Source of the DNA: Gemmatimonadota bacterium
GTDB taxonomy: Bacteria; Gemmatimonadota; Gemmatimonadetes; Longimicrobiales; Gaopeijiaceae
NCBI GenBank assembly: GCA_030428885.1
Contig: JAUIEJ010000004.1
Location: 372,001-436,000, forward strand
Direction: 5' to 3'
Length of the DNA stretch: 64,000 bases
Shown one piece after another: positions 1-64,000 of this stretch. The translations under genes were made by a program, and so were the position numbers. Positions within the stretch are counted from its first letter, which is position 1. The number at the start of each line of letters is the position of its first letter. The notes under the pieces were generated by a model. The model made no database searches, had not been told where the DNA came from, and saw only the letters and a program-made list of their open reading frames with translations.

Positions 1-522
1 TTCGACGAGCTGGACCGCCCCGCCTGCGCCGTGGTGGTGGGCACGAGCAAGCGCCGCAAGAACTGGACGCCCGAGGGCTACGCCCGGGTCCTGGAGATCC
101 TGGAGTCGGATATGGGACTCCGTCCCGTCCTGGTGGGCGGTCCGTCCCCCGTGGAGCGGGAGATCGCCGACGAGACCCTGACCCTGACCCGCGCCCGGAC
201 CGTGGTGGACACCCTGGGCGACGATCTGCGGCGCCTGGTGTGGATCCTGGACGGCAGCCGCCTGGTCATCAGCCCCGACACGGGGCCCCTCCACATCGCC
301 CGGGCCCTGGAGACCCCGGTGGTGGGCCTGTACGGCTACACCAACCCCAAGCGCACCGGCCCGTGGCGCCGCTACCAGGATCTGGTGGTGGACGGATACG
401 CCCGGTTCCCGGGCGAGGCCTACCCGGTGAGCCCCGAGTACCGGGACGGCATGAGCCGGGTCACCGTCGAAGGGGTGATGGAGAAGGTGGAGCTCGCCCT
501 GGAGAAGTATCCGGCGGGTTAG
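1..522 (+). CDS. Glycosyltransferase family 9 (heptosyltransferase-like), C-terminal part
   Basis: The frame is open from the first base, so the gene is cut by the window edge; 173 residues are visible. GT9 enzymes transfer heptose or related sugars from nucleotide donors onto the lipopolysaccharide core at the inner membrane. The C-terminal Rossmann half is recognisable: a TSKRRKNW stretch, VLVGGPSPVE, then the donor-site signature SPDTGPLHIARAL followed by VVGLYGYTNPKRTGPW. Its TAG stop overlaps the TAA stop of the convergent methyltransferase gene. The acceptor and exact sugar cannot be told from this half. The neighbouring msbA/lpxL-like operon fits a role in envelope assembly. Confidence 0.9.
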   Translation, partial: FDELDRPACAVVVGTSKRRKNWTPEGYARVLEILESDMGLRPVLVGGPSPVEREIADETLTLTRARTVVDTLGDDLRRLVWILDGSRLVISPDTGPLHIARALETPVVGLYGYTNPKRTGPWRRYQDLVVDGYARFPGEAYPVSPEYRDGMSRVTVEGVMEKVELALEKYPAG

Positions 523-1064
523 AGCGTCACCATCCGGATCGCCAGCACCGCGAACCCCGCCGCGGCCCCCAGGAGCGCCTCGTACTCCCGGTTGCGGCGC
601 CAGCGATCCGCCGAAAACCGCCCGCTCTCGAGCCGGGCACCCTGGGGCCGCCACGGGGTGAGCCGGGGCAGGAAGAGGGGCACGTTGCGGGCGTAGTCCT
701 CGTAGGCCTGGCCGAACGACGACGCCAGGTGCCGGGCTTCCTGCCGGATCACCCGACTGTAGACCCAGGCGAAGAAGGCCACGAAGAGCGCGGCGAAGAT
801 CCATCGCCCGCCCGCCACCGTGATGCCCAGTCCCAGGACGAAGCTCCCCAGGTAGAGGGGATTGCGGGTCCGGGCGTAGGGACCCGTGGTGGTGAGTTCC
901 CGGTCCTTGTGGATGAACCCGGCGGCCGCCGCCCGGATCGCGAGACCCGCGGCGGCCAGGAGTCCCCCGATCAAGAGCAGTTCGGGCGTGGGGGCGGCGA
1001 ACCAGAAGAACGGAACGATGAGGAGCCACACCGCCTTGAGGCGGAGCTTCCGGGACACGGCCAC
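519..1064 (-). CDS. Isoprenylcysteine methyltransferase (ICMT)/PEMT-like integral membrane methyltransferase
   Basis: A 181-residue hydrophobic protein with about four membrane segments. The family motif is present: GPYARTRNPLYLG in the middle, followed by a C-terminal RQEARHL..FGQAYEDYARNVP segment. Family members transfer methyl groups from S-adenosylmethionine to lipid or membrane substrates; bacterial members are mostly of unknown substrate. The start is GTG, 14 bases after the stop of the upstream GT2 gene, so it is probably the last gene of the minus-strand lipid operon. Its stop overlaps the convergent GT9 stop. A membrane-lipid or glycolipid substrate is inferred only from context. 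Confidence 0.8.
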   Translation of the reverse strand: MAVSRKLRLKAVWLLIVPFFWFAAPTPELLLIGGLLAAAGLAIRAAAAGFIHKDRELTTTGPYARTRNPLYLGSFVLGLGITVAGGRWIFAALFVAFFAWVYSRVIRQEARHLASSFGQAYEDYARNVPLFLPRLTPWRPQGARLESGRFSADRWRRNREYEALLGAAAGFAVLAIRMVTL

Positions 1065-1078
1065 GGGTCAGGCCCCCC

Positions 1079-1837
1079 TCACGCCGCGTCCCCCTCGGGC
1101 GCGTTCCACCAGCGGCCTCCCCGATACCGGAACAGGGTGCGGAGCGCCCGCATGGCCTTGAAGCGGGAGGGGCGGGCGAGGAGGGCGTAGCGCACCGCCA
1201 GGGGCGTCTCCTCCACCCGGCGGGCGTGGGGCGTCATGCGGGAGAGGAGCTCCAGGTTGGCGGCCCACGGCTCGTCGGATGCGCAGAGGGGCGTGTCGTC
1301 GTCCCGGAGCGCCTTCTTGGCCACGATGAGGCGGTACGCCCGGAAGCCGCAGAGGGGATCGCCCACCGGCGCGTCCCGATGAGCGCGGCCCAGGACCCAG
1401 GGGGCGGCCCGCCGGGCCCAGCGGAGGGAGCGGGGCGTGGGCTCGTCCAGGTCGGCCCGGGTGCCGGCCACGATGTCGGCTCCTCCCTCGATGGTCTTGA
1501 CCAGGTCCACCACGAATCCGGGATCCTCCGTGAAGTCGGCCTGGAGTACCACCGCCGCGTCGCGCTTCGGGTAGGGGGTGCGCTCCACCGCCTCCCGGAG
1601 CAGGCGATCCACGGCCCGCCCGTATCCCAGGCGTTCGTCGGAGGTGAGGATCGTCAGGGGCAACACCGTGCGATACCGCTCCAGCACGGCCCGGGTGTCG
1701 TCGGTGGACGCGTCGTCCAGCACGACCAGCTGGAAGTCCCGGCGGAACTCGGGATCGGTGAGGATCTTCCGGAGCTTCCACATGAGGGGACCCACGGTCC
1801 GGGCCTCGTCGTGCACCGGGAGGCAGATGTAGATCAC
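1079..1837 (-). CDS. Glycosyltransferase family 2
   Basis: A 252-residue GT-A fold transferase. The N-terminus YICLPVHDEARTVGPL, the LVVLDDASTDDTR nucleotide-binding segment and VVLQADFTEDPG (a DXD-like position) are classic for GT2 enzymes such as dolichol-phosphate mannosyltransferase-like proteins. The GTG start lies 42 bases after the lpxL-like stop; no ATG is available in frame and no strong ribosome-binding site is seen, so coupling to the upstream gene is likely. No C-terminal membrane helices are evident. It probably adds a sugar to a lipid carrier or lipid A-linked acceptor, but the substrate is not visible. Confidence 0.85.
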   Translation of the reverse strand: MIYICLPVHDEARTVGPLMWKLRKILTDPEFRRDFQLVVLDDASTDDTRAVLERYRTVLPLTILTSDERLGYGRAVDRLLREAVERTPYPKRDAAVVLQADFTEDPGFVVDLVKTIEGGADIVAGTRADLDEPTPRSLRWARRAAPWVLGRAHRDAPVGDPLCGFRAYRLIVAKKALRDDDTPLCASDEPWAANLELLSRMTPHARRVEETPLAVRYALLARPSRFKAMRALRTLFRYRGGRWWNAPEGDAA

Positions 1838-1879
1838 GGGCGCATCGCGGTCGAAGTCGAATGAAAGAGATTCATGGGG

Positions 1880-2800
1880 CTACCCTTCAAGGCCCCCCGG
1901 CGTTTCCGGAGGGCGGGTCTTCCACCGTTTGTGCTGCCAGAAGTACTGCTCGGGGGCGACCCGCACCCACCGCTCCAGCGCCGCCACCCACGCCTCGGTG
2001 AGGCGCCGGACGTCGTCGTCCAGGTCGCCCGAGGTCGGCACCGACACCTCTTCCAGGACGATGCGATACCGCTGGGGGTGACGGCTGATGCGCAGGCAGG
2101 CGCCCACCACCAGGGGCGCCCCGGTGCGGAGAGCGAAGAGCGCCGGTCCCCGATGGGTGGCGGCGGGCACGCCGAAGAAGTCGACGAAGAGGGGCGCCTT
2201 GCGGGCGTTCTGGTCGGCCACGAGCCCCGGCACCCGCCCCCGGCGCAGCGACCGGATCACTTCGCGGGAGGCGTCGCCCCGGCGGATCAGGGTGAGGCCC
2301 ATGGCCTCCCGGGTCGCCGTGAGGTCGGCGTCGAAGAGGGGGTTGGCCTGGGACTGGGCCACGGGCTCCATGGGCAGCCCCCGGACCGCCAGACCCGCGC
2401 CCCCCATTTCCCAGCTGCCCAGGTGCCCCGTGACCATCACCGCCCCCCGGCCCTGGGCCACCGGGGCCTGGAGGAATTCGATGCCTTCGACTTCGGTGGC
2501 CTCCAGCGCCCACTCCCGCGCCCTCCGCCCCACCCGGAACTGGGACGCCGCCTCCCGCCCCAGGTGGCGATAGCTGGCCCGGGCCACCCGGTTCCGCCAC
2601 GACGGGTCCCGGTCGGGAAACGCCAGGGCCAGGTTGTCGTCCACCACCCGGCGGCGGATCCGCACCACGACCCCGGCGAACCACCCCAGGGCCTCTCCCA
2701 GCCCCAGGGCCAGGGGTGCGGGGAGGAAGCGCAGCACGCCCCGGAGGGCGCGGAACGCCGCGTATTCGACGCGGTGCCGCGTCGTGATCTCCCGGCTCAC
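1880..2800 (-). CDS. Lipid A acyltransferase family (LpxL/HtrB-like)
   Basis: This 306-residue protein belongs to the lysophospholipid/lipid A acyltransferase family, which adds secondary acyl chains to lipid A precursors on the cytoplasmic face of the inner membrane. An N-terminal hydrophobic stretch (LPAPLALGLGEALGWFAGVVV) is followed by DNLALAFPDRDPSWR and the catalytic region GHLGSWEMGG, which carries the HX4E form of the family's HX4D/E dyad. The start overlaps the end of the msbA-like gene by 4 bp. Acylation just before flipping by the neighbouring exporter is a logical pairing. Which acyl position it modifies is unknown. Confidence 0.9.
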   Translation of the reverse strand: MSREITTRHRVEYAAFRALRGVLRFLPAPLALGLGEALGWFAGVVVRIRRRVVDDNLALAFPDRDPSWRNRVARASYRHLGREAASQFRVGRRAREWALEATEVEGIEFLQAPVAQGRGAVMVTGHLGSWEMGGAGLAVRGLPMEPVAQSQANPLFDADLTATREAMGLTLIRRGDASREVIRSLRRGRVPGLVADQNARKAPLFVDFFGVPAATHRGPALFALRTGAPLVVGACLRISRHPQRYRIVLEEVSVPTSGDLDDDVRRLTEAWVAALERWVRVAPEQYFWQHKRWKTRPPETPGGLEG

Positions 2801-4641
2801 CGCACGTCGGCGGGGTCGGGCTCCCGGAACTGGAGCTCGTGAAGGCGCCGGTAGACGCCGTCGGCGGCCAGCAACTCCGCGTGGCGCCCCCGCTCCACGA
2901 TCCGCCCCTCTTCCAGGACCACGATCTGATCGGCCCGCTGCACGGTGGAGAGACGGTGGGCGATGACGAACACCGTGCGCCCCTCCAGGAGGCGCTCGAT
3001 GGCGTCCTGCACCAGGCGCTCCGACTCGGTGTCCAGCGCCGAGGTGGCCTCGTCGAAGATGAGGATCGGCGGATCGCGCAGCAGCGCCCGGGCGATGGCG
3101 ATGCGCTGGCGCTGCCCGCCCGACAGCTCGGTGCCCCGCTCCCCTACCACCGTGTCGTACCCCCGGGGCATGGCCGAGATGAAGCCGTGGGCGTTGGCGG
3201 CCCGGGCAGCCCGCTCAACCGCCGCGGCGTCGGCGTCGGGGCGCCCGTAGGCGATGTTGGCCGCCACGGTGTCGTGGAAGAGCACCGTCTCCTGCGACAC
3301 GATCCCCAGGGAGTCCCGCAGGGACCGCACCGAGAGGTCGCGGAGGTCGACCCCGTCGATGGTGATGCGGCCCCCCGACACCTCGTAGAACCGGCCCAGG
3401 AGATCGACCAGGGTGGTCTTCCCCGCTCCCGAGGGCCCCACCAGGGCCACCACCGATCCCCGGGGCACCACCAGATCGACGCCCCGGAGCACGGGCTCCT
3501 CGGGCCGGTACGCGAACTCCACGCCGTCGAAACGGATCTCGCGGCGGAACTCGTCCAGGGCCCGGGCGTCGGGTCGGTCCCGGATCTCGGTGGGAGCGTC
3601 GAGGAACTCGAACACCCGCTCTCCCCCCACCAGGCCCGGCTGCACCACGGCGGGGAACTTGGCCACGTACTTCACCGGGGCGTACAGCTTCAGGGACAAC
3701 CCCAGGAAGCCCACGAAGAGATCGGGGCTGAGGGACCCCTCCACCACCACCAGGCGCGCCCCGTACCAGAGGATCGCCACCGTACCCACCGCCGCCAGGA
3801 GTTCGGTGAGGGGGCCGGCCAGAGCCCGCCACCGCTCGGTGCGCACGAAGGTGCGGAAGTAGTCCTGGGTGAGCCCCCGGAATCGATCCCGCTCCAACCC
3901 CTCGGCCCCCGAGGCCTTCACCAGGCGCACCCCCGTGAGGGTCTCCTGGATGTGGCTGTTCACCTCGCCGGCGAGATTCAGGACCCGGCGGTCGCCCCGG
4001 CGCAGTTTCTTCACCAGGGGACCCCAGATGGCCATGGTCCCGGGAATCACCACGAAGGCCGCCAGGGTCAGTCGCCACGAGATGGCCAGCATGAAGGTCA
4101 GGGCCACGGCGAACTCGAACGCCGACGACATGAGCTTGGCCAGTTCCTTCGTCACCAGCGAGCGGAGCTGCTCCACGTCGTGGGTCAGGCGCGAGATGAT
4201 CTGGCCCGTGCGGGTGCGGCCGAAGAAGGCCAGGTCCAGATCCAGGAGGTGCTCGTACACCTCGTTGCGGATGTCCCGGGTCACCCCCTGCTCCACCCGG
4301 GCCACCAGCCACGCACGGAGGAAGTCGAAGGCGTTCTTCAGGGCGAAGGTCAGGAGGATCAGGAGGATGATGCCCTGGATGGCGTCCAGGGGATCGCCGT
4401 CCAGGTCGACCCACCGGTACACGGTGGCGTCGAGCCAGCGATCCATGTCGAAGGCCCCGCCGTCGCCCGAACCCCCCGGGAGTCCCCCGGTGTCGCCGGA
4501 GAAGAGGGCCCGGACGAAGGGAATCAGCAGGACGTAGGTGAAGGCGTCCAGACTGGCGTAGGCGAACGTCGCCACCACGGCCAGCAGGAAATACGACCGG
4601 TGGGGTCGGAGATAACGGAGGATCCGGAAGTAGAGAGACAC
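2797..4641 (-). CDS. msbA: MsbA-like lipid exporter, ABC half-transporter
   Basis: A 614-residue fused permease-ATPase. The N-terminal half has six predicted membrane helices of the exporter type. The ATPase half carries Walker A (GPSGAGKTT, about residues 395-403), the Q-loop, the signature LSGGQRQR (about 503) and Walker B followed by DEATSALD (about 527). MsbA-type homodimers flip lipid A or phospholipids across the inner membrane. It is the first gene of a minus-strand operon whose next gene is an lpxL-like acyltransferase, which supports lipid A over drug export. A long insert rich in Gly and Asp (about residues 48-66) sits between the first two helices. Confidence 0.9.
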   Translation of the reverse strand: MSLYFRILRYLRPHRSYFLLAVVATFAYASLDAFTYVLLIPFVRALFSGDTGGLPGGSGDGGAFDMDRWLDATVYRWVDLDGDPLDAIQGIILLILLTFALKNAFDFLRAWLVARVEQGVTRDIRNEVYEHLLDLDLAFFGRTRTGQIISRLTHDVEQLRSLVTKELAKLMSSAFEFAVALTFMLAISWRLTLAAFVVIPGTMAIWGPLVKKLRRGDRRVLNLAGEVNSHIQETLTGVRLVKASGAEGLERDRFRGLTQDYFRTFVRTERWRALAGPLTELLAAVGTVAILWYGARLVVVEGSLSPDLFVGFLGLSLKLYAPVKYVAKFPAVVQPGLVGGERVFEFLDAPTEIRDRPDARALDEFRREIRFDGVEFAYRPEEPVLRGVDLVVPRGSVVALVGPSGAGKTTLVDLLGRFYEVSGGRITIDGVDLRDLSVRSLRDSLGIVSQETVLFHDTVAANIAYGRPDADAAAVERAARAANAHGFISAMPRGYDTVVGERGTELSGGQRQRIAIARALLRDPPILIFDEATSALDTESERLVQDAIERLLEGRTVFVIAHRLSTVQRADQIVVLEEGRIVERGRHAELLAADGVYRRLHELQFREPDPADVR

Positions 4642-4688
4642 GCCGGGTAAGGTAGCGGCGCCGGCGCGCAGGTGTCAGGCGCGGGCGA

Positions 4689-5066
4689 TCACCGGTTGGT
4701 GCGGTGCCGGCAGGCCGGATCCCGGTACTTCAGCCCCACCCCCTCGTAGCCCTCGATGATGTCGACGGTGTACCCCGGCCCGCTCTCGGTGCGCTTCCGC
4801 GCGCGCACGTCCCGGGAGCCGTCGTAGCCCATGCTCTCGAGGCGGTCCCGCAGGCTGGGGTGCACGCGCCCCGTGCGGTTGCTGGGCACGAAGAAGTAGC
4901 CGGCCTCCACCAGGGTGCAGTCCAACGGCTCCACCCCCAGCGCCTCCAGGGGGTCGGGATCGCCCTGGGGACTCGCCGTGGCACAGCCGGCCAGCACCGG
5001 AAGGAGGGCGAGGCCCAGAACCAGGGTCCCCCGCTTCGCCGCACACCCGCTCGTCCGCTCGTTCAT
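4689..5066 (-). CDS. Small lipoprotein of unknown function
   Basis: The start at 5066 gives MNERTSGCAAKRG, then a hydrophobic core and lipobox LPVLAGC, so a lipid-anchored protein of about 100 mature residues is predicted. A G-rich ribosome-binding site lies just upstream. An alternative ATG at 5108 would spoil the signal peptide. The mature part has a segment FVPSNRTGRVHPSLRDRLESMGYDG and ends with a short Cys-containing tail. I do not recognise a family. It lies between the msbA operon and the porX-like gene, all on the minus strand, with gaps that allow its own promoter. Confidence 0.75.
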   Translation of the reverse strand: MNERTSGCAAKRGTLVLGLALLPVLAGCATASPQGDPDPLEALGVEPLDCTLVEAGYFFVPSNRTGRVHPSLRDRLESMGYDGSRDVRARKRTESGPGYTVDIIEGYEGVGLKYRDPACRHRTNR

Positions 5067-5202
5067 GCCCGCCCCCCGTTGGTGAGAAGTTGCCCACGAT
5101 GGTTGCACGCTTCGTGCCGACCCGGATGCGCCGAATCATGGGGCCGCGGCCCTTTTCCTGTCCTCGTGAGAGGACACCTCCAGGGCCCCGAGCGGGACGC
5201 GC

Positions 5203-6777
5203 TCAGCGGGGTCGGGGGGTCAGGGTCGCCACCGGCACGATCATCTCTTCGGGAGAGATGCCGCCGTGGAGGAACGAGTTCCGGTACTTGGCCTGGTACT
5301 CCCGCAGTTTGGTGGGATACACGAAGAAGAAGTCGTCCAGGGCCAGCACGTAGGTGGTGCCCAGGCGGCCCTCGGGAAGCCGCAGGTCGGTCTCGTCCTT
5401 GGTGGTCAGCGCGTGGGCCGGCTGCTCGGCCCGGAGGTCCACCCCGAACTTGTAGCGCAGGTTGGAGGTGGCGTCGCGGCGGGCGAAGACCGTGGTGGGG
5501 TGCTGACAGAGGATCGAGCCGTGATCGGTGGTGAGGACCACCTTGTACCCTCCCGCCGCCGCCTCCCGGAGAACCTGGAAGGCCGTGGAGCGCTCGAACC
5601 AGGAGCGGGTGAGATCCCGGAGCGCCCCCTCGTCCTTGGCCACCTCCATGAGGATGGGGCTCTCGGACCGGCCGTGGGTCATGAGATCCACGAAGTTGAA
5701 GACCATGGCCACCACGCCGCCCTTCCGGCGCAGCGCCTGCCGCACCCGGGCCCGGACCGCCTCGGCGTCGCGATCGGTGAAGATCTTCTCGTAGTGCACC
5801 GGCACGTCCTGGCCGGTGAGGCGTCGGAGCTGGGCCTCCAGGAGCTCGTCCTCGAAGGCGTTGAGCGATCCCTCGTCGTCGGACTGGTTCCACCAGCGGG
5901 GGCGGTCCCGGGCGATCTGGTCCACGAACTGCCCCGAGAAGATGGCGTTGCGGGCGTAGGGCGTGGCCGTGGGGAGGATCGAGTAGTGGTACGACTCCTC
6001 GATCTCGAAGTAGCGCGCCAGGAGCGGCGACATGACCCGCCACTGGTCGAGCCGCATGCAGTCGAGCACGACGAAGAAGACCGACTCCTCGCCCAGAAGG
6101 GGCAGGAGGTGGCGCTTCACCACGTCCACCGAGAGGTCGGGGCGGTCGTCGGCGCCGTGCATCCAGCGGGGGTACTCCCGCACCATCCACGCCCCGAAAT
6201 CGCGGCGCAGATCCACCATCATGGCCATGACCGAGTCCAGGAGGCCCTGCTCTCCGGCCCGTTCCAGCCGGATGTGCCAGTCGGTGAGTTCGGTGTAGAG
6301 GTCCCGGAAGTCGTCGGCGGTGGCGGCCTCCAGCCGTTTCATGGAGAGGCGCCCGAACCGAGCGGCGAAGTCCTGGGCCACCTGCTGCTGGCGAATGGCC
6401 GAGCCCTCCAGGATCCGGGTCACCACCGACAGCACCTGTCGGGGCGAGGTGGGCTTCACCAGGTAGTCGTCCACCCGCCGCCCGATGGCCTCGGTCATGG
6501 TCTTGTCCTCTTCGGACTTGGTGACCATGACCACCCGGGCGTAGGGGTCGTCCCGGCGCAGGATCTCCAGCACCTCGAGCCCCCGCCGCCCCGGCATCTG
6601 CTCGTCCAGCAGCACCAGGTCGTAGGCGTTGTCCTTGAGGAGGGCCAGGGCGTCGTCGCCGTTGGAGATGGCGTCGACGTGGTAGCCCCGGGCCTGGAGA
6701 AAGAGCAGGTGGGGCCTCAGCAGGTCGACTTCGTCGTCGACCCACAGGATCCGCTTGCCGCGGGCGAGTTCCGACAT
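5203..6777 (-). CDS. porX: PorX-like response regulator with PglZ alkaline-phosphatase-like domain
   Basis: 524 residues from the ATG at 6777; more upstream starts would precede the receiver fold. Residues 1-125 form a receiver domain with acidic pair D14/D15, phospho-acceptor D58 and K108. The remainder is a PglZ (alkaline phosphatase superfamily) domain: VVLDCMRLDQW, the nucleophile region LPTATPYARNAIFSG (Thr272) and the metal-binding TTDHGS motif. Length and architecture match PorX, which in Bacteroidota is phosphorylated by PorY and regulates type IX secretion and, by its phosphodiesterase domain, oligonucleotide signals. No porY, SigP or T9SS genes lie nearby. It is divergent from the PadR-ADOP operon. 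Confidence 0.88.
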   Translation of the reverse strand: MSELARGKRILWVDDEVDLLRPHLLFLQARGYHVDAISNGDDALALLKDNAYDLVLLDEQMPGRRGLEVLEILRRDDPYARVVMVTKSEEDKTMTEAIGRRVDDYLVKPTSPRQVLSVVTRILEGSAIRQQQVAQDFAARFGRLSMKRLEAATADDFRDLYTELTDWHIRLERAGEQGLLDSVMAMMVDLRRDFGAWMVREYPRWMHGADDRPDLSVDVVKRHLLPLLGEESVFFVVLDCMRLDQWRVMSPLLARYFEIEESYHYSILPTATPYARNAIFSGQFVDQIARDRPRWWNQSDDEGSLNAFEDELLEAQLRRLTGQDVPVHYEKIFTDRDAEAVRARVRQALRRKGGVVAMVFNFVDLMTHGRSESPILMEVAKDEGALRDLTRSWFERSTAFQVLREAAAGGYKVVLTTDHGSILCQHPTTVFARRDATSNLRYKFGVDLRAEQPAHALTTKDETDLRLPEGRLGTTYVLALDDFFFVYPTKLREYQAKYRNSFLHGGISPEEMIVPVATLTPRPR

Positions 6778-6886
6778 GGGACTCCGTCTCGGGGTGGAGG
6801 AGGGGCCCGAAGGGTACGTCCGTCGGAGCCCCCCCGCGACCCACGGTGCACCCTCGATGCAACGCTTCGTGGAATTCATGCCTCTC

Positions 6887-6909
6887 ACTATATTGAGGCC
6901 CATGATAGT
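6887..6909 (+). promoter_or_regulatory. Promoter and candidate operator of the first PadR-ADOP operon
   Basis: An imperfect inverted repeat, ACTAT-N13-ATAGT, spans these bases. A -10-like TATATT (6889-6894) sits inside the left half; a weak -35 (TTCGTG, 6866-6871) is 17 bases upstream. PadR regulators usually bind palindromes over their own promoter, so autoregulation is inferred. The GTG start of padR is 39 bases beyond the -10. Confidence 0.5.
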
Positions 6910-6933
6910 TCCGGACTCCACACCGAGGTCCCC

Positions 6934-7287
6934 GTGACGACCCCCGATCCCGAGAGCTTCCTGCCCCTGACGCCGCCGGAGTTCCACGTGCTCCTGGCCC
7001 TGGGCGACGAGGCCCTCCACGGCTACGCCATGATGCAGTCCCTCGCCGAGAAGACCGGCGGCCGGGAAGCGCTTCTGCCGGGCACCCTCTACACGACGGT
7101 GGCCCGCATGGTGAAACGGGGCCTCCTGGACGAGTTGGACGAGGCGCCCCGCCCCGACGCCGATCGCCGGCGCCGCTACTACCGGGTGTCGCCCCTGGGA
7201 CGCGCCGTGGCCCGGGCCGAGTCGGCCCGTCTCCGGCGCCTGCTGACGGTGGCCGAACGGGAATCCCTGGTGCCGGGCGAAGGATGA
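6934..7287 (+). CDS. PadR family transcriptional regulator
   Basis: 117 residues starting at GTG 6934. The winged-helix PadR fold is clear: PPEFHVLLALGDEALHGYAMMQ, LPGTLYTTVARMVKRGLLDE and the wing DADRRRRYYRVSPLGR. It has no long C-terminal dimerisation helix beyond a short tail, as in PadR-s1 type proteins. Its stop overlaps the start of the ADOP permease gene (ATGA at 7284-7287), the standard arrangement of PadR-ADOP pairs. It most likely represses its own operon through the palindrome around 6887-6909 and responds to an unknown ligand. Confidence 0.92.
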   Translation: MTTPDPESFLPLTPPEFHVLLALGDEALHGYAMMQSLAEKTGGREALLPGTLYTTVARMVKRGLLDELDEAPRPDADRRRRYYRVSPLGRAVARAESARLRRLLTVAERESLVPGEG

Positions 7288-10022
7288 AACGGGTCGCGGC
7301 GGCCCTCTACCGGGGGGCGCTCCGTCTCCAGCCCCGGTGGATCCGGGAGGGGTGGGGCGAGGAGATGCTGAGGGACTTCGTGGCGGGGCTGGACGACCGT
7401 TCGGGCCGGGTCGAGTCCCTGGCCTGGACGGGCCGGAACCTGGTCGACGTGATGAGAAATGGACTGCGGGAACGCCGCCGGGGGACTCCGCCTCCGCCCG
7501 GCCTGCCCGCGCCGACGGGAGGGGGAGGAATGGGACACCGGGACGTATGGATGGACGCCCGCGTGGCGGTGCGGAGCCTGCGGCGCACGCCGGGATTCAC
7601 CCTGGCGGCCGTGGCGATCCTGGCTCTGGGCATCGGGGCCAACACGGCCCTCTTCTCGGCGCTGCGGGGGGCCCTGCTCACGCCGCCGCCCTTCCCGGAC
7701 CCGGAGCGCATCGTCCTCCTGGACCTCACCGACTCGTCCACCGTGGAGCCTGAACGCTCGGGCCCCATGCCGTGGTCGTACCCGAAGTACCGGGTCCTGG
7801 CCGAAGCCGACGAGCTGCCCCTCACCGCCCGGGCGGCCTTCGCCGTGCGCAACCTGACCCTCACGGGCGCCGGCGATGCGGCGGTGCTTCCGGTGGAGGT
7901 GGCCACGCCGGAGTACCTCGACGTCCTGGGGGTCACCCCCGTCCAGGGACGGGGTTTCGCCCCCGACGACGACCGGGAGGGGGCCGCACTGGTGGCCCTG
8001 GTGTCCCACGGCGAGTGGAGCGGGCGCTTCGGCGGTGCCGACGACCTGGTGGGGCGCGACGTGACGCTGGAAGGCCGGCCGGTCACCGTGGTGGGAATCC
8101 TCCCCGACGGCTTCACCGGGCTGTCGGGCCAGGGGCGGTACTGGATCACTCCCCACGCCGCCGCCCAGCTGATCCGGCCGTTCATGGTCACCGCGGCCCA
8201 GGCCCACTGGATGCAGGGGGTGGGACGCATGGGCACCGGCGTCGGCCTCGAGACCGTGCGGGACGCCATGGCCGGCGTGGGGCGGGCAGCCGAGGCCGTG
8301 GCGCCCAGCGACGACCCCACCACGATCCGGTCGGGCACGGCCCGGAGCCTCATGGACGTCCGGGTGGGCGAGCGGGCGCGCCGCTCCCTGCTGGTCCTGG
8401 TCCTGGCCTCGGGGCTGCTGCTCCTGGTGGCCTGCGCCAATCTGGGGGGACTGCTCCTGGCCCGGTCCACGGCCCGTCGCCGGGAGTCGGCGGTGCGAGC
8501 CGCCCTGGGTGCCGGGCGGTGGCGGGTGGCCCGGGGCCATCTGGTGGAGAGCCTGGTGCTCGCCCTGGCCGGGGGGGCCGCCTCGGTGGGAGTCGCCTGG
8601 GCCGCCTCGACCTGGCTGACCCGGGTGTGGCCGTCCCGATCCCTGAGCGACGCCTGGAACGTGGACGTCGTGGGGTTGGGAGCGGCCGCCCCGGGCCTCT
8701 GGACCGTGGCGTTCGCCGCGGGCCTTTCGGTGGTGGTGGGACTGCTCCTCGGTCTGATCCCCGTCGTGGCCTCGGCCCGGGCCCGCCCGGCCGACCACCT
8801 CCGGGAGGGCACCGTGGGTCGGCGGGCCACCTCGGGGCGGGGCGTGCGGGGGGCGCTGGTGGCCGGGGAGATCGCCGTGGCCCTGGTGCTCATCGTGGGC
8901 GCCGGGCTGCTGCTCCGGTCCCTCCAGGCCCTGAACGACGTGGACCGGGGCTACACCCCGGGCCGGCTCCTCACCTTCCAGCTCCGCACGCCGGCGTCCA
9001 GCGTCTGGGCCGACGACCCCGCGGCGTTCCACGAACAGGTGGAGACGCGCCTGGCGGCGCTCCCCGAGGTCCAGGCCGTGGGGATGGGCTGCGTGGCCCC
9101 CGTGTCGGGGCACTGCATGATCACGGGTGTGCGGCAGGCGGGCGAACGCACGTGGAGCGAAGGCGACCGGCCGGGCATCGGCGTGCACTACGTGACCGAC
9201 GCCTGGTTCGAGACGCTGGGCGTCGAGACGCTCCGGGGGCGGACCTTCGATTCCCGGGACCAACGGGGCTCGGCCCCGGCGGTGGTGCTGAGCGAGGCCG
9301 CCGCCCGGGAGCTCTTTCCCGACGGCGACGCCGTGGGAAACCGCATCGCCATGGGGGTGACCCTCACGTCCGAGTCGTCCGGCGCCACCGCCGAGGTGGT
9401 GGGGGTCGTGGGCGACGTGCTGTACGACCGCCCGGAAAACGGCCTCATGGCCGAGGCCTACATCAGCCACCGGCAGGAGGACAGCTACGGCACCTTCGTG
9501 ATCCGCACCCGGGGCGAACCCCTGGCGGTGGTGCCGGCGCTGCGGGCGGCCATCCGTGAGATCGAACCCGACGCCCCCCTCATGTCGCTCCGCACGGTGG
9601 CCGCGGCCGAGGCGTCGGTGACCGCCGACACCCGCATGGTGGGCCTGCTTTTGCTGGCCTTCGCCGGCCTGGCGCTGCTCCTGGCCTGCACCGGGGTGTG
9701 GGCCGCCGTGGCGTTCACCGTGTCCCGCCGCACTCGGGAGTTCGGCCTCCGCCTCGCCCTGGGCGCCCGTCCGGGACAGGTGGTGGGCTCGGTGGTGCGA
9801 GGCGGGCTGCTCACGGCCCTCCTGGGCATCGGCGTGGGGATCGGCGCGGCGTGGTACGGGGCCCGGATCCTGGACGCCCTCCTCTTCGAAGTGGGGGTGG
9901 GCGACCCGGTGGCCTTCGCCGGCGGCGCCGGCGTGCTCCTGGCCGTGGCCCTGGCCGCGGCGTGGCTCCCGGCCCGGCGGGTCACCCGGGTCGACCCCGT
10001 GTCGAGCCTCAGGTCGGAGTGA
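7284..10022 (+). CDS. ADOP family permease (MacB/FtsX-like, duplicated)
   Basis: A 912-residue membrane protein. A soluble N-terminal helical segment (about 1-75) precedes the first MacB-type unit starting at LRRTPGFTLAAVAILALGIGANTALFSAL. This is followed by a large periplasmic MacB_PCD domain, an FtsX-type three-helix bundle (about 365-490), then a second periplasmic domain and a final FtsX unit ending in the LP-rich PARRVTRVDPVSSLRSE tail. This duplicated permease without its own ATPase is the acidobacterial duplicated orphan permease family, common in Acidobacteria and Gemmatimonadota. It probably couples to a separate ABC ATPase. Substrate unknown. Its 3' end overlaps the convergent gene by 14 bp. 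Confidence 0.92.
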   Translation: MKRVAAALYRGALRLQPRWIREGWGEEMLRDFVAGLDDRSGRVESLAWTGRNLVDVMRNGLRERRRGTPPPPGLPAPTGGGGMGHRDVWMDARVAVRSLRRTPGFTLAAVAILALGIGANTALFSALRGALLTPPPFPDPERIVLLDLTDSSTVEPERSGPMPWSYPKYRVLAEADELPLTARAAFAVRNLTLTGAGDAAVLPVEVATPEYLDVLGVTPVQGRGFAPDDDREGAALVALVSHGEWSGRFGGADDLVGRDVTLEGRPVTVVGILPDGFTGLSGQGRYWITPHAAAQLIRPFMVTAAQAHWMQGVGRMGTGVGLETVRDAMAGVGRAAEAVAPSDDPTTIRSGTARSLMDVRVGERARRSLLVLVLASGLLLLVACANLGGLLLARSTARRRESAVRAALGAGRWRVARGHLVESLVLALAGGAASVGVAWAASTWLTRVWPSRSLSDAWNVDVVGLGAAAPGLWTVAFAAGLSVVVGLLLGLIPVVASARARPADHLREGTVGRRATSGRGVRGALVAGEIAVALVLIVGAGLLLRSLQALNDVDRGYTPGRLLTFQLRTPASSVWADDPAAFHEQVETRLAALPEVQAVGMGCVAPVSGHCMITGVRQAGERTWSEGDRPGIGVHYVTDAWFETLGVETLRGRTFDSRDQRGSAPAVVLSEAAARELFPDGDAVGNRIAMGVTLTSESSGATAEVVGVVGDVLYDRPENGLMAEAYISHRQEDSYGTFVIRTRGEPLAVVPALRAAIREIEPDAPLMSLRTVAAAEASVTADTRMVGLLLLAFAGLALLLACTGVWAAVAFTVSRRTREFGLRLALGARPGQVVGSVVRGGLLTALLGIGVGIGAAWYGARILDALLFEVGVGDPVAFAGGAGVLLAVALAAAWLPARRVTRVDPVSSLRSE

Positions 10023-12246
10023 GGGCCGGCGGGGCGGTCCAGAAGGCCACCACCCCGCACCGGTCTCCCGGCCCCAGGAGGTCGATGGGCACGCGGCCGC
10101 CTCGGTGGACCTCCACGGCCTGGAGGTCCTCGAGGCGGAGGTGGGTCACGTCATACGGGCGGGCCGCGCCGGCGTCCACGCCGCTCACCCGAAGGCCGTC
10201 GATCCACACCGCCGGCCGACATCCCCTCTCGGTGAGGAGTCCCACCCGGTCGAACCGCACGCCCTCCCGCTCCAGGAGGGCCCGGAGCCCCAGGGCCCGC
10301 TCCCGGGCCAACTGCTCGGGCCCCACGACCTGGAGCGGGTAGGTGCGAAAGCGGTCGCCCAGGGCCCGCCACGCCATGGACTCCCGCGCCGCCACCTCCA
10401 CCGTGAGTCCCTCGAGCTCGAAGGCCCGGGGGGCCAGGTGCACGTCGAACTCCGCCAGGGTCCCCGAAGCCACCCGCACCGTGTCTTCGAACGCCACGTA
10501 GCCCAGCGCCTCCACCCGCAGGATCCGGTCGCCGGAACGGAGTCCCCCGATGTGCGCGACGCCGCCGTCGTCGGCCGTGGTCACCGCATCGTCGACCCAC
10601 ACGGCCGCCGACCCCACCGGTCGACCGGTGTCGAGGTCCAGGGCCTGCACCCGGACCGCCGTCGTGCCCCGGGGCTCCTCGGCCACGGGCCTCGTGAGGG
10701 GCACGGACCTGTGCCCCGTGCCCCCCCCGATCTCCACGGGGGCGAACCCGGCGACCGTGACCCGTACGGCGTCATCGGCCCCGCAGAGGGTGACGCCGCC
10801 GTCCCGGTCCACGGCGGTGCGCCCGAGGGAGCCGGTGCGCGAGATCCGGACGGCCACCGACGTCCCGGGAGCCACGAGCCCCCGGGGCGCCGTCAGTTCG
10901 AGCCACAGTCCCCCGGCGGGGCAGACGTCCAACCGCCGCTCCCAGGCCTCCCGCAGACGGAGGTCCAGGGCCGGGGTCGAGCCCTCGGTCACGTCCACCG
11001 CCGCCTCGGCCCACACCGCCGGGTCGGCGGCGTGGACCGCCCGGACGGTGTAGCGGCCCGCCGGAAGCGGCGGGAGCCGAAAGGCACCGTCCCGGGTCAA
11101 GGCGAGCTCGGACGGCCCCCCCACCACGTCGATGCGGGTGCCGTCGGGGGCGGGGCCTCCTCCGGGACGCTCCACCCGACCCACCACCACCCCCGAGCCG
11201 GCGTCGAAGACCGGCTCCCCCCGGTCGGTGGCGGCGGCCACGAGCCGCCCCCCGAACTCGTGGACGGCCCGCACCCGGATCCGGCGATCGTCCAGGAGGC
11301 TGCCGCCCTCCACCACCTCGATCTCGGGCACCGTCAGGGTCCACCCTCCCACCACCACGCGGCCGTCCGGGAGCCGGGTGAACCGCAACGACCCCGTGGC
11401 CTCCCCGCCCTGTCCCCGCCACCGCTCGTCCCGGTAGACGAGAGAGAGCTCCAGGAGGTCGGACCCGTCGGCGGCGAGCCAGAAGACGCCCGTGAGGTCG
11501 CCGTCCCGCCGGGGCCGGAACCGGAGCCCCAGGCGCCCGTCGGCCCGGGCGTCCACCACGTCCAGACAGAACTGCTCCTGAAACGACGGGCTCCCCAATA
11601 CCCGGTCGTCGGGGGCCAGAAACACCACCGAGTCCCCCTCCTCCCGGATGAACCGGGTCACGCCTTCGGGGGCGGGGGTCAGCCCCACGAAGGGCCGTCC
11701 CCCCCGGCGCCGGGCCAGCTCGAAGGTCTCGTCTTCGACCCGCACGCCGTCGGGGGCCAGGCGGCGGCGGAATTCCTGGACGTCGTAGCGCAGCGGCACC
11801 CCGTCGTCTCGGCCCGCCACGGCGTACGCCTCGATCACCTGGAGCCAGAGGGCCGCCAGGGCGGGGGTGTCGCCCAGCGTCCGACCGCGGCACTCGGTCT
11901 CGCCCGTGGCCACCAGCGCGTCGAGTTCGAACGGACGAGGCCGGATCCGGATCTCGGCGAAGGCGTCGGGATCGGCGAGGGCGTACCGCACGGGTGCGTA
12001 GCCGAGGCGGGTCACCCGGAGGGCGGTCGCCGCCCCGGCGTCCAGCACGAATCGCCCGGCGGCGTCGGAGAGGGCCCGGGCCCCGTCGGCCCCGGCGCCG
12101 TTCACCGCCACCACCGACGCCGACGGCACGGGCAGGCCGGTCTCCCCGTCCACCACCCGCCCCACCACCGGCCCCTGTCCCCACACCGGGCCGGCCAGAA
12201 CGAACACGGCTCCCAGCAGTCCCATCACCCGACGGTGGTGCCTCAC
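10009..12246 (-). CDS. Secreted carboxypeptidase-regulatory/TonB-plug-like protein without a barrel
   Basis: 745 residues from GTG 12246, which has a good GGGGGAGGG site upstream and begins a signal peptide (MGLLGAVFVLAGPVWGQ). An N-terminal CarboxypepD_reg beta-sandwich (GRVVDGETGLPVPSASVVAV) is followed by a long unknown middle region (ETECRGRTLGD, EFRRRLAPDG, FCLDVVDAR), two more regulatory-type beta domains, and a C-terminal plug-like segment (LEGLTVEVAARES, WIDGLRVSG, EVHRGGRVP, CGVVAFWT). TonB receptors have a 22-strand barrel after such a plug; here there is none. It is probably periplasmic or surface-associated. A shorter relative is at 39275-40042. Confidence 0.75.
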   Translation of the reverse strand: MRHHRRVMGLLGAVFVLAGPVWGQGPVVGRVVDGETGLPVPSASVVAVNGAGADGARALSDAAGRFVLDAGAATALRVTRLGYAPVRYALADPDAFAEIRIRPRPFELDALVATGETECRGRTLGDTPALAALWLQVIEAYAVAGRDDGVPLRYDVQEFRRRLAPDGVRVEDETFELARRRGGRPFVGLTPAPEGVTRFIREEGDSVVFLAPDDRVLGSPSFQEQFCLDVVDARADGRLGLRFRPRRDGDLTGVFWLAADGSDLLELSLVYRDERWRGQGGEATGSLRFTRLPDGRVVVGGWTLTVPEIEVVEGGSLLDDRRIRVRAVHEFGGRLVAAATDRGEPVFDAGSGVVVGRVERPGGGPAPDGTRIDVVGGPSELALTRDGAFRLPPLPAGRYTVRAVHAADPAVWAEAAVDVTEGSTPALDLRLREAWERRLDVCPAGGLWLELTAPRGLVAPGTSVAVRISRTGSLGRTAVDRDGGVTLCGADDAVRVTVAGFAPVEIGGGTGHRSVPLTRPVAEEPRGTTAVRVQALDLDTGRPVGSAAVWVDDAVTTADDGGVAHIGGLRSGDRILRVEALGYVAFEDTVRVASGTLAEFDVHLAPRAFELEGLTVEVAARESMAWRALGDRFRTYPLQVVGPEQLARERALGLRALLEREGVRFDRVGLLTERGCRPAVWIDGLRVSGVDAGAARPYDVTHLRLEDLQAVEVHRGGRVPIDLLGPGDRCGVVAFWTAPPALTPT

Positions 12247-12407
12247 GAACCCTCCCCCATGCGGTGGTTCCCCTGCGACGCCCACGAGTACGGCCGCCAT
12301 TCCGGGATCTTTCGCGGGCTTTTTCTCTTTCGTGATCGCGCGGACTCGTCCCATGATTCGAAATGAACGGCCTTTGCGCCTCGAGCTCCTCCCGCGAGAG
12401 CACGCAC

Positions 12408-14939
12408 ATGTTCGACCATGCCCGTATGATCCGCTCCGGGTTCGCCCTGCTGGGTACCGCCCTCCTCCTCACCGCCTGCGGCGGCGACGACGGCAGCGGA
12501 CCCTCGCCTGACGACGACCCGGTCCTCACGTCCGTCGGGGTGTCGCCCACCACCGGAACGCTGGCGTCCCTCGGCGCCACCACCCAGTTGGCCGCCGCAC
12601 CCCGCGACGAAAACGGCGCGGCCTTCTCCGGCGCCTCGGTGTCGTGGTCGTCGTCGGCCGCCGGGGTGGCCGACGTGGACGCCTCGGGGTTGGTCACAGC
12701 CGTATCCGAAGGGACCACCACCATCACCGCCACGGCGTCGGCCGACGGCCGCACGGTGACGGGCACCGCCCAGATCACCGTCGACCAGGAAGCCGCCACG
12801 GTGACGTTGACGGCGCCCGAGACCAGTCTCACGTCGGGGGCCACCATGCAGCTCTCGGCCACCTCGGCCGACGCCAACGGCAACGCCCTGGCCGGCGCCA
12901 CCTACACCTTCCAGTCGTCCGACGAGGGCGTGGCCACGGTGGACGCCTCGGGGCTGGTGACGGCGGCGTCGCAGGGCATCACCACCCTGAGCGCCAGCCT
13001 GGACGGAGCCTCCGATACGGCCGAACTGACGGTGGTGGTGGGCGACGTCACCTTCAGCGAAGACGCCACGGTGTCGGGCACCCTGGAGGCCGCCACCCTC
13101 ACCATCGAGGCCGGGGTCACGGTGACCATGGCCGACGACGTGGTGATCAACGCCCAGGACGCCATCACCCTCGACGGGTCGCTGGAAGGGGACTGCGTGG
13201 CGGTGGCGGTGAACGGCGGCGCCGGGATGACCATGACCGGCACCATCGCCAACCACTGCTCGGCCGGCGCCACGGGGCCGGGCATCGCCGTCCAGGTGGC
13301 CGGGGCCCTGGTGATGAACGGGGCCACCCTCCAGTCCACCGGCGACATCGACATCGCCAACGACGGTACGGCGTCCGCATCGACGGTGGGAGGCCTGGCC
13401 CAGGTGGCCGATCGGCCCTGCACCTTCCAGTCGGTGCTCCTGGTGAAGCTGCCCAACCAGGCCGGGACGGGGATGGACGGAAGCCCCATCGGCATCAAGT
13501 GCGTCAACGACGCCACCTTCGTGGGCGGAAACCAGATCCAGGCCCAGGACGGCGGCGACGGCATGAACGATCAGGTGCCCGCCACCATGGCCACCGGGGG
13601 ACCGGCCGGTCGCGGCGGAGACGTCCTCATCCAGGTCGACGACGGCGACGCCCTCTTCCAGAACAACACCTTCGGCGGCGCCCAGGGCACGGGGCTCGTG
13701 AGCGGACTCGGCGGGGCCGGCGGCGACGCCGACGCCCTGGGAGTCGATGCCGATCCCGACGCCACGGCCAACGGGGGCACCGGCGGCAACGGCGGGGACA
13801 TCATGATCCAGGTTCCCAACGGCACGGTGACCATCGACGGGCTGGGCGGACTCCGCATCGACGTGGGCGACGGGGGCCGGGGCGGCGACGCCTTCGCCTC
13901 GGGGTGGGACGGAGACGATCCCAGTGAAAACGGCGGCGCCGCCACGGCCAAGGGCGGCAACGGGGGCGACTCGGGGCTGCCCGCCATCGGCTCCAGCGGC
14001 GCGCCGCCGGCGGGCCTGACCAACATCATCCAGACCGGCGGCAACGGCGGGCGGGGAGGCCATGCCACGGCGTGGGGCGGCATCGGCGCCGACGGCGACG
14101 CCACCTCCACCCCCGGCGGCGAGGGCGGCGACATGCTGGCCGAAGGCGGAACGGGCGGCACGGCGCGAGACGACGCCACCGCCGCACCGCGGCCCGAGGG
14201 ACTGGCGGCGGTGCCGCTGGGGATCGGCGGCGACGGCGGAGACGCCAACTTCGACTTCGGCCAGGGCGGGTTCGGCGCCGACATGTGCTGGGTCGGGCCC
14301 GGCGGGGCCGGCGGTCTGGGCGGCGACGGCACGGGCTTCGCCGGAGCCGGCGGAGACGGCGGCGGCTTCTCGGGCACCATCACCGTGGCCGACCACACCG
14401 GAGACGGCGGCGGCGGCGGCGACGGCATGGGGGCCGGCCCCGGCGGGAACGGGGGCACGCCCAACATTCCCACGGGCGTGGGCGCCCAGTGGCCCACGGC
14501 CTTCAATCCCGCGGGCCCGGGGATCGACTGCGCCGTCATCATCGAGATCATCGGGTCGATCCTGAGCGACCCCAGCGGCCACGAGCCGTTCATCCAGCTC
14601 CTCAACGCCCTGGACGCCCTGACGGCCCGGTTCTTCGGGTCGGCGGTGGGCGCGCCGGGTGCCGCGCCCAACACGGCGGCCACGGGCACCGTGGTGATCG
14701 AGGGGAACGGAAACTGGGTCGCCGTCACCGGAACCCTGCAGGACGACGGCTCGTTCTCGGGAACGGGCACGGGAACGGTGGCGGGCTTCCCCAACGTCAG
14801 CGTGACCTTCACCGGCACCATCGACTTCGACGAGACCACCGGCGCGCCGGTGTCGATCACGGGCACCTACACCATGGGGGCCGGGGGCGAACTGCCCGGC
14901 GGCAACCCGGCGGTCTACACCATCGGGCCGTCGTCGTAG
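12408..14939 (+). CDS. Large Ig-like lipoprotein with glycine-rich PGRS-like repeats
   Basis: 843 residues from ATG 12408. A signal peptide ends in lipobox LLTACGG. Two bacterial Ig-like (BIG2) domains follow (about 30-125 and 126-215; each has a VATVDASGLVTA-type motif), then a short-repeat beta-solenoid-like segment (TVSGTLEAATLTIEAG). Roughly residues 385-690 are dominated by GGxGG(D/N) repeats such as GGTGGNGGD and GGNGGRGGHATAWGG. The last 130 residues form a non-repetitive domain (GTVVIEGNGNWVAVTG, AGFPNVSVTFTGTIDFD). The layout suggests a surface-exposed, possibly calcium-binding fibrous or adhesive protein; the function is unknown. A strong hairpin terminator follows. Confidence 0.8.
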   Translation: MFDHARMIRSGFALLGTALLLTACGGDDGSGPSPDDDPVLTSVGVSPTTGTLASLGATTQLAAAPRDENGAAFSGASVSWSSSAAGVADVDASGLVTAVSEGTTTITATASADGRTVTGTAQITVDQEAATVTLTAPETSLTSGATMQLSATSADANGNALAGATYTFQSSDEGVATVDASGLVTAASQGITTLSASLDGASDTAELTVVVGDVTFSEDATVSGTLEAATLTIEAGVTVTMADDVVINAQDAITLDGSLEGDCVAVAVNGGAGMTMTGTIANHCSAGATGPGIAVQVAGALVMNGATLQSTGDIDIANDGTASASTVGGLAQVADRPCTFQSVLLVKLPNQAGTGMDGSPIGIKCVNDATFVGGNQIQAQDGGDGMNDQVPATMATGGPAGRGGDVLIQVDDGDALFQNNTFGGAQGTGLVSGLGGAGGDADALGVDADPDATANGGTGGNGGDIMIQVPNGTVTIDGLGGLRIDVGDGGRGGDAFASGWDGDDPSENGGAATAKGGNGGDSGLPAIGSSGAPPAGLTNIIQTGGNGGRGGHATAWGGIGADGDATSTPGGEGGDMLAEGGTGGTARDDATAAPRPEGLAAVPLGIGGDGGDANFDFGQGGFGADMCWVGPGGAGGLGGDGTGFAGAGGDGGGFSGTITVADHTGDGGGGGDGMGAGPGGNGGTPNIPTGVGAQWPTAFNPAGPGIDCAVIIEIIGSILSDPSGHEPFIQLLNALDALTARFFGSAVGAPGAAPNTAATGTVVIEGNGNWVAVTGTLQDDGSFSGTGTGTVAGFPNVSVTFTGTIDFDETTGAPVSITGTYTMGAGGELPGGNPAVYTIGPSS

Positions 14940-14967
14940 GGGCCGGTCACCCCGATCGAACAAAAAG

Positions 14968-15005
14968 ACGCGCCGCCCCGGGGTCGATCCCCCGGGGCGG
15001 CGCGT
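14968..15005. terminator. Bidirectional intrinsic terminator between convergent genes
   Basis: A perfect 16-bp GC-rich stem (14968-14983 pairs with 14990-15005) closes a 6-base loop. AAAAAG precedes it on the plus strand, giving a U-tract for minus-strand transcripts, and TTT follows it. It lies between the convergent lipoprotein and outer-membrane genes and can serve both. Confidence 0.9.
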
Positions 15006-15029
15006 TTCGTCGGGCGGTCGGTGCCGCGG

Positions 15030-16349
15030 TCAGCGCCCGCCGCCGCCGCCCCCGCCGAACCCGAAGCCCCCACCGCCGCCGCCGAAGCGGTTGTTCACCA
15101 CGTTGTTGAAGATGGAGCCGAACTGGAGGGAGAAGCCCACCTGAACGCCGTAGTTGAAGCTCTGGGAGCGGCGCACCAGGTCCAGGAGTTCCTCGGCCGA
15201 CGAGGCCTCGTCGGCCGAGAGGTAGATCTGGTCGTTCACCCACCCCACGTTGGCCTCGGCATTGACGCTGAAGCCCCGCACCACGCGGAACTCCACGTCA
15301 CCCCGGAGGTTGACGTTGTAGAGATCCAGATCGTGGAGGAAGTGGGACGCCCGCACCGTGATGCCCGCGTCGCCCCACGGTTGGCGCTGGGAGAACTCGG
15401 CCTCGATGGACTCCTCCCATCGGGTCTCGTGCCACTCCTCGAAGACCGTCTTCTCGATGTAGTCCCGATAGGCCGGCCCGATCTGGTAGTAGAAGGTCAG
15501 AGCCCGGCGCGTCGCCTCGGCGTACGGAAAGACGCTGTACTCGATGGCCGGGGTGAATTCGGCCCGGAAGTCCTGATTGAAGCTCACGATGCGCCGCACT
15601 TCGGAGCGGAAGCCCACCGACCAGTGGTCGGCCAGGGCGTACACCACGGTCTGACTGAACCCGTAGTCCGTGCGCTCGTCGATGAAGTCGGGTTCGTCGG
15701 TGATCTCGATGCGGCGGCGGTTGTAGTTGATGCTGCCGTTGAGATTGATCTTCCAGGTGGGGCTCACCCGGTTGGCCGACACGAACGAGTTCACCCGGCG
15801 CGTGTCCCGGGTGTCCTCGCCGTCGACGTTGGCGCTACCGTTGATCCGGAAGACCCACAGGTTCCACGGGTCCTCCACCTGCTCCGCCGCCACGACCTCG
15901 GCCGCGGGGTCCACGCCGCCGGTGCGGAGTCCCTGGATCGCCACCAACCCCCGGAATCCGGCCTCGTTGGCGAAGCGGGCGAAGCCCACGGCCAGGGCGC
16001 CCGTGATTCCGTCGAGTTCCTCCCGGTCGGTGTCCGTGGGAAGCGTGCTGTAGCGAATCTGGTCGCTGTACCCCTCGTGGGCCCCCATGCCCACGAAGTC
16101 CATCTGGTACTCCCGTCCCCCGGCCCCCGTCCCCTGACTGGTGACGATGACGTGCACGTCGGAGTCCTGCCGATCCCGTACCCAGTTCACCCAGGCGATC
16201 TCGGTGCGGTAGTACTCGGAGTTGCAGTTGGGCCCCTCGCAATCGAAGAAGATCCGGGGCAATCCGGTGCCTCCTGCGCCCTGGGCCGCCACGGGCCCGG
16301 CGAGAAGGAGCCCGGCCAGGGCGAAGGCGTACGGTAGATGACGGCGCAT
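15030..16349 (-). CDS. Probable outer-membrane beta-barrel protein with polyglycine tail
   Basis: 439 residues from ATG 16349, chosen because it begins a clean signal peptide (MRRHLPYAFALAGLLLAGPVAAQ). After an N-terminal motif IFFDCEGPNCNSEYYRTEIAW, which holds two Cys, the protein has alternating hydrophobic strands of an outer-membrane barrel (for example WKINLNGSINYNRRRIEI, EYSVFPYAEATRRALTFYYQIG, DVEFRVVRGFSVNAEANVGW). The CEGPNC-S-Y-RTEI start is shared by a barrel family of unknown function. The C-terminus is unusual: after FGSIFNNVVNNRF come about 20 residues, nearly all Gly. Most barrels end with an aromatic beta-signal. The gene is not obviously in an operon. Confidence 0.8.
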   Translation of the reverse strand: MRRHLPYAFALAGLLLAGPVAAQGAGGTGLPRIFFDCEGPNCNSEYYRTEIAWVNWVRDRQDSDVHVIVTSQGTGAGGREYQMDFVGMGAHEGYSDQIRYSTLPTDTDREELDGITGALAVGFARFANEAGFRGLVAIQGLRTGGVDPAAEVVAAEQVEDPWNLWVFRINGSANVDGEDTRDTRRVNSFVSANRVSPTWKINLNGSINYNRRRIEITDEPDFIDERTDYGFSQTVVYALADHWSVGFRSEVRRIVSFNQDFRAEFTPAIEYSVFPYAEATRRALTFYYQIGPAYRDYIEKTVFEEWHETRWEESIEAEFSQRQPWGDAGITVRASHFLHDLDLYNVNLRGDVEFRVVRGFSVNAEANVGWVNDQIYLSADEASSAEELLDLVRRSQSFNYGVQVGFSLQFGSIFNNVVNNRFGGGGGGFGFGGGGGGGR

Positions 16350-16454
16350 ATCGGAGGGGTCGGGTTGTCGGAGCAGTTCGCCGAGGCGGGAGCGAGGTAC
16401 AGACCTAGCGCACACCCGGCGGCGAGAAACTGTTGAAGTCGCCCGGGAGCGGAG

Positions 16455-16979
16455 TCACCCCGAGGTGGAGTGGGCCGGTTCCCGGGTGATGGCCCAGGGC
16501 GTGGGCAAGGGGGACTCCTCCCGGGGGGAGTCCTCGAGAAAGGTCCGGAAATCCCGGGAGAAGGCCTCGCGGCGCATGTCCCACCAGGTCCGGACGCCGG
16601 GCATGGTGTGGTACGACAGCATGAGCCGCCGCCAGCCATCCCACAGCCCGGGCTCCAGCATGCCCTGACGGTACTGGAAGTAGAGGTTCTCGAAGAGCTT
16701 GAACTCGGTGAACAGCACGAAGACCAGCCGGGAACGATCGGTCTCCGAGACGGCGTCCCAGTCCTCGATGGCGGTCTGGAAGAGCACGGCGAGCTCGGGA
16801 TCGTGGGCCATGGGCGACACCAGATCCACCAGGGCCGACACGATGGACTCGTAGCGCTCCGCCCGCACCGAGCGGGTATTCTGTCGGATCTGGACAGCCA
16901 GGTAGGCCAGCGATCCGATCACGCCGGCCGCTCCCAGGACTTCGCCCAGGGCGCCCACCGCCTCCCAGTTCACCACCAT
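16455..16979 (-). CDS. Single-helix membrane protein, unknown
   Basis: 174 residues from ATG 16979, which has GGAGAGA upstream. One hydrophobic helix (ALGEVLGAAGVIGSLAYLAV) near the N-terminus is followed by a cytoplasmic or periplasmic helical region containing QIRQNTRSVRAERYESIV, FELKLFENLYFQYRQGML-like aromatic segments, and WWDMRREAFSRDFRTFLED. Similar small membrane proteins with the N-terminal LxxxYLAxQIRxNT motif are widespread in marine bacteria and remain uncharacterised. Longer upstream frame extension has no coding character. It is divergent from the DUF4105 gene. Confidence 0.75.
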   Translation of the reverse strand: MVVNWEAVGALGEVLGAAGVIGSLAYLAVQIRQNTRSVRAERYESIVSALVDLVSPMAHDPELAVLFQTAIEDWDAVSETDRSRLVFVLFTEFKLFENLYFQYRQGMLEPGLWDGWRRLMLSYHTMPGVRTWWDMRREAFSRDFRTFLEDSPREESPLPTPWAITREPAHSTSG

Positions 16980-17170
16980 GGGGTCTCTCCGACCAGGTTT
17001 CCTTGCCAGCATTGAAAGATACGCCGAGCCGGCCCGGAGGGAACGCCCCGGCGGCCACCGGCACCCGCGTGGTGCGGAGGGCCGGGCCGGTGTACTCTTC
17101 GAGGCATGTCGACCGCCCCGACCCCTCCCTCCGCAACGCCCGTCCGGGGCCGTCCCGCCCCCGGGCCCCG

Positions 17171-18022
17171 GTGACCCGCCGTCTCGTGACGACCCTCTTC
17201 GGGGTAACGGCGGTGATCCTGGTGGTGGGATCGCTGGCATGGTTGGCCACGGCCGGTCGCCGGGCCCCACGCTCCGACCGCATCTGGGCCGTGGATCACT
17301 CCCGTCCGGTGCGGGCCGACATCGGCGACGAGGAGGTCGTGCTCCACGACGTGCGCGACTTCGACTGGACGTCCCCCACCGAATTCGACGAGCGTTACCG
17401 AACGGAGCGGGTCCGGCTCGACGACGTCCGGGCCGTGTGGTTCGTCCTGGCTCCCTTCGCGAAGCGGTGGCGGGGCCTCGCCCACAGCTTCGTGAGCTTC
17501 GAACTCGCCGGCGATCGATTCCTCGCCGTGTCGGTGGAAGCGCGCCGGGAAGAGGACGAAGGCTACTCCCTCTCCCGGGGACTGTGGCGAGGCTTCGAGA
17601 CCACGTACGTGGTGGGCACGGAGCACGATCTCGTGGGACTCCGCGCCCTCCGGGGCGACACGCTCTTCGTGTATCCCTCCCGGGCCACGCCGGCCCAGGC
17701 CCGGGACCTCTTCGTGGACATGATGCGCCGGGCCGAATCGCTGCGGACATCGCCGGAGTTCTACCACACGATCCTGAACAACTGCAACACGAATCTCCGC
17801 ACCCACGTGAACCGCGTGGCCTCCGAGCCCCTCCCCTGGGGGTGGGGGATTCTCCTGCCGGGATACTCCGACGCCCTGGCCCTGGACCACGGCCTCCTGG
17901 ACACGGAACTCGACATCGAGGCCGCCCGCGCGCGGTTCCGGGTGGACGATCGGGCCCGGACGGCCCTGGGGTCCGGCGACGCCTTCGGCGAGGCGATCCG
18001 CCGGGGCATGCCGGGTCGCTGA
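17171..18022 (+). CDS. DUF4105 (Lnb N-terminal-like periplasmic) protein
   Basis: 283 residues from GTG 17171, which begins a basic signal-anchor (RRLVTTLFGVTAVILVVGSLAWLA). The start is uncertain; a GTG at about 17083 is an alternative. The body matches the DUF4105 fold: a VWFVLAPFAKRWRGLAHSFVSFEL segment, then GLWRGFETTYVVGTEHDLVGLR, and the conserved NNCNTNLRTHVNR motif, typical of a papain-like cysteine hydrolase with Cys in NNCxT. Its likely location is the periplasmic face of the inner membrane. The substrate is unknown. The 3' end is 13 bases from the convergent speA stop. Confidence 0.82.
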   Translation: MTRRLVTTLFGVTAVILVVGSLAWLATAGRRAPRSDRIWAVDHSRPVRADIGDEEVVLHDVRDFDWTSPTEFDERYRTERVRLDDVRAVWFVLAPFAKRWRGLAHSFVSFELAGDRFLAVSVEARREEDEGYSLSRGLWRGFETTYVVGTEHDLVGLRALRGDTLFVYPSRATPAQARDLFVDMMRRAESLRTSPEFYHTILNNCNTNLRTHVNRVASEPLPWGWGILLPGYSDALALDHGLLDTELDIEAARARFRVDDRARTALGSGDAFGEAIRRGMPGR

Positions 18023-18035
18023 GGCCGGCGGGCGG

Positions 18036-20012
18036 CTACTCGAGGTAGGTGTAGCCGTCCAGCCCGTCGTCCAGGAACCGGCGCATGCGCACGGCCTCCC
18101 GGAGGGTGAGGTGCTTCGAGGCCACCGCCGCCTCGATCTCCTTGCGCAGCGCCCGCCGCATGTCGTCGGGGGAGAACTGCACGTAGCGCAGCACCTCCCG
18201 CACGGTGTCGCCCTCCACCACCTCGTCCAGCGACCACCCGCCGTCGTCGTTGGCCACCACGTGCACGGCGTGGGTGTCGCCGAAGAGATTGTGGAGGTCG
18301 CCCAGGGTCTCCTGGTACGCCCCGGTGAGGAACACCGCCACGTAGTAGGGCTCGAACTCCCCGGCGGGTCCCCCGTTCTCCCCCTCGCGCAACGCGTGGA
18401 GCGGAAGGGTGGTGTCGGGCTCCCCGGCCACGGTGAAGCGGTCGACCCGCCCGTCGGAGTCGCAGGTGATGTCGGCCAGCACCCCGCGGCGCGTGGGCCG
18501 TTCCTGAAGGCGGTGGATCGGCATGATGGGGAAGATCTGGTCGATTCCCCAGGCGTCGATGAGCGACTGGAACAAGCTGAAGTTCGAGAAGAAGATGTCG
18601 CCGAGGCGATCGGGGAGATCGGCGAAGTCTTCGGGAACCTCGTCGCCGAGTTCTTTCAGGAGCCGTGCCCCCACGGCCCAATAGATCTCCTCGGTGGCCG
18701 CCCGGCTGACGATGTCCATGTAGCCCAGATTGAACAGGCTCACCGCCTCGGAGAGGGCGTGGTCGGCGTCGTGGTACACCTCGGCGGGGTCGGCCCCGTT
18801 CTCCAACCGCTCCCAGGCGTCCACCAGGTCGAGGAGGGGCTGGGGCGTCTCGGCCTCGTCCTGCTGGGCGAGGGCCCGCTGCACCAGGGCCTCGTCGGGA
18901 ACCTCGGGAAACGTCCGGCTCCCCAGCACCTGGAACACCAGCACCCCGGAGTGGGACACCAGGGCCCGCCCCGACTCGGTGACGATGTCCGGGTGGGCCA
19001 CGCCGGCGTCGTCGCAGATGGCCTTCACCCGGTATACCACGTCGGCGGCGTATTCTTCCAGAGTGTAGTTGATGGACGAATCCCGGGCCGACTGCGACCC
19101 GTCGTAGTCCACGCCCAAGCCACCCCCCAGGTCCAGGACACCCATGGGGGCCCCGAGCTTCACCAGCTCCACGTACACGTGGGCCAGTTCGCTCACGGCG
19201 TACTTCAGGGTCCGGATGTCGTAGATCTGGGATCCGATGTGACAGTGGAGCATGCGGAGGCCGTCCAGGAGCTCCTCGGCACGAAGCTGATCCACGGCCG
19301 CCAGGATCTGGCTCACCGACAGGCCGAACTTGCCCCGGAAGCCCGCCGAGCCGGCCCATCGACCCACTCCCCCCGAGGCCAACTTCACCCGCACGCCGAA
19401 GCGGGGCGTCACGTCGTGGCGGGCCGCCGACCGGGCGATCATGTCGAGTTCGTGGGTCTGCTCCACCACCGGGAGGATGTTGCGGCCCATCTTCGCGGCC
19501 AGGATCACCGTCTCGATGAATTCCTGGTCCTTGAAGCCGTTGCACACGAACAGCATGTCGTTGTGCCCCTCGGTGAGGGCGAGCCCGGCCAGGAGTTCGG
19601 GCTTGGACCCGGCCTCGATTCCGAACCCCAGGGTCCGGCCCACGTCGCGGATCTCCTCGCAGATGTGCCGTTGCTGGTTGACCTTGATGGGGTAGACGCA
19701 GGTGTACTTCCCCCCGTACTCCGCTTCGGCGATGGCGTGGTCGAAGGCCCGGCGCAGGTGGCCCATGCGGTGGGCCAGGATGTCGTCGAAGCGCAGCACC
19801 ACCGGCGGATACAGATCCCGGGCCTCCAGCCCCTGGATCACCTCGTGGAGGTCGATGGTCACGTCGGGGGTGCCGTGGGGATACGCCACCACCGTGCCCC
19901 GCTCGGAGACGCCGAAATAGCCGCCGCCCCAGTCGTCGAGTCCGTAGAGTGCGGCGGAGTCCCGAAGGGTCCAGTCGGGATCGTCGGGGGTCGCCTGAGA
20001 AGGTGGCTGCAT
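18036..20012 (-). CDS. speA: Biosynthetic arginine decarboxylase
   Basis: 658 residues from ATG 20012, equal to the usual SpeA length. SpeA is a PLP enzyme that decarboxylates arginine to agmatine, the first step to putrescine. PLP-binding Lys110 lies in CVYPIKVNQQ; the barrel carries GGLGVDYDGSQSARDSS, and the C-terminal domain carries the long SpeA-specific extension (ADITCDSDGRVDRF, FLDDGLDGYTYLE). It reads away from the DUF2177 gene and stands alone. With the deoxyhypusine-synthase-like gene at 53975, it suggests polyamine metabolism, but no agmatinase or agmatine deiminase is in the window. Confidence 0.95.
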   Translation of the reverse strand: MQPPSQATPDDPDWTLRDSAALYGLDDWGGGYFGVSERGTVVAYPHGTPDVTIDLHEVIQGLEARDLYPPVVLRFDDILAHRMGHLRRAFDHAIAEAEYGGKYTCVYPIKVNQQRHICEEIRDVGRTLGFGIEAGSKPELLAGLALTEGHNDMLFVCNGFKDQEFIETVILAAKMGRNILPVVEQTHELDMIARSAARHDVTPRFGVRVKLASGGVGRWAGSAGFRGKFGLSVSQILAAVDQLRAEELLDGLRMLHCHIGSQIYDIRTLKYAVSELAHVYVELVKLGAPMGVLDLGGGLGVDYDGSQSARDSSINYTLEEYAADVVYRVKAICDDAGVAHPDIVTESGRALVSHSGVLVFQVLGSRTFPEVPDEALVQRALAQQDEAETPQPLLDLVDAWERLENGADPAEVYHDADHALSEAVSLFNLGYMDIVSRAATEEIYWAVGARLLKELGDEVPEDFADLPDRLGDIFFSNFSLFQSLIDAWGIDQIFPIMPIHRLQERPTRRGVLADITCDSDGRVDRFTVAGEPDTTLPLHALREGENGGPAGEFEPYYVAVFLTGAYQETLGDLHNLFGDTHAVHVVANDDGGWSLDEVVEGDTVREVLRYVQFSPDDMRRALRKEIEAAVASKHLTLREAVRMRRFLDDGLDGYTYLE

Positions 20013-20104
20013 CGGCCTCGGAACAGGGGGGTCGGTGGCGGGCAGCCCGAAAGTTCTCGAACTTGCCGGTCCGGCCACAAGTCCCGCCTTCCTCCCTCCG
20101 CCCC

Positions 20105-20515
20105 ATGACCCGCCTCGTCGCCCTGTACGCTCTCACCGCTGCGATCTTCTTCGTCGTGGACCTGATCTGGCTCGGCGGCGTGGCCGCGGGGTTCTATCGT
20201 CGCCAGATGGGCGACCTCATGCGGCCCGACGTGCGCTGGGGTCCGGCGGCGGCCTTCTACGCCCTCTACATCGCGGGCATTCTGGTTTTCGCCGTTCTTC
20301 CGGGACTCGACGCCGAGTCCCTGGGCCGCTCGGTGGCCCTGGGCGCCTTCTTCGGCCTGGTGGCCTACGCCACCTTCGATCTCACGTCCCTGGCCCTGGT
20401 GCGGGACTTTCCCGGACCCATGGTGGCCGTGGACCTGGTGTGGGGCACGGTACTCACCGGCGGCGTCGCCGCCGCCGGGTGGGGCTTCGGTCGGTGGCTG
20501 GGGGTGACGCCATGA
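20105..20515 (+). CDS. DUF2177 family membrane protein
   Basis: A 136-residue protein with four predicted membrane helices. The family motif DLIWLGGVAAGFYRRQMGDLM is at the N-terminus, and YATFDLTSLALVRDFP plus VDLVWGTVLTGGVA lie later, as in DUF2177 proteins, whose function is unknown. The stop overlaps the VOC gene start by 4 bp (ATGA), and that gene overlaps the next one in the same way, so three genes are probably co-transcribed. No clear Shine-Dalgarno sequence precedes the ATG, which may mean a very short leader. Confidence 0.88.
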   Translation: MTRLVALYALTAAIFFVVDLIWLGGVAAGFYRRQMGDLMRPDVRWGPAAAFYALYIAGILVFAVLPGLDAESLGRSVALGAFFGLVAYATFDLTSLALVRDFPGPMVAVDLVWGTVLTGGVAAAGWGFGRWLGVTP

Positions 20516-21006
20516 GCCTCGATCCCCGGGTGGCCATCGGCCACGTGCACCTCAAGGTGGCCGACCTGGAACGGGCGCTTGGATTCTGGCGCGACGTCAT
20601 GGGATTCGAGGTGACCCAGCGCATGGGGCAGCGGGCGGCCTTCCTCTCGGCGGGCGGCTACCACCACCACATCGGCCTCAACACCTGGGAGAGCGCCGGG
20701 GGAGGACCGCCGGCACCGGGCACCACGGGGCTCTACCACGTGGCGATCCTCCACCCCGACCGCGCCTCCCTGGCCCGGGCCCTGCGCCGAGTGCTCGAGG
20801 CCGGAATCCCCCTCGACGGGGCCGCCGACCACGGCGTCAGCGAAGCCCTCTACCTTCGGGACCCCGACGGAAACGGCGTGGAACTGTACCGGGACCGGCC
20901 CCGGGACGAATGGCCCCGCACGCCCGACGGCGAACTCGCCATGGTCACCCTTCCCCTGGACGTCCAGGCCCTCCTGAACGAAGCCTCCGACCCCTCCGCG
21001 CCATGA
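20512..21006 (+). CDS. VOC (glyoxalase/dioxygenase) superfamily protein
   Basis: 164 residues with two beta-alpha-beta-beta-beta modules. Candidate metal ligands are His13 (GHVHLKVADL), a His in GLYHVAIL, and Glu in DPDGNGVELYRD, which matches extradiol dioxygenase-like members of the family. The motif YHHHIGLNTW is typical of the CatE/YwbC-like subgroup. The reaction cannot be assigned. It is the middle gene of three linked by ATGA overlaps. Confidence 0.9.
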   Translation: MSLDPRVAIGHVHLKVADLERALGFWRDVMGFEVTQRMGQRAAFLSAGGYHHHIGLNTWESAGGGPPAPGTTGLYHVAILHPDRASLARALRRVLEAGIPLDGAADHGVSEALYLRDPDGNGVELYRDRPRDEWPRTPDGELAMVTLPLDVQALLNEASDPSAP

Positions 21007-21908
21007 GTCACACCCTGCTCCGCCGATTCCTGTCCTCGACCCTGACGGTGGTCGCCGTGGCGGCGTGCGGCCCCGGCGCGGACGCCGACGCCCCCGCCCC
21101 GGACCAGGCCCCGCCGACGCCGACCTCCTCGCTCTCCGACCCGGCCATCTACCTGGTGGACGCGGCGGGAGAGACCAGCCGGCTGCTCCGGCTGGACCCC
21201 GGCACCTGGGCGACCCACGAGCTTCGAACCCTCCCGCCGGGCAGCCGGGGTCTGGCTCCGGATCCCCTGGGGGGCGGCCTGATCTGGGCCAGCCGCGACG
21301 GGGACGTGATCCAACGGGGTGACCTGGCCGGCGAGAACGTCCTGGACCTGTCCGTCCCGCCTCTGGACAGCGCCTACGCGGTGGTGGTGGGGCCCGAATC
21401 GGGCACCCTGTACTGGAGCGACTACGGCACCGACGCCATCCTGGCCCTGCCCCGGCGGGCGGAGGAGCCCACGGTCCTGGCCTCGGGCCTCGTGTCGCCC
21501 CGGGCCATCGCCGTGGACGAGGCCGCGGGCTGGATCTACTGGGTCGATCGGGGGGCGGGGCTCGTGCAGCGGGCGCCCCTGGACGGGGGCCCGGTGGAGG
21601 ATCTGGTCACCGAGGGACTGGCCGCGCCCTACGGCGTCACCCTCGACCCCCTGGACGGCACCCTGCTGGTGGCCGACGCCGAGCTCGGTTCGATCTTCCG
21701 GGTCACGCCGGGCGAGTGGGCGTTGGAGCCGTGGCTTCCCGAGGCCGGCACCCACCCCTCGTTTCTCGTGGTGGACGGGCCCGCGGGTTGGGTCTACTGG
21801 ACCGACAACCGGGACAACGTGGTGCGCCGACGCATGCGGGACGGCGGCACCGTGGAGGTGCTGGCCGAAGGCTTCGCCGGCCCCCGGGGCCTGGTCCTGG
21901 TGCGGTAG
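21003..21908 (+). CDS. Lipoprotein with YWTD-type six-bladed beta-propeller
   Basis: 301 residues. A signal peptide with lipobox VAVAACG is followed by a low-complexity Ala/Asp/Pro linker. Propeller repeats carry YWTD-like motifs (LYWSDYGTDAI, IYWVDRGAGLV, VYWTDNRDNVV), each followed by blades with GLxxPxGxxxD-like turns. Such LDL-receptor-class-B-like propellers usually mediate binding rather than catalysis. It is anchored at the periplasmic side of a membrane or on the surface. It is translationally coupled to the VOC gene (ATGA at 21003). Confidence 0.88.
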   Translation: MSHTLLRRFLSSTLTVVAVAACGPGADADAPAPDQAPPTPTSSLSDPAIYLVDAAGETSRLLRLDPGTWATHELRTLPPGSRGLAPDPLGGGLIWASRDGDVIQRGDLAGENVLDLSVPPLDSAYAVVVGPESGTLYWSDYGTDAILALPRRAEEPTVLASGLVSPRAIAVDEAAGWIYWVDRGAGLVQRAPLDGGPVEDLVTEGLAAPYGVTLDPLDGTLLVADAELGSIFRVTPGEWALEPWLPEAGTHPSFLVVDGPAGWVYWTDNRDNVVRRRMRDGGTVEVLAEGFAGPRGLVLVR

Positions 21909-21912
21909 ACGA

Positions 21913-22596
21913 TCAGCCCCCGGTCCGCACCCGCCAGTTGTACCACGAGGCCACGGCCTCCCCCCCTTGGCGCGCCGGTTCGAAGACCCAGTCGGCCGCC
22001 TCCTGCATGAGCCGGCGGTTGAGACCCCGATCCGAAGTGGGCGGCCGCACCTGGGTGGAGTCGGGCACCACCCGCCCCGACGCGTCCACCCACACCCAGA
22101 TCTCGGCCCCCCGCTCCTTCAACTCCTCGGCGAAGGACGGGAGGATCATGGCCCGGGGGGACGGCGGAATCAGGCGGAAGTTGCCCTCCTCGGCGGTGCC
22201 GCCGTCGCCCTGCCCCGTGCCGTTCTCGAGCCCCGGAGGCCCCACCTCCGACAGCCCGGTCCCCATGATCTCGGCGGGCTGCACCCGGGCCTCGTCGTCG
22301 AACTCGAGGTCCACCACCGGGTCCAGCGTGGGGGTGGGCAGCGGCGGCGGCACGATGGGCACGGCCGGCGGCACCCGCATGTTGAGAGCCTGCATGGACC
22401 CGCCGGCGGCCTGATCGTCACCGGCCCGGGGGCCCGCCGCGGCGAAGGGCGAGGTCAGGATCGATTCCGACGGCCACGCCACGAACAGGAGCACGTGGAA
22501 CAACACCGAGATCAGCAACGCCCGACGCCACAGCGGCCGCTCTCGTCGGCGGCGCTGCTCGTTCGTCAGCGAAAAGAGATCGGATTCGGCGTTCAT
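21913..22596 (-). CDS. TonB-like energy transducer
   Basis: A 227-residue protein. One N-terminal membrane helix (ALLISVLFHVLLFVAWP) contains the SxxxH pattern typical of TonB. It is followed by a Pro-rich spacer (VPPAVPIVPPPLPTPTLDPVV) and a C-terminal TonB domain (AEIWVWVDASGRVVPDSTQVRPPTSD, AADWVFEPARQGGEAVASWYNW). TonB links inner-membrane ExbB/ExbD to outer-membrane receptors. No exbB/exbD or receptor gene adjoins it, so partners lie elsewhere. It is divergent from ctaB. Confidence 0.88.
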   Translation of the reverse strand: MNAESDLFSLTNEQRRRRERPLWRRALLISVLFHVLLFVAWPSESILTSPFAAAGPRAGDDQAAGGSMQALNMRVPPAVPIVPPPLPTPTLDPVVDLEFDDEARVQPAEIMGTGLSEVGPPGLENGTGQGDGGTAEEGNFRLIPPSPRAMILPSFAEELKERGAEIWVWVDASGRVVPDSTQVRPPTSDRGLNRRLMQEAADWVFEPARQGGEAVASWYNWRVRTGG

Positions 22597-22716
22597 GGCG
22601 GGGGCGGCGGAAGACGGCCTTCGATGCCCATTTGTACAGGCCGTGGAGACCGAAAGTTTCTCCGTCGCCGACGGGGAACTGGACCCCGCACACCCTTTGG
22701 GAGAGCTTTGTCCACG

Positions 22717-23673
22717 ATGTCTCCCGCCTCACCCACGTCCCAGCCTCCCCGGGCGCAGGATGCCCCGCCCGGGGGCGATTCGCCCCGCCCGTCGTTCGGT
22801 CGGCCGAAGCCGCCCCGCCACCCGCTGTACGAGCTCACCAAGCCCGGAATCGCCGGCTTCGTCGTCATCACGACGGGGGTGAGCGCCCACGTGGCCAGCG
22901 GCGGCCAACCCTCGCTGTGGCCCATGATCCACACGGTGGTGGGCACGGGACTGGCCACCGGCGGGGCCCTGGCCCTGAACCAGTACGTGGAACGCGACCT
23001 CGACGCCCGCATGCGGCGCACCCGGTCCCGCCCCATTCCCTCGGGACGCATCTCCCCGGGAGCCGCCCTGGCCTTCGGCCTCGCCCTGGTGGCGGCGGGG
23101 TTGGCCTGGCTCGGACTCACGGTGGGCCTTCTGCCGGCGGCCTTCACCCTGGCCTCGGCGGCGTCGTACATCCTCCTGTACACACCCCTCAAGCGGAAGT
23201 CGTATCTCGCCACCCTGGTGGGCGCGGTGCCCGGGGCCCTTCCGGCCCTCATCGGCTGGACCGCCGCCGGGGGCTCTCCCGGCGACCTGGGCGCCTGGGT
23301 GCTCTTCGGGATCTACTTCCTCTGGCAGCTCCCCCACGTCCTGGCCCTGGCCTGGCTCCTCCAGGACGACTACCGGACCGTGGGGTTCTTACTCACGCCG
23401 CCCTCCGATCCCGACGGGCGCCGGATCGGGAGCCACATGGTCTACCACTCCATCTCCCTCCTCCTCCTCTCGGTGGCGCCCACGCTGCTGGGATACGCGG
23501 GACTCGTGTACGGCGTGGGAGCCCTCCTCCTCAGCGGCGCCATGCTCGCCATCTGTGCCCGAGCGGCGGCGGACATGTCGTTTCCGAGGGTGAAGCGGGT
23601 CTTCTTCGCGAGCCTCCTCTACCAGCCCCTCCTTCTGGCGCTGCTTCTCCTGAACACCCGCCCCCTCCCCTAG
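22717..23673 (+). CDS. ctaB: Protoheme IX farnesyltransferase (heme O synthase)
   Basis: 318 residues, UbiA family with about nine membrane helices. The enzyme attaches a farnesyl group to heme b to give heme O, the precursor of heme A for cytochrome oxidases. The conserved prenyl-diphosphate site is NQYVERDLDARMRRTRSRPIP, and the second motif region DYRTVGFLLTPP and LWQLPHVLALAWL agree with CtaB. The first 35 residues are Pro-rich and extra. The presence of this gene indicates a heme-copper oxidase and aerobic respiration. An 18-base gap to the next gene suggests co-transcription. Confidence 0.93.
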   Translation: MSPASPTSQPPRAQDAPPGGDSPRPSFGRPKPPRHPLYELTKPGIAGFVVITTGVSAHVASGGQPSLWPMIHTVVGTGLATGGALALNQYVERDLDARMRRTRSRPIPSGRISPGAALAFGLALVAAGLAWLGLTVGLLPAAFTLASAASYILLYTPLKRKSYLATLVGAVPGALPALIGWTAAGGSPGDLGAWVLFGIYFLWQLPHVLALAWLLQDDYRTVGFLLTPPSDPDGRRIGSHMVYHSISLLLLSVAPTLLGYAGLVYGVGALLLSGAMLAICARAAADMSFPRVKRVFFASLLYQPLLLALLLLNTRPLP

Positions 23674-23691
23674 AAGCCCTCGAGGTCGTCC

Positions 23692-24891
23692 ATGGGCCGC
23701 ATCACCGTCGTCGCCTTCGCCGTCGCCCTCCTCCTCCTGCCCCCGGCCCTGCAGGCCCAGGCTTCGGGGGAGCGTCCCCGGGCCCGGGACGTGGGGGTCG
23801 AGGTGGGCATCTTCGAGCCGGGGCCGTGGAACGCCATCACCGATGTGGCCGGGGTCCGGGTGGGGCACACCACGGTCCGGGAGGGCGACCGGGTGCGGAC
23901 CGGCATCACCGCCATCTGGGCCCACGGAGGAGATCCGTACCGGGAGCGGGTGCCGGCGGCCATCCACGTGGGCAACGGGTTCGGAAAGCTCCTGGGCGTG
24001 ACCCAGGTGCGGGAGCTCGGGGAGCTGGAGACGCCGGTGCTCCTGACCTGCACCCTCTGCGTGTGGAAGGCGGCCGACGCCATGGTGGAGTGGCAGTTGG
24101 CCCGTCCCGGCATGGAGGACGTCCGGTCGCTCAACGCGGTGGTGGGCGAAACCAACGACGGCGGCCTGAACGACATCCGCTCCCGGCCCATCACGGCGGC
24201 CCAGGTGGTGGCGGCGCTGGACGGCGCCGCGGCGGGGCCGGTGGAGGAAGGGTCGGTGGGCGCCGGCACAGGCACCCGGGCCTTCGGGTGGAAGGGCGGC
24301 ATCGGCACCAGCAGCCGGATCCTTCCGGCGACCCTCGACGGCTACACGGTGGGCGTCCTGGTCCAGTCCAACTTCGGCGGCATCCTGAGCATCGACGGGG
24401 CACCGGTGGGTCGCGAACTGGGGCGCTATTCGTTCCAGGGCGCCGTCTCGGGCGCCCCCGACGCCGACGGGGCGCCCCCGGCGGGCGACGCCTGGCTCGA
24501 GCAGGACGACACCGGGCAGGGGTCCATCATGATGGTGGTGGCCACCGACGCCCCCCTCTCGGATCGCAACCTCCAGCGCCTGGCGTCCCGGGCCATCATG
24601 GGTCTGGCCCGCACGGGCTCCTTCGCGGGCAACGGATCGGGGGACTACGTCATCGCCTTCTCCACCGCCGAGTCGGTACGACGGGCGCCGGGGGAGGCGG
24701 CGCCGACCCCCGCCGAGCTGGGCAACGACGCCATGTCGGCCCTCTTCCAGGCCGTGGTGGAGAGCACCGAGGAGGCCATCTACAATTCCCTCTTCAAGGC
24801 CACCTCGGTCTCGGGAATGGGGCGCACCGCCGACGCCCTCCCCGTAGACGAGACCCTGGCGGTGCTGCGGCGCTACGGCGTCATTCGCTGA
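23692..24891 (+). CDS. P1 family peptidase (DmpA-type aminopeptidase/esterase), exported
   Basis: 399 residues. A signal peptide (VVAFAVALLLLPPALQAQA) precedes a DmpA/L-aminopeptidase D-esterase fold. The proenzyme self-cleaves before a nucleophile Ser; here Gly277-Ser278 lies in TGQGSIMMVVATDAP, the expected site. VGHTTVREGD, GITAIWAHGG and GETNDGGLND match the family. These enzymes release N-terminal amino acids from peptides, sometimes with D- or beta-residues. A GAGG ribosome-binding site lies upstream. Its 3' end overlaps the convergent MutS-like gene by 11 bp. Confidence 0.93.
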   Translation: MGRITVVAFAVALLLLPPALQAQASGERPRARDVGVEVGIFEPGPWNAITDVAGVRVGHTTVREGDRVRTGITAIWAHGGDPYRERVPAAIHVGNGFGKLLGVTQVRELGELETPVLLTCTLCVWKAADAMVEWQLARPGMEDVRSLNAVVGETNDGGLNDIRSRPITAAQVVAALDGAAAGPVEEGSVGAGTGTRAFGWKGGIGTSSRILPATLDGYTVGVLVQSNFGGILSIDGAPVGRELGRYSFQGAVSGAPDADGAPPAGDAWLEQDDTGQGSIMMVVATDAPLSDRNLQRLASRAIMGLARTGSFAGNGSGDYVIAFSTAESVRRAPGEAAPTPAELGNDAMSALFQAVVESTEEAIYNSLFKATSVSGMGRTADALPVDETLAVLRRYGVIR

Positions 24892-26755
24892 CGGGCCCCC
24901 CGGAACCCCCGTCGGCATCGGGATCGGTCAGGCCCACCCGCTCCGCCAGCCGGAGGGCGTTGCGCGTCGTGGCCAGCCCCGGACGGAGCCGGTAGTCGAA
25001 GCTCAGACCCGGGCCGTCGGCCGCGTCGTCCACCGACTCCCGGAAGTGCACCAGGTCGGCGGCCGCCTCCACCTCGGGATGGGCGTGGAACCCCAGGTCG
25101 TGGGTGGTGACGGCGCCGATGGCCCGCCTGCGGAGGAGGTGACGCACGAATCGCCGCCCGGCGATGCGGCGTTCCTCGGAGTTGGTCCCCTGGAGAATCT
25201 CGTCTACGAGGTAGAACAGCGGCGGAGACGGGGACTCGGGATCCGGCGCAGCGTCCAGGATCGCCCCCAGGCGGTGGAGCTCGGCCATAAAAAACGACAC
25301 CCCGGCCTCGATGGAGTCCTGGACCCGCATGGAGGTGTGGAGGCGGCAGGCCGGTAGGCGCAGGGACCGGGCGCACACGGGCCCGCCCAGGCCCGCCATG
25401 ACCACCGACAGTCCCAGGGAGCGCAGCAGGGTGCTCTTCCCGGACATGTTGGACCCCGTGACCAGGAGCACCCGCCCCGGCGGCCCCAGGGCGACGTCGT
25501 TCCGCACCCCCGCGGCGTCGCGCAGAAGGGGGTGGCCCAGGTCCCGGGCCTCGAAGCGAGGCACCTCGTCCGGCGCGGCGAAAGCGGGGAACGCCCACTC
25601 CGGGTGATCCGCCGCCAGCGTCGCCACGGCCGACACGGACTCCAACACGCCCAGCGACTCCATCCACGCCGCCATGCGGCGGCCGTCGGCCTGGCGCCAC
25701 CGATCCAGGCCCCGTCCCACGTGCACGTCCCAGAGGAGACCCACGGCCACCACGGGATGCAGCGACGAAAACCGCGCATCGGCAGCGTCCAGGAGGCGTT
25801 CGAGAGCGGACAGGGCCTGGGAGGCCGACCGCCCCGGCCCACGAAGCGTCGCCACCCTCTCCGCCCGAAGGGGCGCCTCTCCCCCCGCCTCCTCCCAGAG
25901 GCCGAACAAGCGGTGATAGCGGCGCAGCCCGGGGGCGCCCGACGACGCCCGGGCGAAGGAGCCGTGGAGCCGGTGTCCCAGGCGGTACGCCACTCCGGCC
26001 TGGAGGGCCAGGGGGAGGGCCCAGCTCCACCCGGGCACCCACCCCAGGACGTCGCCCCCCGCCAGGAGGGCCGTCACCGCGGGAAGCACCCACGCCGCCA
26101 CCGCCGCCCCTCTCCCCACCACCGGGGCATCCTCGCCCCAGGCGATGAACCGCTGGAGCACGGCCTCGTCCACCGGGTCCAGCAGCGCCCCCTCCACCGC
26201 CACCGCCTCCCGCAGATCGACCTCCGCCGCCAGTTCCCTCACGGCGGCCTGGCGCTCGAGGGCGGCCGCGGGATCGGCGGGGGACAGGAGCCACTCGTCC
26301 AGGATCCGGCGCCCCATGGGGGTGCGGGAGCGGAGCAGCAGGGCCCGGAGCGACGCCCGACCGTAGAGATCCAGGTCCACGGCCCAGGGGTGTTCCGGGC
26401 CGGCCGTGGGCGGCGGAGTCGAGGGGGGACCCAGGGCGTCCCAATCCCGATCCAGGCGGGCCACGCCCCGGAGGGCCAGCTCCCGGGCCACCTCGACCCG
26501 GCGGAGGCGCCGTCTCAGGCGGCGGTGGCGCACCACCAGCCCGAAGAACACGGCGGCCAGGGGGAGGGACGCCCAACCCACGGCCTCGGGCACGGCCGCC
26601 GACAACTCGGCCACCACCCAGGGGGTGAGGGCGAGGAGGAACGCCCCGAACCGGACCATGCCCAACCGCCGCGACGCGGCGTCCAGGCGCCGGACCTCGT
26701 CGTCGTGTGCGGCGGCGCGGGCCCGGTAGGCGTCCCGCGGAGTGGCGTGGGTCAC
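24881..26755 (-). CDS. Membrane-anchored MutS-like ATPase
   Basis: 624 residues from GTG 26755. Two hydrophobic segments (VRFGAFLLALTPWVVAELSAAV and SLPLAAVFFGLVV) near residues 30-75, and later helices (VLPAVTALLAGG), indicate membrane association. The C-terminal 200 residues are the MutS ATPase: Walker A GSNMSGKST (Lys440), DSIEAGVSFFMAEL, Walker B YLVDEILQGTNSEER and TTHDL. Mismatch-binding domain I is absent. Homologues in Bacteroidota and relatives are called MutS-related and are uncharacterised. The start overlaps the aminotransferase stop (GTGA). Confidence 0.88.
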   Translation of the reverse strand: MTHATPRDAYRARAAAHDDEVRRLDAASRRLGMVRFGAFLLALTPWVVAELSAAVPEAVGWASLPLAAVFFGLVVRHRRLRRRLRRVEVARELALRGVARLDRDWDALGPPSTPPPTAGPEHPWAVDLDLYGRASLRALLLRSRTPMGRRILDEWLLSPADPAAALERQAAVRELAAEVDLREAVAVEGALLDPVDEAVLQRFIAWGEDAPVVGRGAAVAAWVLPAVTALLAGGDVLGWVPGWSWALPLALQAGVAYRLGHRLHGSFARASSGAPGLRRYHRLFGLWEEAGGEAPLRAERVATLRGPGRSASQALSALERLLDAADARFSSLHPVVAVGLLWDVHVGRGLDRWRQADGRRMAAWMESLGVLESVSAVATLAADHPEWAFPAFAAPDEVPRFEARDLGHPLLRDAAGVRNDVALGPPGRVLLVTGSNMSGKSTLLRSLGLSVVMAGLGGPVCARSLRLPACRLHTSMRVQDSIEAGVSFFMAELHRLGAILDAAPDPESPSPPLFYLVDEILQGTNSEERRIAGRRFVRHLLRRRAIGAVTTHDLGFHAHPEVEAAADLVHFRESVDDAADGPGLSFDYRLRPGLATTRNALRLAERVGLTDPDADGGSGGPVSE

Positions 26756-27864
26756 CCGCCCCCCGGGGTGCGCAGCGCGGCGTCCAGGGCGTCGAGCACG
26801 GCGTCGAGTTCTGCCTCGGTGTGGTCGCCCATGTGCCCGACCCGAACCGTCTCGTTCTTCAGGGGCCCGTACCCGGCACCGATGACGAACCCCCGGTTCC
26901 GGACCGCCTCGGCCAGCTCCGGCCCGGTGCGGCCCGGGGGTACCCGGATGGCCGTCACGGTGGGCGAGCGCTCTCCGGGAGGCGCCAGGACCGCCACGTC
27001 CAGGCCGTGGTCCCGGCGCCACCCCTCCACCCGCCGGTGGCACCGCTCGGCCATGCGGGCGTGCCGATCCCACCGGGCCCGCAGGGTTTCCCGCTCCATC
27101 CGCCCGAGTTGGGCCCGGGCGGCCTGGAGGAGCGTCAGGGCGGGGGTGGTGGGGGTCTGGCCTCGAGCCGCCTGGTCGGCGTACCGCACCAGGTCCAGAT
27201 AGAACCCCCGGTCCGGAAGGGTGGCGGCCCGGGCCAGCAGCCGGTCCGAGACCGCGGCGAAGGCGAGCCCCGGGGGCATGGCCAGGGCCTTCTGGGACCC
27301 GGTGATCACGGCGTCGAGCCCCCAGGCGTCGGCGGCCATCTCCACGCCGCCCAAGCCCGTCACCGAGTCCACCAGCACCAGGACCTCCGGGTGTCGGGCC
27401 ACCGCCGCCGCGATCTCCCTCACCGGATTCAGGGCGCCCGTGGACGTCTCGGAGTGGACCACCGTGACGGCGTCCACCTCCACGGCGGCGAGGCGGGCCG
27501 CCACCTCGTCGGGATCCACCGCCCGGCCCCACGGCACCTCCAGCGTCTCCACCTCCCGGCCGCAGTCCCGTGCGATGCGCGCGAAACGAGCGCTGAACGC
27601 CCCGTTGACCAGGCAGAGCACCCGTCGCTTCACGCCGCACCGGATGGCGGCCTCCATGAAGCCCGTGGCCGACATGGTCCCCAGGAGCACGGGGCGGGCG
27701 GTTCCGAATGCGGCCCGGAGTCCCCGATCCACGGCACCCACCAGCGCCTCGGCCTCGGGTCCGCGATGACCGAACACCGGCGCCACCTGGGCCTCCAGCA
27801 CGGCGGGATCGACCTCCGTGGGACCCGGCAGGAAGAAGCCCCCGGGTCGAACGTCGCCGCTCAC
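26752..27864 (-). CDS. Class V aminotransferase (alanine-glyoxylate/serine-pyruvate type)
   Basis: 370 residues from GTG 27864. A fold-type I PLP enzyme: FFLPGPTEVDP and FGHRGPEAEAL at the N-terminus, SATGFMEAAIRC, HSETSTGALNP, VDSVTGLGG, and the PLP-Lys motif TGSQKALAMPPG. Family members transfer amino groups from alanine or serine to glyoxylate or other 2-oxo acids. It lies between the deaminase and MutS-like genes with 4-bp overlaps on both sides, so all three are translated from one message. The substrate cannot be settled from sequence. Confidence 0.92.
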   Translation of the reverse strand: MSGDVRPGGFFLPGPTEVDPAVLEAQVAPVFGHRGPEAEALVGAVDRGLRAAFGTARPVLLGTMSATGFMEAAIRCGVKRRVLCLVNGAFSARFARIARDCGREVETLEVPWGRAVDPDEVAARLAAVEVDAVTVVHSETSTGALNPVREIAAAVARHPEVLVLVDSVTGLGGVEMAADAWGLDAVITGSQKALAMPPGLAFAAVSDRLLARAATLPDRGFYLDLVRYADQAARGQTPTTPALTLLQAARAQLGRMERETLRARWDRHARMAERCHRRVEGWRRDHGLDVAVLAPPGERSPTVTAIRVPPGRTGPELAEAVRNRGFVIGAGYGPLKNETVRVGHMGDHTEAELDAVLDALDAALRTPGGG

Positions 27865-28388
27865 GACCCCACCTCCCGCCAGGCGTCGGCCCAGCGGGTG
27901 TAGTGCACCGGGACGATCCCCCCCCTGCGCAACACCTCGAGCCCCTCGGGCGACCGGTAGGCCGTGCGGTAGAACAGGTGGGTGATGCCCGATTGGATCA
28001 TGAGCTTGGCGCACATGACGCACGGGCTGGCCGTGACGAAGGCCACCTTGTCGGGCAGGGCGCCCGGCGCCTTCACCAGGGCGTTCTGCTCGGAGTGGAT
28101 GCACCCGCACCGCCCCGGCTCGGTGGTGTCGCACCGGTTGGGAAATCCCCGGGCGTTTCCGTTGTACCCGATGGCCACCACGTTCTCCAGCCGGGAATCG
28201 GTGATGACGGTGCCCACCTGGAGGCGAGCACAGGTGCTCCGCTTGGCGAGCTCCTCGGCCATGCGCATGTAGACCTCGAAGAGGGGCGGCCGGTCCACCT
28301 CGAGGGGGGGAGCGTCGGCCGCGGGCCGCTCCACGAGGTTCACGGGATGGGTGTTGGCGGGCACGCCGTCCCGGGGCTCGGTGGACAT
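27861..28388 (-). CDS. Deoxycytidylate (dCMP) deaminase
   Basis: 175 residues from ATG 28388. It deaminates dCMP to dUMP for thymidylate synthesis. The zinc site is formed by CIHSEQNAL (HxE) and SPCVMCAKLM (PCxxC); CARLQVGTVITDSRLENVVAIGYNG and FPNRCDTTEPGRCGC are typical of dCMP deaminases and may hold a second zinc. An N-terminal extension of about 30 residues is not conserved in the family. It is the first gene of the three-gene minus-strand operon with the aminotransferase and MutS-like ATPase; divergent from response regulators. Confidence 0.92.
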   Translation of the reverse strand: MSTEPRDGVPANTHPVNLVERPAADAPPLEVDRPPLFEVYMRMAEELAKRSTCARLQVGTVITDSRLENVVAIGYNGNARGFPNRCDTTEPGRCGCIHSEQNALVKAPGALPDKVAFVTASPCVMCAKLMIQSGITHLFYRTAYRSPEGLEVLRRGGIVPVHYTRWADAWREVGS

Positions 28389-28565
28389 GATCTCGGTGTG
28401 TGGAGGGGTGGGGAACCGTGCCGGGACTCTACCCTGCCGTGCGGCAGCCGTCCACCGGAGTCGGCTCCAGGCCGCCCTTCCGGACGTCAAGTTCGCCGGA
28501 CTCGCCGCCGATCCTCGATCGGAGGGTGCCGACCGGCTCCCCCCGTACGGAAGGAGTCCCCAGCC

Positions 28566-28985
28566 ATGGCCCGAGTCCTCTTCGTGGACGACGACAAGGT
28601 CGAACAACTCTTCGCCCGGGAGATCCTGTCTTCCAGGGGCCACGACGTCATTCTCGCGGAGGACGGCGCCGAGGCCCTGGAGATCTACCGGCGCGACGGG
28701 TTGTACATCGACGTCGTGGTCACCGACCTCGCCATGCCCAAGCTCAACGGTCTCCGCCTCATCGCCGAGTTGCGGCGGCTGGATCCGCGCGTCACGATTC
28801 TTGCGGCGTCGGGCCGCAACGCCGACCAGTTGGATCTGGCCCAGGACGCCGGCGTGGCCGCCGTCTTCTACAAGCCCTGGGACCCCGCCCGTTTCCTCCA
28901 CACGCTGGAATCCCTCTTGAGCACGACCGACGTAGAGCAGGGGCGCATCATTCCCGAGTGGTCCTTCCGGAAGGCCAGCGTCTGA
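28566..28985 (+). CDS. Single-domain response regulator (CheY-like)
   Basis: 139 residues. A receiver domain with acidic cluster D8-D10, phospho-acceptor D54 (VVVTDLAMPKLNG), and Lys103 in FYKPWD; the usual Thr/Ser lies at S82. A short tail (EQGRIIPEWSFRKASV) follows. GGAAGGAG at 28549-28556 is a good ribosome-binding site. It stops within the start of the next gene (TGATG), a close paralogue, so the two are a tandem duplication. No cognate kinase adjoins it. Confidence 0.92.
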   Translation: MARVLFVDDDKVEQLFAREILSSRGHDVILAEDGAEALEIYRRDGLYIDVVVTDLAMPKLNGLRLIAELRRLDPRVTILAASGRNADQLDLAQDAGVAAVFYKPWDPARFLHTLESLLSTTDVEQGRIIPEWSFRKASV

Positions 28986-29896
28986 TGGCCACCATCCTGT
29001 TCGTCGACGACGACGAGGTGGAGCGGATCTTCGCGCGGGAAGTACTGGAGCCCCGGGGCCATCGGGTGCTGTTCGCCGGCGACGGCGAGAGCGCCCTGGA
29101 GATCTACCGGCGCCCGGGTCTGGAGGTCGACGTCGTGGTGACCGACCTGGCCATGCCCAAGCTCAACGGCCTGCGCCTCATCAAGGCGCTGAAGGAGTAC
29201 GACCCCGAGGCGCGGATCATCGCCGCCTCGGGCATCGCCGCCGACCAGCTCGACCTCGCCGAGGAGTTCGGCGCCGTGGCGGCCCTGGCCAAGCCGTGGT
29301 CGCCCCCGGCGTTCATGGGGGCTCTGGACGCCGTCCTGGAACAGGCCCGCGACGCCCGGGACTGGACCCGGGGCGAGTGGGAGAAGATCTGGCCCGACAA
29401 GGACAAGCCGGCCCGGGCCGAAGAACGGCCCGACGCCGCGTCGCCCCCCATCGCCGATCTGGTGGGACTCTGGGAGGGCGACGAGCACATCTTCCCGGCG
29501 CCGTGGGCCCCCAAGGGCGTCATGGCCCAGGGGGAGATCGAGATCCGCTCGGTCATGGGCGACACGGCCCTGCTCCTGGAGCACCGCCGGGAGGTGGACG
29601 GGGAGGTGCGCCGCCGAGGCCTGACCCTCCTCATCTGGGACGGCTTCTCCGGCGAGGTCGTCCACTACGGCTTCGTCAGCGGCGGCACGTCGCCCACCGT
29701 GTTCCGGGGCGCCTGGGACGGTCGGGTGCTGGAGGTCGACGGACCGGGGCCCGGCGGTCACGTGCGGCACGAGCGCTCGTGGCACAACGAGATCATGACG
29801 CTGCGCTCCTGGACCCAGCCCGAGGACGGGTCCCCCGAGGTCCTGGCCTTCGAAGGCACCTACAAGCGCACGCGCTCCGCCGACACGGGGCGCTGA
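28985..29896 (+). CDS. Response regulator fused to a DUF1579-like beta-barrel domain
   Basis: 303 residues. Residues 1-120 are a receiver domain almost repeating that of the upstream gene, with D54 and a conserved Lys in ALAKPWSPP. After a charged linker, residues about 155-300 form a small beta-rich domain (LVGLWEGDEHIFPAPWAPKG, ALLLEHRREVDGEVRRRG, LLIWDGFSGEVVHYGF, FEGTYKRTR) resembling DUF1579/lipocalin-like domains that bind small hydrophobic ligands. It has no DNA-binding or catalytic output domain that I recognise. It is coupled by a TGATG overlap to the upstream single-domain regulator. Confidence 0.85.
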   Translation: MATILFVDDDEVERIFAREVLEPRGHRVLFAGDGESALEIYRRPGLEVDVVVTDLAMPKLNGLRLIKALKEYDPEARIIAASGIAADQLDLAEEFGAVAALAKPWSPPAFMGALDAVLEQARDARDWTRGEWEKIWPDKDKPARAEERPDAASPPIADLVGLWEGDEHIFPAPWAPKGVMAQGEIEIRSVMGDTALLLEHRREVDGEVRRRGLTLLIWDGFSGEVVHYGFVSGGTSPTVFRGAWDGRVLEVDGPGPGGHVRHERSWHNEIMTLRSWTQPEDGSPEVLAFEGTYKRTRSADTGR

Positions 29897-29915
29897 CGGG
29901 GGGAACGCCCGCCGT

Positions 29916-31763
29916 CTACCCCTGGGCCGCGCGCTTCTTCTCGGCCTTGCGACGCAGGTTGGGATCCAGGATCCGCTTCCGGAGGCGGATGCCGCCGGGG
30001 GTGACCTCGATGAGTTCGTCGTCCTCGATGAACTCCAGGGCCAACTCCAGCGTCATCTTCCGGGGCGGCTCGAGCTTGATGTTCTCGTCGCTCGAGGTGG
30101 TGCGCATGTTCGTGAGCTTCTTCTCCTTCGTGACGTTCACGTCCATGTCGTCCTGCCGGACGTTTTCGCCCACGATCATGCCGCCGTAGACGGGGTCCCC
30201 CGGGCTCACGAGCATGGTGGCCCGTTCCTGGAGATTGAAGAGGGCGAAGCCCACGGCCTGTCCCGGCCGATCGGCCACCAGCACGCCCCGGCTCCGGCCC
30301 CGGAGAGGGCCGGCCCACGGCCCCCACTCGGAGAAGGTGTGGTGCAGGATGCCCTCGCCCCGGGTGTCGGTGAGGAATTCGGAGCGGTATCCGAAGAGCC
30401 CCCGGGCCGGCACCCTGAAACGCAGGCGGGTGGTGCCCGAGTCGCCCATGGGCTTCATCTCCACCATCTCGGCCTTCCGGGGCCCCATCTTCTCGATGAC
30501 CGTGCCCACCATGTCGGCCGGCACCTCCACCACGGCCTCCTCGTAGGGCTCCTGCACCTCGCCGGCGTCGTCCTTCCGGGTCAGCACCCGGGGGCGCGAC
30601 ACCTGGAACTCGTAGCCCTCGCGCCGCATCGTCTCCATGAGGATGGTCAGGTGCAGCTCGCCCCGGCCGTGGACCGTGAAGGTGTCGGGCTGATCCGTCT
30701 CCTCGACCTTGAGGGCGACGTTGCGCTCCAGCTCCTTCATGAGGCGGTCCCGCACCTGGCGGGTCGTCACGAACTTCCCGGACTGGCCGGCGAAGGGCGA
30801 GTTGTTGACCGTGAAGTCCACCGAGAGGGTGGGCTCCTCGACGGCGATGCCCCGGAGGCGGTCCAGGTGGTCGGGATCGGTGACGGTCTTGCCGATCTCC
30901 ACGCCCTCCAGACCCGCCAGCGCCACGATGTCGCCGGCCTCGGCCGACTCCACGTCGATGCGCTCCAGCCCCTGGAAGGTGTAGAGCTTCATGACCCGGG
31001 CGAACTCGGCCTCGCCGGCGTCGGTCAGCCGCCCCGCGTCACCCAGGGGGAGCAGCGCCACCCGGTCGCCCACCTCCACCCGTCCCCGCTCGATGCGGCC
31101 CACCGCGATGCGGCCCACGTAGGTGGAGTAGTCCAGGGTGGACACCAGCATCTGGAAGGGCCCGTCGGCGTCCACGTCCGGCGCCGGGAAGTGCGAGACG
31201 ATGGTCTCGAACAGCACGTCCAGGTCGTCGGTCTTCACCTCGGGATCGGTGGAGGCCCACCCGTCGCGGCCCGAGGCGTAGAGGAACGGCGCATCGAGCT
31301 GGGCGTCGTTGGCCTCCAGGTCCATGAAGAGCTCCAGCACCTCGTCGTGGACCTCGTGGACCCGTGCATCGGCCCGGTCGACCTTGTTCACCACCACCAG
31401 GGGAAGGAGTCCCAGATCCAGCGCCTTGCGGGTGACGAACCGGGTCTGGGGCATGGGCCCCTCGGCGGCGTCCACCAGGAGCACCACGCCGTCGACCATG
31501 CGGAGGATCCGCTCCACCTCGCCGCCGAAATCGGCGTGCCCGGGGGTGTCGACGATGTTGATCTTCGTGTCGCCCCACGTGACGGCGGTGTTCTTGGCCA
31601 GGATCGTGATCCCCCGCTCCTTCTCCAGGGGGTTGGAATCCATGACCCGTTCCTCCACGGCCTGGTTCTCACGGAACACGCCGGCCTGGCGGAACATCTG
31701 GTCGACCAGCGTGGTCTTGCCGTGATCGACGTGGGCGATGATGGCGATATTGCGAATGGACAT
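29916..31763 (-). CDS. typA: Ribosome-associated GTPase TypA/BipA
   Basis: 615 residues from ATG 31763, with a GGGGA site upstream. A translational GTPase acting on the ribosome, especially in stress and cold. G1 is AHVDHGKTT (about 9-17), the switch region ERGITI follows, G3 is [10 protein letters not shown], and G4 is NKVDR. The BipA-specific C-terminal domain contains [17 protein letters not shown] and the KxKKLTNMR-like stretch. The gene stands alone and is convergent with the response regulator pair at a 19-base gap. A TATACT (-10-like, minus strand 31844-31839) lies 76 bases upstream. Confidence 0.97.
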
Positions 31764-31838
31764 GGGGTCCCCGGGCACTCGTCAGGTCACCGGGCGGCGC
31801 CTCCCGGTCGGAAGGCGCCGCTTCCGGTACAGCCTTGA

Positions 31839-31844
31839 AGTATA
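31839..31844 (-). promoter_or_regulatory. Candidate -10 of typA promoter
   Basis: The minus strand reads TATACT in the context CGTTATACT. Only this element is convincing; the sequence 17 bases upstream is TCCGCC, not a good -35. The leader would be about 70 bases. Confidence 0.4.
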
Positions 31845-31872
31845 ACGAGGACTCCGGAGAAGGCGGAGGGGC

Positions 31873-31890
31873 GGGTCACCTCCGTGACCC
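31873..31890 (-). other. Hairpin just after the M56 gene
   Basis: GGGTCAC and GTGACCC form a perfect 7-bp stem with a 4-base loop at the stop codon of the M56 gene. There is no U-tract, so terminator function is uncertain. Confidence 0.4.
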
Positions 31891-33437
31891 TATCGTCGCG
31901 CGGTCACCGACACTTCGCGCCGTTCTCCCTTCACTGCCGTGATCTCCACCGGTCCGAGATCCACCCCGTCGGCGGTGCGCACCTGGAGCTGATGGGTGCC
32001 GGGAGGAATTCCAAGCAACAGGTACCGGCCGTCGGGCCGGGTGAGGGCCCCGACCTGGAACCCATCGCCCCGGATGAAGACCTGGGCGTCGCCCAGCGGC
32101 GTGCCGTCGGAGGCGGTGACCAGCCCCGTGAGCGAGCCGGTCTCGGGCGCCAGGAGCGGCCGGCGTTCCCGGAGGTCGGGGGTTGGCCGTGGATCCTGCG
32201 CCTCCTGGCCCGAGGCCCGGAGCGGGATGCGGACCGGGGCTTCTCCCGCCTCCGACACCCCCACCTCCACCCGGCTCATCCCATCCACTCCGGGCTTCTC
32301 CACCTCCACGAGATGGGTGCCCACCGGAACGCTCATCATGAGGAACCGCCCCTGGATGTTGGTGAGGGCCCCCTGCTCCAGTGCGCGGATGAACACCTGG
32401 GCCCCCACCACCGGCTCGCCGGTCTCGGGATCGGTTACGGTGCCCACGATCACGCCGGGGTCGGCCCGCACGTCCACGACGAACGGCCCGGCGTCGGCCG
32501 CGTCGCTCTGCTCGCTGAGCACCGGACCCACCAGATCCGGCGCCGTGGGCCGATCCACCCGGCAGGCCGCCACCCCCACCGCCAGTCCCAGGGCCCCGGT
32601 CAGGGCCCCCCGCCACAGGCGAGGCGTGCGTCGATCGGTCATGGTGCGAATCCTCCGTTCGAGAAGCGAAACGGGGCGGGCGAACGCCGCCACACCCAGG
32701 TGGGTCGTCCAGCGGCGGCGCCCCGTGTCCACCAGCAGCCGGGCGTAGCGCGACAGGTCGGCGGTGCGGCGCAGCACGCGCCGGTCGCAGTCCAGCTCGA
32801 TGGCCGCCCGCAGGCGCGCCACCTGCCACCAGACCACGGGGTTCCAGGGCACGAGAACGAGGGCCGCGAGTCCCCCCAGGAGTAGCCAGCCGTCTCCGGC
32901 CCGGAGGTGTTCGTGTTCGTGGCGCAGCAGGAGGGCCCGGTCGGCCTCCGGGAGGTCCAGGACCCACGACGGAACCACCACCACCGGGCGGAGCAGGCCC
33001 ACCGCCGCCGGCCCCAGTCCGTCGGACACCCGCACCGGGTGGCCGTCCACTTCCCCCGCCACCCACCGCCCCCGGTCCCGCGCCAGACGCACCGACGAGC
33101 GGCTCAGGCCTACCAGGACCAGGACGGAGAGACCGGCCCACAGGGCGGCCAACGCCGGATCGAGGTCGAGGGGCGGCGCCGGCGGCGCCGGCACCCGGGG
33201 CAGGACGAAGGGGGGAGGAGCCGACGCACCGTCGGCCACCGTTCCCTGGGCGTCTCCGGCCTCCGTCGCCGGACCCGGGATCAGGCTCCACGCCACGGCG
33301 GCCACCGACGCCGCCACCGCCACCGCCCACACCGCCCGGGTCGGGCCCCGCACGACCTGCAGCGCCCGCTCCAGCAGCCACGCACCGGCCGACACGAAGA
33401 CGGCCACCACGAGGCCGTACACCATGACCGCGCCCAT
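31890..33437 (-). CDS. M56 (BlaR1/MecR1-like) membrane peptidase with carboxypeptidase-regulatory domains
   Basis: 515 residues. The N-terminal half has several membrane helices and an M56 zinc peptidase site HEHEH (residues 173-177) followed by ELDCDRRVLRRT. BlaR1-type proteins cleave or inactivate a BlaI-type repressor upon sensing a signal. Here the C-terminal penicillin-binding sensor domain is replaced by two CarboxypepD_reg-like beta domains (VIVGTVTDPETGEPVVGAQVF and SLTGLVTASDGTPLGDAQVF). Its start overlaps the blaI-type stop by 1-2 bases. The stimulus is probably not a beta-lactam; it cannot be guessed. Confidence 0.9.
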   Translation of the reverse strand: MGAVMVYGLVVAVFVSAGAWLLERALQVVRGPTRAVWAVAVAASVAAVAWSLIPGPATEAGDAQGTVADGASAPPPFVLPRVPAPPAPPLDLDPALAALWAGLSVLVLVGLSRSSVRLARDRGRWVAGEVDGHPVRVSDGLGPAAVGLLRPVVVVPSWVLDLPEADRALLLRHEHEHLRAGDGWLLLGGLAALVLVPWNPVVWWQVARLRAAIELDCDRRVLRRTADLSRYARLLVDTGRRRWTTHLGVAAFARPVSLLERRIRTMTDRRTPRLWRGALTGALGLAVGVAACRVDRPTAPDLVGPVLSEQSDAADAGPFVVDVRADPGVIVGTVTDPETGEPVVGAQVFIRALEQGALTNIQGRFLMMSVPVGTHLVEVEKPGVDGMSRVEVGVSEAGEAPVRIPLRASGQEAQDPRPTPDLRERRPLLAPETGSLTGLVTASDGTPLGDAQVFIRGDGFQVGALTRPDGRYLLLGIPPGTHQLQVRTADGVDLGPVEITAVKGERREVSVTARR

Positions 33438-33823
33438 CAGTCGCCCCCTCCCTCGTCCTCAGCCAGGCGCCGGTCCACCAGGTCACGGAGCCGTTCCAGC
33501 TCCCGGGCGTCCAGGTCGTCGGTGGTGACGAGCTGCTGCACCAGGAGTTCGGGCGAGCCCTTGAAGACCTTCCGGAGCAGGCGGCGGAGTTCGCCCCGCC
33601 CCGCGTCCCGCCAATCCACCAGGGGGTGGTAGCGGTAGGCCCGACCCTCGGCCTCGTGCCCCACGGCGCCCTTCTCCTCGAGGGTCTGGAGGACGGAGAG
33701 CACCGTCGTGTAGGCCAGGTCGTCGGCGAGGCGCTCCCGCACCTCGGCCACGGTGGCGGCTTCCAGGTCCCAGAGCACCGACATGACGTCGAGCTCCCGG
33801 GGGGTGAACACACGTCCCGTCAT
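33437..33823 (-). CDS. blaI: BlaI/MecI/CopY family repressor
   Basis: 128 residues. The winged helix is clear: TPRELDVMSVLWDLEAATVAEVRERL, AYTTVLSVLQTLEEKGAVGHEAEGRAYRYHPL. The C-terminal dimerisation helices (LRRLLRKVFKGSPELLVQQLV) are typical. Such repressors bind palindromic sites over their own promoter and are released when the partner M56 peptidase is active. The partner gene follows immediately. Candidate operators lie upstream at 33849-33863 and 33900-33914. Confidence 0.93.
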   Translation of the reverse strand: MTGRVFTPRELDVMSVLWDLEAATVAEVRERLADDLAYTTVLSVLQTLEEKGAVGHEAEGRAYRYHPLVDWRDAGRGELRRLLRKVFKGSPELLVQQLVTTDDLDARELERLRDLVDRRLAEDEGGGD

Positions 33824-33848
33824 GGGCGAATCACCGGTTGAAGGCGAC

Positions 33849-33914
33849 CTACGGGTTGTCTAGTAGCTCCAACCTGGGACCCTGCGCTCACCCTGTCAAC
33901 TAGAAATCCCGTAG
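33849..33914 (-). promoter_or_regulatory. Candidate paired operator and promoter of the blaI-M56 operon
   Basis: Two 15-base sites, 33849-33863 and 33900-33914, are reverse complements at 13 of 15 positions; each has the outer bases CTAG and CGTAG/CTACG. A perfect TTGACA -35 (minus strand 33899-33894) lies between them, next to the distal site. No good -10 was found at 17-18 bases. BlaI-type repressors commonly use two sites around the promoter, so this arrangement is expected. Confidence 0.55.
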
Positions 33915-34062
33915 ATGGAGCGGGGACCGGGTCGGCACCGGCGTCCCGGGAGTCCCATTGCGTGCCCCGCTCCCCCGCCGGATCATACCGTCGCCTTCGA
34001 CGCGAGTCCCCCTCCCTGCCTCGCGTCGATTCCGACCTCACGCATGCGGGAGACTCCAAGCG

Positions 34063-34566
34063 GTGGACAGCCCTCGACTCCGCCCCACCTTCGACCTGGA
34101 TCTCGACCTCCCCCCCGACCACGCCATGACCGCCCTGCGTCGGCGCATGGAGGGAGGCCCCCGGAGTCGCCGGTGCCAATCCAAGGGCCGCTGCGCCGAG
34201 TTCTTCCTCTCCGACGACGACCGGCACCTGTGGACCCCGTATCTCTCGGTCCAGGCCGAGGACGCCCCGGGGGGAGGCACCCGACTCCACGGACGCTTCG
34301 CCCCGTACCCCGAAGTGTGGACCTTCTTCATGTTCGCCTACGGGGTGGCCTGGTTCGCCGTGCTCTTCGGCGGCGCCTTCGGCTACGCCCAGTGGGCCTC
34401 GGGCGAGAGCCCGTGGGGACTCTGGGGCGTGTGGATCGGCCTGCCCGCAGTCCTCCTCCTCCATCTGGGAAGTGCCCTGGGACAACGCCTGGGGGCTCCC
34501 GACATGGTGGAACTCCGGTCCCGCCTCGACGGACTGGTGGCCGGTCTCGAGACTCGGGACCCTTGA
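34063..34566 (+). CDS. Two-helix membrane protein, unknown
   Basis: 167 residues from GTG 34063, preceded by GGGAG; upstream in-frame starts lack coding character. A cytoplasmic N-terminal part (PTFDLDLDLPPDHAMTALRRRM, RCAEFFLSDDDRHLWTPYLSVQAED, LHGRFAPYPEVWT) is followed by two hydrophobic helices (FFMFAYGVAWFAVLFGGAFGYAQW and LWGVWIGLPAVLLLHLGSAL). Proteins with this pattern exist in Bacteroidota and relatives, but no function is known. A 240-base gap separates it from the blaI gene; the divergent operator region lies there. Confidence 0.72.
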   Translation: MDSPRLRPTFDLDLDLPPDHAMTALRRRMEGGPRSRRCQSKGRCAEFFLSDDDRHLWTPYLSVQAEDAPGGGTRLHGRFAPYPEVWTFFMFAYGVAWFAVLFGGAFGYAQWASGESPWGLWGVWIGLPAVLLLHLGSALGQRLGAPDMVELRSRLDGLVAGLETRDP

Positions 34567-34590
34567 AGCCGCCCCGGATCCGCATATCTT
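34563..34590 (+). promoter_or_regulatory. Candidate promoter of the NmrA-like gene
   Basis: TTGAAG (34563-34568) and TATCTT (34585-34590) are spaced by 16 bases. Transcription would start about 34 bases before the ATG at 34631, and a GGAG ribosome-binding site (34618-34621) lies in between. Confidence 0.5.
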
Positions 34591-34630
34591 TCAAACTTCA
34601 AGTATCGACCCTTCCACCGGAGCTTCTCCG

Positions 34631-35587
34631 ATGAGCGACCGCAAGATCATCGCGATTCTCGGGGCCACCGGGGCTCAGGGAGGTGGCCTTGCCCGGGCCA
34701 TTCTCGCCGATCCCGACCGTGGCTTCGCCGTGCGCGCCCTCACCCGCAATCCCGATTCCGACGCCGCCCGGGCCCTGGCCGACGCCGGTGCCGAGGTGGT
34801 GAAGGCCGACGTGGCCGACCCCGGGAGCCTGAAGCGGGCCTTCGAGGGAGCCTACGGCGCCTACTGCGTGACCTTCTTCTGGGACCACTTCTCGCCGGAG
34901 AAGGAGGCGCAGAGCATCCGGAACATGGCCGAAGCGGCCAAGGCCGCGGGGCTGAAGCACGTGATCTGGTCGACGTTGGAAGACAGCCGGGACTTCATTC
35001 CCCTGGACGACGATCGCATGCCGACGCTCCAGGAGAAGTACAAGGTGCCCCACTTCGACGAGAAGGGGTCGGGAGATGCGGCCTTCGCCGAACTGGGCGT
35101 GCCCACCACCTACCTCCTCACCACCTACTACTGGGACAACCTGGTGCACTTCGGCGGCCACCCCCAGCGGGGTGACGACGGACGGCTGGTGTTCGTCCTC
35201 CCCATGGGCGCGGAGAAGCTGCCGGGAATCGCGGCCGAAGACATCGGGAAGGCCGCCTACGGCATCTTCCGGAAGGGGGACTCCATGGTGGGCCGGCGCA
35301 TCGGGATCGCCGGAGAGCACCTGAGCGGACCCGAAATGGCCGAGGCCCTGACGCGGGCGCTGGACGAGCCGGTGTCCCACTTCTCGCCGCCCTTCGACGT
35401 CTACCGGGCGTTCGACTTCCCGGGGGCCGACGACCTGGGCAACATGTTCCAGTTCTACCACGACTTCAACGACCACTTCCGGTCGACCCGGTCGGTGGAG
35501 ACCACCCGGGAGCTCAACCCCGACGTTCAGGACTTCGGGGCCTGGCTGGCCGCCAACGCCGCGAAGATGCCCGTCGATCCGGCCTGA
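34631..35587 (+). CDS. NmrA-like NAD(P)-binding protein
   Basis: 318 residues. An atypical short-chain dehydrogenase fold: Rossmann motif ILGATGAQGGGLARAIL (GxxGxxG type), then VRALTRNPDS and VVKADVADPGSLKRAFEGAYGAYCVT. The family includes redox-sensing regulators (NmrA, HSCARG) and true oxidoreductases. No Tyr-xxx-Lys dyad is obvious, though a region KYKVPHFDEKG corresponds to the usual place in NmrA-like members. It stands alone, convergent with the propeller gene and ending at two hairpins. Confidence 0.9.
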   Translation: MSDRKIIAILGATGAQGGGLARAILADPDRGFAVRALTRNPDSDAARALADAGAEVVKADVADPGSLKRAFEGAYGAYCVTFFWDHFSPEKEAQSIRNMAEAAKAAGLKHVIWSTLEDSRDFIPLDDDRMPTLQEKYKVPHFDEKGSGDAAFAELGVPTTYLLTTYYWDNLVHFGGHPQRGDDGRLVFVLPMGAEKLPGIAAEDIGKAAYGIFRKGDSMVGRRIGIAGEHLSGPEMAEALTRALDEPVSHFSPPFDVYRAFDFPGADDLGNMFQFYHDFNDHFRSTRSVETTRELNPDVQDFGAWLAANAAKMPVDPA

Positions 35588-35600
35588 TCCGCAGCCCCCT

Positions 35601-35657
35601 CCCGGACGAGCGCGTCCGGGTACGACGGCCGCATCGGGATCCCCCCGATGCGGCCGT
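35601..35657. terminator. Two tandem hairpins between convergent genes
   Basis: The first (35601-35620) has a perfect 8-bp stem (CCCGGACG with CGTCCGGG, 4-base loop). The second has a perfect 14-bp stem (35625-35638 with 35644-35657, 5-base loop). Neither has a long U-tract. The position in a convergent gap supports bidirectional termination. Confidence 0.65.
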
Positions 35658-35680
35658 TCGCCGTTGGGGTGGGTCGTGGG

Positions 35681-36823
35681 TCACCCCGGGGGCAGCGGGT
35701 GCGCCGACACCGTGACCAGCCCCACGTGGTCGACCGTGGCGAGCCAGACCCGATCGGGCGAGAAGCCCACCAACCGGGCGCCGGCCGGCAGGTCCACCTC
35801 CAGCACCACGCCTCCCCGGTCCACCACGGCGTAGCGGGTCGTGTCCGACTCCCACCCGGTGAGGCGCAGCCAGAGCCGGTCCTGGGGGTCGGCGGGGGCG
35901 TGGAGGGCGGCGAAGGGCGAGGTCCGCTCGGGCCAGTCCAGATCGGAGATGCGCACCGTGGCCGCGGCTTCGTCGGGATGATCGCCACTCTCCGACGCCA
36001 ACCAGCCCTCGTACCACGCCTCCCGAGCCCGGTCCGTGACCCGGGCGTCGGGCAGATCCAGCCGGGTGGTGGTCCCGTCGGACCAGCGCACCACCGAACC
36101 GTCGCCCGCCACCACCCCCACCGTCCCGTCGGAGAGCACGCCCCACGCTTCCTGGCGAGACCAGGGACGGGGCACCACCAGGAGCATCTGGGTCATGGTG
36201 AGGCCTCCCTGATCCACCACGGGCTCCCCCACCGGGTGGTCGTCGTCGGGGACCGTGGCCACCTCCCCCACCACCCGGCTCTCGCCGGTGGCCGGATCGA
36301 GGCGATGGATGGCTGCCCTGGTGAAGTCCATGCCCGGGGTCATCATGATGTTGCCGCCGTCCCGCTCCCGGAGGTAGACGAACCCCCGGGCATCGGCGGC
36401 CCGGGGCGTCTGGCTGGCCACGGCCCGGGCTCCGTCCCTGGGCGTGACGGTGCGGGCGATGCCCCCGTCCGGCGCCACGATCAGGAACCGTCCCTGTCGG
36501 GGGTCGGAGACCAGAGTGGAGTCCCCGGGAAGCGGCGCCACGTACAGGGGCGCCAGGTATTCTCCGGGTCCACGCCCCTCCCGTCCGACCCGCCACCGCT
36601 GCCCGGACTCGAGGTCGGTGAGGAGGAGCGATCGCTCCAGGGGGTCGGCAACCCAGAGCCCGCCGTCGGACGTCACACGCACCCATTCCACCGCGCTGAA
36701 CGGCTCCCCCACAGTCTGGACCGCGGGACCCAGGGGGGTGGCCTGGGCCCCGGCGGGCGCACCGGACAAGGCCCCCATCAGGAGGGCTCCCAGGGCCCTC
36801 CGCGTCGTCGTCGTCGTCGTCAT
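35681..36823 (-). CDS. Secreted six-bladed beta-propeller protein
   Basis: 380 residues from ATG 36823. The N-terminus is MTTTTTTRRALGALLMGALSGAPAGAQ, a signal peptide after a run of six Thr coded by ACG repeats. The body has 6-bladed-propeller motifs typical of Gemmatimonadota proteins: VTSDGGLWVADPLERSLLLTDLESGQ, VGREGRGPGEYLAP, PLPGDSTLVSDPRQGRFLIVAPDG. The GxGPGE motif recurs in the propeller at 44382-45458. Function unknown. It is divergent from the histidine kinase gene with a 155-base gap. Confidence 0.82.
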   Translation of the reverse strand: MTTTTTTRRALGALLMGALSGAPAGAQATPLGPAVQTVGEPFSAVEWVRVTSDGGLWVADPLERSLLLTDLESGQRWRVGREGRGPGEYLAPLYVAPLPGDSTLVSDPRQGRFLIVAPDGGIARTVTPRDGARAVASQTPRAADARGFVYLRERDGGNIMMTPGMDFTRAAIHRLDPATGESRVVGEVATVPDDDHPVGEPVVDQGGLTMTQMLLVVPRPWSRQEAWGVLSDGTVGVVAGDGSVVRWSDGTTTRLDLPDARVTDRAREAWYEGWLASESGDHPDEAAATVRISDLDWPERTSPFAALHAPADPQDRLWLRLTGWESDTTRYAVVDRGGVVLEVDLPAGARLVGFSPDRVWLATVDHVGLVTVSAHPLPPG

Positions 36824-36977
36824 GGATCCTCCTCCTCCCCGGCATGGGCGTGAACCGTCCCCACACCATGGCACCCCGAGCGACGCGGCGCGTGAACGGA
36901 GCGCAACGGAATGTTACGAGCGTGACGATGGACGCCGGGGGACTGCCGGTCGCCCGCCTCCCTGCCCAGGTTGGGAC

Positions 36978-38546
36978 ATGACCCCACACCGTCGTCCTCC
37001 CATGGCCGGGTCCCGGTGGGCCGCTCTGGCCCTGGCCGCCGCCCTGGTGGCGCTGGGGGTGGCGGGCCTGGGAGTCGAGCGAGACTACAGCCGAGCCGAG
37101 GAGGCGCGCCTCGTCGACCGCCTCGACGCCGACGCCTCCCGGCTCCGCTCGGCCCTCATGGAGCGTTGGCGCTCCGCCCAGGATGCCTTCATGGACCAGG
37201 GCCCGGAGGCTCTGGGCTCGCTGAACGACGCCGTGTCGGGAGTCTACCGCCGCAGCGAGGGCGGCGTGGAGGTGTGGGACGACAACGGCTGGCGACCCTC
37301 CGCGGCGGAGCGTCTGCCGGTGGCCGCCTCCGAGGCGTTGGCCCGGTACGGGGTGACCGAACCCCGGGCCGTGACCGTGGGTGGACGCACCGCGCCGGAG
37401 CCCGCCCTGGACGAGGCCTTCACCCTGGTGGCGATCTCCCCCTCCCTGACCCGGGTGGCGATCCTGGACCCGGCCCGGGCCCTGACCACTCTGACCCCCG
37501 GCGCCCTGGCCGACGCCGGACTTCCCCCCGCCGACGTCCGGGTCACCTGGCTGTGGCGGGGAGATCCCCTGGCCTCCGGAGGGGCGGGCCCGGCCCTCGC
37601 CGACGGCCCCGAAGTGGGAGACCGGGTCCTGGAACTCGACCGCACCACCGCCGCCGGCGAATCCGGCCCCCGCTCCACCCACGACCTCCTCTTCTTCGGC
37701 CCCACCTTCGGACCGGGTCCGGACCTCACGGTGCGGGTGTCGCCCGCCGAGGGGTCGGTGGCCTCGGTGGTGGCCCGGGGCCGGCGTGGTCGGTGGGCGG
37801 TGGGCGGCGTCATCTGGCTGCTCCTGGCGGCGGGCGGCGGCACGCTGGTGGCGGGACTCCGGCGGAGCGAGGCACTGGCCCGGCGACAGCGGGCGTTCCT
37901 GGAGGTGGTGGGCCACGAGATCCGAACGCCGCTGGCGGCCATGGACGGGGCGCTCCAGAACCTGGAGGACGGGGTGGTGACGGAGTCTGCGGCGTACCTG
38001 CCCCTGCTCCGCTCCCAGGTGGAGCGCATGCGAGCCCTGGCCGACGACGCCCTGACCCTGGCCCGGGCCCGCACCGACGGGGCCCCCGACGCGGCCGTGT
38101 CCGTGCGGCGCCTGATGGACGACGTGGAGCGACTCGGCCGGGACGCCGACGACGTGACGCTGGATCTCGACCCCGCCCTGGTGGACGCGGAGGCGGACCT
38201 TTGGGTGGGCGGGCGGGAAGGGGCGGTGGCCCGGGCGCTGGCCAATCTGGTCCGGAACGGGAGGGTTCACGGCGAGCCCCCCATCGTGGTCTCGGCGCGC
38301 CGCGCCGGGGGAGGGGTGACCCTGGAGGTGCGGGACCACGGGCCGGGCTTCGGCCCCGGCGACGCCCACCGGCTCCTCCAGCCCTTCGTTCGGGGAAAGT
38401 CGGCGGAGGAAGCCCAGCGGAGCGGATCGGGCCTGGGGCTCGCCGTCGTGGCCGAGGCCGTCCGGGAAGCCGGGGGAACGGTGACCCTGGACGACGCGTC
38501 CCCCGGCGCCCGGGTGCGGATCTTCCTTCCGGAACACGCCTCGTGA
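36978..38546 (+). CDS. Sensor histidine kinase
   Basis: 522 residues. A membrane segment (RWAALALAAALVALGVAGLGV) opens the protein, a periplasmic sensor of about 250 residues follows, and a second membrane segment (WAVGGVIWLLLAAGGGTLVAGL) leads to the kinase core. The phospho-accepting His313 is in VVGHEIRTPLAAM. ATP-site motifs are ARALANLVRNGRVHG (N box), EVRDHGPGFGPG (G1) and SGSGLGLAVV (G2). The sensor domain is not recognised. It overlaps its response regulator by 4 bp (GTGA). Confidence 0.93.
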   Translation: MTPHRRPPMAGSRWAALALAAALVALGVAGLGVERDYSRAEEARLVDRLDADASRLRSALMERWRSAQDAFMDQGPEALGSLNDAVSGVYRRSEGGVEVWDDNGWRPSAAERLPVAASEALARYGVTEPRAVTVGGRTAPEPALDEAFTLVAISPSLTRVAILDPARALTTLTPGALADAGLPPADVRVTWLWRGDPLASGGAGPALADGPEVGDRVLELDRTTAAGESGPRSTHDLLFFGPTFGPGPDLTVRVSPAEGSVASVVARGRRGRWAVGGVIWLLLAAGGGTLVAGLRRSEALARRQRAFLEVVGHEIRTPLAAMDGALQNLEDGVVTESAAYLPLLRSQVERMRALADDALTLARARTDGAPDAAVSVRRLMDDVERLGRDADDVTLDLDPALVDAEADLWVGGREGAVARALANLVRNGRVHGEPPIVVSARRAGGGVTLEVRDHGPGFGPGDAHRLLQPFVRGKSAEEAQRSGSGLGLAVVAEAVREAGGTVTLDDASPGARVRIFLPEHAS

Positions 38547-39253
38547 CGACCCGGGCCCGGATTCTCCTGGTGGAGGACCAGTGGGCGGTGGCGGCCCCCG
38601 TCCAGGACCGTCTGGAGGCCGAGGGACACGAGGTGGAACGGGTGGAGCGTGGCGACGCGGCGCTCCGGCGGGTCGAGACCGCCGCCTGGGACCTCGTGGT
38701 GCTGGACCTCATGCTCCCGGGCCGCCTCTCGGGGTTCGACGTGGCTCGGGAACTCCGCACCGGTCTGGCCCCCGGTGAAGCCGGCATTCCCATCCTCATG
38801 CTCACGGCGCGCCACGAGGTGGAGGACCGGGTGGCCGGCCTCCGGGCCGGCGCCGACGACTACCTGGTGAAGCCCTTCTCCATGGCCGAACTGGTGGCCC
38901 GGATCGACGCCCTGCTGCGCCGCGCCCGCAGTCGACCCACCGGGGAGGGCGACGTGGTGTTCGGGGCGGTCCGGGTGGATCCGGCGGCGGGACGCGTGGA
39001 AATCGACGGCCGGAAGGTGGCCCTTCCCGCCCGGGAGTTCCAGCTCCTGCGCTACTTCGTGGAACGACCGGGGCGAACCTTGTCCCGGGACGTGCTGCTC
39101 CGCGAGGTCTGGGGGTACCCCCGCACCCCCCTCAGCCGCACCGTGGACACCCACGTGGCGCGGCTGCGGGAACGCTTCGAGCCCGACCGCGCCCACCCTC
39201 GCTACTTCCGCACGGTGCGGGGGGCGGGCTACCGCTTCACCCCGGACGGGTAG
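38543..39253 (+). CDS. OmpR-family response regulator
   Basis: 236 residues from GTG 38543. Receiver domain with E11/D12, phospho-acceptor D55, Thr88 and Lys110 (DDYLVKPFS). The C-terminal winged-helix DNA-binding domain contains LPAREFQLLRYFVERPGRTLSRDVLL, TVDTHVARLRERF and FRTVRGAGYRFTP. It is the partner of the upstream kinase by gene coupling. A likely target is its own operon and the divergent propeller gene, but no repeated binding site was proven. Confidence 0.95.
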   Translation: MTTRARILLVEDQWAVAAPVQDRLEAEGHEVERVERGDAALRRVETAAWDLVVLDLMLPGRLSGFDVARELRTGLAPGEAGIPILMLTARHEVEDRVAGLRAGADDYLVKPFSMAELVARIDALLRRARSRPTGEGDVVFGAVRVDPAAGRVEIDGRKVALPAREFQLLRYFVERPGRTLSRDVLLREVWGYPRTPLSRTVDTHVARLRERFEPDRAHPRYFRTVRGAGYRFTPDG

Positions 39254-39274
39254 GCGTGCTCCCCCCCCGGGGTC

Positions 39275-40042
39275 TCACCAGGCCACGGTGGTCCAGATCA
39301 CCACGAGGCCGCAGGGCGCGTCCTTGATCCCCGCCTGGTGCCGAAGCTCCGGAGGCACCTCGCCGAAGTAGCGGTAGATCTCCATGGCCATGACGTTCTC
39401 CGTGGTGACCATGGAGAGGGGCCAGGCATCCCATGCCGCCGACCCCTCGGGGAGGTCCCGGAGCACCCTGTTGTCGAGACGATACACGAAACAGCCCGCC
39501 CCCAACTGCGACCGGAGGTTGGGGAACCCGTTGCGGGATTCGGCGAACGACATGCGTACCCTGGGCACGTCGTAGAAGGCGTCGGTGACCCGGTATTTGA
39601 TCTTGGTCTGGATGTCCACGGGATCCAGGAACACCCCGGAGCCCCGCTCCCGACGCGCGCTGAATTCGGCCCGGCCGTTGGCCGCCGCCTCCACCACGAG
39701 GCTGTCCAGGGGGATCGGTCGCGTATCCAGGGCGATCTCCACCTCGGAGCCCTCCGGCGGGAGGATCACCCGGGGCGCGAACCCCAGGGCCGTGACCCGG
39801 ATGGCCTGGGTGCCGTCGGGGAGCGTCACATCCAGCACGCCGCCGGCCGAGGCCACCCACGCGCCCCGGACGTCCTCGCCCCGGCCCAGGGCCTCCACCT
39901 GGGGAAACGCCACAGCCAGACGCGAGATGGCGTCCACCACCCGGATCCGGAGCTCGGTCTGGGCGTGGAGGGCTGAGGGGGCGACGAACGTCGCGAGGGC
40001 GGCTACGGAACACGCCGCGAGGGTCCAGGCCCGCCGGTTCAC
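39275..40042 (-). CDS. Small secreted plug-like protein, unknown
   Basis: 255 residues from GTG 40042. A signal peptide (RAWTLAACSVAALATFVAPSALHAQ) precedes a regulatory beta domain (LRIRVVDAISRLAVAFPQVEALG, VLDVTLPDGTQAIRVTALGFAPRVI, IPLDSLVVEA). The C-terminal part holds a Cys (GAGCFVYRLDN) and ends ...APCGLVVIWTTVAW. This ending matches the CGVVAFWT end of the larger protein at 10009-12246; both look like plug-type surface proteins without a barrel. Its start overlaps the upstream NTF2-like gene's stop (GTGA). Confidence 0.75.
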   Translation of the reverse strand: MNRRAWTLAACSVAALATFVAPSALHAQTELRIRVVDAISRLAVAFPQVEALGRGEDVRGAWVASAGGVLDVTLPDGTQAIRVTALGFAPRVILPPEGSEVEIALDTRPIPLDSLVVEAAANGRAEFSARRERGSGVFLDPVDIQTKIKYRVTDAFYDVPRVRMSFAESRNGFPNLRSQLGAGCFVYRLDNRVLRDLPEGSAAWDAWPLSMVTTENVMAMEIYRYFGEVPPELRHQAGIKDAPCGLVVIWTTVAW

Positions 40043-40545
40043 CCTCCCGCCCCCTCGTTGGCCACCGGGCTCGACCAGTGCAGGTGCTGGATTCTCCAGG
40101 CACCGCCCGATCGGCGAAGGACCCCCGAGACGTGGCCCCCGAAGCTCGTGGCGGTCCCGTCGCTCAGGGTGATGGTCTCGGCATACGACGAAGACACGGC
40201 CACGATGGACTCGGTGAGGGGGTCGAGGCGGGGGTCGATCCACTCCAGCCGCATGCCGGACACGCCGGGGGCGAAGTCGGCGAGGAAGGCCTCGGCCTCT
40301 GCCCGGTCGTGAAACGCCACGGCTCCGTCCGACGCCATGAAGAAGGCGGGGCCGTCTTCGAACAGGTCGAGCCAGGCCAGGGGACCCCGGGCCGCCAGCT
40401 CCGCCGGAATCCCCGTGAAGAACGCCTCGGCCCCCCGGGCGGTTTCGGCCGGAGCACTCCCGACCCCGCAGGCCATCGCACCGAGTACGAGCACCCCCGC
40501 GGCCATCCTGCGCACCCCACGAACCCACCGGGAGATCGGCTTCAC
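40039..40545 (-). CDS. NTF2/SnoaL-like (DUF4440-type) lipoprotein
   Basis: 168 residues from GTG 40545. Basic N-terminus, hydrophobic core and lipobox LGAMACG give a lipoprotein. The mature part is an alpha-plus-beta barrel fold with DLFEDGPAFFMASDGAVAFHDRAEAEAFLADFAP, VAVSSSYAETITLSDG, VSGVLRRSGGAWRIQHLHWS, typical of SnoaL-like domains in secreted proteins. No catalytic residues can be named. It is the first gene of a two-gene operon with the plug-like protein and lies close to the PadR promoter region. Confidence 0.85.
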   Translation of the reverse strand: MKPISRWVRGVRRMAAGVLVLGAMACGVGSAPAETARGAEAFFTGIPAELAARGPLAWLDLFEDGPAFFMASDGAVAFHDRAEAEAFLADFAPGVSGMRLEWIDPRLDPLTESIVAVSSSYAETITLSDGTATSFGGHVSGVLRRSGGAWRIQHLHWSSPVANEGAGG

Positions 40546-40640
40546 TCTTCACCCCCACCACCGGAACGAACGGCTGATTCGAGGGGGCAAGAGTGGGGCT
40601 CACGCCACGGGCCCCGCAAGGCCGTCGACCCCCCGCACCC

Positions 40641-40685
40641 TTGACTCCGGACGCCCCGGGGTCCCATATAGTCACAACCTGACTA
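40641..40685 (+). promoter_or_regulatory. Promoter and palindromic operator of the second PadR-ADOP operon
   Basis: A perfect 6-bp inverted repeat, TAGTCA-N5-TGACTA (40669-40685), overlaps a -10 TATAGT (40667-40672). A TTGACT -35 (40641-40646) is 20 bases upstream, slightly long. The padR GTG start is 34 bases past the -10. The repeat is well placed for autoregulation by PadR. Confidence 0.6.
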
Positions 40686-40705
40686 AACCTGGTCCGGAGA
40701 TCGCC

Positions 40706-41041
40706 GTGCCGTCCGATGCCCTCGCCGAATTCGAACTCCTGGTCATGCTCGCGGCCCTGCGTCTCGGCCCCGACGAGGCGTACACGGTCTCCATCGCCGA
40801 CGACATCCGGGGTCGCACGGGCCGATTGGTGCGTCGGGCCAACGTCTACACCACGCTGCAGCGTCTGGAAGCCAAGGGGTTCGTGGCCAGTCGCCTCGGC
40901 GAACCCCGGGAGGAACGAGGCGGACGCCCGCCGCGGCTCATCGCCGTGGAGCCGGCGGGGGTGGAGGCGGTTCGGACCACCACCGAGGCGATCCGGGCCA
41001 TGGTGGGCGACCTGGATTCCATGCTCCGGGGCCCTCGGTGA
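40706..41041 (+). CDS. PadR family transcriptional regulator
   Basis: 111 residues from GTG 40706, preceded by a CCGGAGA ribosome-binding site. Winged helix: AEFELLVMLAALRLGPDEAYTVSIADD, VRRANVYTTLQRLEAKGFVASRL, GRPPRLIAVEPAGVEAVRTT. Compared with the other PadR in this window it keeps the same ADOP-linked context. It overlaps the ADOP gene by 4 bp (GTGA). The palindrome at 40669-40685 is the likely operator. Confidence 0.92.
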   Translation: MPSDALAEFELLVMLAALRLGPDEAYTVSIADDIRGRTGRLVRRANVYTTLQRLEAKGFVASRLGEPREERGGRPPRLIAVEPAGVEAVRTTTEAIRAMVGDLDSMLRGPR

Positions 41042-43749
41042 GGGCCCCGCGCTGGGCCCGCGCCCTCCTGGCCCGACTGGCGCCCGAAGGTCGGGAGGAC
41101 GAGATCCTCGGCGACCTCGAAGAGGCGCATCGGGCGCGCAGGGCCCGGCGGAGCCGTCCGTTGGCCGCCCTCCTCACGGCGCTGGACACCCTGGACATGG
41201 CCTGGGCGCTGCTGCGCCGACGAGGCTTCGGGGGCAACCTGTCGTGGCTGGACTTCAAGCTGGGCGCCCGGATGTTGCTCCGGTATCCCGGGCTCTCGGT
41301 GCTCGGGGGACTGGCCATCGCCTTCGCCATCCTGGCCGGCGCCGGGACCTACGAATTCCTCCGTCAGGTGGCCGACCCCACCATTCCCTTCGAGGGCGGC
41401 GACCGCTGGGTCGGGATCCAGGCCTTCGACACCCGGGACGGGAAGGATCGGGACCGGGTGCTGTACGATCTGGAGACCTGGAGGACCACCCTGGCCACGG
41501 TGGATCACCTGGGCGCCTACACGTCGGCCTCCCGCACCCTGCGGGTCGGGGGCGAGGGCATCCGGCAACTGCGGGTCGCCGTCATGCAGGCCGCGGGGTT
41601 CCGGCTCGCCGGCACCGAACCCCTCTTCGGACGCACCCTCGTCGACGACGACGAACGAGCCGGCGCCCCCCTCGTGGCGGTGATCGGGTACGACGTCTGG
41701 CGCACCGCCTTCGGGAGCGACCCCGACGTGGTGGGCACCGACGTCACCCTGGGGTCGGAGCGGGTCACGGTCGTCGGGGTCATGCCCGAGGAGTTCGCGT
41801 TCCCCGTGGCCCACGAAGTGTGGCTCCCCATGCGGGTCGATCCCGGTACCGTGGCCCCCGGCGAGGGGCCTCGCGTGTGGGTCTTCGGACGACTCACCGA
41901 GGGCGCCGACCTCGATGCGGCCCAGGCCGAACTCGAACGCCTCGACGCCCGTCTCGCCACGGCCTTTCCCGAGACCCACGGGACCCGCCGATCGTTCGTG
42001 CGACCCTACGCGCTGGCCATGCTGGGCCTGCCGGGCCGGATCTCGACGGGGGCGGTCTCCCTGTGGGCGGCGGCGTGGAATCTGCCTCTGGTGCTCTTCC
42101 TCCTGCTGGTGGCAGGCAACGTGGCCCTCCTCATGTTCGCACGAGCGGCGGCGCGGGAGAGCGAACTCGTGGTACGGAGCGCCCTGGGGGCCGGCCGTCG
42201 GCGCATCGTGGGGCAGCTCTTCGCCGAGGCTCTGGTGCTGGCCGGCGTCGGGGCGGCCCTGGGACTCTCCCTGGCCCGGTACGGCCTGCGATGGGGGTAC
42301 CACGTCGTCGAATTGGAGATCTGGAACGGACCCCTTCCGTTCTGGTTCCGGCCCGAACTGTCGATCTCGACCATGGTCTACGCCGTGGGGCTCACGCTCC
42401 TGGGGGCGACCGTGGCCGGCGTGCTGCCGGCCCTCAAGGCGACCCGGGGGCTGGCCGATCGGCTGAGGGAAACCGCGGCCGGAGCCGGGGGACTGCGGTT
42501 CGGCGGGGTCTGGACGCTGGTCATCGTGGTGCAGATCGCCCTCACGTTGGCCTTTCCCGGCGTGGGGTTCGCCGTGGCCATGGAGGGTCGGGCGATCCGG
42601 GACTTCGACATGGGCATCCCGTCCCGGGAATACGTGACGGCGCGGCTGGCGCTCCGGCCTCCCGAGACCGACCTCGCCGTGTTGGAGCCCGCGACCATCG
42701 TGGGGGGAGCCTCGGCCCCGACGGACGAGGCCCAGGCCTACGCCCTCCGGGCCCGCCGGACCCTGGCCGAGTTCGACGAACGCCTGCGGGCCGACCCCCG
42801 GGTGGCCGGCGTGGCCTGGGCCACCCACGCGCCCCGGCACTACACGGGGTGGCACCAGATCGAGGTCGACACGGAGACCCGACCGTCGCCCTATGGAGCC
42901 CGGGGGCACCGCATGGGCTCCGTGGCGGTCGATCCGGCCTTCTTCCCCACCCTGGGGGTCACCCCGGTGGCCGGACGCGATTTCCGCACCGCCGATCTGG
43001 GCGCCGAGCCCGGCGTCGTGGTGGTCAACGAGGGGTTCGTGGACTTCGTGCTCGGCGGGCGTAACGCCGTGGGGGTGAACGTGCGCTACGTGGCGAGCGA
43101 GCGAGTCGCCTTCGAGGAACCCGGCCCCTGGTACCGCATCATCGGCGTGGTCCAGAACCTCGGGTCCATGTCGGGCTACGGCTCGGCGGTGATCTACCAT
43201 CCCGCCGATCCCCGGGCCCTGCATCCGGCCGCCGTGGTGGTCCACGTGCCGGGCGACGCCGAGGCGTTCCTTCCGGCCCTCGGGGCGCTGGCGTTCGACG
43301 TGGAGCCCGACCTGACGGTCTCGGGCCCCGTCCGCCTCGACCGGGTGAAGGACAGCGACGTGGAGTTCTACCGATTCTGGGTCACCATGCTCGCCATCAC
43401 GAGCGGGGTCGCGGTCGTGCTCTCCCTGGGCGGGATCTACTCGGTGATGTCGTTCACGGTGGCGCGCCGGACGCGGGAGATCGGCGTCCGGGTGGCCCTG
43501 GGGGCGCCCCGTGGCCGGATCGTCCTGGCCGTCTTCCGACGGCCCCTGATCCAGGTGAGCGTAGGGCTCCTGGCCGGGGCCGTACTGACGGGCGTGCTCC
43601 TGATGGACTTCGGCTCGGTGTCGGCGATGGAACTGGCCGTCTTCTCGGCCTACGTGGCGGCCATGGCCGCCGTCTGCATGCTCGCGTGCGTGTCGCCGAC
43701 GCGAAGGGCGCTCTCGGTGGAGCCGTCGGAGGCGCTGCGCACCGAGTAG
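41038..43749 (+). CDS. ADOP family permease (second copy)
   Basis: 903 residues. As in the copy at 7284, an N-terminal soluble segment (ARLAPEGREDEILGDLEEAHRARRARR) is followed by membrane/periplasmic/membrane units: SWLDFKLGARMLLRYPGLSVLGGLAIAFAILAGAGTYEFL, an FtsX bundle (WNLPLVLFLLLVAGNVALLMFARAAARESELVVRSALGAGRR), and a final FtsX unit (MLAITSGVAVVLSLGGIYSVMSFTVARRTREIGVRVALGAPRGR). The N-terminal segment LGDLEEAHRARR is closer to the DLEEEF type ADOP helical domain. No ATPase is fused. Substrate unknown. Confidence 0.9.
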   Translation: MRAPRWARALLARLAPEGREDEILGDLEEAHRARRARRSRPLAALLTALDTLDMAWALLRRRGFGGNLSWLDFKLGARMLLRYPGLSVLGGLAIAFAILAGAGTYEFLRQVADPTIPFEGGDRWVGIQAFDTRDGKDRDRVLYDLETWRTTLATVDHLGAYTSASRTLRVGGEGIRQLRVAVMQAAGFRLAGTEPLFGRTLVDDDERAGAPLVAVIGYDVWRTAFGSDPDVVGTDVTLGSERVTVVGVMPEEFAFPVAHEVWLPMRVDPGTVAPGEGPRVWVFGRLTEGADLDAAQAELERLDARLATAFPETHGTRRSFVRPYALAMLGLPGRISTGAVSLWAAAWNLPLVLFLLLVAGNVALLMFARAAARESELVVRSALGAGRRRIVGQLFAEALVLAGVGAALGLSLARYGLRWGYHVVELEIWNGPLPFWFRPELSISTMVYAVGLTLLGATVAGVLPALKATRGLADRLRETAAGAGGLRFGGVWTLVIVVQIALTLAFPGVGFAVAMEGRAIRDFDMGIPSREYVTARLALRPPETDLAVLEPATIVGGASAPTDEAQAYALRARRTLAEFDERLRADPRVAGVAWATHAPRHYTGWHQIEVDTETRPSPYGARGHRMGSVAVDPAFFPTLGVTPVAGRDFRTADLGAEPGVVVVNEGFVDFVLGGRNAVGVNVRYVASERVAFEEPGPWYRIIGVVQNLGSMSGYGSAVIYHPADPRALHPAAVVVHVPGDAEAFLPALGALAFDVEPDLTVSGPVRLDRVKDSDVEFYRFWVTMLAITSGVAVVLSLGGIYSVMSFTVARRTREIGVRVALGAPRGRIVLAVFRRPLIQVSVGLLAGAVLTGVLLMDFGSVSAMELAVFSAYVAAMAAVCMLACVSPTRRALSVEPSEALRTE

Positions 43750-43789
43750 GATCAGCGCTCCGGCACGGGGAGGCGATCACCCATGGGCG

Positions 43790-44047
43790 TCACAGCCTCA
43801 CGTCCAGATCCGCTCCAGGCTCGGGACTCCGTCGAATCCCGCGTCGAACGACATCGACACAGGGAGCGATCGCATCGCGACGTCGGATCGCGACATACCG
43901 ATGGAGGATCTCCTGGATGACCCCGGCGTCGGTGACCAGCCGCTGTGAGCCGGCGATCAGTCGCTCGAGTACCCGGCGAGCCGCCTGCTTGTTGGGGTGC
44001 TCGGCGCCCACCAGAACCATGGGCACGTTGGAATCGACGAAGATCAC
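43790..44047 (-). pseudogene. Degenerate VapC-type PIN toxin (internal deletion and frameshift)
   Basis: The open frame encodes 85 residues. Residues 1-66 are a good PIN N-terminus ([21 protein letters not shown]5; [31 protein letters not shown]46). After that the frame is nonsense ([11 protein letters not shown]). In another frame, ending with a stop at 43798, the DNA still codes [16 protein letters not shown], the normal C-terminal motif of this PIN group. About 45-50 codons with the third acidic residue are missing. The gene is probably inactive. Its start overlaps the antitoxin stop by 4 bp. Confidence 0.82.
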
Positions 44048-44301
44048 GGGCTCCCTTCACCGAGGTAGCCGGCCCGGATCTGCGACTCCATCTCCTCGAT
44101 GTCCGCGGTCGGGTAGGCGTGGGCCGCCGCCTCACGCACCACGAGGAGCTTCGCGTCCGCACCCCGCTCCGGCTCGTCAGCCCGCGCCTCGCGCAACACA
44201 GTCCTGACGTAGTCGGAGACCGTGGTACGGCGCCGTCGCGCGGCGGCCTGGAGCGCCCGATGCTCCTCGTCGTCCAGAATGACCTGAAGTCGATGACTCA
44301 T
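44044..44301 (-). CDS. Antitoxin of VapB/RHH (ribbon-helix-helix) type
   Basis: 85 residues. The N-terminus is a ribbon-helix-helix DNA-binding fold: [37 protein letters not shown]. The C-terminal half ([37 protein letters not shown]) is the toxin-binding tail of this type. It normally represses its own operon and neutralises the PIN toxin encoded next. The PIN gene here is broken, so it could now be an orphan. Half-sites in the promoter are described separately. Confidence 0.85.
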
Positions 44302-44336
44302 GGTATGAGTATGACAGACTCATCGAGGGGTGTTCA
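44296..44336 (-). promoter_or_regulatory. Operator and leaderless-type promoter of the vapBC-like operon
   Basis: Three alternating 6-base half-sites occur: ACTCAT (44296-44301, overlapping the start codon), ATGAGT (44305-44310) and ACTCAT (44318-44323). They form a perfect inverted repeat with 3-base spacing and another with 7-base spacing. On the minus strand, TGAACA (44336-44331), 17 bases, CATACT (44313-44308) make a promoter; only 6 bases lie between the -10 and the ATG, so the mRNA would be leaderless. Confidence 0.6.
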
Positions 44337-44381
44337 GTCCGGAGTGGTGCCGTTCGCCGAGCCGGGCGTCCCGTGATGGGG

Positions 44382-45458
44382 TCAACGCTCCAGCGTGAAG
44401 ACGACCACGCTCTGGACGTCCATGGCGCCGGTGTGCACGGCGACGACACGGTCGCCCCGCACGGCCAGGGGGCGCACAGCTTCGGGAAGGTCGATGGAGG
44501 TCCAGCCGCCGCCGTCCTGATGCAAGAGGCGTTCGGGGGCGCCGGTCAGGTGGAGCCAGATCCGGCCCTGCTCGTCGGACCCGGCGTCGAGGATCGGGGA
44601 CACCCACTCGGGGGGCGCGACTTCGACGTCGGAGAGGGGGCGGCGCTCGCCCCGGAACTCGAGGGCTTTGCGCTGGACGTCGGCCAGATCGGCGGGATCG
44701 AACGGCCGGCCCCGGACGGGAAGCTCCACGCGCTCCACGACGTCGAGGGCTCCGGCCGCATCCACGGCGTACCGGCGGATCACCCCCTCGTAGCCGTCCA
44801 CGACGGCGACGGCGGTGTCGCCCAGAACCACGATGTGATTCTGGGGTGGGGCCACCCCCGGCACGGGGTGGGGAACGTCGCCGCCGACCCGAACCATGGC
44901 CGACCCCTCCGCCCCGGACTCGGCCACCCGTAGGCCGTTCGCGTCGCGCACCACGAAGCCGTAGGCCGGAAACCGTGCAGGCCACACTGTGGGAACCGTC
45001 GCCGCTTCCACGCCCACGACCACACCCCCGGCCAGGCTATGCCACCACGCCATGTTCGGCGGGAGGCCCTCCGGCACCGGCGTCGTCCCCAACCGCTCCC
45101 CGGCGGGGTCGAAGGTGGTGAGGCCCCGGCCGAAGTCGGCGACGGCCAGGGCGTCGCTCCGGGAGATGAGGGCCACGGGACGGGTGAACTCCCCGGGCCC
45201 CTCGCCAGGCGCTCCGATCCACCGGACGCCCCGATCGGCGAGGGTGAGCAGGGCGACGCGACGGGCGCGCCGGTCGAGCACCGCGACGCGGTCGCCCTCG
45301 AAGGCTGCGGCGGCGACGACATCCTCGAAGTACACGTCGCCGCCGGGAGACCCGAACCGGGCGATCTCCCGGAGCACAGGTTGGGCGTCGACCGGGCCCG
45401 GACGGACGAAGCCGCACAGCGCGAGAACGAAGACGACTGCGGTGAAGCGCCGGATCAT
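44382..45458 (-). CDS. Secreted six-bladed beta-propeller protein, coupled to ParE
   Basis: 358 residues from ATG 45458. Signal peptide MIRRFTAVVFVLALCGFVRPGPVDAQ. The body has 6-bladed propeller features of the same kind as the gene at 35681: VAVLDRRARRVALLTLADRG, APGEGPGEFTRPVAL, DALAVADFGRGLTTFDPAG. A Phe/Pro-rich later blade region (GRPFDPADLADVQRKALEFRGERRPL) is shared with that protein. Its start overlaps the ParE-type toxin stop by 4 bp (ATGA), an unusual coupling. Function unknown. Confidence 0.85.
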   Translation of the reverse strand: MIRRFTAVVFVLALCGFVRPGPVDAQPVLREIARFGSPGGDVYFEDVVAAAAFEGDRVAVLDRRARRVALLTLADRGVRWIGAPGEGPGEFTRPVALISRSDALAVADFGRGLTTFDPAGERLGTTPVPEGLPPNMAWWHSLAGGVVVGVEAATVPTVWPARFPAYGFVVRDANGLRVAESGAEGSAMVRVGGDVPHPVPGVAPPQNHIVVLGDTAVAVVDGYEGVIRRYAVDAAGALDVVERVELPVRGRPFDPADLADVQRKALEFRGERRPLSDVEVAPPEWVSPILDAGSDEQGRIWLHLTGAPERLLHQDGGGWTSIDLPEAVRPLAVRGDRVVAVHTGAMDVQSVVVFTLER

Positions 45459-45790
45459 TCGAATCCCCCGAGCAGAAGAACGCCGTCCAGGTCCCGGTGA
45501 CCGTGGAGGACCCGCACGACATCGACACGATCGTCGAACCGAAGGTAGATCATAAGGTAGGGATGGCTGGCCAGACGCACCGTCCGGAGGCCCGGCACGC
45601 CGAGCCGGGCCCCGAGCTGGTCCGACCCGGCATCGGGGAAGCGGCCGAGTCGATGAATCGTGTCCCGTAGGTCGTCGAGGAACCGGCCGGCCGCCTCCCG
45701 TCCGGTCTCGGTCGGAATCCACCGGGCCGCCGCGTCGATGTCGGCGTCGGCCGCCGGACGCCGAAAGACCCGCACGTCGGCGTGGCTCAC
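45455..45790 (-). CDS. parE: ParE/RelE-family toxin
   Basis: 111 residues from GTG 45790. A RelE/ParE fold: VRVFRRPAADADIDAAARWIPTETGREAAGRFLDDLRDTIHRLGRFPDAG, then VPGLRTVRLASHPYLMIYLRFDDRVDVVRVLHGHRDLDGVL. The last segment VVRVLHGHRDL is the most recognisable. ParE toxins poison gyrase; RelE toxins cleave mRNA, and sequence alone does not tell which applies. The start overlaps the antitoxin stop (GTGA), the usual toxin-after-antitoxin order. Confidence 0.88.
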   Translation of the reverse strand: MSHADVRVFRRPAADADIDAAARWIPTETGREAAGRFLDDLRDTIHRLGRFPDAGSDQLGARLGVPGLRTVRLASHPYLMIYLRFDDRVDVVRVLHGHRDLDGVLLLGGFE

Positions 45791-46020
45791 CCCTCGGGAA
45801 GTCGATCGCGGAGTTTCTCGAAGTAGTCCTCGGGAAACGGCTCCGACGGTCCGGATTCGAGGCCTTCCCGCACCAACGTGCGCACCCGATCGAGTTCGCG
45901 GTCGGTCCGGATGAGATGTCGCACGTACTCGCTCACCGTCGCGAACCCGCGCTCGCGCACGCGCTCGCTCGAAGCGAACGCCTTGAGTTCGTCGTCCAGG
46001 GATACGTTCATGGTGGCCAT
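45787..46020 (-). CDS. parD: ParD-type antitoxin
   Basis: 77 residues if the ATG at 46020 is used (MATMNVSL); a second ATG at 46011 would give 74. The N-terminus is a ribbon-helix-helix (MNVSLDDELKAFASSERVRERGFATVSEYVRHLIRTD), and the tail (RTLVREGLESGPSEPFPEDYFEKLRDRL) is the ParE-binding region. On the minus strand, TTGTCA (46055-46050) and CAGTAT (46031-46026) spaced by 18 bases would start transcription almost at the first ATG, so it may be leaderless. Confidence 0.88.
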   Translation of the reverse strand: MATMNVSLDDELKAFASSERVRERGFATVSEYVRHLIRTDRELDRVRTLVREGLESGPSEPFPEDYFEKLRDRLPEG

Positions 46021-46103
46021 GCCCCATACTGGGAGTGCTGCGGGAGAAATGACAAGCTTTGCCATCACCGAAGGGCGGTGCCATGTCCGGTCGGGCCTGT
46101 CTC

Positions 46104-47894
46104 TCAGGATGGGGCGATCCGGAGTGCGCGCCGCGTCTCGTGGCGCGCCCCGTCGTCGGTGCGCACGCGGAGCACGAGGGTGTACCGACCGGGCGCGACG
46201 GCACGGAGGTCGAGGATCGTGGCCAGGGAGGTGAGCGCACCGTCGGCTTCGGTCGTCCACCCGAGCGTGCCGGACGCCTCTTCGGGCCCTCCGGGAAGCA
46301 GCCGTCGCAGGCGATCGATGAGGCCGCCCTCGTCTCGCTCGAGTTCGAGTTCCATCTCGAGCATCGATCCTGGCCTCGCCCCGTACACCTCCCAGTACAA
46401 CCCGAGCTCCGGCGCATCCGCCTCGACCGTCGGCGCACCCAGCATGGAAGCCACCGCGGCCAGAAGCGAATCGGGCGCCTCGAAGCCCACCGGCCGATAC
46501 AGCAAGACGTCACTCAGTCCCGCCGGAGGCGGCGGAGTCATCTCGCGGTAGCGTCCCACGGCGTCGGGCTCCACCACCTCCAGGCTCACCACGTATCGCG
46601 ATTCGGGAGCCTCGGCGAGGAAGACGGTGCGTCCATCTCGAAACGGCGCCTGGAGCTGGAGGGCCGGATCGCCGGGGCCGTCGCTCACCACCAAGTAGGC
46701 CGAATCCGCCAGCGCCCCGAGAGCCGTACCGGCCACCGAGGCGGCCACCGCCAGGCGAAGGCTCCCGGGCCCACCCGCCTCGCCGAGGCGCCGGAAGCGG
46801 GCCACCTGCGCGTCCAGGCTCCGGACCGGTCCATACGGGACCGAGAGTCCTTCGTACGACACCCCGGCGTCGAGACGCCACACCGCACGAGACCCATCCT
46901 GGTCGACCAGATCCGGCACGAAGTGCTGAGCCGCCGCGGCATCCCCGGTCCAGACCTGGAGACTCGAGATGCCCCGCTCGGAGATGTCGTGCTGCCAGGA
47001 GTCCCAGGGACCCCGTCGCAGGAACGCCGGCCACCCGGCCACCGCCGCGCCGAAAGGGAGGTCCCGGAGGTTGTCCGGAAGGGCGCCGAAGAGCTCCCGA
47101 TGGATTCGGAGGCCGATGCCCCGATCCACGTGGGCCACCCACCGATCGTTGCCGACGAGGGCGTGGAGGGGGTCGGACAGCCACCACAGGGTGTCGGCCC
47201 GGGCCGCAGGGGTCGGGCACGGCGGATCCCGCCGCCACGTCTCCTGCACGTGGTCCGAATCCCACGTATCGACCCGATCCCGGGCGCCGACCAGACCGGC
47301 CGGGTCCGTGAGCCCACACGCCACCGAGTCGGGCGCCTCCGCGAGCATGCGCCGGAAGCGCTCCTCGGCCTGATCGTGGCGCCCGGCCGCCACGAACACG
47401 TGACCCTGGAGTCCGAGGCAGAACCACTCCGCTGCGGCGCAGGCCTCGGCGGCCTCGAAGGCGTCGAGCAGCCGCCCGGTCCGCACCGCAGCCCCCACGG
47501 CCTGGCCCACGACGAACCCCGACCCGGGGTGGGCCGCGGCCGCTTCGAGAAGCACCCCCAGCGTCTCGTCCGGCGGCTCGTGGCAGGACACGTTCGCCTC
47601 GCAGAGGGCCAGCGCCCAGTCCCCGCCGTGACAGACGTCGCCATCGTCGGCGACGCATCGCGACGAGACGCCCCGTCCATCGCGCACCGCGAAAGGACTG
47701 TCCCTGCGCCCCACGTTCCCGAGCCGACCCACCCGCTCGACGTACCGCTCGCGCAGGGCGTCCCGCACCGTGCCCACCGCCGCGGTCGTGTCGGCGGGCT
47801 GGAACGAGGCCCCAGCCTCCACCGCTCCGAGGAGGAGCGGAGCCAGGGTCACGCCGAGAAGAAGAGGGAACGCCCCACTGCGGCGGTAACTCAT
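46104..47894 (-). CDS. Large secreted protein of unknown function
   Basis: 596 residues with a signal peptide (SYRRSGAFPLLLGVTLAPLLLGAVEAG). Four Cys (SSRCVADDGDVCHGG, LALCEANVSCHEPP) and another pair (ACAAAEWFC) suggest disulfides. A TPR-like helix pair (LQGHVFVAAGRHDQAEERFRRMLAEAPDS) is followed by WWLSDPLHALVGNDRWVAHVDRGIGLRIH, a motif seen in Gemmatimonadota secreted proteins near GWxTD-type regions, then beta-rich segments (AVGRYREMTPPPP, LGLYWEVYGARPGSMLEMELELER, APGRYTLVLRVRTDDG). I cannot assign a function. It is divergent from the PQQ propeller gene with a 201-base gap that shows no feature I can support. Confidence 0.7.
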   Translation of the reverse strand: MSYRRSGAFPLLLGVTLAPLLLGAVEAGASFQPADTTAAVGTVRDALRERYVERVGRLGNVGRRDSPFAVRDGRGVSSRCVADDGDVCHGGDWALALCEANVSCHEPPDETLGVLLEAAAAHPGSGFVVGQAVGAAVRTGRLLDAFEAAEACAAAEWFCLGLQGHVFVAAGRHDQAEERFRRMLAEAPDSVACGLTDPAGLVGARDRVDTWDSDHVQETWRRDPPCPTPAARADTLWWLSDPLHALVGNDRWVAHVDRGIGLRIHRELFGALPDNLRDLPFGAAVAGWPAFLRRGPWDSWQHDISERGISSLQVWTGDAAAAQHFVPDLVDQDGSRAVWRLDAGVSYEGLSVPYGPVRSLDAQVARFRRLGEAGGPGSLRLAVAASVAGTALGALADSAYLVVSDGPGDPALQLQAPFRDGRTVFLAEAPESRYVVSLEVVEPDAVGRYREMTPPPPAGLSDVLLYRPVGFEAPDSLLAAVASMLGAPTVEADAPELGLYWEVYGARPGSMLEMELELERDEGGLIDRLRRLLPGGPEEASGTLGWTTEADGALTSLATILDLRAVAPGRYTLVLRVRTDDGARHETRRALRIAPS

Positions 47895-48095
47895 GATGGG
47901 AGTATGGCACCCGCCTCACCGATGGGCCACCCGGGAGGCGACTCGCGGGAGCGGGCTCGCCGCCGCCTTCACGGCCCGGGGTCCCGTTCGCCGAACCAGG
48001 GATCCCGCTCACCGAACGGCCGACACCGGTCGCACCGCCCCCCGTAGGATCCGGCACGTCGCGTCGCACCATGCCCTCCGACCCTCGGGATTCCA

Positions 48096-49934
48096 ATGGC
48101 TGCCCTCCTGGCCGTCGCCCTGGCCGCTCACCTCGCCCTCTCGCCCGGGTCGCCGGTCCCCGACACCGTCGTCTTCCACGGCGGACCTGCCCACGGGGGC
48201 GTCGTCGACGCTCGGGGCGTGCCCCGCCACGGCCTGGAGCGCTGGCGTCTGCCTACCGACGGGCCCGTGCGGTCGTCACCCGTGGTGGCCGACGGCACGG
48301 TGTACGTGGGGAGCGAGGACGGGCACCTCCACGCCGTGGACCTGGCCACGGGCCACCTCGTCTGGCGCGTCGACGTGGGTGGCCCGGTCACCTCCGCCCC
48401 GGCCCTCGACGACACCCGGGTCTACGCCGCCCATCACGACGGCACCCTGGTGGCCGTGGGCCGCCACGACGGCGCCCTGCGCTGGCGCTCCGACGTGGGC
48501 CCGGCGCTCCCCTGGGCGTGGGGGTTGGAGGGGTGGGACTACCTGGGATCTTCGCCGGTTCTCGCCGGCGGACTCGTGGTCGTGGGGTCGACCGACGGCC
48601 GGGTTCGGGCCCTCCATGCCGACACCGGCGCCGAGGCCTGGGCCGTGGCCACCGAGGGACGCGTCCGCTCCAGCCCCGCCGTGGCCGACGGCACGGTCTT
48701 CGTCGGGAGCGCCGACGGGTTCGTCCGGGCGCTGGATCTGACCACGGGCGCCGAGCGCTGGCGTTTCGAGACCGAGGGCGCGGCCCTGGACGGAGCCGAC
48801 TTCGGCTTCGACCGCCGCACCATCACGGGCGGTCCGTCCGTGGCCGAGGGCATCGTGTACGTGGGATCCCGCGACGCCCGCATGTACGCCCTCGACGCCG
48901 CCACCGGGCGCCTCGTCTGGTCCCACGACGACGAGGGCGCGTCGGCCTGGGTCATCTCCACCCCCGCCGTCTGGCGCGATCAGGTCATCTTCGGGCGCTC
49001 CAGTTCGGCCAAGGTCCAGGCTCTGGACACCGCCGACGGCACGCTCCGATGGGAGGTGACCCTGGGGGGCCCCGTCTTCAGCTCCCCCGTGGTGGCCGAC
49101 GGCCTCGCCTACGTGACCACCGGCGGGGCCGGCGGACTGGTGGCCCTCGACGCCGCCACCGGCGACGTGCGGTGGCGACGGCGTCTCGGGGGCGAGAGCT
49201 GGAGCACGCCGGCCGTGGGCGACGGGGTGATCGTGGTCGGGTCCGACGACGGCGTCGTGCGGGCCGTCGAGGCCACCGAAGGTCCGTCGCCGATCCTGGC
49301 GGTCTTCCGGGACTCGGTGCCGGAACGAGCCAGCGTGCTGAATCTGAACGGACTCGACGGCGCACTCGCCACGACTCTCATCCGGATGGGGTACACGAGC
49401 CTCGACGCATCGTCCCTCCCCTCCTTCCTGGAGTCCCGCATCGCCCAGGGCGGGCCCAGCGTCGTGGTGTTCGCCACCGACGCCCTACCCTCGAGCGTGG
49501 CTCCCGAGGCGGCTCCCCGGGGCCTCCTGGTGGACTATCTGGAGGCCGGCGGCACAGTCGTGTGGATCGGCGACCCACCGTTCTGGCTCTCCCGGGACGC
49601 CGACTCGGGCACGTTCGCCACCGACATCGAGGCCCCGGCGGCGTTTCTCGGCGTGGACTTCGGAGCATGGATCCGGGACTCCCGGGTGCATCGCCCCACC
49701 CCCGCGGGTCGGGATCGGGGACTCCAGGGCTGGTGGACCGGCCCCGGCGGGGTGTCTCCCAGCGACGTGACCACGGTCCTGGCCACCGACGACGAGGGCC
49801 GAGCCGGTGCGTGGGTGAAGTCGTTCGGGGGTCCCCCGGGAACGGGGTGGGTGTCCCTGCCCTACCGGTCCGCCCCCGCGTGGATCGGCGTGCTGAGGGA
49901 GGTGGCCGAGGCGGGGGTCTGGCGGCGGAGGTAG
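48096..49934 (+). CDS. PQQ-type beta-propeller with C-terminal alpha/beta domain
   Basis: 612 residues. A short signal peptide (MAALLAVALAAHLALSPGSP) is followed by PQQ-like propeller repeats (each SSPVVADGTVYVGSEDGHLHAVDLATGHLVW-like; about eight), as in BamB and PQQ dehydrogenases. No catalytic dehydrogenase cofactor site is visible. From residue about 410 a different domain appears: VLNLNGLDGALATTLIRMGYTSLD, VVVFATDALPSSVAPEA, LVDYLEAGGTVVWIGDPPFWL. This resembles glutamine-amidotransferase-like (ThuA/GATase) folds. The combination is unusual. Likely periplasmic. Confidence 0.82.
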   Translation: MAALLAVALAAHLALSPGSPVPDTVVFHGGPAHGGVVDARGVPRHGLERWRLPTDGPVRSSPVVADGTVYVGSEDGHLHAVDLATGHLVWRVDVGGPVTSAPALDDTRVYAAHHDGTLVAVGRHDGALRWRSDVGPALPWAWGLEGWDYLGSSPVLAGGLVVVGSTDGRVRALHADTGAEAWAVATEGRVRSSPAVADGTVFVGSADGFVRALDLTTGAERWRFETEGAALDGADFGFDRRTITGGPSVAEGIVYVGSRDARMYALDAATGRLVWSHDDEGASAWVISTPAVWRDQVIFGRSSSAKVQALDTADGTLRWEVTLGGPVFSSPVVADGLAYVTTGGAGGLVALDAATGDVRWRRRLGGESWSTPAVGDGVIVVGSDDGVVRAVEATEGPSPILAVFRDSVPERASVLNLNGLDGALATTLIRMGYTSLDASSLPSFLESRIAQGGPSVVVFATDALPSSVAPEAAPRGLLVDYLEAGGTVVWIGDPPFWLSRDADSGTFATDIEAPAAFLGVDFGAWIRDSRVHRPTPAGRDRGLQGWWTGPGGVSPSDVTTVLATDDEGRAGAWVKSFGGPPGTGWVSLPYRSAPAWIGVLREVAEAGVWRRR

Positions 49935-49966
49935 GACGTCGCGCCGGCGCACGACTCCGACGCGAT

Positions 49967-50446
49967 CTACCGGGCGTCGTAGCGGAAGCGGTGCCCCCGG
50001 AGGAGGCCGATCACCACACCGACCGGGACCGCGACGACGGCGGAGACGAGCCCGGCCACGACCCCCGCCGGAGCGTACCCGGACGAACCCGAACCCGCCA
50101 CGAGGTGGGTCGCCGCCCCGACCACCCCCGCGACCACCAGCCCCCCGAGGGCGCCTTCGAAGAAGCCCAGGACCTCGTCGCGGTGCTCCAGTGCGACGAC
50201 GTCCGGCAGTCGCGTGGTGATGGTTCGACCCCCGGGGGAGTCCCACGACAGGACCTCGTCGTTCAGCCGCACCCCCGTGCGGGCGAGAAACGCCGTGTCG
50301 GCGACGAGCACCCGAGTCCACCGGTCCGTCGACGCATGGAGCACCTCCCGGCCCGCCTCGTCAGGCGGATCGAGCTGGATCGAACGCACGGTCGTGCACG
50401 CGCCCTGCAGCACCACGAACGCCATCAAAGTCCAGCGCCCCTTCAT
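49967..50446 (-). CDS. Small lipoprotein with C-terminal membrane region, unknown
   Basis: 159 residues. Signal peptide with lipobox VVLQGACT. The middle part is soluble (VRSIQLDPPDEAGREVLHASTDRWTRVLVADTAF, WDSPGGRTITTRLPDVVALEHRD) and is followed by a hydrophobic Gly-rich C-terminal part (GALGGLVVAGVVGAATHLVAG, GVVAGLVSAVVAVPVGVVIGLL) typical of two glycine-zipper-like helices. Similar lipoproteins exist in Gemmatimonadota; function unknown. It is divergent from the LytTR regulator. Confidence 0.75.
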   Translation of the reverse strand: MKGRWTLMAFVVLQGACTTVRSIQLDPPDEAGREVLHASTDRWTRVLVADTAFLARTGVRLNDEVLSWDSPGGRTITTRLPDVVALEHRDEVLGFFEGALGGLVVAGVVGAATHLVAGSGSSGYAPAGVVAGLVSAVVAVPVGVVIGLLRGHRFRYDAR

Positions 50447-50627
50447 CGATCTCTCCGTTCCAACGGGCGCTCGACGTCGCCGTCGAGCTTCATGCGGGTA
50501 CCCTACGTCGACTCACGCGTCCTCGCCAGGAGCCCCGCGGTCTCCCTGGACCTGCGGACCGCCGTCTTGCCCCCTCCCCCTCCCACCCCGATCCTCGGGA
50601 GGATTCCGGGAGACAGGGGGAGACCGA

Positions 50628-51482
50628 GTGGACGGGACGGATCGACGAATCGACGGACGCTTCGCGCCGCTCCTGGCGCTCTCGGCGCTGTGGGTCGGGG
50701 TGGGGCTGATTTCGGGCGTGCAGCAGTTCATCGTGGCCGGACGGCACGACATCGCGCTCCCCCTGGGCTCGGCGGTTCTGCTCCAGATCGTGGCCGCCCT
50801 CCCCTGGATCGGCCTGACCCTCGCCATCGTCGCCCTGGTGCGACGCGTGCCGCTCCGGGGCGAACGGCGCCTTCGGACGCTGGCGATCCATGGCGCTGCG
50901 GCCCTCTTCACGGCGCTGGCCGCCAACCTCGCCATCGTGGCGCTCCAACGGGCTGTGGGGGGCGGGGGCGCAGGCCCGTATCTCGAGGGGGTATGGGACG
51001 GCACCCTTCGTTGGGTCCACGTGGTGGTCGTGGTCTACGCCGTGATCGCGGTCACCACCGAACTGTGGCTGGACCGGGCCCGGCCTCGGGCGAACCCCGA
51101 CCCGGCGCCCGGCCCCGCCCCCGAGGTGCTCACGCTCCGGGAGGGGTCCACCACGCTACGCCTCGACCCCGCCGAGATCGACTGGCTCGAGGCCGACGGG
51201 GACTACGTGCGGGTCCACGCGGGCGGTCGTCGGCATCTGGTGAACCACCGCCTCGCCGAGTTGGCCGAGCGTCTGGCCGGCGCCGGGTTCGTGCGCATCC
51301 ATCGGTCGGCGGTGGTGCACCCCAACCGGGTCCGCTCGGTGCGGCCCGTGGGCCGAGGCGACCAGGAAGTGACCCTCACCGACGGATCCCGGGTGCGGGT
51401 GTCCCGGCGCCGGGCCGGCGACCTCCGGCGGGCCCTGAACGACCCCGCCATGACCGAGCCGACCCCGTCCGTACCCGGCTGA
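50628..51482 (+). CDS. LytTR-domain regulator with membrane N-terminus
   Basis: 284 residues from GTG 50628, which has GGGGGAG upstream. The first half has four predicted membrane helices (FAPLLALSALWVGVGLISGV, ALPLGSAVLLQIVAALPWIGLTLAIVALV, TLAIHGAAALFTALAANLAIVAL, WVHVVVVVYAVIAVTTELW). Residues about 170-275 are a LytTR DNA-binding domain (TLREGSTTLRLDPAEIDWLEADGDYVRVHAGGRRHLV, FVRIHRSAVVHPNRVRSVRPVGRGDQEVTLTDGSRVRVSRR). There is no receiver domain, so it may sense a membrane signal directly. It lies just upstream of the amylase gene in the same direction. Confidence 0.9.
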   Translation: MDGTDRRIDGRFAPLLALSALWVGVGLISGVQQFIVAGRHDIALPLGSAVLLQIVAALPWIGLTLAIVALVRRVPLRGERRLRTLAIHGAAALFTALAANLAIVALQRAVGGGGAGPYLEGVWDGTLRWVHVVVVVYAVIAVTTELWLDRARPRANPDPAPGPAPEVLTLREGSTTLRLDPAEIDWLEADGDYVRVHAGGRRHLVNHRLAELAERLAGAGFVRIHRSAVVHPNRVRSVRPVGRGDQEVTLTDGSRVRVSRRRAGDLRRALNDPAMTEPTPSVPG

Positions 51483-51490
51483 GAGGCCAT

Positions 51491-51519
51491 TTGGCTGGGC
51501 TGACGCCCGGATGTACGAT
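51491..51519 (+). promoter_or_regulatory. Leaderless-type promoter of the amylase gene
   Basis: TTGGCT (51491-51496), 17-base spacer, TACGAT (51514-51519). Transcription would start about 7 bases later, at or next to the ATG of 51527, leaving no leader. No Shine-Dalgarno sequence is present, which agrees. Confidence 0.6.
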
Positions 51520-51526
51520 GGTCCCC

Positions 51527-53347
51527 ATGAAAGCCTCCGCCGTCCTGGCCGTCGCCCTCGCCCTCGTGGCCTGCGGCGACTCGTCATCCGGCCCCCGGGC
51601 GAATCCCGCGGTGCCCCTGGAATTCGTCCACGATCCCGGCAGCCCCGCGTACGTGTCCGTGGCCGGCGGGCGGCTTTCCGTTCGCTTCCGGGCCCGCTCC
51701 GGACGGGTCGACGCGGCCCGCATCGTGTCCGGCGAAGACACCGTTCTCATGCACTTCCAGATGGTGGTGGATGGCGCCGCGGTGTGGCGGGCCGCCACGA
51801 ACCCGAACCTGGGGCGTTATTCCATCGAGGTCGACACCCCCGACTCCACGGCGGTCTTCGGTCCGTACGACGCACCGGCCGACCCCTTCACGTCGGTGGA
51901 GTGGGTCGGCGGATCGGTGGGGTATCAGATCTTCCCCGAGCGCTTCGCCAACGGCGACCCCACCAACGATTCCCTGGCCCTGGCCACCGACGAGTACGTG
52001 TTCCGCGATCCGTCCCTCGGCCGCACCGAACCGACCCTGTCGCCGTGGGACGGCGAGGTGGGGGAGAGCCACTGCTGTCACCAGTACTTCGGCGGCGACC
52101 TCCAGGGGGTGATGGACCGGATGGATCACCTGGAGTCGCTGGGCGTGGGGGTCGTCTACCTGAACCCCATCTTCGTCTCGGGCTCGGCCCACGGGTACGA
52201 TACGTTCGACTATCGGCGCGTGGCGCCTCACCTGGGCGATTCCACGGTCCTGCGCGCGCTTCTGGATGACGCCCACGCCCGGGGAATCCGGGTGATCTGG
52301 GACTTCGTGCCGAACCACGTGGGCATCGGCCATTGGGCGTTCCAGGATGCCGTGGCCCAGGGGGAGGCGAGTGACACGTGGGACTGGTTCACCTTCCGGG
52401 TGCCGGCGGACTCGATCCGGGTGGGCGACGAGGAGGACTACGCCGCCTGGTGGAACTTCGGCTCCCTTCCGGAACTCCGCACCGACAACCCCGACGTCAT
52501 GGAGCACCTCCTGGAGGTGGCCACGGGGTGGACCCGGTTCGGCTTCGACGGGATCCGGGTGGATGTGGCCGCCGACCTGAACAACCGGGCGGGGTTCTTT
52601 CCCACCTGGAGAGCGGCGGTGAAGGCCGTGGACCCCGACGTGTACCTCCTGGGCGAGGTGTGGGAGCAGGATCCGTCGTGGCTCCGGGGCGACGAATTCG
52701 ATGCCCTCATGAACTACCCCCTGGGACAGGGCGTGGTGGAGCCCTTCGCCCGGGGAGAATGGAGCGCCACCCAGGCGACGGCCGGCCTGGCCGAGCAGTA
52801 CGCCCTCTACCCCGAGGCGTCGGTGGCCATGGCCTTCAACCTGATGAGTTCCCACGACAACGACCGCCTCCTCACCAAGATGGGCGGCGGCGACCTCGGA
52901 GCGACGGCGTCGGAGGAGTCCCGGGCTCGCCATCGCCTCGCCGCGGCCCTGCTCTACGCCCTGCCCGGCATGCCAGTGACGTTCCAGGGGGACGAGTGCG
53001 CGTTCCTGGGCACATCGGAGGGCCGGCACACGGCCCGGTATCCCATGCAGTGGGACGCGTGCGATCCGGAATTCCTGGACCACTACCGCACTCTGGGCAC
53101 GCTGCGGAGCGCCGTGCCGGCCCTGACCCATCCCGCGTGGCGCACCTATCGGGACGCGGGCGACCTGCTGGCCTTCTACCGGGGCGAGCCCGGCCCGGGA
53201 GAGGTCCTGGCCGCGTTCAACAACACCGGGGCCGACGCCGTGCTCGCGCTTCCCGGGGGCACCTGGACCGACCGGGCGGCGGGTGGGGAATTCGAGACCG
53301 ATGTCACCGTGCCCGCCCTGGGGTGGCGGGTGCTGGAGCGGAACTGA
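51527..53347 (+). CDS. GH13 alpha-amylase-family lipoprotein
   Basis: 606 residues. Signal with lipobox LALVACGD (ATG 51518 is an alternative start giving three extra residues). After an N-terminal beta-sandwich domain (starch-binding-like, about 25-125), a GH13 barrel follows. Region I DFVPNHVG, region II GIRVDVAAD with nucleophile D346, region III LLGEVWEQ with acid/base E377, and region IV SSHDNDR with D444 are all present. CHQYFGGDLQGV and PGMPVTFQGDECAFLG fit neopullulanase/maltodextrin-type enzymes. It probably hydrolyses alpha-glucans at the cell surface. Confidence 0.94.
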   Translation: MKASAVLAVALALVACGDSSSGPRANPAVPLEFVHDPGSPAYVSVAGGRLSVRFRARSGRVDAARIVSGEDTVLMHFQMVVDGAAVWRAATNPNLGRYSIEVDTPDSTAVFGPYDAPADPFTSVEWVGGSVGYQIFPERFANGDPTNDSLALATDEYVFRDPSLGRTEPTLSPWDGEVGESHCCHQYFGGDLQGVMDRMDHLESLGVGVVYLNPIFVSGSAHGYDTFDYRRVAPHLGDSTVLRALLDDAHARGIRVIWDFVPNHVGIGHWAFQDAVAQGEASDTWDWFTFRVPADSIRVGDEEDYAAWWNFGSLPELRTDNPDVMEHLLEVATGWTRFGFDGIRVDVAADLNNRAGFFPTWRAAVKAVDPDVYLLGEVWEQDPSWLRGDEFDALMNYPLGQGVVEPFARGEWSATQATAGLAEQYALYPEASVAMAFNLMSSHDNDRLLTKMGGGDLGATASEESRARHRLAAALLYALPGMPVTFQGDECAFLGTSEGRHTARYPMQWDACDPEFLDHYRTLGTLRSAVPALTHPAWRTYRDAGDLLAFYRGEPGPGEVLAAFNNTGADAVLALPGGTWTDRAAGGEFETDVTVPALGWRVLERN

Positions 53348-53357
53348 CGGGCGGCCT

Positions 53358-53864
53358 TCAGCCCGCCAGCCACCCCACCGGGGTGTCCATCCATTCCAGG
53401 CGCTCCACCGTGACCGTGTGCCCGTCGCCGTCCCGGAGCATCACGCCCTCCAGAACCAGGTCCCCCCGGGCGTCCCACACGTCGGTTCCCGGTCGGATGG
53501 TCACGGTGGCCGTCCCTCCCACGGCCCGGTAGGTGCGGTCGACCCGGGGTCCCCCGTTCTCGATGACGTCGTCGCAGATGGCGTCGCTGATGCGGCTCCC
53601 TACCTCGACCTCCAGGGTCACGCCGGCGTCGGGGAGCGGCAACACCGTCGTCGTGGTGTCGCCCGACGCGGTGGCCGCCGCCACGAGCCCCGCGGTGGTG
53701 AACGTCAGGAGGACCTCGTCGGCCCCGTCCACCGCGTAGAAGTAGACGTCACCGCATCCGCCCTGATGGGCGAAGCGGGTTTCGAAGTCGGGCCCCAGGA
53801 GGTCGGACGAGCACGCCGCCAGACCCAGCGCTGCCACGGCGGCGAAGAGGGACACGAGACGCAT
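53358..53864 (-). CDS. Lipoprotein of unknown function
   Basis: 168 residues from ATG 53864. Lipobox LGLAACSSD. The rest is beta-rich with several Cys (GGCGDVYFYAVDGADEVLLTF, DAICDDVIENG) and aromatic/charged strands (TYRAVGGTATVTIRPGTDVWDARGDLVLEGVMLRDGDG). I do not recognise a family. It is convergent with the amylase gene, 10 bases apart. Upstream is a strong hairpin belonging to the next gene. Confidence 0.78.
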   Translation of the reverse strand: MRLVSLFAAVAALGLAACSSDLLGPDFETRFAHQGGCGDVYFYAVDGADEVLLTFTTAGLVAAATASGDTTTTVLPLPDAGVTLEVEVGSRISDAICDDVIENGGPRVDRTYRAVGGTATVTIRPGTDVWDARGDLVLEGVMLRDGDGHTVTVERLEWMDTPVGWLAG

Positions 53865-53917
53865 GCGGGACTCCGTGACGGGGATCCGAGAGGCGGGATG
53901 CACACCGATGAATACGA

Positions 53918-53949
53918 TCGGCCCGGGTGCATCGAGACACCCGGGCCGA
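53918..53949 (-). terminator. Terminator hairpin of the deoxyhypusine-synthase-like gene
   Basis: A perfect 12-bp GC-rich stem (53918-53929 with 53938-53949) with an 8-base loop lies 26 bases after the stop codon on the minus strand, followed by TCGTATTCAT. It also precedes the 53358-53864 lipoprotein promoter region. The lack of a pure U-tract makes it a moderate terminator. Confidence 0.6.
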
Positions 53950-53974
53950 AATCCCGTCGGATCGTCCCCTCCCG

Positions 53975-54949
53975 TCAGTCTCCCAGGACGTAGGCGAAGA
54001 TCAGGGGGGCCACGATCATGGCGTCGGAATTGATGAAGAACTTCGGTGTGCCCGGCTCCAGCTTGCCCCAGGTGATCTTCTCGTTCGGCGGCGCACCCGA
54101 GTACCCGCCGTACGACGTGGCGGCGTCGGTGATCTGGGCGAAGTAGCCCCAGAACGGCACGTCTTCCTGCATGTCCTGGATGATGGAGGGTACGGTGCAG
54201 ATGGCGAAGTCGCCGGCGATGCCGCCGCCGATCTGGAAGAAGCCCACCGAGGGCACCTCGCCCCCGCCGTGGTTCGCCCGGTACCACTGGATCAGGTCGG
54301 CGAACTGTTCCGTGCCGCTCTTCACGCACTGGTGGTGGGGCACGTTCCCCATGAGGACGTTGGCGGCGAACATGTTGCCGGTGGTGGAGTCCTCCCACCC
54401 CGGCGACCAGACGGGCACCCCCATCTCGGCGGCGGCCAGCATCCACGAGTGGGCCGGGTCGACCTGGTAGTGGGGTTCGAGCTCGCCGCTCTTGAGCAGG
54501 TCGAAGAGGAACTCGTAGGGCAGTTTGCGGTCCCCGTTCTCGCACGCCGCCGCCCACCGCGCGATGAGACGCCGCTCCAGATGCCGCATGACGTCTTCCG
54601 GGATGCAGGTGTCGGTGACCCGGTTCATGCCCCGGTCGTAGAGGGCCTGTTCGTCGTCGGCCGACAGCGCCCGCCAGTCGTGGATGATCTCGTACTCGTC
54701 GTGGGCCACGAGGTTGAAGACGTCCTCCTCCAGATTGGCGCCGGTGCACGAAATGGCGTGGACCTTCCCCTCCCGGATCATGCGGGCCAGGATGATGCCC
54801 AGCTCGCCGGTGGACATGGCTCCGGCCAGGGTGACCATCATCTTGCCCCCGGCCTCCAGGTGCTCCCCCCACGCCTTCGCCGCCGCCACGGTCTCCCGGG
54901 CGTTGAAGTGCAGGTAGTGGGTCTCCATGAAGCGGCGAATGTCGCCCAT
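53975..54949 (-). CDS. Deoxyhypusine synthase-like protein
   Basis: 324 residues. It belongs to the deoxyhypusine/homospermidine synthase superfamily: MMVTLAGAMSTGELG, HAISCTGANLEEDVFNLV, GNMFAANVLMG, GGGIAGDFAICTVPSII, and the active-site Lys296 in EKITWGKLEPG. In eukaryotes the enzyme moves an aminobutyl group from spermidine to eIF5A. Bacteria lack eIF5A, and such proteins are thought to make homospermidine or related polyamines. Together with speA (18036) it suggests polyamine use. A 12-bp hairpin terminates the gene. Confidence 0.9.
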   Translation of the reverse strand: MGDIRRFMETHYLHFNARETVAAAKAWGEHLEAGGKMMVTLAGAMSTGELGIILARMIREGKVHAISCTGANLEEDVFNLVAHDEYEIIHDWRALSADDEQALYDRGMNRVTDTCIPEDVMRHLERRLIARWAAACENGDRKLPYEFLFDLLKSGELEPHYQVDPAHSWMLAAAEMGVPVWSPGWEDSTTGNMFAANVLMGNVPHHQCVKSGTEQFADLIQWYRANHGGGEVPSVGFFQIGGGIAGDFAICTVPSIIQDMQEDVPFWGYFAQITDAATSYGGYSGAPPNEKITWGKLEPGTPKFFINSDAMIVAPLIFAYVLGD

Positions 54950-55036
54950 GCCGCGAACTCCTCGGTGGGGTTGTGGAAGGGTTGGATCAGCGGAATGTGG
55001 AGGGCCCCCGTGAAGTGGGGAACCCGGGCCCCGAGC

Positions 55037-55762
55037 TCAGTCGTCGGCCCCGCTGGTGGGGAACCAGCTTCGGTAGGCCAGTCCCGCCGCCATTCCCCCC
55101 ACGATGGGGGCTACCCAGAAGAGCCAGAGCTGGGAGATGGCCCAGCCGCCCACGAAGAGGGCCGGGCCCGTGCTCCGGGCGGGGTTGACCGACAGGTTCG
55201 TGACGGGAATCCCGATGAGGTGGATCAGGGTGAGGCCGAGTCCGATGGCCAGCGGCGCGAAGCCCGCCGGTGCCCGGGGGTCGGTGGCGCCCATGATGAT
55301 GAAGAGGAACGCGAAGGTCAGCACCACCTCGGCCACCAGGGCCGCCACCATGGTGTAGCCGCCGGGGGAGTGATCTCCATAGCCGTTGGCCGCGAAACCC
55401 GCCGACAGGTCGAAGGAGGCCGAGGGCCCCATGCCGGTGGTGCCGCTGGCGATGACGTACAACACGGCCGCCGCCAGCACGGCTCCCACGAGCTGGGCCC
55501 CGATGTAGGGTGCGGCTTCCCCCGAGGGATGCCGACCGCCGGCCACGAGTCCCAGGGTCACGGCGGGATTCAGGTGACACCCCGAGATGTGGCCGATGGC
55601 GTAGGCCATGGTGAGGACCGTGAGTCCGAAGGCCAGAGCGACCCCCAGAAGCCCGATGCCCACGTCGGGATACCCCGCGGCCAGAACTGCGGCCCCACAC
55701 CCTCCGAACACCAGCCAGAACGTCCCGAACACCTCGGCGATCATCTTCTTCGACAGGCTCAT
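55037..55762 (-). CDS. aqpZ: Aquaporin Z-type channel
   Basis: 241 residues from ATG 55762, with a good GGAGGAA site upstream (an upstream in-frame start at 55810 lacks one). Six membrane helices and both NPA loops: HLNPAVTLG and [12 protein letters not shown]. The residues around the selectivity filter, including the Arg after the second NPA, are of the water-specific type (His in GIPVTN region is not certain). The channel conducts water across the inner membrane. It follows the deoxyhypusine-like gene in the same direction with an 87-base gap. Confidence 0.93.
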
Positions 55763-55825
55763 GCGTTCCTCCGCGCCGTTGCGGCGCCCTGAAATGTGGA
55801 CCCGTGCCACCCGTCCCGTGTGGGA

Positions 55826-57424
55826 TCATCGGCTCTTGAGCAGCACCCTCCCGGCCAGGGCTCCGGTGAAGTCGCCGTCGGCGATGGCGGGCTCTCCGTT
55901 CACCACCACCCAGGCCATGCCCTGAGAGAGGTGATGGGGGTCGGTGAACTGGGACTCCGTATGGACCCGCGCGAGATCGAAGACGGCCAGATCGGCCACG
56001 GCCCCGACCCGGATCACCCCTCGATCGGGCATGCGATACACCTGGGCCGGTAGCGACGTCATGGACCGGATGGCCGCCTCGAGATCGACCACACCGAGCT
56101 CCCGGACGTAGGTCTCGAGCTTGCGGGTGAAGGCGGCGTACGAGCGGGGGTGGGGGACTCCCTCCTGCCACGGCACCAGGTCGCCGTCCGACGACGTCAT
56201 GGTGAACGGCTGCACCATGATGGCCCGCACGTCGTCGTCGTGCATGTTGAACGAGACGATGCTGGGCGACCCCTGACGGAAGAGGTCCAACGCCGCGTCC
56301 ACCGGGTGGAGGCCTCGCTCCCGGGCGACCGCCGCCAGGGTGCGGCCTTCGATGGAGGCGTCGTCCCGGAAGCGCCGGAACTGGATGCGGTCGGCCCCAC
56401 CCCGCCGGGCCAGGTTCTCCACCACGGCCTCCCGGATCCTGGCCAGGTCGTCGGGACGGGCCAGGCGTGCCTGGAGGGAATCCCCCCCGCCGGCCTGGGC
56501 CCAGCGGGGCAGCAGAGCGGCGGTGAGGCCCGTGGCCGACGCCGGATACGGGTACTGGTCGGCGTACACCTCCACGCCCTCGGCCCGGGCTTGCTCCAGC
56601 CGGCGGATCAGGGCCATGGAGAAGCCCCACACGGGGGGGCCCAGGGCCTTGGCGTGGGTCCACACGCCGGCGATCCCCGCTTCCCGGGCCACCGTGATCA
56701 CCTCGTCCACGGCGGCCACGACACCGATGGTGTAGTCCGACTCGTCCCGGATGTGGCTCTGATAGGCGCCCCCGAACGGCGCCACCACCTTGGCCAGTTC
56801 CACGAGTTCCCGGGTGTCGGAGTAGCTCCCGGGGGCGTAGAAGGGCCCGCTGGACAGCCCCCAGGCGCCGGCCTCCATGCCGGCCCGGACGAGACCCCGC
56901 ATGCGCTCGAGTTCGGCGTCCGACGCCAGGCGGTCGTCCATGCCCATGACCTCGCCCCGCACGGACCCGTGGCTGATGAACGGCGCCGCGTTGACCCCGA
57001 GACCGTGCTCCAGGAGGGCGGTGCGCTGGGCGGCGATGTCCACGGGCCCGCCCCCGTCGGGGTTCACGAACACGGTGGTGATGCCCTGGGCCAGGAGGGG
57101 GCGGGCATGGCTCAGCCCCTGGGAGGCGAGACCGCCCCCGGCGTGGCTGTGGGTGTCGATGAACCCCGGGGTGACCAGGAGTCCCTCGGCGTCGATGGTC
57201 CGGGACGCCGTGGCGCCCGAGAGATCCCCCACGGCGGCGATGCGGTCGCCTCGGATCCCGATGTCGGCGCGAAACCACGGGTTGCCCGTGCCGTCGACGA
57301 CCCGCCCGTGGCGAATGAGGACGTCGAACGACGCTCCCGTGGCCTGGGCTGTGGACGCGCGGGGACTGGAGGCCAGAGCCGCCGCGGCAACGAGCGCCGC
57401 CGCCAGGACGGCGCGCCCTCTCAT
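55826..57424 (-). CDS. N-acyl-D-amino-acid deacylase (D-aminoacylase), exported
   Basis: 532 residues from ATG 57424. Signal peptide MRGRAVLAAALVAAAALASSPRASTAQA. Amidohydrolase superfamily: metal-binding DTHSHAGG, later YQSHIRDES and WTHAKAL His residues, and SFNMHDDDVRAIM with the catalytic Asp; the C-terminus RVGAVADLAVFDLARVH is typical. D-aminoacylases free D-amino acids from N-acyl forms, as found in peptidoglycan turnover. Export is unusual but seen. Its start overlaps the GGT stop by 4 bp (ATGA), so both act on a common periplasmic substrate pool. Confidence 0.92.
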   Translation of the reverse strand: MRGRAVLAAALVAAAALASSPRASTAQATGASFDVLIRHGRVVDGTGNPWFRADIGIRGDRIAAVGDLSGATASRTIDAEGLLVTPGFIDTHSHAGGGLASQGLSHARPLLAQGITTVFVNPDGGGPVDIAAQRTALLEHGLGVNAAPFISHGSVRGEVMGMDDRLASDAELERMRGLVRAGMEAGAWGLSSGPFYAPGSYSDTRELVELAKVVAPFGGAYQSHIRDESDYTIGVVAAVDEVITVAREAGIAGVWTHAKALGPPVWGFSMALIRRLEQARAEGVEVYADQYPYPASATGLTAALLPRWAQAGGGDSLQARLARPDDLARIREAVVENLARRGGADRIQFRRFRDDASIEGRTLAAVARERGLHPVDAALDLFRQGSPSIVSFNMHDDDVRAIMVQPFTMTSSDGDLVPWQEGVPHPRSYAAFTRKLETYVRELGVVDLEAAIRSMTSLPAQVYRMPDRGVIRVGAVADLAVFDLARVHTESQFTDPHHLSQGMAWVVVNGEPAIADGDFTGALAGRVLLKSR

Positions 57425-59160
57425 CGATTCCCCCCGGGCGCCACGGCGGCGCCCTCCCAGTCCGGATCGGCCGCCCCTTCCCACACCCCCGTATCGGCAT
57501 GCCAGCGCACGGCGTGGACGCGCCCGAACGCTCCGTCCCGATCCACGGCGTCCACCTCGATCCCCTCGGCCCGGAGCGCCTCCACGGCGTCGTCCATGAA
57601 GCCCATGCCCGTGCCCACCTCCAGCGCCACGGCGGTGGCGGCGTCCGGGTCTCCGCCCACGGTCTGGCTCGGGAAGTCGGGGACGATGCGGGGGGCCCGC
57701 AGGGCGTCTTCCAGGGTCATGCCCCGGTCGATCACCCGACTGATCACGGCCACGATGGCGGTGGGGATCCGGCCCCCGCCGGCGGCTCCCAGGGCCAGGA
57801 ACGGCGCCCCGTCCCGCTCCACCATGAAGGGGGAGATGTGGGAACGGGCCCGTTCGCCCGCCTCCATGCGACCCAGATAGCCCCCCAACGTGGCGGCGTA
57901 GAGGAATCCGAGTCCGGGCGTCACCACCTTGGACCCCATGTTCGGACCCAGGGACTGGGTGAGGGCCACCACCATGCCCGAGCCGTCCGCCGCGGTGAGG
58001 TGGGTGGTGTGTCCGTCTTCGGCCAGGGCGAGCCGCGCGCCCGGACCCGACGGCGCCGCGGCCGAGGCCCCGACCATGGCGGACACCCGCATCATGGGGG
58101 CCCGCTCGGCGGCCCACGCCTTGGAGGTGAGGCGGGCGGCGTCGTCCATGGAGTCCTGGTTGGGCCGATCCAGGTACCCCACACGGATGGCCTCGGCCAC
58201 CGCCAGGGCCCAGTCGTCTTCGTCCAGGGCCCCCATGTCCAGCGTCTCCAGGAGCTGAAGGATCTCGATGGTGATGGCCCCGTACGACGGCACCCACAGC
58301 CCCACGAGATCGTGTCCCCGGTACGATCCGGTGACGATCTCCGAGCGTTCGGCCTCGTAGGCGGCCAGCGCCTCGAGGGTGACGGCCCCGTCGTGGGCCG
58401 CCATGTCGGCGGCCATGGCCTCGGCGATGGGGCCCCGGTAGAAGGCGTCGTGCCCGCCGTCGGCGATGGTCCGGAGGGTGGACGCCAGATCGGGCTGGAC
58501 GAACCGCTCCCCCGGGGCGCGGGTCTCGCCGGCGGCGTTCAGGAACACGCCCGACGTGCCCTCGAACTCCCGGATCTCGTCGACGGCGGCGGCGTGGCGA
58601 CCCGCCTCGTTGGGAAGGACGTCGAAGCCGTCTTCGGCCAGGGCGATGGCCGGGGCCATGACGGTGGCCCGGTCCAGGGACCCGTGCTCCTCCAGGGCCC
58701 GGAGGAGGGCCGCCGGAACCCCGGGCACCCCCACGGTGGGGTACCCGTAGCCCGCCTGGGGGGCCGTGTCGGGGTCGTAGGTGGCCGGCGCCTGGGTCGT
58801 GCCGTCGATCCCCACGTGGGAGCCGTCGGGAAGCCGGATCAGGATCTGGGCCCGCCCCCCCAGGCCGCTCATGGTGGGTTCCACCACGGCGAGGGCGAAG
58901 GCCGCGGCCACCGCCGCGTCCACGGCGTTGCCGCCCTGCTCGAGCATGGCCGCGCCGGCCTGGGCCGCCAGGGGCTGGGCCGCGGCCACCACGCCCCGGG
59001 CGGAGCGGGCCACCTGGCCGGGGGTCGATCCCGCTTCCGCCACGTCGGCCGTTCCGGCCGCGCCGGCGCCCTCCGGAGCGCCTCCGCCACAAGCGGCGAG
59101 GGAGGCCGTGAGGAGTCCCACGAACAACGGAGAGAGAGAACGAACGGACAGCCTCGACAT
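57421..59160 (-). CDS. ggt: Gamma-glutamyltransferase, lipid-anchored
   Basis: 579 residues from ATG 59160. The N-terminus SLSPLFVGLLTASLAACGGG has a lipobox, so it is membrane-anchored. The proenzyme splits before the nucleophile Thr385 in DGHTTHLTAADG. GGNAVDAAVAAAFALAVVEP, GLGGRAQILI and LGPNMGSKVV match GGTs. It cleaves gamma-glutamyl peptides such as glutathione and transfers or hydrolyses the glutamyl group in the periplasm. It is the first gene of a coupled pair with the D-aminoacylase. It is divergent from the ABC-class ATPase gene. Confidence 0.94.
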   Translation of the reverse strand: MSRLSVRSLSPLFVGLLTASLAACGGGAPEGAGAAGTADVAEAGSTPGQVARSARGVVAAAQPLAAQAGAAMLEQGGNAVDAAVAAAFALAVVEPTMSGLGGRAQILIRLPDGSHVGIDGTTQAPATYDPDTAPQAGYGYPTVGVPGVPAALLRALEEHGSLDRATVMAPAIALAEDGFDVLPNEAGRHAAAVDEIREFEGTSGVFLNAAGETRAPGERFVQPDLASTLRTIADGGHDAFYRGPIAEAMAADMAAHDGAVTLEALAAYEAERSEIVTGSYRGHDLVGLWVPSYGAITIEILQLLETLDMGALDEDDWALAVAEAIRVGYLDRPNQDSMDDAARLTSKAWAAERAPMMRVSAMVGASAAAPSGPGARLALAEDGHTTHLTAADGSGMVVALTQSLGPNMGSKVVTPGLGFLYAATLGGYLGRMEAGERARSHISPFMVERDGAPFLALGAAGGGRIPTAIVAVISRVIDRGMTLEDALRAPRIVPDFPSQTVGGDPDAATAVALEVGTGMGFMDDAVEALRAEGIEVDAVDRDGAFGRVHAVRWHADTGVWEGAADPDWEGAAVAPGGNR

Positions 59161-59295
59161 GGATTCTCCCGGACGGGGGCGGACGGAGCCGACGACGGCG
59201 CCCGGAGATTGTGCGGTGCGGCGCGGTCTGCGGCAACACGGATCGATGCCGCCTCCGGAGGCACCCGGCGACGCTCCGGGGGGTACGGCCCCGCC

Positions 59296-61014
59296 ATGCC
59301 CGACCTCCACGACCTGCGCTCCCTCTGTGCCCGGCTCGACGGTGCTCCCTACCCCGCCTACTCGCAACTGAAGGGAACGTGGGACCTCGGGTCGGCGACG
59401 CTGGAGGTGGTCTGGATCCAGGGCGACCCGTACGCCGCGCCGTCTGTCGTGACCGTGCGCCTGGCCCCCGACGAGGTGGGCCTGCCGGCGGCCCTGCGGT
59501 CCACGGAACCCCGACGCCGGGGGGTGGAGGCCTTCCTCGCCCGGGCCCTGGCCCGGTACGGGGACGGTGGGGTGGAGGGCAGCGGGCGCAGTGGGGCCGT
59601 GGTGGTCCAGGATCCGGGCCAGCTCGTGGAACCCCAATCCGCCGTGACCCTCGACGACGCCGGCGGGCTCACGGCGCGCTTCCGGTTGGGCCTGCCGGCC
59701 CGGGGGCGGAGGATCCTGGGCGGCGCGGCAGCCGAGCTCCTGGCCCGCCACCTTCCGGAACGGATCGACGCCACCCTCCGGGCCTCGGCCCACTCCCCGG
59801 GCGACCTGAAGCGGGCCGCCGAGGTGTCCGAAGACGCGGCGGCCCTCCGGGAGGCCCTCCCGGGTGCGGGCCTGGTGGCGTTCGTGGGCGACGGGGCCCT
59901 TCTTCCCCGGCGGAGCGGTGTGGACGACCGGCCCCTGGACGCCCCGGACGCCGTTCCCTTCGAGAGTCCCCCCGGACTCCGGGTCACCCTGACGGCCCCC
60001 AACTCGGGAGCCGTCACGGGGCTGGGGATTCCCGCCGGCGTGACCGTCATCGCCGGGGGCGGGTTCCACGGCAAGTCCACCCTGCTCCGGGCCCTGGAGC
60101 GCGGCGTGTACACCCACGCGCCCGGCGACGGACGGGAGCGGGTGGTCACCCTCCCCGACGCCCAGAAGATCCGCGCCGAGGACGGACGGGCCGTCACGGG
60201 AGTCGACATCTCCCCGTTCATCGACGGGCTGCCCGGGGGCCGCGACACCCACCGCTTCACCACCCCCAACGCGTCGGGGTCCACCTCCCAGGCGGCGTCT
60301 CTCGTGGAGGCCCTGGAGTCGGGGGCCCGGGTGCTCCTCATGGACGAAGACACCACGGCCACCAACTTCATGATCCGGGATCGGCGCATGCAGGCGCTGG
60401 TGCCCCCGGAGTTCGAACCCATCACGCCGTTCGTGGATCGGGTTCGGGCCCTCCACGACGACCTGGGCGTGAGCACCGTCCTGGTGGTGGGCGGGGCCGG
60501 CGACTACCTGGAGGTCGCCGACACGGTGGTCGTCCTGCGGGACTACCGCCCCCGGGACGGAGGAGCGGCCGCCCGGGCGGTGGTCCGGGATCATCCCAGC
60601 GGCCGGGCGTCCGGCCCCCCTCCGCCGCGGCTGGCGCCGGCGCCCCGGACTCCCGATCCCCTCACCCTCGATCCCCGACGGGGGCGGCGGGAGGTGTCGG
60701 TGAAGGTGCGGGACCACCGGCTCCAGTACGGCGACGAGTCCGTGGACCTGTCGGCCATCGATCAGATCGTCCACCCGGGTCAGGCGCGGGCGGTGGGGGC
60801 GGCCCTGGCCTGGGTGTACCGATGGGCCCGGGAGCGAAACGACGCCCGCCCCCCTACGATGAAGGAGCTCCTGGACGCTCTGGACGCCCTGCAGCACGAC
60901 CACGGACCCGTGGCCCTGGACCCCTTCGGCGCCGGGGAGGCCATGGCCGTGCGGCGCCACGACGTGGCCGCCACCCTCAATCGTCTTCGCTCCCTCTCCC
61001 TGCGATCGCCATGA
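59296..61014 (+). CDS. Predicted ABC-class ATPase (ABC_ATPase family)
   Basis: 572 residues. A soluble, single-copy predicted ATPase: N-terminal domain about 1-230, Walker A IAGGGFHGKSTLLRAL (Lys260), Walker B VLLMDEDTTATNFMIRD (D350-E351) and a later switch-like region STVLVVGGAGDYLEVADTVVVLRDY. The DEDTxATNFMIRD motif is the trademark of this uncharacterised family (Pfam ABC_ATPase). It has no membrane domain. It is linked to the next gene by a 4-bp ATGA overlap. Biological role unknown; nucleic-acid or stress functions have been only suggested. Confidence 0.9.
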   Translation: MPDLHDLRSLCARLDGAPYPAYSQLKGTWDLGSATLEVVWIQGDPYAAPSVVTVRLAPDEVGLPAALRSTEPRRRGVEAFLARALARYGDGGVEGSGRSGAVVVQDPGQLVEPQSAVTLDDAGGLTARFRLGLPARGRRILGGAAAELLARHLPERIDATLRASAHSPGDLKRAAEVSEDAAALREALPGAGLVAFVGDGALLPRRSGVDDRPLDAPDAVPFESPPGLRVTLTAPNSGAVTGLGIPAGVTVIAGGGFHGKSTLLRALERGVYTHAPGDGRERVVTLPDAQKIRAEDGRAVTGVDISPFIDGLPGGRDTHRFTTPNASGSTSQAASLVEALESGARVLLMDEDTTATNFMIRDRRMQALVPPEFEPITPFVDRVRALHDDLGVSTVLVVGGAGDYLEVADTVVVLRDYRPRDGGAAARAVVRDHPSGRASGPPPPRLAPAPRTPDPLTLDPRRGRREVSVKVRDHRLQYGDESVDLSAIDQIVHPGQARAVGAALAWVYRWARERNDARPPTMKELLDALDALQHDHGPVALDPFGAGEAMAVRRHDVAATLNRLRSLSLRSP

Positions 61015-62699
61015 CCGGCCTCATCCTCGCCCCCGATCTGGCCCTCCCCCGCTTCGCCCCGGACCCCGGGGAGATTCCTCCCCCCCGGGACGGCCTCGTC
61101 CGGGCCTCCCGGGCCGATGGACGAGAGCGGGTGTTCGCCGGTGCCCGCAGCCTGGTGCGGGCCAACGGCCTCGCCGGCGTCGTGTCGGTGGAGACCGGCG
61201 GCGGGGCGCTGACGGGCCCCATCCGCCTGGCGGCTCCACCGGCGGCCAACCTCCTCGCCACGCCCCGGACCCTGGTGCGGGAGCGGGTGGGCGCAGGGGG
61301 AGGTCTGCGGGAGACGCTGGTGGTCCCGGAGCGGCTGCCGGGCGCCGTGATCCAGTGGGCCGGAGACGCGCCGGCCCGGGGGTGGGTGCTGGACGTGGAG
61401 CTTCCCCTGGCCCCCTCCCCCGACACCCGGGTGCGGGTCGACGGCCCCCTCCTGCGCTGGGCGGCGGGGAGCGAGGGGGCCGGGGGCGTCCTGCAGCTCA
61501 CCGGGCCGGTGGACGGCGCCGGGTGGACCCTCATGGTGGAACAGGGGCGGGCCCGGGCGCGCATCGCCATCCACCCCCACGCCCAGCACCCGGTCACCCT
61601 CCTCCTCTCGGCGGTGGAGGCCCACGACCGCCTTCCCTCCCTCCCGGCTCTGGGCGCCGTCTCGGCCCACCGGCGGCGCGACACCCTCGAGCCCCACGAC
61701 GCCCCGGGGTTGGTGGTCCGCACCGGAGTGCCCGACCTCGACGACGGCGTGGCCTGGGCCCGGGCCGCCATCCGGGCCCGGCTGGTGGACCGGGGGCGGG
61801 AGCGCCACGTCCGGGGCGACGCCCTGGCCGACCTGGTCCGGGGCGCCCTGGCCGGCGGAGAGGTGGACGTGGCCCGCGCGGCACTCCAGGATCTGGGCTC
61901 GACTCGAGCCGACGCCGAGGCCCTGGCCCTCTGGGTGGCCTGGACCGGCCGTCCCGAACCCCTCCTGGAGGCCCGGGCCTCCCTCGAGCCGGCGCTGGCC
62001 GAGGCCCCCGACGCCCTCCGACGCCGGGTGGCCGAAGCGGCGGAGGCCGGCGGAGACGAGGCCTGGGCCGCCGAGCTGCGCCGGCCCGTGGCCCGGGACG
62101 GGGGCCGGCGCCTGCCCACCCTGGGGGGCGGAGACGACGACGACGCCCCGGTCGCCCCCCTCCTGGAGTCGGGAGAGGGCCCGCCCGATGCCGACACCCT
62201 GCGCCGAGCCATGGGCCGCACCTGCTCCGACACCTCCGACTGGGGCGTGGCGGCCCTCCGTCGCGCCCTGGCGGGGGCGAGTCGCCGAGGGCTCGACGTC
62301 CTCGGCCCCGAGGCGGCCCTCACCCTGGACCTCCTGGTCCGGGGACTGCTGGGGGTGGAGCCCGACGCGAGCGTGGGACGGGTGCGGGTGGGCCCCTGCT
62401 TTCCCGCCGGATGGGCGTCGTTCCGCGCCGACGACCTCCAGGTGGGAGACGCTCGTCTGGGCGTGGAGATGACCCGGGAGGGACCCTGGACCCGCCTGGT
62501 GCTCCGGCAATCGGCGGGGGGCGCCCCCGTGACCTGGATCGTCGAGCCCCGTCTCGTGGGGCGCGCCCTGGTGCAGGCGCGGGTCGACGGCGCACCGGCG
62601 GAGATCGACGCCGAACAGGTCGACGGTCGGATCCGCCCCCGACTTCAGATTCCCGCCGAACGGGAGCGGACGGTGGAGCTGGAGGTCAGCCCTCCATGA
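61011..62699 (+). CDS. Unknown protein, possibly alpha/alpha-barrel glycosidase-like
   Basis: 562 residues, translationally coupled to the ABC-class ATPase. The N-terminal 200 residues look beta-rich (LRETLVVPERLPGAVIQWAGDAPARGWVLDVELPLAP). The middle is helical (DLDDGVAWARAAIRARLVDRGRERHVRGDALADLVRGALAGGE). The C-terminus (VGRVRVGPCFPAGWASFRADDLQVGDARLGVEMTREG) resembles the beta-sandwich that follows (alpha/alpha)6 catalytic domains in some glycoside hydrolases. I see no clear catalytic acid pair, and no signal peptide, so the name is a guess from fold-like features. Confidence 0.55.
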   Translation: MTGLILAPDLALPRFAPDPGEIPPPRDGLVRASRADGRERVFAGARSLVRANGLAGVVSVETGGGALTGPIRLAAPPAANLLATPRTLVRERVGAGGGLRETLVVPERLPGAVIQWAGDAPARGWVLDVELPLAPSPDTRVRVDGPLLRWAAGSEGAGGVLQLTGPVDGAGWTLMVEQGRARARIAIHPHAQHPVTLLLSAVEAHDRLPSLPALGAVSAHRRRDTLEPHDAPGLVVRTGVPDLDDGVAWARAAIRARLVDRGRERHVRGDALADLVRGALAGGEVDVARAALQDLGSTRADAEALALWVAWTGRPEPLLEARASLEPALAEAPDALRRRVAEAAEAGGDEAWAAELRRPVARDGGRRLPTLGGGDDDDAPVAPLLESGEGPPDADTLRRAMGRTCSDTSDWGVAALRRALAGASRRGLDVLGPEAALTLDLLVRGLLGVEPDASVGRVRVGPCFPAGWASFRADDLQVGDARLGVEMTREGPWTRLVLRQSAGGAPVTWIVEPRLVGRALVQARVDGAPAEIDAEQVDGRIRPRLQIPAERERTVELEVSPP

Positions 62700-62874
62700 A
62701 CCCCTCGGCGGCGAGGAGCTTCTTCAGCGCCTTCTCCCGCTCGGCCAGGGTCGTGCGTGCGATGACCCGGGCGAACTCGATGCGCTTCGCCTCGGGCACC
62801 TTGTCCAGAATCGCGATGGGCGCTCCATAGCGCAGCAGGATCCGCTTGGCGTCGATGGCCACGGATTCTTCCAC
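62686..62874 (-). CDS. Small protein of 62 residues, unknown
   Basis: From GTG 62874, preceded by GGGG. The sequence is charged and helical (ESVAIDAKRILLRYGAPIAILDKVPEAKRIEFARVIARTTLAEREKALKKLLAAEGF), with heptad-like spacing. Its 3' end overlaps the convergent unknown gene by 14 bp. No family is recognised. It lies between that gene and apaG on the apaG strand, but with a gap of 68 bases. Confidence 0.6.
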   Translation of the reverse strand: MEESVAIDAKRILLRYGAPIAILDKVPEAKRIEFARVIARTTLAEREKALKKLLAAEGFMEG

Positions 62875-62918
62875 GTGTCCCCCTCTGTTCGAGAACCGTC
62901 CGAAACCTCTGAAAATAG

Positions 62919-62930
62919 GGGCTTCGGCCC
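62919..62930 (-). other. Small hairpin after apaG
   Basis: GGGC-CGAA-GCCC on the minus strand followed by CTATTTTC, 13 bases after the apaG stop. A short stem with a partial U-tract, possibly a weak terminator. Confidence 0.35.
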
Positions 62931-62942
62931 GAGGCGAGAACC

Positions 62943-63359
62943 TCAGTGGAAGAGGTCGGCCTCGCCGTCGGCTTCGAGGCGGGGAAGGGGCGCCTCCAGA
63001 TGGAAGCGCGGTACGGCGACGCGGAACTTCCGGCCGTCGGGGCGCTGGAAGGTGTAGTACCCCTCCATGTAGCCCGCCGGGGAGCGGAGCACGCAGAAGC
63101 TGGAGTAGCTGTGGGACTCCCCCGGAGCCAGGAGGGGCTGCTCCCCCACGACCCCCTCGCCGTCGACCTCGCTGTCCTCGCCGGCGGCATCGTGGATCAG
63201 CCAATGCCGGAACAGCAGGTGGGCGTCTTCGTGCCCCTCGTTCACGAGGCGCACGCGGTAGGAGAAGACGAACGTCCCGTCGGCCGGGTCGGATCGGGCC
63301 AGGGAGAAGGTCGGACGCACGTCCACGCGAATGCCTTCGGGAAGAATGGGAAGGTGCAT
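62943..63359 (-). CDS. apaG: ApaG domain protein
   Basis: 138 residues from ATG 63359. The ApaG fold is clear: IRVDVRPTFSLARSDPADGTFVFSYRVRLVNEGHEDAHLLFRHWLIHDAAG, VVGEQPLLAPGESHSYSSFCVLRSPAGYMEGYYTFQRPDGRKFRVAVPRFHL. ApaG proteins are involved in tolerance to cobalt and magnesium; their biochemical role (pyrophosphate binding) is not fully known. It stands alone. Upstream in-frame Met codons (63410) give a longer, non-conserved N-terminus. Confidence 0.94.
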   Translation of the reverse strand: MHLPILPEGIRVDVRPTFSLARSDPADGTFVFSYRVRLVNEGHEDAHLLFRHWLIHDAAGEDSEVDGEGVVGEQPLLAPGESHSYSSFCVLRSPAGYMEGYYTFQRPDGRKFRVAVPRFHLEAPLPRLEADGEADLFH

Positions 63360-63484
63360 GGGGGCCTCCGTCGGGGCGGGTCGCCGGCTCGTCTCCATCA
63401 TACACCGCACTCGACTTCCTCGCTCCCGCCACCGCGCCGGGGTTAGCTTGGAAGGGACGACCCCAGTCCCGCGATCTCCCCTTC

Positions 63485-64000
63485 ATGTCCGCGCCCGTAC
63501 CCCGACTCTCCCCTTCGGTAGAGGACTACCTGAAGGCCGTATTCGCCCTGACTCGCCGCGACGAGGCCGCTGCCACCAGCGCCCTCGCCGAGAGCCTCGG
63601 GGTGCAACCGTCGTCGGTCACGGGCATGGTGAAGCGCCTCGCCGGCGACGGTCTCCTGGAGCACGTGCCCTACCGGGGCGTATCCCTCACGGACCGGGGG
63701 CGCCACGAGGCCCTGCGGATCCTCCGGCGCCACCGGGTGCTGGAGACCTATCTCACCGAGCGGCTGGGGTTCGCCTGGGACGACGTCCACGACGAGGCCG
63801 AGCGCCTCGAGCACGCGGCTTCGGACCGGCTCATCGAGGCCATGGCCGACGCCCTGGGCGACCCGAGCCACGATCCCCACGGGGCGCCCATTCCCACGGC
63901 GTCGGGCGAGATCGAGCCCATGGACTTCCCCTCCCTGGCCCAGTGCGTCCCCGGGGAACGGGTCACCGTTCGGGCGGTGCCCGACGAGCACGGCGACGAA
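63485..64000 (+). CDS. DtxR/MntR-family metal-dependent regulator (partial)
   Basis: 172 residues to the window end, where the frame is still open. The N-terminal helix-turn-helix is plain (SPSVEDYLKAVFALTRRDEAAATSALAESLGVQPSSVTGMVKRLAGDGLLEHVPYRGVSLTDRGRHEAL), followed by the dimerisation domain with metal-site candidates (RRHRVLETYLTERLGFAWDDVHDEAERLEHAAS, ALGDPSHDPHG). These proteins repress metal uptake genes when iron or manganese is bound. The beginning of an FeoA/SH3-like C-terminal domain (LAQCVPGERVTVRAV) is seen. Divergent from apaG. Confidence 0.93.
   Translation, partial: MSAPVPRLSPSVEDYLKAVFALTRRDEAAATSALAESLGVQPSSVTGMVKRLAGDGLLEHVPYRGVSLTDRGRHEALRILRRHRVLETYLTERLGFAWDDVHDEAERLEHAASDRLIEAMADALGDPSHDPHGAPIPTASGEIEPMDFPSLAQCVPGERVTVRAVPDEHGDE

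Follow-up and report, generated by a model that had tools for sequence, protein, structure and literature searches.

The analyzed window, a 64,000-nucleotide stretch of a Gemmatimonadota genome, carries on its forward strand a lipoprotein gene of 843 residues (12408..14939), delimited from the open frame, its translation, and the ATG positions in the DNA. The longest open frame (12363..14939, +, ATG) codes for 858 aa and is real, closed by a stop codon; judging from the sequence, a start codon at 12408 or 12426 is more likely than the in-frame ATG at 12363. The encoded protein has, in this order, a lipobox, two Big_2 domains, a β-solenoid-like part, a stretch with 33% glycine, and a small C-terminal β domain.

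Sequence inspection revealed a signal peptide with lipobox, MFDHARMIRSGFALLGTALLLTAC, at 12408..12479 (+). The lipobox, read by eye, is LLLTAC followed by GG (12465-12485), and the codon of the predicted lipid-attachment Cys lies at 12477-12479. The N-terminus predicted from either 12408 or 12426 is MFDHARMIRSGFALLGTALLLTAC followed by GGDD, and the acidic GGDDGSGPSPDDD comes directly behind the lipobox. Inspection of LLLTAC thus gave the bacterial lipoprotein pattern of a signal peptide and a lipobox ending in Cys, in line with the initial annotation of a surface-type lipoprotein. Where a relative's sequence includes the N-terminus, a comparable signal and Cys were found. The protein is probably an exported lipoprotein with predicted exposure on the outer surface. 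Acidic residues, CGGDDGSGPSPDDD, stand just behind the predicted lipid Cys (12477-12515), and several relatives have them as well (e.g., CGGDDDP and CGDDGGSD). Export signals are known in Bacteroidota lipoproteins, and the acidic stretch seen here is reminiscent of them.

The Pfam scan found Big_2 (PF02368) in two stretches with an E value of 2.3e-18 and 66.4 bits (cut-off 22.8), which bears out the two Ig-like domains annotated initially. The first lies at 12522..12785 (+, approximate limits) and the second at 12795..13034 (+, residues 145-224 of the 858-aa frame). No other family exceeded the cut-off in the scan of the whole protein. This N-terminal stalk differs among the members of the family described below, which carry Big_2, Big_1, or both ahead of the core. 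The source genome itself has 25 matches to the Big_2 stalk in all (E ≤ 0.001), on contigs C1, C13, C18, C22, and others; from these sequence matches, the genome appears to reuse the Ig stalk widely.

The search of whole genomes of the phylum picked up relatives of the region behind the Ig domains. Alignment of 10-11 members and a profile search delimited a conserved core domain of ~500 aa (13038..14546, +), composed of a β-solenoid start and ordered glycine blocks. The initial annotation had suggested looking for the same repeat class in Gemmatimonadota; with a profile of ten members, the core turned up in 13 of 395 genomes, which represent at least three families of the class. It sits behind different Ig stalks and ahead of different C-terminal domains. 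Identity among members is 30-50%, and the ten-member core alignment has ~62 invariant columns. All six invariant cysteines (codons at 13194, 13257, 13419, 13500, 14286, and 14529) are present in 11 of the 11 aligned members, and two of these cysteines lie within the glycine part or behind it.

A second copy of the core occurs in the source genome, in a 796-aa frame on a different contig. It is nearest to a member of another family (50% identity), so the two copies should be old paralogues or one of them was transferred; the core tree has long branches and poor resolution. The member in genome G303 (L047 / L060) has an internal TAA within the core, which may mark a pseudogene or stem from an error of assembly, and its neighborhood matches that of the uninterrupted copy in G381 (L059).

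Scanning the core alone against Pfam gave nothing significant (best E value 0.011, to DUF2807, in one member), and no match was found in NCBIfam, PHROGs, or PDB sequences. Searches with family patterns in two scans of genome contigs and one of viral contigs yielded no relative confirmed by tblastn, and neither did tblastn of plasmids and phages. Searches of this type penalize glycine-rich sequence, and therefore a restriction to Gemmatimonadota is not proven. Judged by these comparisons, the core is probably a domain family so far unnamed and without Pfam coverage.

In a congener (G069), a lipoprotein gene occupies the same site, between the genes for an OMP-like and a MacB-like protein, with the opposite orientation relative to them. 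Comparison of its locus (L051, 4308-11418) with window positions 7284-16415 gave no match to the carboxypeptidase-regulatory-like gene (window 10009-12354). This layout suggests that the locus was rearranged locally or that one site received independent insertions. The neighboring genes of G069 are 64-78% identical to those of the source, against about 39% for the core; the speA-like gene reaches 90% over the part inside the compared stretch. Other genomes of the genus have the OMP-like gene with no lipoprotein neighbor within the stretch compared. Outside the genus, the neighborhoods have no conserved partner gene, and hence no neighbor points to a function. By this comparison the lipoprotein gene seems to be an accessory gene that stands alone and diverges fast, a kind common among surface proteins. 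The OMP-like protein of the window (15030-16415, -) has a weak match to BBP2 porins and ends in a glycine-rich tail, NRFGGGGGGFGFGGGGGGGR; its gene is directly convergent with the lipoprotein gene, and the source genome has further copies of this family.

The glycine stretch of about 300 residues described initially at 13560-14480 is real: it has 307 residues, of which 102 are Gly (33%), 37 Ala, 33 Asp, and 23 Thr, with a nonrandom glycine spacing of 3 (autocorrelation z = 4.9 against shuffles). Period 3 was found in every one of ten family members, with z values of 2.7-5.4, and runs of at least three Gly at this spacing numbered 16 where 6.4 were expected. The description as long repeats did not hold, for the blocks, never longer than four triplets, mostly read GGxGG or GGxGGxGG; nor did the limits, the conserved unit being 13038-14546. 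The glycine-block region (13551..14456, +), defined by block coordinates, gap counts, and the order test described below, has conserved GGx blocks at 13551, 13596, 13710, 13773, 13872, 13953, 14079, 14145, 14220, 14301, 14334, 14406, and 14436, and an earlier weak one at 13464. A finer block definition gives 17, so that the number is ~14-17 according to the definition used. The Gly codons are mostly GGC, and the DNA of the region has no tandem array and only one 27-bp two-copy repeat. The pattern therefore belongs to the protein level and does not come from a recent expansion of DNA.

In the 11-member alignment, gaps make up 0.4% of the conserved glycine-block columns versus 22% elsewhere. For the order test, the glycine half of each relative was aligned with the same half cut into permuted pieces of 15-25 residues, and with its reversal. 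The true alignments scored 6.5-12.4 standard deviations above the permuted controls and far above the reversed ones, which shows that block order is conserved. With glycines masked, z fell to 0.1-5.7 and was weak in several relatives; most non-glycine positions seem to drift, as expected for outward side chains or loops. The possibility, raised initially, of repeats lacking conservation among relatives is contradicted by these ordered blocks and by the six invariant cysteines.

The linkers between blocks 1 to 8 have hydrophobic fractions of 0.26, 0.10, 0.36, 0.13, 0.42, 0.08, and 0.29, so that hydrophobic linkers (0.26, 0.36, 0.42, 0.29) alternate with polar ones (0.10, 0.13, 0.08). This is as expected if a β element, a glycine strand, a polar loop, and a second glycine strand followed each other before the next β element. 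The alternation fades past block 8, and the second half of the region is denser, with short linkers often fixed in length. The polar loops of the first half vary in length.

Structure prediction, also proposed at the outset, served one part of the protein and failed the other. AlphaFold, run with single sequences, modeled the first ~110 residues of the core (13038..13367, +) as a β-solenoid with pLDDT 60-90, as the initial annotation had anticipated, and left the whole glycine part undefined at about 30-40. Single-sequence models are often poor irrespective of the fold. When the solenoid start (~120 residues) was compared with solved folds, it aligned with bactofilin, ice-binding proteins, and pectate lyases at Z values of 7-9, generic matches that on this model assign it to the β-solenoid class and to nothing narrower. 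The C-terminal domain (14547..14936, +) was modeled, at moderate confidence, as a helix and a five-stranded β meander (mean pLDDT 61; strands 65-78). It has no Pfam match, and Foldseek searches with the models of the core and of the C-terminal domain gave no significant match. This β domain is common to about five members; one of the others has an ASH/HYDIN-like Ig domain, and the domains of the rest are unnamed.

Glycine-rich bundles of polyproline-II or polyglycine-II (PGII) helices occur in the snow flea antifreeze protein, ALK/LTK, PE_PGRS models, and phage proteins, as listed in PMC13243192. With the first two, the core has only the glycine-triplet pattern in common, and Pfam and PDB-sequence searches gave no sequence relationship to either. 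PE_PGRS proteins have been modeled as sandwiches of PGII helices with glycine facing inward (PMC9436101, PMC10216338). The lipoprotein resembles them in its GGx triplets, its predicted surface context, and unique C-terminal domains, and may share the PGII sandwich proposed for them. It differs in being anchored as a lipoprotein in another phylum, with neither a PE domain nor a GRPLI motif nor a type VII route, and in having a fixed set of ordered blocks where PE_PGRS arrays are polymorphic; the initial annotation had rightly called it PGRS-like in composition and not in context. Surface proteins with Big_2 and Big_1 have the same stalk domains (Big_2 here, Big_1 or both in relatives) but not the additional core domain, which lies outside Pfam.

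By analogy, the closest layout among known systems appears to be that of phage adhesin tips. In Salmonella phage S16, gp38 has ten glycine-rich motifs adjoining a β-helix domain; in cyanophage Pam3, gp24 bears 12 such motifs, two on each of six extended loops, which are conserved close to the stem but hypervariable in the tip (PMC9608196). Both combine a β scaffold, paired projecting glycine-rich motifs, and variable loops, as the core may do, with 10 and 12 motifs against its 14-17 blocks. Unlike the phage tips, the core has six Cys and is carried on Ig stalks by a cellular lipoprotein, and its PGII conformation is predicted from sequence. Comparisons with PHROGs, phage genomes, and PDB sequences returned no tail-fiber match, in searches whose composition filters may hide weak ones.

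Because the core has in its sequence the same ingredients as the phage adhesin tips, we favor a reading in which a PGII lattice built on a β-solenoid forms a rigid, adhesin-like head on an Ig stalk, and we consider the chances of its being right and wrong about equal. The PGII bundles first put forward are thus plausible and remain our preferred conformation. The exported protein would be tethered by lipid, with the Big Ig-like domains as a stalk holding the head off the membrane. The head would be rigid and pinned by disulfides, as the invariant Cys suggest. It would start as a β-solenoid and continue as a lattice of ~14-17 short glycine-triplet strands, most likely in PGII conformation. Pairs of strands would project from β elements, and polar loops that differ in sequence and length would join their far ends. 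The head would likely serve to bind or adhere to surfaces, polymers, or other cells by means of the variable loops and the exchangeable C-terminal domain.

The main rival is a continuous all-β solenoid, in which the glycine blocks would form tight turns, or else short rungs, in a right-handed β-helix with no PGII lattice, and which would still function as a head at the surface or as a module that binds glycans. Residues 1-110 of the core are modeled in this way, their nearest solved folds are mostly β-solenoids, and hydrophobic β-like linkers recur between the blocks. The strict spacing of 3 in GGxGGxGG, however, suits a three-residue helix better than the two-residue alternation of β strands, and the linkers are too variable in length for uniform rungs. 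We regard the all-β solenoid as a serious but secondary possibility. It is improbable that the region is a flexible, low-complexity spacer merely separating the Ig stalk from the C-terminal domain. The low pLDDT and the high content of Gly, Ala, and Asp would agree with disorder, but that pLDDT comes from a kind of model often poor for any fold, the blocks keep their order free of gaps across relatives at 30-50% identity, and two of the invariant cysteines fall inside or behind the glycine part.

The calcium-binding surface suggested initially would correspond to an RTX-like β-roll. Four GGxGxDxh matches occur in 13560-14480 (0.5 expected with glycines held fixed), and the region is acidic (34 D+E against 6 K+R). 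These matches are, however, 30, 81, and 97 residues apart and not tandem GGxGxDxUx nonapeptides at spacing 9; relatives carry 0-2 of them, in most cases none or a single one, no more than 7 columns keep Asp at ≥60%, and acidity is missing in some relatives (e.g., L030, with 15 D+E and 15 K+R). Calcium binding is therefore poorly supported, and we think a β-roll very unlikely. No more credible is an ice-binding or antifreeze protein, whether of the PGII type of the snow flea protein, with its glycine-rich bundles (cited in PMC13243192), or of the β-solenoid type of bacterial ice-binding proteins, with which the solenoid start aligns at Z of about 7-8. Such Z values are common to any β-solenoid, no ice-binding family was matched in Pfam, and the non-glycine positions of a would-be ice face are poorly conserved (21% identity), so that the support for this role is generic only. 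Least credible of all is descent from a PE_PGRS protein acquired from mycobacteria. The GGx composition is alike and nothing more: the N-terminus of the translation is a lipoprotein signal followed by Big_2 in place of a PE domain and GRPLI motif, the glycine part has no Pfam match, the blocks are fixed and not polymorphic, and there is an extended family within Gemmatimonadota. The Pfam PGRS model (PF21526) matched neither the genome nor the ten cores, and it was equally silent on the control genomes.

The initial interpretation was thus supported in part. Carrying the PGII-lattice reading further, we tentatively suggest, with somewhat less confidence than in that reading itself, a so far unnamed family with a hybrid fold, in which a β-solenoid leads into a PGII lattice of glycine strands with variable loops. 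In Gemmatimonadota lipoproteins it would act as the recognition head, in effect the cell's own equivalent of the glycine-rich adhesin tips of phages. A literature search for Gemmatimonadota lipoproteins and Ig-like surface domains found nothing, and the surface biology of the phylum appears little studied. Stretches rich in glycine are commonly written off as disordered or low-complexity; in this core, families of one phylum preserve both the order and the number of the glycine blocks. Should the PGII reading be correct, the core would add a new architecture to the natural PGII proteins, borne by a cellular lipoprotein whose stalk and tip are exchangeable, and its stable scaffold with variable loops would be of use in understanding or designing binding proteins.
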